Under the pieces are notes generated by a model, which worked only from the letters and a program-made list of their open reading frames with translations, did not search any database and was not told the DNA's origin. From Bacilli bacterium (GTDB lineage Bacteria > Bacillota_I > Bacilli_A > RFN20 > CAG-826), in the NCBI GenBank assembly GCA_017635565.1, contig JAGBLE010000016.1:1-36812 (forward strand): a stretch of DNA of 36,812 nucleotides, written 5' to 3'. Below are positions 1-36,812 of this stretch, piece after piece (within the stretch, counting starts at the first letter, position 1; each line of letters opens with the position of its first letter). The position numbers were made by a program, and so were the translations under genes.

Positions 1-137
1 AAGATAAAGTCATATTTATCTAATAGATTACATGCGGCGTAGAAAGTCGCTAAAGCGGTGGAAGCGCCTTCATCCCAATCCCATTGCCATACTGGATCGA
101 TGTGTGAATTACAAATAAGATGTAAGATTTTTTTCAT
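1..137 (-). CDS. GH38 alpha-mannosidase family protein, N-terminal fragment
   Basis: Only the first 45 codons lie inside the window; the gene runs off the left edge. The start ATG is at 137-135, preceded on the minus strand by AAGGGG about seven bases upstream. The peptide begins MKKILHLICNSHIDPVWQWD. The HxDxxW motif (His12, Asp14, Trp17) is the N-terminal zinc and nucleophile-region signature of glycoside hydrolase family 38, which removes alpha-mannosyl residues or acts on mannosylglycerate or phospho-mannosyl sugars. The substrate cannot be told from this fragment. It is divergent from the SGNH hydrolase, and both could serve carbohydrate breakdown. The family call is fairly secure because the whole N-terminal block matches; the exact activity is not. 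Confidence 0.8.
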   Translation of the reverse strand, partial: MKKILHLICNSHIDPVWQWDWDEGASTALATFYAACNLLDKYDFI

Positions 138-445
138 AGTAAAACCCCTTGTATCTTTATTATTTTTTGTTATTAGAGTTATTGTTTTGCACGTATATCA
201 TTTTACACGCATATAGTGAAAAGAATAAGACATGTTTGTTGTTATTTGTGTATCATTTTTTAAGAAAAAAGCAAACCATAGATTTTATAATTTGCCTATT
301 TTAGAAATGTGAAAATGACAACTGCTCTAAAGAGACAATTACTCCAAGTGATGACAATATCGTGAAAGCAACGTCTAGATATTTAAAATGATATGTTATT
401 GTTATAGAGTGATAAAATAATAGAAAAAGGTTTTGATAATTTGAT
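138..445. other. Divergent intergenic region between GH38 and SGNH hydrolase genes
   Basis: This is a 308-base AT-rich stretch with no credible gene. It must hold two divergent promoters. On the minus strand TTCACT and TATACG lie 17 bases apart around 190-222, a weak candidate for the GH38 gene. A loosely repeated motif, gcacgtatatc and acacgcatata, occurs at about 189-213 and could be an operator. A related ACGTATAT string recurs near 1144, on the far side of the SGNH gene. No strong hairpin or Shine-Dalgarno-linked small ORF was found. Confidence 0.35.
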
Positions 446-1054
446 ATGAAAAAGAAAATAGTAATGTTTCAAGGTGATTCCATCACCGATGCTGGAAGGG
501 ATAGAAGTGATAACCATTTGATGAGTGGATATACCGCTTTTGTCAAAGACGCTCTTAAAGATGAATTTGAATTTTTAAATTATGGAATAAGCGGAGATAC
601 ATCAAGGCAGCTTTTACAAAGACACAAAGATGAAATATCGAAAGTTAAACCAGACGTTTTGGTGTTATTAATCGGAATTAATGATGTTTGGAGACATGTT
701 GATAACATTACCGAAGCAATGACAACACACGAAGAATTCATCAAAAAAACTCTTGAGATATTGAAAATAAGTAAAGAAATAAATCCAAATATCAAAATCA
801 TTTATATTGAACCATTCCTCATTAGAGGAACCTCACAAGTATATGAAAGAGGATATGACTATTATTTATACAATATGAAATTAGTAAAAGAAAACGTTCA
901 TCCTCTTGTTGATTATTATGTTTCTTTACAAGATTATTTCTTATCACACACCACAAAAGAAAGGCCACTTCTCGGGGATGGAGTTCATCCAGATCCAGAT
1001 GGTCAAAAAATCATCGCGGCTAGAATAATTAATATTCTTAAAGAATTAGATTGA
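446..1054 (+). CDS. SGNH/GDSL-family hydrolase (probable esterase)
   Basis: A 202-residue protein of the SGNH hydrolase fold, which hydrolyses ester bonds and often deacetylates sugars or acts on lipids. All four blocks are visible: block I GDSIT with nucleophile Ser12, block II glycine in NYGISGD (about 46-51), block III GIND with Asn79, and block V DGVHP with Asp178 and His181. There is no signal peptide, so it is probably cytoplasmic. No clear Shine-Dalgarno sequence precedes the ATG; AAAAAGG lies about 16 bases upstream. The gene is divergent from the GH38 gene and sits just left of oriC. Together with GH38 it hints at processing of acetylated glycans, which is inference. The stop is TGA, followed immediately by TAA. 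Confidence 0.85.
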   Translation: MKKKIVMFQGDSITDAGRDRSDNHLMSGYTAFVKDALKDEFEFLNYGISGDTSRQLLQRHKDEISKVKPDVLVLLIGINDVWRHVDNITEAMTTHEEFIKKTLEILKISKEINPNIKIIYIEPFLIRGTSQVYERGYDYYLYNMKLVKENVHPLVDYYVSLQDYFLSHTTKERPLLGDGVHPDPDGQKIIAARIINILKELD

Positions 1055-1292
1055 TAATTTGGTTATATGTAAAAGTCTATCTAGGCGCTTGTTCGTCACC
1101 TTTCATTTTTTGTGCTCTTTTAATTAATAAAAGGAAAACGCGTACGTATATGTATGAATAAGAAAAAGTTGGTCAGTGGGTAGAATTGGTTTTAATTAAC
1201 TAGAAACAAAAAGCTATTATTTTTTTCATTTATTCCAAAATATCCACATCCACATATTTTCCACAAAAATTATTGATTAGCAGAGTGTAATT

Positions 1293-1346
1293 TGTAGTGT
1301 AATAAGAATACGCAAAGCGTATTCATATAAATTCTATTAAACTACA
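1293..1346. repeat. Nested inverted repeat inside oriC
   Basis: The outer arms TGTAGTGTAATA (1293-1304) and TATTAAACTACA (1335-1346) are complementary at 11 of 12 positions. They enclose a perfect inner repeat, GAATACGC (1306-1313) and GCGTATTC (1317-1324), with an AAA loop. No T-tract follows, so it is not an intrinsic terminator. It lies between two groups of DnaA boxes and could be a cruciform or a binding site for a replication regulator. Confidence 0.7.
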
Positions 1347-1494
1347 TCTAATATTTTTATATTTTTTCCACATTTTCAACACGAAATCCACAAATTATCC
1401 ACATTAGAAAAATTGTGGAAAACTATTTTCTTTCCTTAAAGGATTTTTTTCCCATAAAGATGCGGTGGAAAACTTTTTTGGTCTTAATTTTTTA

Positions 1495-1523
1495 TTAAAA
1501 ATAAGAGATAAATAATCTATAAT
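1495..1523 (+). promoter_or_regulatory. Probable dnaA promoter
   Basis: A perfect TATAAT -10 box at 1518-1523 follows a weak -35 (TTAAAA, 1495-1500) with a 17-base spacer. The dnaA ATG lies 30 bases downstream of the -10. The DnaA boxes directly upstream would allow autoregulation by DnaA, as known in other bacteria. Confidence 0.6.
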
Positions 1524-1553
1524 TTACTCACTCAAAAAAGGAACAATATCAAT

Positions 1554-2933
1554 ATGGTTACTACTCTTTCAGAAATAACAAAGCTTTGGGAAAAAACTCT
1601 TAAAAAAGTTGATCAAAAAATGAATCATGATCCAAGCTTTGATTATTTTTTCGCCAATTCATATATTTATGAAAAAAGAGGTAATACTTTAATTGTTGTT
1701 GCTCCTACTTTAGTGGCCAAAACTGTCATCATGGATAAATATCATGATTTGGTTATTGATTCCTTGTTAGAACTCGAAGATGAAGAATTCGAAATCGAAG
1801 TTGTTACCGAAGAAGATATTAATAAAATCAGAGAATCTGGTATCAAAAAAGAAGATGTAAATAAGGAGCAAAGCAACTTCTTTGCAGATGCAAAAATAAG
1901 ACCGGAATTAACTTTTGATAATTTTGTCGTTGGTGATTTTAATAAAGACGCTCATCGAGCCGCATATTATGTCGCAAAAAACGATGACAAATTATTTAAT
2001 CCACTATTTATTTATTCACATTCCGGATTAGGAAAGACTCATTTAATGCATGCAATTGCTAACGAAGTCTTAAAAGAAAGAATGCCAAACGCAAAAATTT
2101 TATATATCACCGCTAATGATTTTGTTGAAGATTACATTAAATTTATTAGAGCAGAAAAAGACCAACAATCTCTTAAAAGTTATTTTAAGAGTGTTGATAT
2201 TCTCTTACTTGATGATGTTCAATTCTTGGCAAATAAGGTTAAAACTCAGGAGATGTTTTTCTACATTTATCAAGACATGATTAACAAAGGAAAACAAGTC
2301 ATATTAACTTCTGATCGTCAGCCTGGCGAATTAAGAGGGCTTGAAGATAGATTGGTCACAAGATTTTCTCAAGGATTAACAGTAAAAATTAACGAACCAG
2401 ATATCGATACTTGTGTTGAAATTGTTAAAGAAAAAATCACAAGTTATGGAATGGACATCAAAAGATTTGATGATAACGTCTTCTATCTCATCGCTGAAAA
2501 ATTCTCAGGAGATGTAAGAGATTTAGAAGGCGCTGCTAAAAACCTTAAATTCGATTATATGAATTTAAAAGATAATGAAAGAATCACTCTTGATATCGCT
2601 ATTAAAGCAGTGTCCTCCAAAGGAGATGGAAAGAAAATCATCAATCAAATTAATGGTCAAAAAATCATTTCCATTGTTGCGGATTATTATAACTTAACCC
2701 CTTCTCAAATCACCGGAAAAGAAAGAAACGCTCAACTTGTGTTAGCAAGACACTTATCCATGTATTTGATTAGAAAATATATTGATATTCCGCTTAAGAA
2801 AATTGGTGAGATGTTTGGTGGTAAAGACCACACTACCGTCATGTCAGCAATCACCAAAGTGGATAAAGAGTTGAAAACTGATGCACAACTTCAATCTGCT
2901 GTTGAAGATTTAGAAAAGAAAATAAAAGAATAA
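1554..2933 (+). CDS. dnaA: Chromosomal replication initiator protein DnaA
   Basis: A full-length DnaA of 459 residues, which binds DnaA boxes and melts the origin. Domain I occupies about residues 1-90 and a short linker about 91-115. The AAA+ ATPase domain has Walker A SGLGKTH (157-163), Walker B LLLDD (about 217-221), sensor 1 LTSDR (251-255) and the GLEDRLVTRF box with its conserved arginines (about 262-271). The C-terminal domain IV carries the DNA-binding signature GKDHTTVMSAITKV (about 425-438). AAAAAAGGA about 11 bases upstream of the ATG is the ribosome binding site. The linker (domain II) is short compared with many homologues. It is followed by dnaN after a gap holding another DnaA box. 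Confidence 0.99.
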   Translation: MVTTLSEITKLWEKTLKKVDQKMNHDPSFDYFFANSYIYEKRGNTLIVVAPTLVAKTVIMDKYHDLVIDSLLELEDEEFEIEVVTEEDINKIRESGIKKEDVNKEQSNFFADAKIRPELTFDNFVVGDFNKDAHRAAYYVAKNDDKLFNPLFIYSHSGLGKTHLMHAIANEVLKERMPNAKILYITANDFVEDYIKFIRAEKDQQSLKSYFKSVDILLLDDVQFLANKVKTQEMFFYIYQDMINKGKQVILTSDRQPGELRGLEDRLVTRFSQGLTVKINEPDIDTCVEIVKEKITSYGMDIKRFDDNVFYLIAEKFSGDVRDLEGAAKNLKFDYMNLKDNERITLDIAIKAVSSKGDGKKIINQINGQKIISIVADYYNLTPSQITGKERNAQLVLARHLSMYLIRKYIDIPLKKIGEMFGGKDHTTVMSAITKVDKELKTDAQLQSAVEDLEKKIKE

Positions 2934-3057
2934 TTTATTAAAAATAAATAGTTCGCTATGCTACAATAATCTATAAGGTGAATTTATAAGTTATCCACAT
3001 TCCCACTGAGATTATTGTTATTAAAATATTAATAGTAAAAAAAGAAGGTAATTCTAA
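2934..3057. other. dnaA-dnaN intergenic origin segment with DnaA box
   Basis: A perfect DnaA box TTATCCACA is at 2991-2999. It is followed by a short GC-richer patch (ttcccactgag) and then triplet-like DNA, TTA-TTG-TTA-TTA (3012-3023), in an AT-rich tract. This order resembles the box, GC patch and DnaA-trio arrangement of the Bacillus subtilis basal unwinding system, with three of four triplets fitting. The ribosome binding site for dnaN, AGAAGG, lies at the right end. Confidence 0.6.
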
Positions 3058-4182
3058 ATGAGATTTATAATTAAAAGAGATGAATTTTTAAAAGCTTTGC
3101 TTATAGCAGGTAGAGCAGTTAATTCAAAAAATAGTGCTGTTCCAGTATTAGCTAATTTGAAATTAGACCTTGATGATAAAGGTTTATCTATTACTGGAAG
3201 TAATTATGAATTAACAATCAAGACTTCAATTCCATATTCAATTGATGATCGTGAAATTATTAGAAATGTCCAAGAAGGATGTACTTTAGTAAACGCTAAA
3301 ATCATTACTGATATAGCAAGAAAGATTGACAATGAAGAAATTAATTTCGAAGTTATCGATTCCACTATCGCTGTTATTTCAGCAGGAAAAATTAAATATA
3401 ATTTAAATTGCATTAAAGCTGATGAATATCCAGATATTGATTTAGAACCAACAGGTATTCAGATCTCATTAACAAGAACAGAATTCTCTTCTTTAGTTTC
3501 TCAAACTGCCTTTGCAGCTTCTTTAAAAGAACAAAGACCAATCCTTACTGCTATTAATTTAGAAGCAATGGATGGAATTTTAACTGCTACCACCACTGAT
3601 AGCGCTAGACTTGCAAGAAAACAAATTACTATTTCTTCTGATTTGCAGTTCTCTGCTAATGTTCCAGCTAAGATGATGGTGGAAATTGATCACTTATTAG
3701 AAAATACAGAATCTTTAAAGATTGCCTTAAGTGATAAGAAAGCCTTATTTGAATTTGAAAACACCGTTGTAGCGACTCGTTTAATCGCTGGTGATTATCC
3801 TAATACTAAAAACATTGTTCCTCGCATTACAAACTATTCTTTAGAAGTCAATGCTTCAGATATTTTAAAAGCTATTGATCGTGTTAACATTTTGTCAATC
3901 GATAGAGAAAATGTTGTTGACCTTTATTTAGATGAAGACACAGTGGAAATTAGTGCTAAATCAACACAAGTTGGTTCTGCTACTGAAAAAATCGAAACAT
4001 TTAAATTTGAAGGAAGTAACCTACAAATCTCTTTCAACAGTGAGTTTGTTTCCTCTGCGATTAAGGCTCTCGGAAGCGAAGATGTGACATTCTTGTTTGT
4101 TGGTGAAATGAAACCATTTGTCATCAAAAACCCAAGTGATGAATCAATCATCCAAATCGTTACACCAGTTAGAACTTATTAA
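3058..4182 (+). CDS. dnaN: DNA polymerase III beta subunit (sliding clamp)
   Basis: A 374-residue sliding clamp, the usual length, that forms a ring around DNA and tethers the replicative polymerase. The N-terminus MRFIIKRDEFLKALLIAGRA and the C-terminal PFVIKNPSDESIIQIVTPVRTY match the clamp family, whose C-terminus ends in a conserved P-V/M-R motif. Three repeated clamp domains of about 120 residues each are expected over this length. AGAAGG about ten bases upstream supports the start. The gene lies directly after dnaA and ends at a strong terminator, so here dnaN is separated from the recF-gyrase operon. Confidence 0.98.
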   Translation: MRFIIKRDEFLKALLIAGRAVNSKNSAVPVLANLKLDLDDKGLSITGSNYELTIKTSIPYSIDDREIIRNVQEGCTLVNAKIITDIARKIDNEEINFEVIDSTIAVISAGKIKYNLNCIKADEYPDIDLEPTGIQISLTRTEFSSLVSQTAFAASLKEQRPILTAINLEAMDGILTATTTDSARLARKQITISSDLQFSANVPAKMMVEIDHLLENTESLKIALSDKKALFEFENTVVATRLIAGDYPNTKNIVPRITNYSLEVNASDILKAIDRVNILSIDRENVVDLYLDEDTVEISAKSTQVGSATEKIETFKFEGSNLQISFNSEFVSSAIKALGSEDVTFLFVGEMKPFVIKNPSDESIIQIVTPVRTY

Positions 4183-4203
4183 TCAAAATATCAAAATAAG
4201 ATT

Positions 4204-4230
4204 AAAGCGCTTTAAGCGCTTTTTCTTTTT
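4204..4230 (+). terminator. Intrinsic terminator after dnaN
   Basis: A 7-bp stem AAAGCGC (4204-4210) and GCGCTTT (4216-4222) with a TTTAA loop runs into a T-rich tract (TTTTTCTTTTT). It ends the dnaA-dnaN transcription unit. Confidence 0.88.
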
Positions 4231-4329
4231 CCTAATCATATTTGTTGTTTTTTCGTTTTTTGATTAAATCAAAGGCCTTTATGTTTGTTTAATGATCAAT
4301 TTTAATGTATTTAAGACCTATAATATTTT

Positions 4330-4348
4330 ATGGAATATATTATTCCAT
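4330..4348. promoter_or_regulatory. Perfect 19-bp inverted repeat upstream of yaaA-recF
   Basis: ATGGAATA (4330-4337) and TATTCCAT (4341-4348) are exact inverse complements around a TAT centre. The right arm overlaps the putative -35 of the yaaA promoter. This fits a repressor or activator operator for the recF-gyrase operon; no T-tract follows, so it is not a terminator. Confidence 0.6.
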
Positions 4349-4371
4349 TCTTCGACTATATTGTGTATAAT
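4343..4371 (+). promoter_or_regulatory. Probable promoter of the yaaA-recF-gyrB-gyrA operon
   Basis: TATAAT at 4366-4371 is 17 bases downstream of a weak -35 (TTCCAT, 4343-4348). The predicted leader to the yaaA ATG at 4391 is only about a dozen bases. Confidence 0.55.
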
Positions 4372-4390
4372 ACACTTAGAGTGCATTTTA

Positions 4391-4609
4391 ATGGCTATTA
4401 GAGAAGTGAAATTACATGATGATGAAGAATACATTACTCTTAATGTTCTTTTAAAAATTGTTGATTTCATTCCTACTGGTGGCATGGCGAAAATCTTTTT
4501 AGCCGAAAACACTGTTTACGTCAACGGAGAGAAAGAAAACCGAAGAGGTCGAAAATTATATCGAGGAGATATTGTTAAAGCGAATAAAGCGGAATTTCTC
4601 ATTAAATAA
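4391..4609 (+). CDS. yaaA: S4-domain RNA-binding protein YaaA
   Basis: A 72-residue protein beginning MAIREVKLHDDEEYITLNVL. It is the small S4-like protein (YaaA/YlmH-type S4) found between dnaN and recF in many Bacillota; it is thought to bind RNA, with no firm role. The core LLKIVDFIPTGGMAKIFLAE followed by VYVNGEKENRRGRKLYRGD is the S4 helix-turn-strand with conserved arginines and glycines. An upstream in-frame ATG at 4292 would add 33 residues, but that extension is not S4-like and lies upstream of the TATAAT at 4366-4371, so the internal start is chosen. No good Shine-Dalgarno is seen. recF starts eight bases after its stop, consistent with coupled translation. Confidence 0.9.
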   Translation: MAIREVKLHDDEEYITLNVLLKIVDFIPTGGMAKIFLAENTVYVNGEKENRRGRKLYRGDIVKANKAEFLIK

Positions 4610-4617
4610 AACCAGAT

Positions 4618-5667
4618 ATGATTATCAAGTCATTAACGGTGAGGAATTTCCGAAACCATTCACTTCGAAACATTGAATTTGGAGAAGGCATCAATCTTAT
4701 TGTTGGTCCAAACGCAAGTGGGAAAACAAACATTGTCGAAGCGATATATTACTTATCTCTAGCGAGAAGCTTCCGCGGAGTTAGCGATGAAGAAATCATC
4801 AATGACAAAAGCGAATATTCTCAAATTGATGCGATTGTTCTTGAGGGAGAGATTAGAAGAAACATTCGCATTTTAATCACTAAAAGAGGCCGTTCAGTCT
4901 TGGTTAATGGCAAGAAGGTATCAAAGTTAAGCGACCTTACAAAATGTGTGAATGTGCTCTTGTTTGAGCCAAAAGATGTAATGTTATTCCGAGGCTCACC
5001 AAAAGAAAGAAGAAATTTCTTAGACATCAATCTTTCAAAACAATTCCCAATTTATCTCGAATATATTTCAAGATATGAGAAAGCTTTGAAACAAAGAAAC
5101 GAAATTCTTAAATCTTCAAAAGTTGATGAAAAATTGCTCGAAGCATCAACTGAATTACTAGTGAAATACGCTGGTCCGATTATCAATTATCGAGCAATGT
5201 TTGTCAAGGATATCCATGATATCCTTATAAAAATAACGCACGCGCTCACGGGCGTAAAGAGTAAGATTGATATCACTTATAAACCGTTCGTGAATATGTC
5301 GAGTGATTATCAAAGTATCGCTTTAGAAGCGTTTAACCGCTCATTAGAAAGCGATTTGAAACACAAGGTAACAAGTATTGGAATCCATCGAGAAGATATC
5401 TCAGTGAGCCTAAATGGTAAGGATATTGGCACTCATGGATCTCAAGGCGAAAACAGATTAATAGCGCTTGCCTTAAAACTCTCGCCTTACTTCATGATTG
5501 AAGATAAGGACAAAAAACCTGTCGTTGTTCTCGATGATGTAATGTCTGAATTAGATGCTACTCATAGGGATCGACTCATTAAATTTCTAAGAAAGTTTGA
5601 ACAAGTATTCATTACTGACACAAAACTTGAAATAGAAGGGGCAACCCGAATTGAAATAAGAAAATAA
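4618..5667 (+). CDS. recF: DNA replication and repair protein RecF
   Basis: A 349-residue SMC-like ATPase that helps load RecA at single-strand gaps. Walker A GPNASGKTN lies near residues 32-40, the ABC signature-like SQGENR in the last third (about 280), and Walker B VVVLDDVMSELD near 303-314. The N-terminal MIIKSLTVRNFRNH is typical of RecF. Length is close to the usual 360-370. It follows yaaA by eight bases without its own clear ribosome binding site and is followed by gyrB after 24 bases, forming the conserved yaaA-recF-gyrB-gyrA operon. Confidence 0.98.
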   Translation: MIIKSLTVRNFRNHSLRNIEFGEGINLIVGPNASGKTNIVEAIYYLSLARSFRGVSDEEIINDKSEYSQIDAIVLEGEIRRNIRILITKRGRSVLVNGKKVSKLSDLTKCVNVLLFEPKDVMLFRGSPKERRNFLDINLSKQFPIYLEYISRYEKALKQRNEILKSSKVDEKLLEASTELLVKYAGPIINYRAMFVKDIHDILIKITHALTGVKSKIDITYKPFVNMSSDYQSIALEAFNRSLESDLKHKVTSIGIHREDISVSLNGKDIGTHGSQGENRLIALALKLSPYFMIEDKDKKPVVVLDDVMSELDATHRDRLIKFLRKFEQVFITDTKLEIEGATRIEIRK

Positions 5668-7767
<2,100 letters not shown>

Positions 7768-7785
7768 TGAAAGGAGGATTTAAAC

Positions 7786-10401
7786 ATGTTATTCGAAGAT
7801 GAAAAATTAGAAAATGAAGTTGATGAAGCAAAAGTTGAAGAATTAGAATCTGGTATTGTTCCTGGTTTAAAAGATGTCAACACTGTTGAACTTGTTAAAG
7901 AATCCTTCTTGGATTATGCAATGTCGGTTATTATTAGCCGTGCTATTCCTGATAGTAGAGATGGACTTAAACCAGTTCATAGAAGAATTATTTATAGCAT
8001 GCATGAATCTGGAATGACTCCAGATAAACCTCATAAAAAATCAGCGCGTATCGTTGGTGATGTTATGGGTAAATATCACCCTCATGGTGATTCCGCTATT
8101 TATCAAGCTTTGGTTAGACTTGCTCAACCATTAAGTGTTAGACACACTTTAGTTGATGGTCATGGTAACTTCGGTAATCCACTCGATGGAGATGAAGCTG
8201 CTGCGATGCGTTATACCGAAGCAAGAATGACTAAAATCGCTCTTGAAATGGTTAGAGATATTAACTGTGACACAGTTGATTTTGTTGATAACTATGATGG
8301 AAGCGAACAAGAACCAAGCGTTTTACCTTCAAGATTCCCTAACTTATTAGTTAATGGATCTAATGGTATTGCAGTTGGTATGGCAACAAATATTCCACCA
8401 CACAACTTAGGTGAAGTTATTGATGGTGTTGTTGCAATTGCGCATAATCCAAACATTACAAATGTTGAATTAATGCAATACATCAAAGGACCAGACTTCC
8501 CAACAGGTGCTTTAATTTTGGGAAGAGGTGGAATTAAAGATGCTTATGAAACTGGTACTGGTAGTATTGGTATTAGAAGCAAATGCCATATTGAAGAACG
8601 TGGAGAACATGGTTTAAAACGTATCATCGTTGATGAAGTTCCTTATGGCGTTAATAAAGCAAATATGGTGGAAAACATTGTTTCTTTAGCAAGAGACAAG
8701 GTTATTGATGGAATTACTGAAGTTAGAGATGAATCTAATAACTTAGGTGTTCGTATCGTTATTGAAGTTCGTAGAGATATCATTCCTGAAGTTTTGTTAA
8801 ATCAACTTTATAAGAACACTCAATTACAAACTTCTTATGGAATTATCATGCTCTGTCTTGTTGATGGAGCACCAAAAATTTCTCCACTTAATGTCATGCT
8901 TCAATCTTATCTCGATTTCCAAGTTGAAGTCATTGAAAGAAGAACTAAATTCTTGCTTAGAAAAGATGAAGATAGACATCACATCGTTATTGGTTTAATT
9001 AAATGTCACGATAATATCGATGATATCGTTGATATCATTAAGGAAAGTAAAACTCCAGAAGATGCGACTATTTCCTTAATTGCGAAATATGGCTTCTCGG
9101 AAGCTCAAGTTCAAGCAATTTTAGCGATGACTTTAAGAAGATTAACTGGTATTGAAACAGATAAATTAGAAGCCGAAAAAGCTCAATTAGAACTCAATAT
9201 CAAAGAATATAACCGTATTCTTTCTAGTAGAGAAAACGAAATTGAAGTCGTTGTTAAAGAATTATTAGAAATTAAAGCTAAATACGCGGATGCGCGTAGA
9301 ACCGAAATTACTAATGATGCAGCAAGCATTGATGACGAAGATCTTATTCCTCAAGAAAATATTGTCGTCGCCATTACTCGCGGAGGATATGTTAAGAGAT
9401 TAACATCTGATTCCTTCAAGGCCCAAAATAGAGGCGGTAGAGGAGTTAGAGGTATGTCCACTAACGAAAACGATATTGTTGAGAATATGGTTTATACAAA
9501 AACCCATACAGACCTCCTCTTCTTTACTGATTTCGGTAAAGTATATCGTATTAGAGGATATATGATTCCTGAATTCTCAAAAGCTAGTAAGGGAGTCCCT
9601 ATTATCAACTTAATTAACATCGAAAAAGGTGAAAACGTTAAAGCAATTATCGCTTGTGATGAATATCAAGAAGACCACTATTTAATGTTCTTCACCAAGC
9701 AAGGTGTTGTTAAGAAAACTCTCATTAGTGAATATGAATCCATCCGCCAAAATGGTAAGATTGCTATTTCATTAAGAGAAGGAGATACCTTATTTGCGGT
9801 TAAAGAAGTCAAAGAAGACACAATTATTGGCATTGCCGCTAATAATTCCAAGATGGTCAATTTCCCATGCAGTGAAGTAAGACCAATGGGAAGAACAGCT
9901 TCTGGTGTTAAAGGTATTGAATTAACTGAAAATGAAGAAGTTGTTGGTGTTACCACTTCATTAGATGGAAGCCATATCTTAGCGATGACTTCAAAAGGAT
10001 TTGGTAAATTAACTCCTGTTCTTGATGAAGAAGGTAATATGATGTATCGAATTACCAAACGTGGTGCTAAAGGTGTTACAACCTTAAAAGCCACTGATAA
10101 GGTTGGTGATTTGATCGCTGTTAGAGCCATCAATTTAGAAGATGATTTAATGTGTATCACTAGTGCTGGTATTGTTATCAGAACCCCATTAGCGCAAATC
10201 AGAATCTGTGGACGTAATACTTCGGGTGTTAAGATTATGAACCTTGAAGGACGTCAAAGAATTGTTAGTATCGCTATTGTTCCTCATGAAGAACCAGATG
10301 AAAATGTTGAAGGCGAAATCACCGAAGAAAATAACGAATCTAACGATTTAGGTGATGCATCAGTAGATACTTCTTTACCAAGCAACGAAGGCGAAGAATA
10401 A
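7786..10401 (+). CDS. gyrA: DNA gyrase subunit A
   Basis: An 871-residue gyrase A subunit, which cuts and rejoins DNA. The conserved core starts at about residue 38 ([23 protein letters not shown]). The quinolone-determining helix [14 protein letters not shown] is at 96-109, with Ser103 and an unusual Gln107 where an Asp or Glu is normal. The catalytic tyrosine is Tyr143 in [11 protein letters not shown]. The stretch before it, [10 protein letters not shown], is one residue longer than the usual GNFGSVDGD as recalled. The GyrA box QNRGGRG (about 545-551) and the C-terminal beta-pinwheel identify gyrase rather than ParC. The tail is acidic. An AAAGGAGG site lies upstream of the ATG, 18 bases after gyrB. 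No terminator is visible before serS. Confidence 0.97.
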
Positions 10402-10460
10402 TTAACCTATTAATTTATTAAAAAATAATCATTATATATTAAAGATTGGACACTAATATT

Positions 10461-11741
10461 ATGATCGACATTAATTTAATTAGAGAAAAGCCAGAATATG
10501 TAAAAGAAGCCCTTAAAAAGAAATTATGGGATGCTGATTTTACTGAGTTCTTGTCCTGGGATAAAGAAAAAAGAGAACTCATGCAAATCGTTGAAAATAA
10601 CAAAGCCGAAATGAATAAATTATCAGCCTCTGTTCCCGCAGCAAAAAAGGCTGGAGAAGATGTTGGTAAGATATTTGCTCAAGTTAAGGCAATTGCTGCA
10701 AAAAATAAGGAATTTGAGGAAAAATTAGAAGAAATTGACGCTAAAATGAATGATTTTTTAGCGGCTCTTCCAAATATTCCTGATGATGATTTAGTGGGTG
10801 GAGGAAAAGAAAATAACCGCGTCATTAAAATGGTTGGTAAAAAGCCTGAATTTTCTTTCAAAATGAAGGACCACGTTGAACTCGCTACTTCTCTTGGCTT
10901 AGTTGATTATGACCGTGGAGCAAAGATTGCTGGTAGAGGTGCTTGGGTTTATACAAATCTCGGTGCTAGACTCGAATGGGCTTTACTCAATTTCTTTATT
11001 TCTGAACATTTAAAAGATGGATATGAATTTATCCTTCCACCACACTTATTAAATGAACAAAGTGGATATGTTGCAGGACAATTCCCAAAGTTCAGAGAAG
11101 ATGTTTTCTGGCTTGAAGGACTTGAACCACAAAGATTCCTCTTACCTACCGCAGAAACTGCTTTAGTAAACTTACATAGAGATGAGATTTTAAGCGAAAA
11201 CGATCTCCCAAAAAAATATTTCGCTTACACTCCTTGCTATCGTCGCGAAGCTGGTAGTTATCGTACAGAAGAACGCGGAATGATCCGTGGATATCAATTC
11301 GATAAAGTGGAAATGGTTCAATATACCAAACCAGAAGATAGCGATGCTGCTTTTGAAGAATTAGTCAATAAGGCTGCTTCTTTAGTTGAAAAACTTGGTC
11401 TTCATTTCCAAATCTCCAAATTAGCAGCTGGTGATATTTCTCACTCAATGGCGAGAACTTATGATATCGAAGTTTATATCCCATCAATTGGAATTTATAA
11501 AGAAGTTTCGAGCGCGTCTAACGCGAGAGATTATCAAGCGAGAAGAGGCAAATGCAGATATAGAGATTCCGCTACTGGAAAAACAAGATTTGTCCACACT
11601 CTTAACGCTTCTGGTTTAGCGACTTCTCGTATTTTCCCAGCGATATTAGAACAATATCAACAAGAAGATGGAAGTGTTCTTGTTCCTGAAGTTCTCCAAC
11701 CATTTATGGGTGGAATTAAAGTATTAAAACCTATTAAATAG
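10461..11741 (+). CDS. serS: Seryl-tRNA synthetase
   Basis: A 426-residue class II aminoacyl-tRNA synthetase that charges tRNA-Ser. It starts MIDINLIREKPEYVKEALKK, the usual SerRS N-terminus. An upstream in-frame TTG at 10446 would add five residues without support. The N-terminal coiled-coil arm covers about residues 25-110 and the catalytic domain follows. Motif 2 is YRREAGSYRTEERGMIRGYQ, the serine-binding segment is EVSSASNARDYQARR, and motif 3 lies in LNASGLATSRIFPAILEQYQ. The gap after gyrA is 59 bases and AT-rich, so serS may be co-transcribed with gyrase or use a local promoter. No T-box leader is seen. Confidence 0.97.
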   Translation: MIDINLIREKPEYVKEALKKKLWDADFTEFLSWDKEKRELMQIVENNKAEMNKLSASVPAAKKAGEDVGKIFAQVKAIAAKNKEFEEKLEEIDAKMNDFLAALPNIPDDDLVGGGKENNRVIKMVGKKPEFSFKMKDHVELATSLGLVDYDRGAKIAGRGAWVYTNLGARLEWALLNFFISEHLKDGYEFILPPHLLNEQSGYVAGQFPKFREDVFWLEGLEPQRFLLPTAETALVNLHRDEILSENDLPKKYFAYTPCYRREAGSYRTEERGMIRGYQFDKVEMVQYTKPEDSDAAFEELVNKAASLVEKLGLHFQISKLAAGDISHSMARTYDIEVYIPSIGIYKEVSSASNARDYQARRGKCRYRDSATGKTRFVHTLNASGLATSRIFPAILEQYQQEDGSVLVPEVLQPFMGGIKVLKPIK

Positions 11742-11758
11742 TTTTATATCAAATGTAC

Positions 11759-11784
11759 AAAACTCCTCGATTGGGGAGTTTTTT
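11759..11784 (+). terminator. Intrinsic terminator after serS
   Basis: AAAACTCC (11759-11766) pairs with GGAGTTTT (11775-11782), and the stem can extend inward by a wobble and a C-G pair. It is followed by a run of T. It ends the serS transcript, which is convergent with ppdK. Confidence 0.9.
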
Positions 11785-11791
11785 GTTATAC

Positions 11792-11818
11792 AAAAAAAGA
11801 CCAGAACGAATTCTGGCC
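11792..11818 (-). terminator. Intrinsic terminator after ppdK
   Basis: On the minus strand CCAGAA-TTCG-TTCTGG (11816 down to 11801) forms a 6-bp stem with a stable UUCG tetraloop, followed by TCTTTTTTT (11800-11792). It lies about 20 bases past the ppdK stop. Confidence 0.9.
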
Positions 11819-11839
11819 AATTTTATAGGAGTTTAGAAA

Positions 11840-14485
11840 TTATTTCTTTCTTGGATTTCTAATTGCGGCTTGAGCAGCGGCAAGTCTTGCGACTGGAACA
11901 CGGAATGGTGAACAGGAGACATAGTCTAATCCTGCATCGTGATAGAATTGGATGGAATTTGGTTCTCCACCAGTTTCACCACAAACACCAACGTGTAAGT
12001 CTGGTCTAGTTTCTCTACCTTCTTTAACAGAAAGCTTGATTAATCTACCAACACCGTGTTGATCTAAGGTCTTGAATGGATCTTCTTCAAAAATCTTGTT
12101 TTCATAGTAATATGGTAAGAATTTTGAAGCATCATCACGTGAGAATCCAAAGGTCATTTGTGTTAAGTCATTTGTACCAAATGAGAAGAATTCTGCTTCT
12201 TCTGCAATTTCACCAGATAATAAGGCTGCACGTGGAATTTCAATCATGGTACCGACATGGTATTTCATGTTAACTCCGGCTTCTTTAATGACTTCATCAG
12301 CGGTCTTTGTAACGATAGCTTTAACGAATTTGAATTCTTTTAAGTCTAAGGTTAATGGAATCATGATTTCTGGTTCGATATGTAAACCTCTTCTTGCATT
12401 AACTGCGATAGCAGCTTTAATAATAGCACGGGTTTGCATTTCTCCAATTTCTGGATATGTGACGTCTAAACGGCATCCTCTATGACCCATCATTGGGTTA
12501 AATTCATGTAATTCGTCAATTCTTGCTTTAATGAATTCAACAGTGTGGCCTGTGGCTTGTGCGAGTTCTGCAATCTTGTCTTCTTCTTGTGGTAAGAATT
12601 CATGTAGAGGTGGATCGAGTAAACGAACATTAACATTCATTCCATCCATTTCTTCGAATAATCCTTCGAAGTCTTTTTGTTGGAGAGCTTCAATTTCCGC
12701 TAAAGCGGCAACTCTCTTTTCTTTTGTTTCGGCAAGAATCATCTTTCTGAATGAGAAGATTTTATCTTTGTCGAAGAACATATGTTCTGTACGGCATAAT
12801 CCAATGCCTTCAGCACCAAAGATTTTGGCTTGGTGTGCATCTCTTGGAGTATCAGCGTTTGTTCTAACTTTTAATTGTCTTGCTTCATCAACCCAACTCA
12901 TGAGTCTTCCAAAGTTACCACTTGAGAGGTCTGGTGCGACTTTCTTAATATCGCCAACATAGACATTACCTGTGGATCCATCAAGAGAAAGAACATCTTT
13001 GTCGGTGTAAACTTTTCCGTTAATTGTGAGGGTTCTTGCTTCTTCATCGATATTTGCAGCAGCGCATCCAGTGATACAGCATTTACCCATACCACGAGCA
13101 ACGACAGCAGCGTGAGAAGTCATACCACCACGCATTGTGAGAATACCTTCACATGCGATCATACCTGCTAAATCTTCTGGGGATGTTTCAGCACGGACTA
13201 AAACAACTTTTTCACCAGCAGCATGTCTCTTTTCTGCTTCTTCAGCAGTAAATGCAATAGCACCTGTTCCAGCTCCTGGACCAGCAGGGTTGCCTTTTGC
13301 GATTAATCTATCTTGTGCTTTGGCTAATTCATCTTTATCAAAGTTTGGTAATAATAATTTATCAAATGAAACTGGATCAATTCTTAACACAGCTTCTTCT
13401 TTGGTAATTAAGCCTTCATCGACCATGTCACACGCCATTTTAAGGGCAGCAGCAGGTGTTCTTTTACCAGAACGTGTTTGTAAGAAGTATAATTTTCCTT
13501 CTTCAACTGTGAATTCCATATCTTGCATATCACGATAATGGAGTTCCATATTTTTGATGGTTTTAACGAATTGATCGTAAACCTCTGGCATACGTCTTTT
13601 TAATTCATCGATATGTAATGGAGTTCTGATACCAGCAACGACGTCTTCACCTTGTGCGTTTGGTAAATATTCAGCGGAGATTTCTTTTTCACCGGTTGCA
13701 GCATTTCTTGAGAAAGCAACACCTGTTCCTGAAGTTTCTCCTTTGTTACCAAAGGCCATTGATTGAACGTTAACAGCGGTTCCCCATGAATATGGGATTG
13801 AATATTGCATACGATAAATATTAGCACGTGGGTTGTCCCAGCTTCTGAAAACAGCAGCGACAGCTTCCATTAATTGTTCTTTTGGATCGCTTGGGAATTC
13901 TTCACCAAATGTCTTTTTGTAATATTCTTTGTATTTTGCCACTAAAACTTTTAATTCTTCTGTGGTGACTTCTGTATCGAGCTTATATCCTTTGGATTGT
14001 TTTAAATCATCAAGCATTTTATCCATTTCGGTTCTTGGATGACCTTTAGCAATGTTTGTAAACATAAGGATAAATCTACGGAAGCTATCCATAGCGAATC
14101 TTTCGTTTCCTGTTTCTCTTGCAAGAGCAGCGGCGGTTTTATCGTTTAAACCTAAGTTTAAGATTGTGTCCATCATTCCTGGCATACTAACACGAGCACC
14201 AGAACGGACTGAGACTAAAAGTGGATTGTGATCGCCACCGAATGTTTTTCCGGTTTTCTTTTCAACATCGGCAATTGCAGCAAATATTTGTTCTTTGACA
14301 AAATCAGGGATTTTCTTACCACTTTCGTAATAGAGTGTGCATGCTTCTGTAGAAATTGTGAATCCTTCTGGGACTGGGACACCGATATGTGTCATTTCTG
14401 CTAAGCCGGCACCTTTACCTCCTAAGAGTTCCTTACCTAATCCGTAAGCTTCCTCAAAGGCGTAAACGTATTTCTTATCTGCCAT
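11840..14485 (-). CDS. ppdK: Pyruvate, phosphate dikinase
   Basis: An 881-residue enzyme interconverting pyruvate + ATP + Pi and phosphoenolpyruvate + AMP + PPi in the cytoplasm; in anaerobes it can run in the glycolytic, PPi-using direction. The ATP-grasp N-domain starts with LLGGKGAGLAEM (20-31). The swivelling phosphohistidine domain has GGMTSHAAVVARGMGK with the catalytic His458. The C-terminal PEP/pyruvate barrel ends with VGVCGETGGEP containing the active-site Cys. Length is the family norm. AGGAGG lies seven bases upstream of the ATG. It is transcribed alone, convergent with serS, from a leader containing an inverted repeat. No regulatory kinase/phosphatase (PDRP) gene is adjacent. Confidence 0.97.
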   Translation of the reverse strand: MADKKYVYAFEEAYGLGKELLGGKGAGLAEMTHIGVPVPEGFTISTEACTLYYESGKKIPDFVKEQIFAAIADVEKKTGKTFGGDHNPLLVSVRSGARVSMPGMMDTILNLGLNDKTAAALARETGNERFAMDSFRRFILMFTNIAKGHPRTEMDKMLDDLKQSKGYKLDTEVTTEELKVLVAKYKEYYKKTFGEEFPSDPKEQLMEAVAAVFRSWDNPRANIYRMQYSIPYSWGTAVNVQSMAFGNKGETSGTGVAFSRNAATGEKEISAEYLPNAQGEDVVAGIRTPLHIDELKRRMPEVYDQFVKTIKNMELHYRDMQDMEFTVEEGKLYFLQTRSGKRTPAAALKMACDMVDEGLITKEEAVLRIDPVSFDKLLLPNFDKDELAKAQDRLIAKGNPAGPGAGTGAIAFTAEEAEKRHAAGEKVVLVRAETSPEDLAGMIACEGILTMRGGMTSHAAVVARGMGKCCITGCAAANIDEEARTLTINGKVYTDKDVLSLDGSTGNVYVGDIKKVAPDLSSGNFGRLMSWVDEARQLKVRTNADTPRDAHQAKIFGAEGIGLCRTEHMFFDKDKIFSFRKMILAETKEKRVAALAEIEALQQKDFEGLFEEMDGMNVNVRLLDPPLHEFLPQEEDKIAELAQATGHTVEFIKARIDELHEFNPMMGHRGCRLDVTYPEIGEMQTRAIIKAAIAVNARRGLHIEPEIMIPLTLDLKEFKFVKAIVTKTADEVIKEAGVNMKYHVGTMIEIPRAALLSGEIAEEAEFFSFGTNDLTQMTFGFSRDDASKFLPYYYENKIFEEDPFKTLDQHGVGRLIKLSVKEGRETRPDLHVGVCGETGGEPNSIQFYHDAGLDYVSCSPFRVPVARLAAAQAAIRNPRKK

Positions 14486-14511
14486 ATTATTCCTCCTATA
14501 TAAGGGCGATA

Positions 14512-14538
14512 GGTAAGCGTCTACGTATCACGCTCACC
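14512..14538 (-). promoter_or_regulatory. Hairpin or operator in the ppdK leader
   Basis: On the minus strand GGTGAGCGT (14538-14530) can pair with ACGCTTACC (14520-14512) over nine pairs including one G-U, around a nine-base loop GATACGTAG. It lies 27 bases before the ppdK ATG, just upstream of AGGAGG. It could be a 27-bp operator or an mRNA stability or regulatory hairpin. Confidence 0.6.
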
Positions 14539-14552
14539 AGCCATATAATCGT

Positions 14553-14582
14553 ATCATACAAGCGCGTGTATAAGAAGATAAA
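14553..14582 (-). promoter_or_regulatory. Possible ppdK promoter
   Basis: On the minus strand TATGAT (14558-14553) matches five of six -10 positions, with TTTATC (14582-14577) 18 bases upstream as a weak -35. Transcription from here would include the hairpin at 14512-14538 in the leader. Confidence 0.4.
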
Positions 14583-14643
14583 ACTTTAAAAATTAATTTT
14601 TACTTTGTAGATTGGAAAGTATTAAAAGAATATTTTGAAGTGT

Positions 14644-14649
14644 TATAAT
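14644..14649 (+). promoter_or_regulatory. -10 box of the FGGY kinase gene
   Basis: A perfect TATAAT lies 34 bases before the ATG and upstream of the AAAGGG ribosome binding site. No convincing -35 is seen at the right distance, so only the -10 is called. Confidence 0.45.
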
Positions 14650-14683
14650 AACCAATGTATTTAATGCATCAGAAAGGGATTAT

Positions 14684-16240
14684 ATGGAAAATAAGTCACC
14701 TCTAATCTTAACTATTGATTTTGGAACTCAATCTGTCAGAACCGCTTTAATCAACAAAAGCGGAGAAATAGAAGCAATCGTAAAGAGAAAATATGATCCA
14801 GCGTATGTTTCTATTGAAAAAGGATACGCGGAACAAGATCCTGATTTTTATTACAATAATCTTATTGAATGTCTAAAAGAGTTATCTGAAAACAACAAAG
14901 ACAAACTTGAAAGAATTAAAGGAAGTACGATTGCTACTTTTAGAGATTCTTCAGTTCAACTTGATAAAGATAATAAGCCAATTAGAAAATCTATTCTTTG
15001 GCTCGATCAAAGAATGGCTAAGGCAAGCGAAAGAATTCCATTAACTTATCGATTCCTTTTTAGATTAGTTGGAATGGGAGACACAATTAAACTTAATCGT
15101 AGCCGCACAATGGCGCATTGGATTAAAGAAAACGAACCACAAAATTGGTCGAAAACTTGTAAGTACGTCAATATTTCGACTTATTTAACATATAAATTAA
15201 CAAATAATCTCGTTGATAGCGCCGCTAATTTAACAGGCCATTATCCAATCAATTTTAAAACGAGAAAATGGTATGGAGAAAAAGCACTTAAAGGTGTTAT
15301 TTTTGGAATACCAAAAAGAATGTTATTTGAATTAAAGCAACCAGGAGAATTAATTGGTGAAATATCTCAAGAGATATGTGAACTTACTGGTTTACCACAA
15401 GGAATTAAATTATATGCCTCTGGAAGTGATAAAGCTTGTGAAACTCTTGGTTTAGGTGCGCTTGATAAATCAATTGGCGCAATTTCTTATGGAACTGCAT
15501 CCACAATTGAAGTAAGCAATCAAAAATATCATGAGCCTGAACCATTTTTACCAGCGTATCCTGCTGCAGTACCTAATTGGTATAACATGGAAGTTCAAGT
15601 TTATCGTGGTTATTGGATGCTTTCTTGGTTTTCCAAGAACTTTGCTACCGAATTAATTGATGAATCTAAAATTCAATCGATGGCGGTTGAAGAGTTATTG
15701 AATAAAAAATTAAGCGATATTCCTCCAGGAAGTGATGGGCTTGTTCTTCAACCTTATTGGGGACCTGGATTAAGAAGGCCATTAGCCAAAGGTGGAGTTA
15801 TTGGTTTTAGCGATATCCATACAAGAGAGCACTTATATCGAGCGATTATTGAAGGTATTGGATATGCTTTAAAAGAGGGACTTGAATCAATTGAAAAGAG
15901 TCAGAGACACAAAATAAAAGAATTAAGAATTTCTGGTGGAGGAAGTCAAAGCGATATTATATGCCAAATCACCGCAGATATTTTTAATCTTCCGGTGAGC
16001 AGAGTTCAAACTTATGAAACAACTTCTTTAGGTGCGGCAATTGCAACTTTTGTGGCGATTGGTGAATTTAAAAATGTTGAAGAAGCAACAAAAGCAATGA
16101 CTCATAAAACTGTCACTTTCTCTCCAAATGAAGTTGCGTCACAACAATATGATGATTTATATAGAAAGGTATATCTTAAAATGTACCCAAAATTAAAACG
16201 AGTTTATCGTCATATTAACAAATTTACAAATAGATATTAG
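14684..16240 (+). CDS. FGGY-family carbohydrate kinase
   Basis: A 518-residue sugar kinase of the FGGY family (xylulose, glycerol, gluconate and related kinases), which phosphorylates a sugar or polyol with ATP. The N-terminal phosphate-binding loop is LTIDFGTQSVRTALI (about 9-23). The LWLDQRMAKA block (about 105) carries the usual substrate-site Asp-Gln-Arg. The second ATPase domain shows ISYGTASTIE and the adenosine motif ISGGGSQSDI (about 425). AAAGGG nine bases upstream supports the ATG. It stands alone between ppdK (divergent) and a terminator. The substrate cannot be read from sequence; a pentulose or hexonate kinase would fit the hexuronate genes elsewhere in the window, but that is speculation. 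Confidence 0.88.
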   Translation: MENKSPLILTIDFGTQSVRTALINKSGEIEAIVKRKYDPAYVSIEKGYAEQDPDFYYNNLIECLKELSENNKDKLERIKGSTIATFRDSSVQLDKDNKPIRKSILWLDQRMAKASERIPLTYRFLFRLVGMGDTIKLNRSRTMAHWIKENEPQNWSKTCKYVNISTYLTYKLTNNLVDSAANLTGHYPINFKTRKWYGEKALKGVIFGIPKRMLFELKQPGELIGEISQEICELTGLPQGIKLYASGSDKACETLGLGALDKSIGAISYGTASTIEVSNQKYHEPEPFLPAYPAAVPNWYNMEVQVYRGYWMLSWFSKNFATELIDESKIQSMAVEELLNKKLSDIPPGSDGLVLQPYWGPGLRRPLAKGGVIGFSDIHTREHLYRAIIEGIGYALKEGLESIEKSQRHKIKELRISGGGSQSDIICQITADIFNLPVSRVQTYETTSLGAAIATFVAIGEFKNVEEATKAMTHKTVTFSPNEVASQQYDDLYRKVYLKMYPKLKRVYRHINKFTNRY

Positions 16241-16278
16241 ATCAAACATTTTTGTTTATTTTTGAAGAGGAGACCCTC

Positions 16279-16307
16279 TTGTATATTTGTTATCTAAATG
16301 CTATATT
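16279..16307 (+). promoter_or_regulatory. Possible plus-strand promoter for a short RNA
   Basis: TTGTAT (16279-16284), 17 bases, then TATATT (16302-16307) form a credible promoter inside the gap after the kinase gene. With the terminator at 16324-16356 it would make an RNA of about 40 bases convergent with the small minus-strand gene. This may be chance in AT-rich DNA. Confidence 0.3.
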
Positions 16308-16323
16308 CTTAATAGTGGTGTTT

Positions 16324-16356
16324 TGTTTCCCGGTTTTGTCCGAGAAACATTTTTTT
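16324..16356 (+). terminator. Intrinsic terminator downstream of the FGGY kinase gene
   Basis: TGTTTCCCGG (16324-16333) and CCGAGAAACA (16340-16349) form a 10-bp stem with one mismatch and a TTTTGT loop, followed by seven T. A second smaller hairpin, AAGAGG-AGAC-CCTCTT, sits at 16265-16280 without a good T-tract. The T-tract ends right at the stop codon of the small minus-strand ORF. Confidence 0.75.
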
Positions 16357-16357
16357 A

Positions 16358-16477
16358 TCACTTCCGGAGAAGGAGTATCACCAACAATAAGATGATAACA
16401 AGAATAACTAAGTATTCCATGTCACCTCTATAGCAAATAGGCAAATAACAAGAGAGTCGATTTATGGGACAGTCCAT
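16358..16477 (-). CDS. Candidate 39-residue single-pass membrane peptide (type I toxin-like)
   Basis: A short ORF on the minus strand. It begins at ATG 16477-16475, preceded five bases upstream by a near-perfect GAGGAGG. The N-terminal half is polar and cysteine-containing (MDCPINRLSC...). The last 20 residues are almost purely aliphatic: MEYLVILVIILLLVILLLRK, a single membrane helix with a basic end. That segment has its own ATG at 16420 with AGAGGTG just before it, so a 20-residue product is also possible. Composition resembles small toxic membrane peptides such as Ibs of enterobacteria; this is likeness, not proven homology. Two hairpins cover the ribosome binding site and start codon. It lies after the ABC operon terminator, so needs its own promoter, which is not obvious. 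Confidence 0.5.
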   Translation of the reverse strand: MDCPINRLSCYLPICYRGDMEYLVILVIILLLVILLLRK

Positions 16478-16508
16478 AAAAGCCTCCTCATTTAATAAAT
16501 AGAGGAAG
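16461..16508 (-). promoter_or_regulatory. Hairpins sequestering the ribosome binding site and start of the small ORF
   Basis: Read on the minus strand, CTTCCTC (16508-16502) pairs with the Shine-Dalgarno GAGGAGG (16489-16483), six Watson-Crick pairs plus one G-U, extended inward by ATTT/AAAT with one bulged base. A second stem, TTTATGG (16480-16474) with CCATAAA (16467-16461), contains the ATG. Such double masking would keep translation low until the RNA is remodelled. Confidence 0.6.
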
Positions 16509-16563
16509 AAAAGTGGAAAAATTTGAAAAAAAATTTAAAAATTATTCAAAAAAATTATTCAAG

Positions 16564-16589
16564 CAAAAAAAGACCTACAAAGTAGGTCT
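16564..16589 (-). terminator. Intrinsic terminator of the ABC exporter operon
   Basis: On the minus strand AGACCTAC (16589-16582) pairs perfectly with GTAGGTCT (16578-16571) around TTT, followed by a run of T. It lies 17 bases past the stop of the second ABC gene. Confidence 0.93.
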
Positions 16590-16605
16590 AATGTGATAAA
16601 ATTTA

Positions 16606-18576
16606 TTACTCTAATTCAAACGCTCCAGTATATAAGTTGTGATACACACCTTTAAGTGCAATTAAATCATCGTGAGTACCACGTTCAATAATATGCCCGT
16701 GATCAAGAACCATAATTGCATCACTATTTTGAACAGTCGATAATCTGTGAGCGATAACAAAGACTGTTCTGCCTTTCATTAATTGGTCGGTTCCTTGCTG
16801 GACTAATTTCTCTGTTCTTGTATCAATTGATGAAGTTGCTTCGTCTAAAATCATCACTGGAGCATCCGCAATTGCCGCCCTTGCGATAGAGAGAAGTTGT
16901 CTTTGACCTTGAGATAAATTGCTTCCATCTCCATTAAGCATGGTGTTATACCCTTCTGGTAATCTTTTGATAAAATCGTGAGCATTGGCAATTTTTGCAG
17001 CTTCAATTACTTCTTCATCGGTTGCGTCTAATCGACCATAACGAATGTTTTCCATGACTGTTCCAGTAAATAAATTGGTGTCTTGCAAAACAATTCCTAA
17101 TGATCTTCTTAAATCAGCTTTTTTAATTTTATTAATATTGATTCCATCATATCTGACTTTTCCATCAGCAAGATCATAGAATCTATTAATTAAATTAGTA
17201 ATTGTTGTTTTTCCTGCGCCTGTAGCACCTACTAACGCAATTTTTTGTCCTGGATGGGCGTATATTGAGATGTTTTCAAGCACTAGTTTCTTTCCATCAT
17301 AAGAGAAATCGACATCATCGAGAACGATATCTCCTTTTAATGGTTTATATTCTAATTCACCATCATGGTGTTGATGTTTCCAAGCGTAATCTCTTGTGTG
17401 TTCATTTGTTTCCTCAAACGTTCCATCTTCATGATATTTGATGTTACACAAATAAACATATCCATCATCAGATTCTGGTTTTTCATCTAATAAATCTAAG
17501 CATCTTGATGCGCCTGCCATACCCATGACGATAAAGATGATTTGTTGAGAGAATTGGTTAACGTTATTTGCAAACATTCTACTCATCATTAAGAAGAGGG
17601 CAATCATTCCGGCAAATCTTGGAGAGTCTCCTTGGAGAACAGCAAATCCGGTAAGTGATAAATTTCTCCATCCAAATATGTAGATAAAAGCACCCATTAA
17701 TCCGCACAAAATATATAGGAAGTTGCCTATATTCATCATTACTGGGCCCATAACGTTACCATGTATATTGGCGGTTGTGGCGTAGCCTTTAAGTTCATCG
17801 TTAAGCTTATCAAAGTCTTCACTACTTTTTTCTTCGTGAGAGAAAACTTTAATAACTTTAAGACCATTAATTGATTCTTCAATTGAACCTTCAACTTGTC
17901 CAAGAGCAACTTGTTGTTTAACAAAGAATTTGGATGATTGCCCACCTACACCTTTGACCACTCCAAGCATGACAAAGAATCCACCGACAACCACTAAAGT
18001 CATCCATACAGAAGTTGACATCATGATTGTGAAGACAAATATTGAGACCAAACCAGTTTGAACCAAACTTGGTAACGATTGAGAAATAAATTGTCTAATC
18101 GTATCAATATCGTTTGTATATAAAGACATGATTGATCCGTGAGCATGTGTATCAAAATATTTGATTGGTAAGTCTTGCATGTGCGAGAACATTTCTTTTC
18201 TAAAAGAATTCAAGAATTTTTGAGTGACAATAGCCATGGTGCGATTCCATGCCCAACTTGCAAAAATACCAACTGTGTAAATTGAACCTAAAATTATTAA
18301 TAAATTGGTCAAATTTGTTTCAATTGTAAATCCAAAAGCGGAACTAACAGGGTAAGTTGCGGTAAATGGATTAACTCCTGCAACACCTGCTGCAGTTAAG
18401 GCCGCTGTTGCTAAAGAAGCAAAAATTGATGATGACAAATTACCAAACACATTGAAAACAATGCATAGGAAGGAAAGGATTAATTGCCATGGATAAAGTT
18501 TAAATAATTTTTTTAAGAGACGTTTTAATGTACCTTTTTTGGCTTTGCCTCTTTCTCTAATATGAACTGGTGGCAT
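16606..18576 (-). CDS. ABC half-exporter, subunit with intact catalytic glutamate
   Basis: A 656-residue ABC exporter half: an N-terminal six-helix membrane domain (about 30-350) and a C-terminal nucleotide-binding domain. Walker A is GATGAGKTT (450-458), the signature is LSQGQ (554-558, deviating from LSGGQ), and Walker B with catalytic Glu is VMILDEAT (574-581). A charged, histidine-containing insert of about 40 residues (about 370-410, with KHQHHDGE) sits between the two domains. It begins at the last base of the partner's stop codon (TAATG overlap), with AGGAGG within the partner's 3' end. It should pair with the 599-residue neighbour as a drug or lipid exporter. The substrate is unknown. 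Confidence 0.93.
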   Translation of the reverse strand: MPPVHIRERGKAKKGTLKRLLKKLFKLYPWQLILSFLCIVFNVFGNLSSSIFASLATAALTAAGVAGVNPFTATYPVSSAFGFTIETNLTNLLIILGSIYTVGIFASWAWNRTMAIVTQKFLNSFRKEMFSHMQDLPIKYFDTHAHGSIMSLYTNDIDTIRQFISQSLPSLVQTGLVSIFVFTIMMSTSVWMTLVVVGGFFVMLGVVKGVGGQSSKFFVKQQVALGQVEGSIEESINGLKVIKVFSHEEKSSEDFDKLNDELKGYATTANIHGNVMGPVMMNIGNFLYILCGLMGAFIYIFGWRNLSLTGFAVLQGDSPRFAGMIALFLMMSRMFANNVNQFSQQIIFIVMGMAGASRCLDLLDEKPESDDGYVYLCNIKYHEDGTFEETNEHTRDYAWKHQHHDGELEYKPLKGDIVLDDVDFSYDGKKLVLENISIYAHPGQKIALVGATGAGKTTITNLINRFYDLADGKVRYDGININKIKKADLRRSLGIVLQDTNLFTGTVMENIRYGRLDATDEEVIEAAKIANAHDFIKRLPEGYNTMLNGDGSNLSQGQRQLLSIARAAIADAPVMILDEATSSIDTRTEKLVQQGTDQLMKGRTVFVIAHRLSTVQNSDAIMVLDHGHIIERGTHDDLIALKGVYHNLYTGAFELE

Positions 18577-20375
18577 TATTTATTACCTCCTACTTTGTTT
18601 TGTGTGAAGTAAACTTCTTGATAAATCTTATTTCTATTAATTAATTCTTGGTGTGTTCCAATATCATCGACATGACCATCATCCATAACAATGATTTGGT
18701 CAGCGTCTTCAATCGAACTAATACGTTGCGCGATAACGATTTTTGTCATATTTGGAAGGTCTTCTTTAAGCCCTCTACGAATTAACCTATCTGTCTTTGT
18801 ATCAACAGCACTGGTCGAATCGTCTAAAATCATGATTTTTGGGTTCTTTAAAATTGCTCTAGCAATACATAATCTTTGCTTTTGTCCACCAGAGAAATTA
18901 GCACCACCTTGCTCGACTTTACTTTGAAGAAGTTCAGGCTTCGCTTTGACAATTTCTTCTGCTTGAGCAATTTTACACGCTCTCCACATTTCTTCTTCTG
19001 TAGCATTAAGATTTCCCCATTTTAAATTGCTTTCAATGGTGCCACTAAATAAGACATTTTTCTGCAAAACAACTGCGACATTGTTTCTTAAAGTTTCAAG
19101 GTCATATTCTTTAACATTATGACCATCAACAAGCACTTCTCCTTCGGTTGCTTCATATAAGCGAGATATTAAATTTACAACGCTTGTCTTGCCAGAACCT
19201 GTAGAACCTATAATTCCAATAAATTGACCACTTTTGATGTGAATTTCAATATTATTCAATACATTTTCATGTGCTTCTTTCTTATATTTGAAGCTGACAT
19301 TATTAAAATCAACAGATCCAGAACTAACTTCCATTATTGGATTTTCTTGGTTTTTAATTGTTGGTTCTTCTTCAAGGACTTCAGAGATACGTTTTACTGC
19401 TTCTACTGATAATGTGAGCATGACCATGATCATTGAAATCATCATTAATGACATCAAGATTTGAATGCCATATGTAATGAGGGCGGACATTTGGCCGATA
19501 GTTAAAACTCCACCGACCCAGTCGATGCCGTCAAAGCTTGAAGTTGTATAAACGAGATATGAACCTACTCCAATGATTATTATGTTAGATAAATGTATTG
19601 ATGTATTTAATAATGGGTTACTAAACGCAACGATTTTTTCACCTTTGATGAACTCGTTTGTAATCGAATCGCTAGCGTCTTTAAATTTATCCTTCTCAAA
19701 ATCTTCTCTGACATATGATTTAACTACTCTAATTCCGGATACATTTTCTTGAATTGATTGGTTGAGTTTGTCGTATTTTTTAAAGACTCTCATGAACACG
19801 CCCATCGCGTGTTTAATAATTAGATATAATCCAAAAGAAACGATTGGGACTAATCCAACAAAGACGAATCCCATCCATCCTCCACCAACAAATGTCATAA
19901 TGGAAGAAAATATCAACATTAATGGAGCCCTTATAACGATTCTAATTAACATTTGGAACGACATTTGAACGTTATTGATGTCAGTTGTCATTCTTGTTAC
20001 TAATGAGGAAGCTGAAAATTTATCAATATTTTCAAAAGAGAAACTTGTTAACTTTTTATACATATCGCTTCTGAGGTTAGCGGCTAAACCAACTGATGCG
20101 ATCGATCCATATTTACCACCCATAATTCCACAAATAAGGGAGATAATAGCCATGATTAATAAAATAAGAGCAATATAAAATACTGGAATTCCACTTTCAG
20201 TATGGAAGAAACTGTTTGGTGTATTTAATTGTTTAATTTCATCGACAAATATACCCATGATAAATGGCATTGCGCATTCCATCGCGGCTTCGCCTACCAT
20301 AAATAAAGGCGTTATTATCGCGTATTTTTTATATTCTCTTAAACTTCTTAATATTAATTTAATTTTATTTATCAT
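18576..20375 (-). CDS. ABC half-exporter, subunit with degenerate catalytic site
   Basis: A 599-residue ABC exporter half with a six-helix membrane domain (about 15-320) and a C-terminal ATPase domain. Walker A is GSTGSGKTS (390-398) and the signature FSGGQ (494-498). Walker B reads IMILDDST (514-521), so the catalytic glutamate is an aspartate (Asp519). The deviant LSQGQ signature of the partner would face this site. That is the pattern of heterodimeric exporters such as LmrCD, BmrCD and TM287/288, with one weak and one strong ATP site. The start follows the TetR gene by 11 bases containing GGAGG. It is the first ABC gene of a tetR-ABC-ABC operon. Confidence 0.93.
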   Translation of the reverse strand: MINKIKLILRSLREYKKYAIITPLFMVGEAAMECAMPFIMGIFVDEIKQLNTPNSFFHTESGIPVFYIALILLIMAIISLICGIMGGKYGSIASVGLAANLRSDMYKKLTSFSFENIDKFSASSLVTRMTTDINNVQMSFQMLIRIVIRAPLMLIFSSIMTFVGGGWMGFVFVGLVPIVSFGLYLIIKHAMGVFMRVFKKYDKLNQSIQENVSGIRVVKSYVREDFEKDKFKDASDSITNEFIKGEKIVAFSNPLLNTSIHLSNIIIIGVGSYLVYTTSSFDGIDWVGGVLTIGQMSALITYGIQILMSLMMISMIMVMLTLSVEAVKRISEVLEEEPTIKNQENPIMEVSSGSVDFNNVSFKYKKEAHENVLNNIEIHIKSGQFIGIIGSTGSGKTSVVNLISRLYEATEGEVLVDGHNVKEYDLETLRNNVAVVLQKNVLFSGTIESNLKWGNLNATEEEMWRACKIAQAEEIVKAKPELLQSKVEQGGANFSGGQKQRLCIARAILKNPKIMILDDSTSAVDTKTDRLIRRGLKEDLPNMTKIVIAQRISSIEDADQIIVMDDGHVDDIGTHQELINRNKIYQEVYFTQNKVGGNK

Positions 20376-20386
20376 TGTCTTCCTCC

Positions 20387-20983
20387 TTATTTATATAACA
20401 TCTTCATTATTATTGAACTATTTGGGCATATAAATCTTTTATAGCCTATATGAATTCTTGTAAACGCTAATCCTTTAATTAATGAAAGAACGCAAATTGT
20501 TAGTTCTGTTGAGCTTCCATCATTGAAATCGCCTTCTCTTTGCCCTCTTTCAATTAACTCTAATGTCTTTTGGAATATTGGAGTTTTTTCTTTTGAATTT
20601 TTAACAAACAAGTTTTTCTGTAAGTGAGTGTTTAGAAATAAATATATTTTCCAGGCGTTTTTATCATCAACTGCTTTTATTTTCTTTAGTATGACATCAA
20701 GAAGATCATGAATAACGAATTTAGCTTTTTGTTCAAAACTGATTCCTGCCAATATTTCTTTAATATAAGGAATAACTAAATTGTTTATAACACTTATATA
20801 CAAATCATCTTTACCAGAAAAATAATGATATATAAGTCCATGTGAACATTTTGCTTCTTTAGTAACTTTATCCAAATTAACAGCGTCATATCCTTCCATA
20901 ACAAAAAGATGTAATGCAGTATCAAGAATTACATTTATTCTTTCGTTTCTAATTTGTTCAAATTGTTCTTTTGTCTTTGGCAT
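20387..20983 (-). CDS. TetR/AcrR-family transcriptional regulator
   Basis: A 198-residue one-component regulator. The N-terminal helix-turn-helix covers about residues 10-60, with the family pattern ILDTALHLFVMEGYDAVNLDKVTKEAKCSHGLIYHYFSGKDDLY split over its helices. The C-terminal ligand-binding part is variable, so the effector is unknown. It is the first gene of the operon with the two ABC half-exporters, so it most likely represses an efflux pump and itself until a substrate binds. An 18-bp inverted repeat lies just upstream of its start, over the predicted transcription start. No Shine-Dalgarno is seen before the ATG, which suggests a short or weak leader. Confidence 0.92.
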   Translation of the reverse strand: MPKTKEQFEQIRNERINVILDTALHLFVMEGYDAVNLDKVTKEAKCSHGLIYHYFSGKDDLYISVINNLVIPYIKEILAGISFEQKAKFVIHDLLDVILKKIKAVDDKNAWKIYLFLNTHLQKNLFVKNSKEKTPIFQKTLELIERGQREGDFNDGSSTELTICVLSLIKGLAFTRIHIGYKRFICPNSSIIMKMLYK

Positions 20984-20987
20984 AATA

Positions 20988-21005
20988 ATTGACTAAAATG
21001 TCAAT
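20988..21005. promoter_or_regulatory. Probable TetR operator
   Basis: ATTGAC (20988-20993) and GTCAAT (21000-21005) are perfect inverted arms around TAAAAT. The site lies 5-22 bases upstream of the TetR start and overlaps its predicted transcription start, a standard autorepression geometry. Confidence 0.65.
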
Positions 21006-21009
21006 GAAA

Positions 21010-21038
21010 ATGATAAAGGTTTTATTATTAATATTCAA
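21010..21038 (-). promoter_or_regulatory. Probable promoter of the tetR-ABC operon
   Basis: On the minus strand TTGAAT (21038-21033) and TATCAT (21015-21010) are 17 bases apart. Transcription would start near 21003, inside the inverted repeat at 20988-21005. Confidence 0.55.
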
Positions 21039-21087
21039 TAATAAAGAAAAGAAATTTAAATTTAATAAACAAAGATAAATATATAAG

Positions 21088-21102
21088 TGAGAAAATTTCT
21101 CA
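21088..21102. promoter_or_regulatory. Inverted repeat upstream of the ATP-grasp operon
   Basis: TGAGAAA (21088-21094) and TTTCTCA (21096-21102) are perfect inverted arms around a single A. The right arm overlaps the putative -35 (TTCTCA, 21097-21102) of the downstream operon, so it may be an operator. It is distinct in sequence from the TetR site. Confidence 0.5.
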
Positions 21103-21126
21103 TTTATATAAAATTAAATGTATAAT
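21097..21126 (+). promoter_or_regulatory. Promoter of the ATP-grasp operon, possibly leaderless
   Basis: TTCTCA (21097-21102), 18 bases, then a perfect TATAAT (21121-21126). Only six bases separate the -10 from the ATG at 21133, so transcription would begin at or next to the start codon. No Shine-Dalgarno is present. Confidence 0.5.
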
Positions 21127-21132
21127 AACCAC

Positions 21133-22419
21133 ATGAAAAATTTTATTTTAATTTCACCGAATTTCCCAGAAACATATTACCAATTTGCAGCCTCTTTAAA
21201 AAATGTTGGCTTTAGAGTGCTTGGAATTGGAGACCAACCTTATAACGAATTAAGACCAGAATTGCGTAATTCTCTTGATGAATATTATAAGTTAGATAAC
21301 CTTGATGACTTTGAACAAGAAAAAGCCGCTGTGGGTTATTTTGAAAAGAAATATGGTCACATCGATTATTTAGAAAGCAATAATGAATATTGGCTAAGAA
21401 AAGATTCGATTTTAAGGGATTTATTTTCTATTGATACTGGGCTACACAGTTGTGAACTAGATAATTATCAAAGAAAATCATTGATGAAACAATTCTTCAA
21501 AAACGCTGGAGTAAAGGTTGCTCCATATATTTTAGTAAGCGATATTGAATCACTAGAAAAATTTGCAGAAGAAAATGGCTATCCTCTTTTTGTTAAGCCA
21601 GATATTGGTGTTGGAGCTGAAGAAAGCTTTAAAATTTCAAATATCGATGAGTTACACGACTTTTTTAGCAGAAAATCAGAAAAAGTTCAGTATATTTGTG
21701 AGAGATTTATCTCCGGAGATATTGTTACTTTTGATGGAATAGCTGACCAAAATAGCGAAGTTGTTTTCATGGCTTCTCTTGAGTGTCCTCCATCCATTAG
21801 TGATATCTTAATTTCCGCTAAAGAATTTTGTTATTACTCTAATCCATTTATTGATCCAAAATTTGAAGAGATTGGAAGAAACACCGTTAAATCTTTTGGA
21901 TTAAAGAAAAGATGCTTCCACATTGAATTTTTTAGAGTAAATAAGAAAATTGAAGGATTTGCAGATATTGGTGATATTGTAGGTTTGGAGGTTAACATTA
22001 GAACTCCTGGTGGGTACACTCCTGACATGCATAATTATGCTAATTCAGTAAATATGTATCAAATATATGCTGACACTATGGCGGACTTAAATCCTCGGCC
22101 TGTTTGTTCTCCAAAATTTTATTGTGCGACTGCAAGTAGAAGAGACGGAGTCCAATATTTTTTCACTGACGAAGACATAAAAAGAACTTTTGCAAAAGAA
22201 CTTGTTGGTGCTTCAAGATATCCAGATATTCTTTCTGGAGTTATGGGCAATAGTTTTTATATGGCTAAGTTTAATAGCCTAAAAGATGTCGCATTATTTA
22301 ATGATTATGTGTGCCGTAGAAATATGTCTGCCCATCACAAAAATGGAACAACAATGTTCAATAAAGAAAAAACTAATTCTTCAGATAATATTTGTGACAC
22401 CCACATTGATGGAGCGTAG
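21133..22419 (+). CDS. ATP-grasp domain protein (carboxylate-amine ligase type)
   Basis: A 428-residue protein with a carbamoyl-phosphate-synthase-like ATP-grasp fold. ATP-grasp enzymes activate a carboxylate with ATP and join it to an amine or thiol. The N-terminal Rossmann-like part (FILISPNFPETYYQFAASLK) is followed by the ATP-grasp region: NYQRKSLMKQFFKNAG (about 113-128), GYPLFVKPDIGVGAEESF (about 150-167) and the metal-binding GLEVNIRTPGGYTPDM (about 280-295). An in-frame ATG at 21118 is rejected because the TATAAT lies downstream of it. It is the first gene of a four-gene cluster with GrpB-like, RimK-like and pseudouridine synthase genes. The substrate is unknown; GTG of the next gene follows two bases after its stop. 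Confidence 0.8.
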   Translation: MKNFILISPNFPETYYQFAASLKNVGFRVLGIGDQPYNELRPELRNSLDEYYKLDNLDDFEQEKAAVGYFEKKYGHIDYLESNNEYWLRKDSILRDLFSIDTGLHSCELDNYQRKSLMKQFFKNAGVKVAPYILVSDIESLEKFAEENGYPLFVKPDIGVGAEESFKISNIDELHDFFSRKSEKVQYICERFISGDIVTFDGIADQNSEVVFMASLECPPSISDILISAKEFCYYSNPFIDPKFEEIGRNTVKSFGLKKRCFHIEFFRVNKKIEGFADIGDIVGLEVNIRTPGGYTPDMHNYANSVNMYQIYADTMADLNPRPVCSPKFYCATASRRDGVQYFFTDEDIKRTFAKELVGASRYPDILSGVMGNSFYMAKFNSLKDVALFNDYVCRRNMSAHHKNGTTMFNKEKTNSSDNICDTHIDGA

Positions 22420-22421
22420 TT

Positions 22422-22928
22422 GTGGAATATTTAAGTTATTCTCCTGATATTTGGAATAAGGCTTTTGCTTCTGAAAGAGATAATCTCCTTTTTGAATTAC
22501 CGCAATTTAGAATCAAAGTTGAGCATATCGGTGCAACTTCAGTTAAAAATTGCCGTTCTTTTAGAAACGTTGATATTCTTGTTGTTGCTAAAAACTTTAA
22601 AGACATTTCCACTATCGCAATGATTTTAAGTAGTAAAGACTACAAGGAACTCAGAGAATTAAGTTCTATTTATTGTGCTTTATTAGTCAAAAAGAGTAAG
22701 GTTCTTGATTGTGGGATCACTGTTAGAGTGGTTGAATATGGTTCAAAAATTTATAATAGTATAAATTGTTTTCAAACATATTTAAAGAAAAGCGGTATCA
22801 ATGTTCAGCAATATAATGTTTTTAGAGAAGAAAGTATTCGACGTTCAAATATGGATATTACAAAATATAACAAAACGAAATATGATTATATCAATTTGAA
22901 AATAGATGAAAATTTTAGGTTTGAATAA
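22422..22928 (+). CDS. GrpB-like (UPF0157) nucleotidyltransferase-fold protein
   Basis: A 168-residue protein starting at GTG with GGAG seven bases upstream inside the previous gene. The segment VEHIGATSVKNCRSFRNVDILVV (about 32-54) matches the GrpB pattern HIGST(S/A)V...IDI, a nucleotidyltransferase-like fold of unknown substrate. The match is imperfect: the usual PGL after the HIGSTSV block is replaced, so activity may be altered. It lies between two ATP-grasp genes, two bases after the first and one base before the second, which strongly suggests one shared pathway. An adenylating step on a carrier or small molecule would fit, but that is inference. Confidence 0.65.
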   Translation: MEYLSYSPDIWNKAFASERDNLLFELPQFRIKVEHIGATSVKNCRSFRNVDILVVAKNFKDISTIAMILSSKDYKELRELSSIYCALLVKKSKVLDCGITVRVVEYGSKIYNSINCFQTYLKKSGINVQQYNVFREESIRRSNMDITKYNKTKYDYINLKIDENFRFE

Positions 22929-22929
22929 G

Positions 22930-23814
22930 ATGCGTGGAATAATTATTACTAATCAAGACGTTGGGCATAATGCTTACAAAATAAGAAGATTCACCGAGGA
23001 AGGAAACAAACTTGGTATTTCTTTGACTCACATTATAAATGATGGTTCTTTAGCGGTTATTAAAAATAATAATATTGTTTTAAAACTTCCAGAGGCTGAT
23101 TTTATTATTTATCTCGATAAAGATATCTACCTTGCAAGAATATTAGAACGTTATGGTTATCGCCTTTTCAATAAAGCTGATTTTATCAAAATGTGTGATG
23201 ACAAAATGTTAACAAACATCATGTGTTCTAATTTAGGAATTAAGATGCCAAAGACAATTGCAGGACCATTATTTTATTCGCCTATTCTTAAAGAAGAAAA
23301 TTTAAAATTTCTCAGCGATGTTGCTTCTGAACTTGGTTTTCCTTTAATTGTAAAAAAAGTATATGGTTCACTTGGCACAGGTGTTTATTTAGTCAAAAAC
23401 ATGCAAGAACTGACCTCTTTATATACTGAGTTATGCCGACAACCTCTTCAATTTCAAGAATATATTTCATCTAGTTTTGGCAAATCATTAAGAGTTTTAG
23501 TGATTAATGGAAAAATTCTTGGAGCGTTCCAAAGATATAACACCGAAGACTTTAGAAGTAATTTTGGTTCGACTGCAAAAAGTCGAGAATTCATTCTTAC
23601 AGATAAATTCATCGATATCGTAAATAAGATTATCAAATCTTTTGATGTTGAATACGCTGGTATTGATCTTCTTTTTGGAGAAAATGATGAACCTGTTTTA
23701 TGTGAAATTAATTCTAATGCCTTCTTTGAAGAATTTGAAAAAACAACCAAAATCAATGTTGCAGAAGCATTTATGAAAATGGTGAAAAGGAAGATGGAAA
23801 ATGAACAAAAATAA
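22930..23814 (+). CDS. RimK-like ATP-grasp ligase
   Basis: A 294-residue ligase of the RimK/LysX/MptN group, which adds amino acids (often glutamate) to a protein or small acceptor using ATP. Visible blocks are the ATP-grasp start KMCDDKMLTNIMCSNLGIKMP, LIVKKVYGSLGTGV (about 140-153), LRVLVINGKILGAFQRY, DFRSNFG and the magnesium site CEINSNAFFEEFEKTT (about 257-272). The chosen ATG follows GrpB by one base; an in-frame ATG at 22906 lies inside GrpB and lacks a Shine-Dalgarno. The RimK motif NxxPGLEGxxxxT is changed to NSNAFFEEFEKTT, so the acceptor may differ. Its 3' end overlaps the next gene by 14 bases. Confidence 0.82.
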   Translation: MRGIIITNQDVGHNAYKIRRFTEEGNKLGISLTHIINDGSLAVIKNNNIVLKLPEADFIIYLDKDIYLARILERYGYRLFNKADFIKMCDDKMLTNIMCSNLGIKMPKTIAGPLFYSPILKEENLKFLSDVASELGFPLIVKKVYGSLGTGVYLVKNMQELTSLYTELCRQPLQFQEYISSSFGKSLRVLVINGKILGAFQRYNTEDFRSNFGSTAKSREFILTDKFIDIVNKIIKSFDVEYAGIDLLFGENDEPVLCEINSNAFFEEFEKTTKINVAEAFMKMVKRKMENEQK

Positions 23815-24721
23815 AAAGAGATTCGAACATCACTCCAAAGATTATTCTGGAATAAGAGAATATCCAGTTAATAAAGATTCAGAGCTTCTTGAATTTCTTT
23901 TGGCTACCTTAAAAGACCAATCAAGAAATTCGGTAAAATCTCTTTTAAGCAACCATCGTGTTTCTGTCGATGGCGCCCCTATTTCTCAATTTAATTTCAA
24001 ACTTTTTAAAGGCGACACTGTTATTATTTCTAAGACTCCAATTCACAAGAAAACACGCAGTAACCTGCCTATTATCTTTGAAAACGAAGAGATGATTGTT
24101 ATCAATAAACCAAGCGGACTCCTATCGATTGCGAGCGATAAAGAAAAAGGATCAACCGCTTATCGAATGTTAACAGATTATGTTCAACAAAAAGACAAAC
24201 ATAACCGAATTTTTGTTGTTCATAGATTGGATGAAGATACTTCTGGTGTCTTGATGGTAGTAAAAAATCCAAAACTCCAAGAAGCCTTGCAAGATAAATG
24301 GAATGATTTAGTTAAATCGCGTGGATATTATGCAATTGTTGAAGGAAAGATGGAGAAAAAAAGCGATACGATTAAATCGTATTTAAAGAAAAATAGTCAA
24401 AACATGATGTACTCTTCAAAAAAAGAAGGAGATGGGCAATTTTCTGTCACTCATTACAAAGTAATTGCTGAAACTGATAAATATTCTCTTTTAGATGTCC
24501 ACATTGATAGTGGACGAAAAAATCAAATTCGTGTTCATTTAGGTGACATTGGCCACAATGTTATTGGTGATGATAAATATGGTAATCCATCAAACCCAAT
24601 TAAAAGGCTTGGCCTTCATGCTTATGAATTAGAATTAATTCATCCTTTAAGTGGCAAAAAAATGAAATTTACTGCGCCAGTTCCTAAAGAATTTAATATT
24701 TTGTTTCCAAATTTCAAATAA
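23801..24721 (+). CDS. RluA/RluD-family pseudouridine synthase
   Basis: A 306-residue RNA pseudouridine synthase of the RluA superfamily, converting uridine to pseudouridine in rRNA or tRNA. An N-terminal S4-like RNA-binding domain (about 20-80, LLSNHRVSVDGAPISQFNFKL) precedes the catalytic domain. The catalytic motif is HRLDEDTSGVLM (about 146-157) with the key Asp, and the later RKNQIRVHLGDIGHNVIGDDKYG block is also typical. The start overlaps the RimK-like gene by 14 bases, with GGAAGATGGAAA upstream, so it is translationally linked to the operon. The target site cannot be predicted; RluD-like 23S modification is common for this length. Confidence 0.93.
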   Translation: MNKNKKRFEHHSKDYSGIREYPVNKDSELLEFLLATLKDQSRNSVKSLLSNHRVSVDGAPISQFNFKLFKGDTVIISKTPIHKKTRSNLPIIFENEEMIVINKPSGLLSIASDKEKGSTAYRMLTDYVQQKDKHNRIFVVHRLDEDTSGVLMVVKNPKLQEALQDKWNDLVKSRGYYAIVEGKMEKKSDTIKSYLKKNSQNMMYSSKKEGDGQFSVTHYKVIAETDKYSLLDVHIDSGRKNQIRVHLGDIGHNVIGDDKYGNPSNPIKRLGLHAYELELIHPLSGKKMKFTAPVPKEFNILFPNFK

Positions 24722-24761
24722 TAATTATAAAAATTTAATTTTATTAAAGTCTGCTAATTGA

Positions 24762-24767
24762 TATAAT
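24762..24767 (+). promoter_or_regulatory. -10 box before the DUF1538 gene
   Basis: A perfect TATAAT lies eight bases before the ATG at 24776, with no Shine-Dalgarno between. Transcription would start at the A of the ATG, giving a leaderless message. No good -35 is seen. Confidence 0.4.
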
Positions 24768-24775
24768 GAGATACT

Positions 24776-26347
24776 ATGAAGAACAAATACCTCAGATCGT
24801 TTATCAATAGTGCAATATCGATTATCCCAATTGTCATTATTGTTTTTATTTTGTCTTTCACCGGTATTGCTCCAATCGGAGATAACGATTACGTTATGCT
24901 TTCCATTGGCGCGTTCATTATGATAAGCGGATTATCGTTCTTCCAAATTGGCGCCCAAAATAGCTTAATCAGAGTTGGTGATTACATGGGTTCTTCTCTT
25001 TCAAAACAAAAGAGATTAATTGTTGTCGTCTTATTTGCCTTCTTACTAGGCGCACTCATTACTTGTGCAGAACCAAGTATTTTGATTATGTCAAAACAAG
25101 CTGGTTTAAATCCTGTTTTACTCATTGGTTCGATTGCGGCTGGTGTTGGAATATTTGTTGTTATTGGCATATTAAGAATTATTTTTCATAAATCATTAAA
25201 TTTATGGTATTTAGCCTTCTACCTTATTGTTTTTATGCTGATTTGTGTTTTACAAGCAGATCCTAAAAACCACGCTTTCTTACCATTTATTTTTGACGCT
25301 GGTGGAATTACTACTGGTTCAGCAACTGTGCCATTCATTCTTGCTCTAGGCGCTGGTGTTGCTATGACTCGTGGTGGTAACAAATCAAAAGATAGTTCCT
25401 TTGGTCTTGTTGGTTTAGCTTCTATTGGACCAATTATCACAATGATTATTTTAATTTTGGTTCAACCAAGTGGGTTTGCTCCATATGAAGTAAGCGCTCC
25501 AGAAACTGTCGAGGGTGTTAATTTCACATATATTTTTCAAAATATTTGGTTGAAGATGATTCCAAGCGGACCAAGCTCTTTAGGTTCATTAATCGAAGTC
25601 GCAATGGCTTTAGCGCCAATACTTGTTATTTTCTTTGTTTATGAACTCATTTTCATTAAGCTGCCGGTTAAAAGAGTCTTAAGTCTTCTTAATGGATTCT
25701 TTGTTTCTTTTGTTGGCTTAGTCTTATTCTTAACCGCGGTTGGAGCAACTATGTCTCCAATTGGATTAAAGGTTGGATTATCAATGGCTAACCAAGCAGA
25801 TTGGATTCTTATTTTGGTGGCGTTTGTCATTGGATGCGTGACAATTTTATGTGAACCAGCAGTCCATGTTTTGACAACTCAAATCGAAGATATTAGTGAT
25901 GGTCAACTTAAAAAGGGGATGGTTCTTGTAGCGTTATCCATCGGAGTTGGTGTCGCAATTTGTTTATCAATGATTAGAACTTTATACGGTTTTTCAATCA
26001 TGTATTACATCATTCCTGGATATCTTATTTCGTTATTAACAATGTTCTTTATTCCTGAATTATACACCGCGATTGCTTTTGACTCTGGTGGCACTGCTAG
26101 TGGTCCAATGGCGGTCTCGTTTGTATTACCACTTATTATTGGTGTTTTCTCACAAAGAAGTGGATTAAGTAGTGGTGTTGAATTTTATGATTCAGCTTTT
26201 GGAGTGGTCTCCATGGTTGCGATGACTCCAATTCTTTCTATTCAAATTTTAGGTATTGTAAGCAAACTTCAAAATGTTTATGCCTTGCATATTGTTAAAA
26301 ATCAAATTCATGATGAGCGTAATAGCGAAATCATTCACTTTAATTAA
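24776..26347 (+). CDS. DUF1538 polytopic membrane protein
   Basis: A 523-residue integral membrane protein with about 12 hydrophobic segments. It is built as a tandem duplication: TCAEPSILIMSKQ matches ILCEPAVHVLTTQ, FDAGGITTGSATV matches FDSGGTASGPMAV, and DSSFGLVGLASIGPI matches YDSAFGVVSMVAMTPI. These are the signatures of DUF1538, a family of presumed transporters with unknown substrate. The duplicated acidic (AEP/CEP) and glycine-rich re-entrant-like motifs suggest two symmetric halves around a pore. Two P-II-like genes follow immediately, the first after ten bases, implying signal-controlled transport. A TATAAT sits eight bases before the ATG, so the mRNA may be leaderless. Confidence 0.85.
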   Translation: MKNKYLRSFINSAISIIPIVIIVFILSFTGIAPIGDNDYVMLSIGAFIMISGLSFFQIGAQNSLIRVGDYMGSSLSKQKRLIVVVLFAFLLGALITCAEPSILIMSKQAGLNPVLLIGSIAAGVGIFVVIGILRIIFHKSLNLWYLAFYLIVFMLICVLQADPKNHAFLPFIFDAGGITTGSATVPFILALGAGVAMTRGGNKSKDSSFGLVGLASIGPIITMIILILVQPSGFAPYEVSAPETVEGVNFTYIFQNIWLKMIPSGPSSLGSLIEVAMALAPILVIFFVYELIFIKLPVKRVLSLLNGFFVSFVGLVLFLTAVGATMSPIGLKVGLSMANQADWILILVAFVIGCVTILCEPAVHVLTTQIEDISDGQLKKGMVLVALSIGVGVAICLSMIRTLYGFSIMYYIIPGYLISLLTMFFIPELYTAIAFDSGGTASGPMAVSFVLPLIIGVFSQRSGLSSGVEFYDSAFGVVSMVAMTPILSIQILGIVSKLQNVYALHIVKNQIHDERNSEIIHFN

Positions 26348-26357
26348 GGAGTAACTT

Positions 26358-26840
26358 ATGGCGGAAAAAGATGAAAAAAAGAAAATAGCAAATAAGCCAG
26401 TCAAAGCTAACACTCCTATTAAGGAGAAGAAAGTAAAAGTTAAGGCTAAAAAAGAAAAAGAAGTTCAAGGCGAAGAACATCGCGCTTTTGAGACTCGTCC
26501 TGATATCAAAAAAATTGTTCTTTACACAGTCATTGTTCCTCGTGGACAAGGTGAAAACATCATCAGAATCTTTAAAGCGAACAAAAGTTCCGCTCAATTC
26601 TTACAGTACGGAGAAGGAACCGCGAGCAACGCTATTAGAGATATCTTAGGTGTTGAAGATACTAAGAAAGATATTGTTTATTCTTTTGTTAGGGAAGAAA
26701 CTGTTCCAGATATTAAAAAAGAAATCGATGCATATTTTGTTGCAAGTAAACGCAATAAAGGAATTGCATATACCATTCAATTATCGTCAATTGTCGGTGT
26801 CAAAATGTATAAGTTTTTAACTCAAACTGTAAGGGGGTAA
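26358..26840 (+). CDS. P-II-like protein with lysine-rich N-terminal tail
   Basis: A 160-residue protein. The first 40 or so residues are a lysine-rich, probably disordered tail (KKEKEVQGEEH at its end). The rest looks like a ferredoxin-like P-II domain: KIVLYTVIVPRGQGENIIRI (about 51-70), then QYGEGTASNAIRDILGVEDTKKDIVYSFV, which mirrors the P-II-like pattern GxGTA...LLG...KD. P-II proteins form trimers that bind nucleotides and regulate partners. The classic uridylylated tyrosine T-loop is not evident. AAGGAG lies six bases upstream of the ATG. The gene begins ten bases after the DUF1538 gene and is followed three bases later by a second P-II-like gene. Confidence 0.7.
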   Translation: MAEKDEKKKIANKPVKANTPIKEKKVKVKAKKEKEVQGEEHRAFETRPDIKKIVLYTVIVPRGQGENIIRIFKANKSSAQFLQYGEGTASNAIRDILGVEDTKKDIVYSFVREETVPDIKKEIDAYFVASKRNKGIAYTIQLSSIVGVKMYKFLTQTVRG

Positions 26841-26843
26841 GTT

Positions 26844-27164
26844 ATGGCAGAAAATATGAAACACGAAGTAGTGGTTGTTATTGTTAATGAAGGCCACTCA
26901 GAAAAAGTTATGGATGCTGCTAGGGAAGCTGGTGCTAGAGGAGGAACTATTTCTCACGCTAGAGGAAGTGGAACTAAAGACATGGAAAAGAAATACGGTA
27001 TTGTCATCACCCCACAAAAAGAAATGATTTACATCCTTGTTAATGAAAATATAAGAGATGCAGTCATGGAAGCCATTAATAAAGCGGCAGGGTTAGACAC
27101 TAATGGACAGGGCATCATATTTTCGCTTCCTGTCGATAATATTTCAGGAATTAAATTTGATTAG
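26844..27164 (+). CDS. P-II family protein
   Basis: A 106-residue protein with the P-II ferredoxin-like fold: HEVVVVIVNEGHSEKVMDAAREAGARGGTISHARGSG (about 7-43), a short loop region, then KKYGIVITPQKEMIYILV and a C-terminal EAINKAAGLDTNGQGIIFSLPVDNISG like the P-II B- and C-loop region. The T-loop carries RGSGTKDMEKKYG rather than the GlnB YRGAEY motif, so it is a divergent P-II rather than a nitrogen-regulating GlnB. AGGGGG just upstream gives the ribosome binding site. It closes the DUF1538/P-II operon and is followed by a terminator. It probably senses a nucleotide or metabolite and controls the transporter. Confidence 0.8.
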   Translation: MAENMKHEVVVVIVNEGHSEKVMDAAREAGARGGTISHARGSGTKDMEKKYGIVITPQKEMIYILVNENIRDAVMEAINKAAGLDTNGQGIIFSLPVDNISGIKFD

Positions 27165-27176
27165 CATTTATCAATT

Positions 27177-27200
27177 AAAGAGACTTTGTTCTCTTTTTTT
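27177..27200 (+). terminator. Intrinsic terminator after the P-II genes
   Basis: AAAGAGA (27177-27183) pairs with TCTCTTT (27190-27196) around CTTTGT, running into a T-tract to 27200. It separates the DUF1538/P-II unit from the endonuclease gene. Confidence 0.85.
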
Positions 27201-27210
27201 AATGAAATGA

Positions 27211-27216
27211 TATAAT
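27211..27216 (+). promoter_or_regulatory. -10 box of the endonuclease gene
   Basis: A perfect TATAAT lies 18 bases before the ATG at 27235. There is no clear Shine-Dalgarno between them, and no good -35 is seen in the AT-rich upstream DNA. Confidence 0.4.
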
Positions 27217-27234
27217 ATAAATATAAAGTTTGTT

Positions 27235-29061
27235 ATGAGAAAAAGAATTATATCTTTATTAGCGATGTCGCTCTTAACTTTTGGAGCGGTTTCTTTTGCT
27301 TCAGTTCAAAAAACAAGCGTTCAAGTTGCTAATGGTTATTATAATAAACCAACAAAAACATACACCAATCACGATGCAGATACTTATTATTCTTCGATAA
27401 GTAGTTCGTTAACCGGAAAAGATCTTTTAAATGCCTTAAATAGTCTTAATAGTTCAAGACAAAAAACTTTTATCAGCTATAAAAGTGGAATGGGCATAAA
27501 TATAAATGAAAGTTATTACATCTACACTGATTATGATCCATCTTCAGTTCAATATGATTCAAATGGCCAACCATATGGAACAAGGATTCTTTCGTTTTAT
27601 TCTGGCACTCCTACAACGTCTTGGAATAGAGAACATATGTGGCCTAATAGTCATGGTGGAAATTTAGTTGAAAGCGATATTCATCATACAAGACCAACAA
27701 TTGCTTCGGAAAACGGAAGTAGAGGGAATTCTTTCTATGTTGAAGGTAAAGCAGACAACTCTAATGGTTGGGATCCTGCAATGGAAAGTTTTGGAGATGA
27801 AACTTATCGAGGCGATTCTGCGCGAGTTATTTTTTACGCGGCAATTGCTAAAACACAACTGACAATTATCGATGCCGAATATCATTCAACCTCAAATTCT
27901 AAAAAAGATTACATGATGGGCAAATTAAGTGATTTGCTTAAATGGAATTTAAAATATCCAGTATTACAAAGAGAACAAAATCGTAATGAAGGTGCTGAAT
28001 ATCTTCAAGGAAATAGAAACCCATTTATCGATCATCCAGAATACGCCTGTAAGATTTGGGGAAACACAAATGAAACAACGAAAGCAATTTGTAGCGGAGA
28101 AGATACCGAAAGCGTTGAAATTAGATATCAAAATAAAAAAGCAAGTGATACTGAAATTGCAGTCGGAGATTCAGTTGAATTTACTTCATATGTGAATGGA
28201 GAACTTAGTAGTGATGCATCGTGGTCTTTAGTTAATGAAGATGGTGGTGGCTATTTAAATGACAAAATCACTATTGAGAGTAATGGAAATAAAGTTACTG
28301 TAACCGCTAGTGGAGTTGATACTGCGTATTTAAAATTGACTCACACTTATGGTGAATCAAAAACAATATTTGATCGCATTAAAATAACTACTTTTGCTAA
28401 GCCGGTTTTAGAAAGTCTTTCTATAGAAAATCCTAAAACCACTTATTATGTTGATGATCAATTTGAAAAGCCTGATGTTATTGCTACTTTTTCTGATGGG
28501 AAAACGGAAAACGTGAAAGAAACCGCTTCTTTTAGTGGATTTGATTCTTCTGAAGAAGGAGAAAACACGATTGAAGTTAGTTACACAAGTGGTGATGTTA
28601 CTTTATCAACATCTTATAAAATCAATATCCTTCCAAAACCAGTAGCAAAGGCTCTTTCATATATAACCGCTACTAATCCAACCACAACCGAATATTATGT
28701 TGGTGAGACTTTCGATCCTACCGGTATGGTTGTTACCGCGTATTTTAATGATGACACAAGTGAAGAAGTAACTAATTATTCTTATCCAACCGAGCCTTTC
28801 TCAAAAACAGGTAATATTCAAGTTGAAATTTCTTATACCTTTGAAGGAGTTACAAGGACCGCAGTTATCACTGTTACTGTTAAAGAAAAAGAAACAACTC
28901 CTAGTTCTGGAGATAATAATCCATCGCCATTTTTGGCTTTCTTTGGTTGCAAAGGAAATTTTGAATCAACAAGTATAATTCTTAGCTCTATTTCTTTAGC
29001 GGGTATCTTATGTATCATAATTTCTTTCATTGTGAGTAAGGGAAAAAAGAGTAGACAATAA
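27235..29061 (+). CDS. Secreted, membrane-anchored endonuclease I family protein with Ig-like repeats
   Basis: A 608-residue exported nuclease. A signal peptide (KKR-like start MRKRIISLLAMSLLTFGAVS) is followed by an endonuclease I (EndA/NucM, beta-beta-alpha metal) domain at about 110-275, with the catalytic motif WNREHMWPNSHGG (130-142, His134) and the later DIHHTRPTIASENGSRGN block. Three C-terminal modules follow (about 295-555); the last two resemble bacterial Ig-like group 3 domains (YYVGETFDPTGMVVTAYFNDDT). A hydrophobic segment near 575-597 and a basic KGKKSRQ end would anchor it in the membrane. It probably degrades extracellular DNA for nutrients or biofilm control. Confidence 0.88.
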   Translation: MRKRIISLLAMSLLTFGAVSFASVQKTSVQVANGYYNKPTKTYTNHDADTYYSSISSSLTGKDLLNALNSLNSSRQKTFISYKSGMGININESYYIYTDYDPSSVQYDSNGQPYGTRILSFYSGTPTTSWNREHMWPNSHGGNLVESDIHHTRPTIASENGSRGNSFYVEGKADNSNGWDPAMESFGDETYRGDSARVIFYAAIAKTQLTIIDAEYHSTSNSKKDYMMGKLSDLLKWNLKYPVLQREQNRNEGAEYLQGNRNPFIDHPEYACKIWGNTNETTKAICSGEDTESVEIRYQNKKASDTEIAVGDSVEFTSYVNGELSSDASWSLVNEDGGGYLNDKITIESNGNKVTVTASGVDTAYLKLTHTYGESKTIFDRIKITTFAKPVLESLSIENPKTTYYVDDQFEKPDVIATFSDGKTENVKETASFSGFDSSEEGENTIEVSYTSGDVTLSTSYKINILPKPVAKALSYITATNPTTTEYYVGETFDPTGMVVTAYFNDDTSEEVTNYSYPTEPFSKTGNIQVEISYTFEGVTRTAVITVTVKEKETTPSSGDNNPSPFLAFFGCKGNFESTSIILSSISLAGILCIIISFIVSKGKKSRQ

Positions 29062-29134
29062 AATTTATTTCTTAAATAAAGCTAAAAACGAATATAATAA
29101 TATTAATCATTAAAGCATAGTAGGGGGATTATTT

Positions 29135-29467
29135 ATGCCAGTTAAGAAAGCGGTTCCTGCAAAAAAACCAGCGGTTAAAAAAGCAGAACCATCTAAACCT
29201 GCAGCAAAACCAGTAGCCAAGAAAGAAGCACCAAAGAAAGCTGCAGAAGCCAAAAAAGAAACACCTAATTTCCGTACATATCACTTAGTAAAGAGACCTG
29301 ATGGAAAATGGGAAGTTAAATTTGCAGGCGGACAAAAAGCCATTAAGCTCTTTGATACTCAAAAAGAAGCTTTGGAATATTCCAAGAAAATGGCTGAAAA
29401 TCAAGACGGCAAAGTCTTAGTGCACAATTCAAAAGGCGCTAATAAAGGCCGTATCAAAAAGAAATAA
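29135..29467 (+). CDS. DUF2188-like protein with a histone-like Lys/Ala/Pro tail
   Basis: A 110-residue protein in two parts. Residues 1-45 are a Lys/Ala/Pro-rich tail (KKAVPAKKPAVKKAEPSK...), like the tails of bacterial histone H1-like and HU proteins. Residues 46-110 form a small domain: YHLVKRPDGKWEVKFAGGQKAIKLFDTQKEAL...NQDGKVLVHNSKGAN, the DUF2188 pattern of a short three-strand sheet. Such tails bind nucleic acids non-specifically, so a nucleoid or RNA-associated role is plausible but unproven. AGGGGGA ten bases upstream gives the start. A TATAAT at 29093-29098 is the likely -10. A bidirectional terminator follows. Confidence 0.75.
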   Translation: MPVKKAVPAKKPAVKKAEPSKPAAKPVAKKEAPKKAAEAKKETPNFRTYHLVKRPDGKWEVKFAGGQKAIKLFDTQKEALEYSKKMAENQDGKVLVHNSKGANKGRIKKK

Positions 29468-29477
29468 TTCTTATTGT

Positions 29478-29515
29478 AAAAAATAGCGACGAATGTAACA
29501 ATCCGTCGCTTTTCT
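29478..29515. terminator. Bidirectional terminator between DUF2188-like gene and typA
   Basis: AGCGACG (29485-29491) pairs with CGTCGCT (29504-29510). T-rich DNA follows on the plus strand (TTTTCTT) and a run of six A precedes it, which is a T-tract on the minus strand. It serves the two convergent genes. Confidence 0.85.
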
Positions 29516-29521
29516 TATGCT

Positions 29522-31354
29522 TTATTCGTTATCTTGTTCTCTTTTAACGTGAGCTTCCCATTTCTTTCTTTCAGCAGTGTTAAGAATCTTTTTTCTCATT
29601 CTATAAGTTGAAGGAGTGATCTCAACTAACTCATCAGTGTTAATATAATCTAAACATGCTTCAAGAGATAATTTTCTTGGTGATTTTAAGACCACAGTTG
29701 TGTCTTTGTTACTACTTCTAACATTGGTGAGATTTTTCTTTTGAGTAACATTAACCGCTAAATCGAAATCATAACGATGTTCACCGACAATCATTCCTTC
29801 ATATACTTCTGTACCTGGAAGAATGAACATTGTTCCTCTTTCTTCGGTATGTTCGATAGCGTAAGGTGTTGCTTGTCCTGCTTCAACTGAGACAAGGACT
29901 CCAATATTTCTTTCTCCAATTGATGAAGGTGTCACTGGGCGATATTCACGATATGTGTGAGAAATAATTCCATATCCCTTTGTTAAGGTCATGAAATTAG
30001 TCATATAACCAAGGAGACCTCTACTTGGAATAACGTAATTAAGAACTGTAACAGTTTCTTTAGCGTCCATGTTAACAAGATCTCCACCTCTTTCTCCGAT
30101 GGTGACCATGATATCTCCAACGAATTCATTTGGAACATCAATTGTTAAATCTTCATATGGTTCACATTTGAGTCCATCAATTTCTTTGATGATGACTTGA
30201 GGTTTACTAACTTCAAGTTCGAATCCTTCTCTTCTCATGTTTTCAATTAGAATTGAAAGATGAAGTTCTCCTCGACCAGAGACAATCCAACTTTCTGTAT
30301 TTGGGATTCTTTCAACACGTAAAGCAACATCTCTTTGAGTTTCTCTGAATAATCTTTCTTCAATTTTTCGAGCGGTTAATAATTTTCCTTCTCTTCCAGA
30401 AAGTGGAGATGAGTTGGTTCCGAAAGTCATTTGAAGGGTTGGTTCATCTAATCTAATAAGTGGAAGAGGTTCAACTTTTCCCATATCACAGATTGTTTCT
30501 CCAACGTTTATGTCTGATAAGCCTGCGACTGCGACAATATCTCCAGCGTGAGCCTCATCAATTTCTAATCTTTTTAAACCTTGGAAACCAAATAATTTTA
30601 AGACCCTAAAGTTATTTGTTGATCCATCTAATCGTGATACGGTGACATTGTCATTAACTTTGATTGTTCCTCTTTTAATAGTGCCAATACCAATTCTTCC
30701 AACGAAGTCGTTATAGTCTAATAACGCGACTTGAAGTTGAAGTGGGCTATCTTTATCCATGCAAGGCGCTGGAATCTCATCAATAATAGCTTGTAAGACA
30801 GCATCCATTCCTTCTTTTTGTGTTGATAAATCAGCGTTATCTGAAGAAGTTCCTTTCAAAGCAGAAGTGTAGACTGTTTTAAAATCTAAAAATTCATCAG
30901 GAGCGCCTAATTCAATAAATAAAGTTAAGACTTCATCAAGTGTCTTTTCGATATCGATATTTGCTCTATCAATTTTATTGATAACAACGATTGGTTTTAC
31001 ATGTGCTTCAAGCGCTTTTTTCAAAACAAATCTTGTCTGAGGCATGGTTCCTTCAAAAGCATCCACTAAAAGGAGACATCCATCAACCATGTTCATGATT
31101 CTTTCAACTTCTCCTCCAAAATCAGCGTGACCAGGAGTGTCTAAGATATTAATTTTTGTATCGTTATAAATGATTGATGTTGTTTTTGCTAAGATAGTAA
31201 TTCCTCTTTCTCTTTCGATGTCATTAGAATCCATCGCACGATCTGAAAGTTCTTCATTTGATCTAAAAGTAGCAGAGGATTTTAAAAGCTGATCAACCAA
31301 TGTGGTTTTACCATGGTCTACGTGGGCGATAATTGCAATATTTCTAACTTCCAT
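29522..31354 (-). CDS. typA: Ribosome-associated GTPase TypA/BipA
   Basis: A 610-residue translational GTPase related to EF-G, involved in ribosome assembly and stress or cold adaptation. G1 is AHVDHGKTT (10-18), the switch I motif RGITI (about 50-54), G3 DTPGHADF (about 73-80) and G4 NKIDRA (about 127-132). Domain II, the EF-G-like domains III and V and the TypA-specific C-terminal domain (KSPRKLSLEACLDYI) follow; length matches the family. TAGGAGAG lies seven bases before the ATG. Its leader contains a terminator-like hairpin directly upstream of the Shine-Dalgarno. It is convergent with the DUF2188-like gene and divergent from the carboxylesterase gene. Confidence 0.97.
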   Translation of the reverse strand: MEVRNIAIIAHVDHGKTTLVDQLLKSSATFRSNEELSDRAMDSNDIERERGITILAKTTSIIYNDTKINILDTPGHADFGGEVERIMNMVDGCLLLVDAFEGTMPQTRFVLKKALEAHVKPIVVINKIDRANIDIEKTLDEVLTLFIELGAPDEFLDFKTVYTSALKGTSSDNADLSTQKEGMDAVLQAIIDEIPAPCMDKDSPLQLQVALLDYNDFVGRIGIGTIKRGTIKVNDNVTVSRLDGSTNNFRVLKLFGFQGLKRLEIDEAHAGDIVAVAGLSDINVGETICDMGKVEPLPLIRLDEPTLQMTFGTNSSPLSGREGKLLTARKIEERLFRETQRDVALRVERIPNTESWIVSGRGELHLSILIENMRREGFELEVSKPQVIIKEIDGLKCEPYEDLTIDVPNEFVGDIMVTIGERGGDLVNMDAKETVTVLNYVIPSRGLLGYMTNFMTLTKGYGIISHTYREYRPVTPSSIGERNIGVLVSVEAGQATPYAIEHTEERGTMFILPGTEVYEGMIVGEHRYDFDLAVNVTQKKNLTNVRSSNKDTTVVLKSPRKLSLEACLDYINTDELVEITPSTYRMRKKILNTAERKKWEAHVKREQDNE

Positions 31355-31370
31355 TGGTTTTCTCTCCTAT

Positions 31371-31397
31371 AAAAAATCTTTTCTATCTTAGAAAAGA
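31371..31397 (-). terminator. Terminator-like hairpin in the typA leader (possible attenuator)
   Basis: On the minus strand TCTTTTCTA (31397-31389) pairs perfectly with TAGAAAAGA (31385-31377) around AGA, followed by six T (31376-31371) and then TATAGGAG, the typA ribosome binding site. There is no gene upstream on the minus strand to terminate, so it lies in the typA leader or ends an upstream antisense RNA. Confidence 0.6.
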
Positions 31398-31447
31398 CAA
31401 TGAAATATTTCAAGAAATATATAAAAATATATTAAAAAATTTGTCTT

Positions 31448-31468
31448 TCTTATGTCTATTACATAAGA
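31448..31468. promoter_or_regulatory. Inverted repeat in the typA/carboxylesterase divergent region
   Basis: TCTTATGT (31448-31455) and ACATAAGA (31461-31468) are perfect arms around CTATT. It overlaps the -35 of the putative esterase promoter and could be an operator shared by the divergent genes. Confidence 0.5.
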
Positions 31469-31486
31469 CTTTTAATGTGTTATTAT
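31459..31486 (+). promoter_or_regulatory. Probable carboxylesterase promoter
   Basis: TTACAT (31459-31464) and TATTAT (31481-31486) are 16 bases apart, and the ATG is 32 bases downstream of the -10. The -35 lies in the right arm of the inverted repeat at 31448-31468. Confidence 0.45.
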
Positions 31487-31517
31487 TATTTTGCTAGCCT
31501 ATATTTGGAGAAAAAAT

Positions 31518-32846
31518 ATGAAAACAGTAAAAATAAACACTGATTTTGGAATTTTTTGTGGAAACGAAAAGGATAATTGCGTTGAACTTCTAGGTTTGCA
31601 ATTCGCTAAAACAAAAAGATTTGAATATGCTTCCCTAATTGAAAAATATGGTGAAGTTAACGCGACAAAATTCGCTCCTGCAGTAATGCAAAAAAGAGCG
31701 TTTCCTGAATTTGAACATTTAGAAGTTCCAGAAAGAGCGTTTTATCACAAAGAATTTCGAGAAGGAATTAACTTTGAATATGGCGAAGAAGGGTTATATT
31801 TCAATATCTATCTCCCAAAAGAAGGAAACAATCACCCAGTAATTATTTTTTATCATGGTGGTGGTTTTGACAGTGGTTCAATCAACGAGTCTCCGTTTAA
31901 CGGAGAAGAACTCGCTAAAAAAGGTAATATTGTCATATTTGCGACATATCGAGTTGGAATATTTGGTTATCTTACTCACGAAGAAATTTATAAAAAGTTT
32001 GGAAGAGATGGTAATTTTGGTCTTGATGATATGGTTCAGGCTCTTAATTGGGTTAATAGACATATCGATCAATTCGGTGGAGATAAAAACAATATCACTG
32101 TTATGGGTCAATCCGCTGGAGCGATGTCGATTCAATATTTAATTTGTAGTGAAAAAGCTAATGACTTATTTCATAAAGCAATCATGATGTCTGGAGCGGG
32201 ATTGTTCCCAAAATTTAGTCTTCCAAAACCATATAAAGAAACAAGAGAGTATTGGAATGAAGTTATTGCTTTAGCGGGCTATAAAACTTTTGAAGAATTT
32301 AAAAACACTTCACCAAGAACGCTTCTTGAAGCGGTTGATAAACAAAAAACACTTAGAAAAGATAACACTCGAAACACAATGCCTGTTATTGATGATTATT
32401 ATTTAACTGATTCCGTTGATAAATTAATGAAAACGCCGAAAGAGATGCCTTTAATTGTTGGTGTTACCAATAATGATATGTACACGATTCTTCTTTCTCA
32501 TATCGGCAAAAAATATGCAAAAAAACACAAAGGATATTTGTATTACTTTGATATCGACGCAAAAGGAGATAACAATCAAGCATTCCATTCTTCAGACTTA
32601 AGATATGTGTTTGGAACATTATCAACTTCATGGAGACCATATGATGAAAATGATTATAAAGTTTCTCAAATGATGATGGATTATATTTCTAATTTTGCCA
32701 GAAGTGGTAATCCTAATGATGAATCTTTGCCTCACTGGGACACATATAAATCAAAAGCGTTACACATTACTGAAAAAGAAACAAAACAACAAAGAATTCA
32801 CAACTGGAAACTATTTAAAAACACTTTCAAAAGTGATCCAAAATAA
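31518..32846 (+). CDS. Type B carboxylesterase family protein
   Basis: A 442-residue alpha/beta-hydrolase of the carboxylesterase type B family, cleaving esters of small acids or alcohols. The oxyanion motif HGGG is at 113-116, the nucleophile elbow GQSAGA at 197-202 (Ser199), and the C-terminal catalytic histidine lies in FHSSDLRYVFG. An acidic residue in the ...VTNNDMY region would complete the triad. There is no signal peptide, so it is cytoplasmic. The start is the ATG at 31518, with TTGGAG seven bases upstream; an upstream TTG at 31491 is rejected. It is shorter than the usual 480-550 residues, lacking some N-terminal sequence. A bidirectional terminator separates it from the convergent symporter gene. 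Confidence 0.88.
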   Translation: MKTVKINTDFGIFCGNEKDNCVELLGLQFAKTKRFEYASLIEKYGEVNATKFAPAVMQKRAFPEFEHLEVPERAFYHKEFREGINFEYGEEGLYFNIYLPKEGNNHPVIIFYHGGGFDSGSINESPFNGEELAKKGNIVIFATYRVGIFGYLTHEEIYKKFGRDGNFGLDDMVQALNWVNRHIDQFGGDKNNITVMGQSAGAMSIQYLICSEKANDLFHKAIMMSGAGLFPKFSLPKPYKETREYWNEVIALAGYKTFEEFKNTSPRTLLEAVDKQKTLRKDNTRNTMPVIDDYYLTDSVDKLMKTPKEMPLIVGVTNNDMYTILLSHIGKKYAKKHKGYLYYFDIDAKGDNNQAFHSSDLRYVFGTLSTSWRPYDENDYKVSQMMMDYISNFARSGNPNDESLPHWDTYKSKALHITEKETKQQRIHNWKLFKNTFKSDPK

Positions 32847-32882
32847 AAAAATCCGTGGGTTTAAAACTCACGGATTATTTTT
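32844..32882. terminator. Bidirectional terminator between esterase and symporter genes
   Basis: AATCCGTG (32850-32857) pairs with CACGGATT (32869-32876), extended inward through a G-T wobble and GTTT/AAAC. The plus strand continues ATTTTT, and the minus strand continues with a long T-tract (complement of 32844-32850). Confidence 0.9.
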
Positions 32883-32894
32883 AAATAAAACTAA

Positions 32895-34565
32895 TTATTG
32901 ATGAGCTTCTTCACCAATGGTGATTTCATTATTTGCTACTTGTTTAGCGAGTAATTCTTCTTTAGCAACTTGTAATTCTGCTGTTTTCTTATGATTAAGA
33001 GCGTAAACAAAGAAGAATACTAACGCCATAACTCCAAACATAACTGCAGGAATAATTGTCGCCATTTTATACATTGTATCAAGTGTTTGAGCGGTTTGAA
33101 CTTGACCAGCACCTGTTCGATAATTCATCGCTAATAAAGCAGCGTTAACTGCAACAGCAGCAATGACTTGTCCGAATTTGCGGAAGAACATGAATGCTGA
33201 GTAGGAAGTTCCATCGTTTCTCATTCCGGTTTTAACTTCAACATCATCAATTGCATCTGTGGCAATTGCCCAGATTTCAAGAGTGATGATTGATAAACCA
33301 ACACCAGAGAGTAAACAGAACGCTAAGAACAAGAATGGAATCTTAACGATGACTGGTTGTAAGAAGAATAATGCAAGGTTAGAAACAGCTGCAATAGATG
33401 CTCCAACAGCGCATATTTCTTTCTTACCAAATTTACGAACAAGTTTACCTGCAAAAAGCATTAAAACCGCCATTGGCAAATATGTACAAACCATGGAGAC
33501 CATATTCATCCAGTTCATACCAAACATATCATTAAATAAATATGTGTAGAACGATTGAGTAAACATTTGTCCAGCAAGTAATAACATACCAACTAAACAA
33601 ACTCCAACGAATGAACGATTCTTAAATAAAGCCTTGATAATAGCAAGAACGCCATTCTTTTGTTTATTTTCTTTTGTTTTTTCTTCTCGACTAACAGCGA
33701 TTACTCTTTCTTTATTCCACTTATATGCAAGGAAAAGTAAGACCGCAGCAATAACTGCACTAACAGCGACTCCAATGATGATTGGCAAATATTGAACGGT
33801 GGTTAAGACTTGACCATTTTCGCCTAATTGCTTAAGAACACCGCCATCAACTAATGCTGGTGTATTTCCGTTTGCATAGTCGTTTTGAAGAGTGGTGACA
33901 AGTGTTCCTGCTTCTTTCATTGAAGCGATATCACTACTACTATATTCGATGACAGTAGGACCTGCTGTTAACAAGTTTGATTTTGCCCAAATCATTGTGA
34001 CTAAGAGCACTGGAACTGAGCCTAAAGCAGCTCCAACAGAACGGAAAACTGATAATTTGTTTCTTTCTTTGACATCGGTTGTAACAATAGAAGCAAGAGA
34101 TCCGTAAGGGATTTGATGCATGGTATAAATCATACCAAAAGCGACATAAGTGATGGTGGCAAATACCATTGTGCCAACATTTCCCATCGCATTAGCCATA
34201 CCAGTCCAAGGTAAGAACATCAACACTGTTGCAACAGCAAGTGGGATTGATACATATTTCATCCAAACACGATATCGACCATTTTTGTTTGGTTTTCTTA
34301 AGTCAACAATTCTTCCCATGATAGGATCGTTAATTGCATCCCATACACGGGCGACAATGAACATAATCATAATGAAGAGTGGGCTTAAGCCTAAAATATC
34401 GGTGTAGTATTTTTGCAATAATGTTGTGACAGTAGCAAAACATAAGCATCCGGCAAAATCACCTAATGCATAACCGATATAGTCTTTTTGTTTGAGTCCG
34501 CTGGTACGCGAAATATATCCGGCGTTACCGCTGGACTCGACTGATTGCATTTTTTCTTCAGCCAT
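32895..34565 (-). CDS. GPH-type sugar (hexuronide) cation symporter
   Basis: A 556-residue MFS transporter of the glycoside-pentoside-hexuronide:cation symporter family, with about 12 membrane helices. The N-terminus KQKDYIGYALGDFAGCLCFATV and the block VARVWDAINDPIMGRIVDLRKPNKNGRYRVWMKY, with its conserved Asp and Arg/Lys pattern, are characteristic. A larger periplasmic-type loop (about 215-255) sits between helices. The chosen ATG at 34565 has AGGAGG five bases upstream; an in-frame start 16 codons earlier would lie just downstream of the TATAAT and has no Shine-Dalgarno. It is divergent from the mannonate dehydratase gene, so it likely imports glucuronides or hexuronates. A LacI-type operator overlaps its promoter. 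Confidence 0.9.
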   Translation of the reverse strand: MAEEKMQSVESSGNAGYISRTSGLKQKDYIGYALGDFAGCLCFATVTTLLQKYYTDILGLSPLFIMIMFIVARVWDAINDPIMGRIVDLRKPNKNGRYRVWMKYVSIPLAVATVLMFLPWTGMANAMGNVGTMVFATITYVAFGMIYTMHQIPYGSLASIVTTDVKERNKLSVFRSVGAALGSVPVLLVTMIWAKSNLLTAGPTVIEYSSSDIASMKEAGTLVTTLQNDYANGNTPALVDGGVLKQLGENGQVLTTVQYLPIIIGVAVSAVIAAVLLFLAYKWNKERVIAVSREEKTKENKQKNGVLAIIKALFKNRSFVGVCLVGMLLLAGQMFTQSFYTYLFNDMFGMNWMNMVSMVCTYLPMAVLMLFAGKLVRKFGKKEICAVGASIAAVSNLALFFLQPVIVKIPFLFLAFCLLSGVGLSIITLEIWAIATDAIDDVEVKTGMRNDGTSYSAFMFFRKFGQVIAAVAVNAALLAMNYRTGAGQVQTAQTLDTMYKMATIIPAVMFGVMALVFFFVYALNHKKTAELQVAKEELLAKQVANNEITIGEEAHQ

Positions 34566-34604
34566 AAATCCTCCTAAAAATTTACATAACGAAATTTCTG
34601 TAGC

Positions 34605-34632
34605 ATTATACATCTCATTACATATATGTAAA
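34605..34632 (-). promoter_or_regulatory. Promoter of the symporter gene
   Basis: On the minus strand TTTACA (34632-34627) and a perfect TATAAT (34610-34605) are 16 bases apart. The AGGAGG site and ATG at 34565 follow at a normal distance. Confidence 0.7.
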
Positions 34633-34641
34633 CGTTTTACA
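34627..34641. promoter_or_regulatory. LacI/GalR-like operator over the symporter promoter
   Basis: TGTAAACGTTTTACA is a near-perfect inverted repeat centred on CG, typical of LacI-family operators (and one base longer than a cre site). It covers the -35 of the symporter gene, so binding would block transcription. The regulator gene is not in the window. Confidence 0.55.
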
Positions 34642-34711
34642 ACGCTTTAATTTTATAACATCAATAATGGTCATTCAATGCACTTTTTAATTAATGGATT
34701 GTATTTTTCTA

Positions 34712-34725
34712 CTAAATATATTTAG
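34712..34725. promoter_or_regulatory. AT-rich palindrome upstream of the mannonate dehydratase gene
   Basis: CTAAATATATTTAG is a perfect 14-bp palindrome about 50 bases before the ATG at 34775 and 26 bases before the -10 TATAAT (34752-34757). It may be a regulator site, though AT-rich palindromes arise by chance. Confidence 0.3.
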
Positions 34726-34774
34726 AAATAATAATTTCGTAATTAACAATATATAATAATATTGGTGATTTATT

Positions 34775-35809
34775 ATGAAGATGACATTTAGATGGTATGG
34801 TGAAAAAGATACTATTCCATTAACTTATATCAAACAAATCCCAAATATGTCTGGAGTGGTAACAGCAGTTTATGATGTTCCTGTTGGAGAAGTTTGGCCA
34901 AGCGAAAAAATTGCTAGATTAAAACAGTTATGCGATGAAGCTGGACTTGAAATGGAAGTTATTGAATCTGTTCCTGTTCATGAAGATATTAAACTTGGTA
35001 AACCAAATCGAGATCAATTAATTGCAAATTATCGAGAAACCATCAAGAACCTCGGTAAATTTGGTGTAAAGTGCATTTGTTATAACTTCATGCCAGTTTT
35101 TGATTGGTTACGCACAGAACTAAAATCAAAGAATGAAGATGGTAGTACTTCCTTATCATATTGTCATGAAGAATTAATGAAATTAGATCCAAAAAATCTT
35201 CATCTTCCAGGGTGGGATGAAAGCTATTCACTCGATGAATTAAATTCTTTATTAGAAGAATATAAAAATATTTCACACGAACAATTATTTGATAATCTCG
35301 TTTATTTCTTAAATGGGATTATGCCAGCGTGTGATGAAGCCGGAATCAACATGGCGATTCATCCGGATGATCCACCTTGGGATATGTTTGGCTTACCTAG
35401 GATTATTACTTCTAAAGAAAGCTATGACAAAATGATTGAGCGAGTTCCAAACAAACATAATGGCTTTACCTTTTGCACTGGTAGTTTAGGTGCTGGAAGA
35501 TTTAATGATTTACCATATATGGCAAAAAAATATGCGGACAGAATTTATTTTGCCCATATTAGACAACTCAAATATAGTGGCGAACTAGATTTTAAAGAAG
35601 CAGGTCACCTAACTTCTTCTGGAGATTTAGATATTTACTCAATCGTAAAAGCTTTAGTCGAAGGTGGATTTAACGGATATGTTAGACCAGACCATGGACG
35701 TAATATCTGGGGAGAAGACAATAAACCAGGATATGGACTTTATGACCGCGCCTTAGGAGCGATGTATTTAAGCGGTTTATTTGAAGCAATTGAAAAGGAG
35801 AAGAGATAA
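34775..35809 (+). CDS. uxuA: Mannonate dehydratase
   Basis: A 344-residue enzyme that dehydrates D-mannonate to 2-keto-3-deoxy-D-gluconate in glucuronate degradation. The N-terminus MKMTFRWYGEKDTIPLTYIKQIP and the blocks CICYNFMPVFDWLRTEL and NMAIHPDDPPWDMFGLPRI (metal-binding His and Asp), followed by HIRQLKYSG and RPDHGR, are typical of UxuA TIM barrels. A GGTGATTT site and a TATAAT (34752-34757) precede the ATG. It is co-transcribed with an SDR oxidoreductase starting one base after its stop and is divergent from a GPH symporter, a typical hexuronate module. No uronate isomerase or KDG kinase is in the window. Confidence 0.96.
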   Translation: MKMTFRWYGEKDTIPLTYIKQIPNMSGVVTAVYDVPVGEVWPSEKIARLKQLCDEAGLEMEVIESVPVHEDIKLGKPNRDQLIANYRETIKNLGKFGVKCICYNFMPVFDWLRTELKSKNEDGSTSLSYCHEELMKLDPKNLHLPGWDESYSLDELNSLLEEYKNISHEQLFDNLVYFLNGIMPACDEAGINMAIHPDDPPWDMFGLPRIITSKESYDKMIERVPNKHNGFTFCTGSLGAGRFNDLPYMAKKYADRIYFAHIRQLKYSGELDFKEAGHLTSSGDLDIYSIVKALVEGGFNGYVRPDHGRNIWGEDNKPGYGLYDRALGAMYLSGLFEAIEKEKR

Positions 35810-35810
35810 G

Positions 35811-36659
35811 ATGAAACTTCCAATCAATACAGATTTAAAAGGTAAAGTAGCGGTTGTTACTGGAGCTGGTGGAGTAATTTGCTCAATGATTGCAAAAGCC
35901 CTTGCACAAAGCGGTGCAAAAGTTGCTCTTCTTGATTTGAATGAAGACTCCGCAAAAAAATACGCTGAAGAAATTACTTGTTCGGGTGGAATTGCTAAAG
36001 GATATAAGGCAAACGTTTTAGACAAAGAAAGCCTAAAGAAATGCCATGAATTAGTCCTAAAGGACCTTGGTAAATGTGACATTTTGGTAAATGGTGCAGG
36101 CGGAAATAATCCACGCGCAACAACTGATAAAGAATATTTTGAAAGTGGAGATCTTGATAGTGACACTAAATCATTTTTCGATTTAGAACAAAGTGGAGTT
36201 GAATTTGTTTTTAATCTTAATTTCATCGGAACTTTACTTCCAACTCAAGAATTTGCAAAAGATATGGTTGATCGAGACGGATGCAATATTTTGAATATTT
36301 CAAGTATGAACGCCTATACACCATTAACAAAAATCCCTGCTTATAGTGGCGCTAAAGCAGCGGTTAGTAACTTCACTAAGTGGCTTGCAGTTCATTTCTC
36401 AAAAGTTGGAATAAGAGTGAACGCTATTGCTCCAGGCTTTTTCTCAACTAATCAAAATAAGAGTTTGTTATGGAATGAAGATGGAACCCCAACTGCAAGA
36501 ACAGGAAAAATTCTTGCTGCTACACCAATGGGAAGATTTGGTGAAATTGAAGAAATATTGGGTTCTGTTTTGTTCTTACTAAATAATGAAGCGGCAAGTT
36601 TTATTACAGGAGTGGTCATTCCTATTGATGGAGGATTCTCTTCTTATTCTGGAGTTTAA
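35811..36659 (+). CDS. SDR-family D-mannonate oxidoreductase (fructuronate reductase)
   Basis: A 282-residue short-chain dehydrogenase, likely reducing D-fructuronate to D-mannonate with NAD(P)H, the step before UxuA. The Rossmann motif is VTGAGGVICSMIAKAL (about 16-31). The NAG-like block LVNGAGGNNP follows, then the catalytic Ser in NISSMN, and Tyr-x-x-x-Lys in PAYSGAKAAV. The variant GGVIC in place of GxGIG is common in this subgroup as recalled. The ATG at 35811 lies one base after the uxuA stop with AAAAGGAG upstream; an in-frame start at 35781 inside uxuA is rejected. Pairing with uxuA supports the substrate. An IS30-type transposase end starts 27 bases after its stop. Confidence 0.88.
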   Translation: MKLPINTDLKGKVAVVTGAGGVICSMIAKALAQSGAKVALLDLNEDSAKKYAEEITCSGGIAKGYKANVLDKESLKKCHELVLKDLGKCDILVNGAGGNNPRATTDKEYFESGDLDSDTKSFFDLEQSGVEFVFNLNFIGTLLPTQEFAKDMVDRDGCNILNISSMNAYTPLTKIPAYSGAKAAVSNFTKWLAVHFSKVGIRVNAIAPGFFSTNQNKSLLWNEDGTPTARTGKILAATPMGRFGEIEEILGSVLFLLNNEAASFITGVVIPIDGGFSSYSGV

Positions 36660-36685
36660 TAAAAACTTTTCAGTAAATTGTAATC

Positions 36686-36812
36686 TTAAGTGCAACACTC
36701 AGAGATAGCATCAGACATCAATTTTGATGGAGATATCCAGTTGTTACATTTCCTAGGTCTATTGTTAATCAAATTCACTTTTTTATCAATATAAACCTGG
36801 GTATACCTACTT
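36686..36812 (-). mobile_element. IS30-family transposase, C-terminal part
   Basis: On the minus strand the last 42 codons of a transposase enter from the right edge, ending at TAA (36688-36686). The peptide includes DKKVNLINNRPRKCNNW followed by ISPSKLMSDAI. The block NNRPRKCxxWxxP is the well-known C-terminal signature of IS30-family DDE transposases. The bases after the stop (GATTACAATTTACTG on the minus strand, 36685-36671) resemble the end of an IS30-type terminal repeat. The element would thus end within about 27 bases of the SDR stop codon. The rest of the element lies outside the window. Confidence 0.8.

Follow-up and report, generated by a model that had tools for sequence, protein, structure and literature searches.

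The 365-base gap (16241-16605) between the FGGY kinase and ABC genes in the window, a 36,812-nucleotide stretch of a Bacilli genome, probably carries a competence-controlled module resembling type I toxin-antitoxin systems, a reading to which we give a probability of roughly 0.6. The candidate toxin is a 20-codon membrane peptide gene that lies behind a putative promoter also found before dprA and other transformation genes, and it faces a short predicted antisense RNA. To judge by its features the module would work like a type I system, and its sequence places it in no named family.

A small membrane peptide gene in the gap

The earlier note had described a minus-strand ORF of 39 codons hidden in this seemingly empty gap, and the sequence directly confirms the gap and the ORF (Table 1). 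The proposed 39-residue product is not borne out. Between the window and C20 copies of the gene the 19 upstream codons carry 4.7 nonsynonymous vs 0.3 synonymous changes, and the corresponding stretch in relatives lies in another frame or has a different sequence. The inner 20-codon ORF carries 1.0 nonsynonymous vs 2.0 synonymous changes between the same copies and is the one kept in relatives, where its homologues are ORFs of 20-26 residues (MELLVLLIVLLVVVGLLLKR and MELIVLLIVLLVVVGLLLKR in G002; METGSALACLILFVIALVVIVIIFKR and three variants in G015). The smaller claim that the gap holds a membrane peptide gene stands, as does that of an inner ATG with a ribosome binding site of its own.

Table 1. 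Features of the module, with positions counted from the first letter of the window
Feature	Positions	Strand	Remarks
Competence-regulon promoter motif (putative)	16483-16530	minus	core 24-mer TTTTCTTCCTCTATTTATTAAATG at 16489-16512, then AGGAGG
SD/anti-SD hairpin	16483-16508	minus	-8.8 kcal/mol; 5' arm overlaps promoter, role doubtful
GAGGAGG, strong SD of 39-codon ORF	16483-16489	minus	
Hairpin masking upstream AUG (39-codon start)	16461-16480	minus	-6.0 kcal/mol
39-codon ORF	16358-16477	minus	first 19 codons a leader, not conserved as protein
Leader arm of 5'-3' helix	16428-16458	minus	duplex -40.9, z -4.5, 0/300 shuffles
GAGGTG, SD-like, of inner ATG	16424-16429	minus	
20-codon membrane peptide MEYLVILVIILLLVILLLRK	16358-16420	minus	inner ATG 16418-16420; homologous ORFs in G002, G015
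3' UTR arm of 5'-3' helix	16264-16306	minus	ends in small hairpin 16265-16280
Antisense promoter-like TTGTAT-N17-TATATT, extended TG	16279-16307	plus	identical in three copies
Predicted antisense RNA, ~43 nt	16314-16356	plus	terminator hairpin 16324-16349, T7 16350-16356

Searching the own genome and its genus relatives yielded 28 peptide modules in three families (types 1 to 3, the window peptide being type 1), which look unrelated to one another, reach six or more copies per genome and turn over fast. Over type 1, 2 and 3 pairs, which are few and partly dependent, pN/pS is 0.36, 0.36 and 0.47, and by these substitution patterns the inner 20-codon peptide is under purifying selection. It has 20 residues, 16 of them aliphatic in a row, and a predicted membrane helix, which fits the single-helix form of fewer than 60 residues used to recognise type I toxins, and its C-terminus is of the RK/KR kind. 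Searches of Pfam, NCBIfam and Rfam returned no match of weight for the peptide or the module and no named toxin family (Ibs, Ldr, Hok or others), in line with the earlier note, which knew of no described family that fits.

A putative promoter shared with late competence genes

The anti-SD leader region pointed out in the earlier note is real as sequence; what that note missed is the regulon that shares it. A leader private to the toxin is ruled out, because dprA and other genes have this leader DNA in front of them as well. Exact copies of the 24-mer TTTTCTTCCTCTATTTATTAAATG with its G-rich stretch number 11 in the own genome (1.07 Mb, 73% complete; the window is contig C6), where one further copy has 3 mismatches, and the reversed control gave 0; together with the recurrence of the whole block in the genome and of the design in relatives, this takes the arrangement beyond chance. 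Directly after the promoter stand dprA, the genes of a C39 peptidase protein and of a thioredoxin-like lipoprotein before pcrA, two uncharacterised genes, a gene for a 60-residue GA-leader peptide followed by radC, three type 1 copies (the window peptide) and three copies of a type 2 membrane peptide (MEEAILLLLILCILVYMIKKSPSDNNR or one residue different).

The exact 24-mer was found in none of the relatives and named genomes searched, a search outside which close records may fall, and this is consistent with a species-specific code. In relatives a motif built in the same way stands before both dprA and comEA, and its core is common within a species and differs between species (CTATTAAATAAGTGAGGAGG in G012 and CTCTTATATTTGTGAGGGG in G005, each shared by dprA and comEA). 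Scanning with a degenerate pattern gave up to 12 sites per genome (controls 0-2), and a second such pattern 15-18 sites in each of three related genomes (controls 0-1). The 78 distinct sites have in common a T-rich and then an A-rich tract, a TCGA-like box, an AT-rich stretch and TGAGG, with the box starting 13 bases before CTCT in 51 of them. Among the genes that follow are comEA-comEC, dprA, recA, the comG operon, a radC pair, a C39 peptidase gene and ABC genes, as well as RhuM-like genes and many small membrane peptides. We read this motif as the promoter of a competence regulon, shared between the peptide modules and late competence genes.

Several other genes carry the promoter of their species. 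Uncharacterised genes of 300-430 residues and RhuM-like genes do so (L024, L167, L268, L281, L282), and one copy on C21 (L045) stands before repeated ORFs that begin with a CPICG zinc-finger-like stretch (MESYKCPICGNTDIHSIG...), look cut short and gave no confident Pfam match. The 60-residue peptide with a GA-type leader (MKYELMTQEEMINEESGAAITLTAVMAVLATAVLAVIVYKLFLSKKGTATIPGGWKFTWN and relatives) is conserved, adjoins radC in the regulon (L038 on C1, L163, L172, L174, L256) and matches nothing in Pfam or NCBIfam; competence may induce it as a bacteriocin or signal, with the regulon's own C39 peptidase as its processing enzyme.

With the C39 peptidase and a leader-peptide gene under the same promoter, the membrane peptides might themselves belong to a competence-linked bacteriocin or sibling-killing set, exported or released onto neighbours as are the competence-induced bacteriocins of streptococci. 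However, they are peptides of 20-27 residues, almost wholly hydrophobic, with neither a leader peptide nor a cleavage motif, and we consider it very unlikely that they act in this way.

The genome has three nearly identical copies of the window's peptide gene: two further, unrelated places carry the block 16260-16530 with 96% and 89% identity. At the same FGGY-ABC position the module was not found in the 15 relatives inspected, so it moves; judged by the kinase, the nearest named relatives are uncultured and for the most part MAGs from the rumen, with the labels Erysipelotrichaceae, Bacillales or Bacilli. On C20 (L044) a type 2 (5533, plus) and a type 1 module (8902, minus) face each other across an elongation factor G-like gene. 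A 270-base unit that is duplicated at unrelated intergenic places, in a neighbourhood that named relatives do not conserve, could also be a mobile or repetitive element with a promoter-like end, no product and an incidental ORF. Against such an element, its supposed end precedes conserved competence genes, in a species-specific form, across the whole genus, and the peptides keep a low pN/pS. The cross-species pattern thus already disfavours this explanation, which we think extremely improbable.

A candidate sigma factor at the sigH locus

If the motif is a promoter with its own code, a dedicated sigma factor would be expected to read it. Besides RpoD, several relatives encode a second sigma-70-type protein of ~200 residues, which is detected weakly in the own genome. 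In all eight genomes inspected its gene has the same position (cysS - rlmB/trmH - sigma - ECF transporter genes - truA), which is where sigH lies in many Firmicutes. The own-genome protein (C30:22056-22190, L193; relatives L194-L200) is encoded at cysS-rlmB and falls below the Pfam cut-off for region 2. Mean identity between the sigmas of the genus is 25% vs 72% for the neighbouring methyltransferase. Both a role in competence and fast evolution between species have been described for sigH (PMC3364868). By its locus and its divergence this fast-evolving SigH-like sigma is the likely reader of the competence promoter, and the rapid change of this sigma agrees with that of the promoter, although binding of the one to the other is our inference.

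Pairing of the 5' and 3' ends as a candidate translation lock

The earlier note had proposed that translation is masked twice, by a hairpin that pairs the SD with an anti-SD and by another that traps the AUG. The second of these was confirmed at exactly the bases given in Table 1, and G002 and G015 keep it, with altered sequence, in their type 1 copies. The upstream AUG and the hairpin around it persist in type 1 copies, and they may serve to couple or delay translation in the manner of hok, where an upstream ORF does so.

The SD/anti-SD hairpin is present as well, but we doubt that it serves as a dedicated switch. Its 5' arm is part of the promoter common to dprA and others, in the G015 peptide copies this arm varies without compensating change (energies from -14.8 to -5.3), the hairpin is weak in several other peptide leaders, and for several regulon genes GRGG is not the SD at all. 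It is thus probably not the switch, and we reject it in that role. The corresponding hairpins at dprA and comEA differ in sequence between species with pairing kept, and matched arms fold better than swapped ones (-8.32 vs -7.44, 0/200), a swap that mixes species. Where the upstream gene has no other terminator, the hairpin resembles its intrinsic terminator, as at comEA (AAAAACCTCC-N14-GGAGGTTTTT). At these two genes the competence promoter and the intrinsic terminator of the preceding gene, which is greA-like before comEA and rnhB-like before dprA (e.g. L120, L125, L080), appear to overlap, and the 3' arm of the hairpin appears to double as SD.

What the idea of a masked start had missed is a long complementarity between the leader and the 3' UTR. 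In the window it amounts to ~30 pairs, with a duplex energy of -40.9 vs -22.5 ± 4.1 for shuffled sequences (z -4.5), and the duplex reaches the SD of the 20-codon ORF. Type 1 duplexes elsewhere give z values of -5.7 and -5.3 with other sequences in G002 and of -2.3 to -2.9 in G015, and the pair adjoining the SD covaries (UGCUAUA/UAUAGCA in the own genome and G015, CUAUGUUAA/UUAACAUAG in G002). Many type 2 copies have a pair of 6-9 bp at similar distances (UUGUGGUUU/AAACCACAA, UGUGAUUU/AAAUCACA, UUCCAGGUU/AACCUGGAA), and type 3 has the short pair UUCAGUU/AACUGAA. In both of these families the energy of the leader/3' UTR duplex as a whole is mostly no better than chance and folding of the full-length mRNAs gave no uniform lock, so that only the short covarying pair argues for one there. 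With these limits, the 5'-3' complementarity is a stronger candidate for a translation lock than the SD hairpin.

Antisense signals at the peptide stop codon

In 27 of the 28 modules the opposite strand carries a hairpin of -8 kcal/mol or stronger, followed by T's, at the stop codon, and the sense strand has none at that level; the sense mRNA shows no clear terminator of its own. The stops of 141 long control ORFs have 13 antisense hairpins, only 2 of them without a sense terminator as well. The antisense stem sequences vary between copies and species. Promoter-like sites on the antisense strand lie at a regular distance in all 28 modules, with a mean score of 9.80 vs 8.19 ± 0.18 for shuffles (0/200); type 1 has TTGATT-N16-TATAAT in G015 and TTGTAT-N17-TATATT in the window, and types 2 and 3 mostly have TTGACA. 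Within the window the -35 is poor, matching 3/6, and the plus-strand hairpin has one C-A mismatch. A scan with a stricter consensus detected no sigma-70 promoter in the window, and its output did not include the plus-strand terminator, so that the case for the antisense RNA is drawn from conservation. This conservation supports the convergent promoter-terminator pair that the earlier note had proposed and, with the conserved peptide and the AUG hairpin, its suggestion of a type I toxin-like layout.

The peptides could instead be non-toxic membrane regulators or helpers of competence, as partners of the uptake machine or as closers of competence, which the antisense RNA only keeps off outside competence. 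A promoter identical to that of the uptake genes and purifying selection on the peptides would both be expected of such helpers. Three families that look unrelated, turn over fast and reach up to six or more copies in a genome would not, and layered control by antisense RNA and folding is elaborate for a plain helper; we regard this explanation as unlikely.

Proposed mechanism and significance

We favour a type I toxin-like module, which might operate as follows. At competence a SigH/ComX-like sigma would read the promoter at 16483-16530 together with those of dprA, radC and other transformation genes, and toxin-like mRNA would be made from several copies. The transcript would fold its 5' end onto its 3' end and so close the start region of the 20-residue peptide, while an antisense RNA of ~43 nt, made from a housekeeping-type promoter on the opposite strand and ending at the peptide stop codon, would pair with the 3' part of the mRNA and leave it silent or short-lived. 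Whenever the mRNA prevails over the antisense RNA or is trimmed at its 3' end, the peptide would be made and insert in the membrane, presumably with toxic effect. The biological point may be a growth pause, lysis or release of DNA in part of the competent cells.

More broadly, and with considerable doubt, this rumen Bacilli genus might couple transformation to many type I toxin-like peptides, with part of the competent cells being poisoned or lysed, thus releasing DNA or being forced into dormancy, and with promoter and sigma evolving jointly at such a pace that every species uses a code of its own. If this were true, DNA uptake would be linked to self-inflicted membrane damage or dormancy, there would be a reason why such peptides multiply in these genomes, and the promoter code could help to chart the competence regulons of uncultured Bacilli from the rumen. 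The genus would also provide an instance of a sigma factor that seems to evolve jointly with its promoter. In the literature searched, outside which many subscription papers lie, no report of type I toxin-like modules under a competence promoter was found.

Comparison with known systems

The peptides of the Ibs/Sib system are likewise of ~20 residues, almost all aliphatic and present in several copies per genome. IbsC needs few hydrophobic residues and, in contrast to the peptide described here, has no basic C-terminus (PMC8309996); our searches gave no sequence or Rfam match to this system. BsrG/SR4 of Bacillus subtilis shares an antisense RNA that acts via an overlapping 3' end and a basic C-terminus (PMC8309996, PMC10537873), but the antisense RNA predicted here is much shorter, the peptide has 20 residues and its control is different. 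As to Fst/par and Fst-Sm/srSm of enterococci and Streptococcus mutans, the modules described here have no APUU(A/V)GUU motif, no proline in the type 1 peptide, no shared bidirectional terminator and no T-run on the sense side, and they have a competence promoter; the peptides have no Pfam match, and we do not place them in the Fst family.

A close parallel in design is aapA/IsoA of Helicobacter pylori, with its small helical membrane peptide, C-terminal KR, early hairpins, antisense RNA and 5'-3' interaction that closes the SD (PMC6733600, PMC10537873). In aapA3 this interaction keeps the full-length mRNA inert until trimming of the 3' end activates it, and the antisense RNA must be absent for the active form to be seen (PMC6733600). 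Closure of the SD by the 5' and 3' ends is found computationally for type 1, with weak signs for types 2 and 3. Basic peptide ends matter in AapA1, where the C-terminal KR is needed for toxicity (PMC10537873), and in others (PMC10537873, PMC8309996). Unlike aapA/IsoA, to which we found no sequence relation, the module has its antisense RNA at the 3' side of the ORF and its mRNA promoter in a competence regulon.

The regulon itself resembles the SigH/ComX regulons of Lactobacillus sakei, staphylococci and streptococci, in which a fast-evolving alternative sigma encoded at the cysS locus controls com genes (PMC3364868). It differs from these in that the promoter varies from species to species within one genus and in that the regulon holds several type I-like peptide modules.
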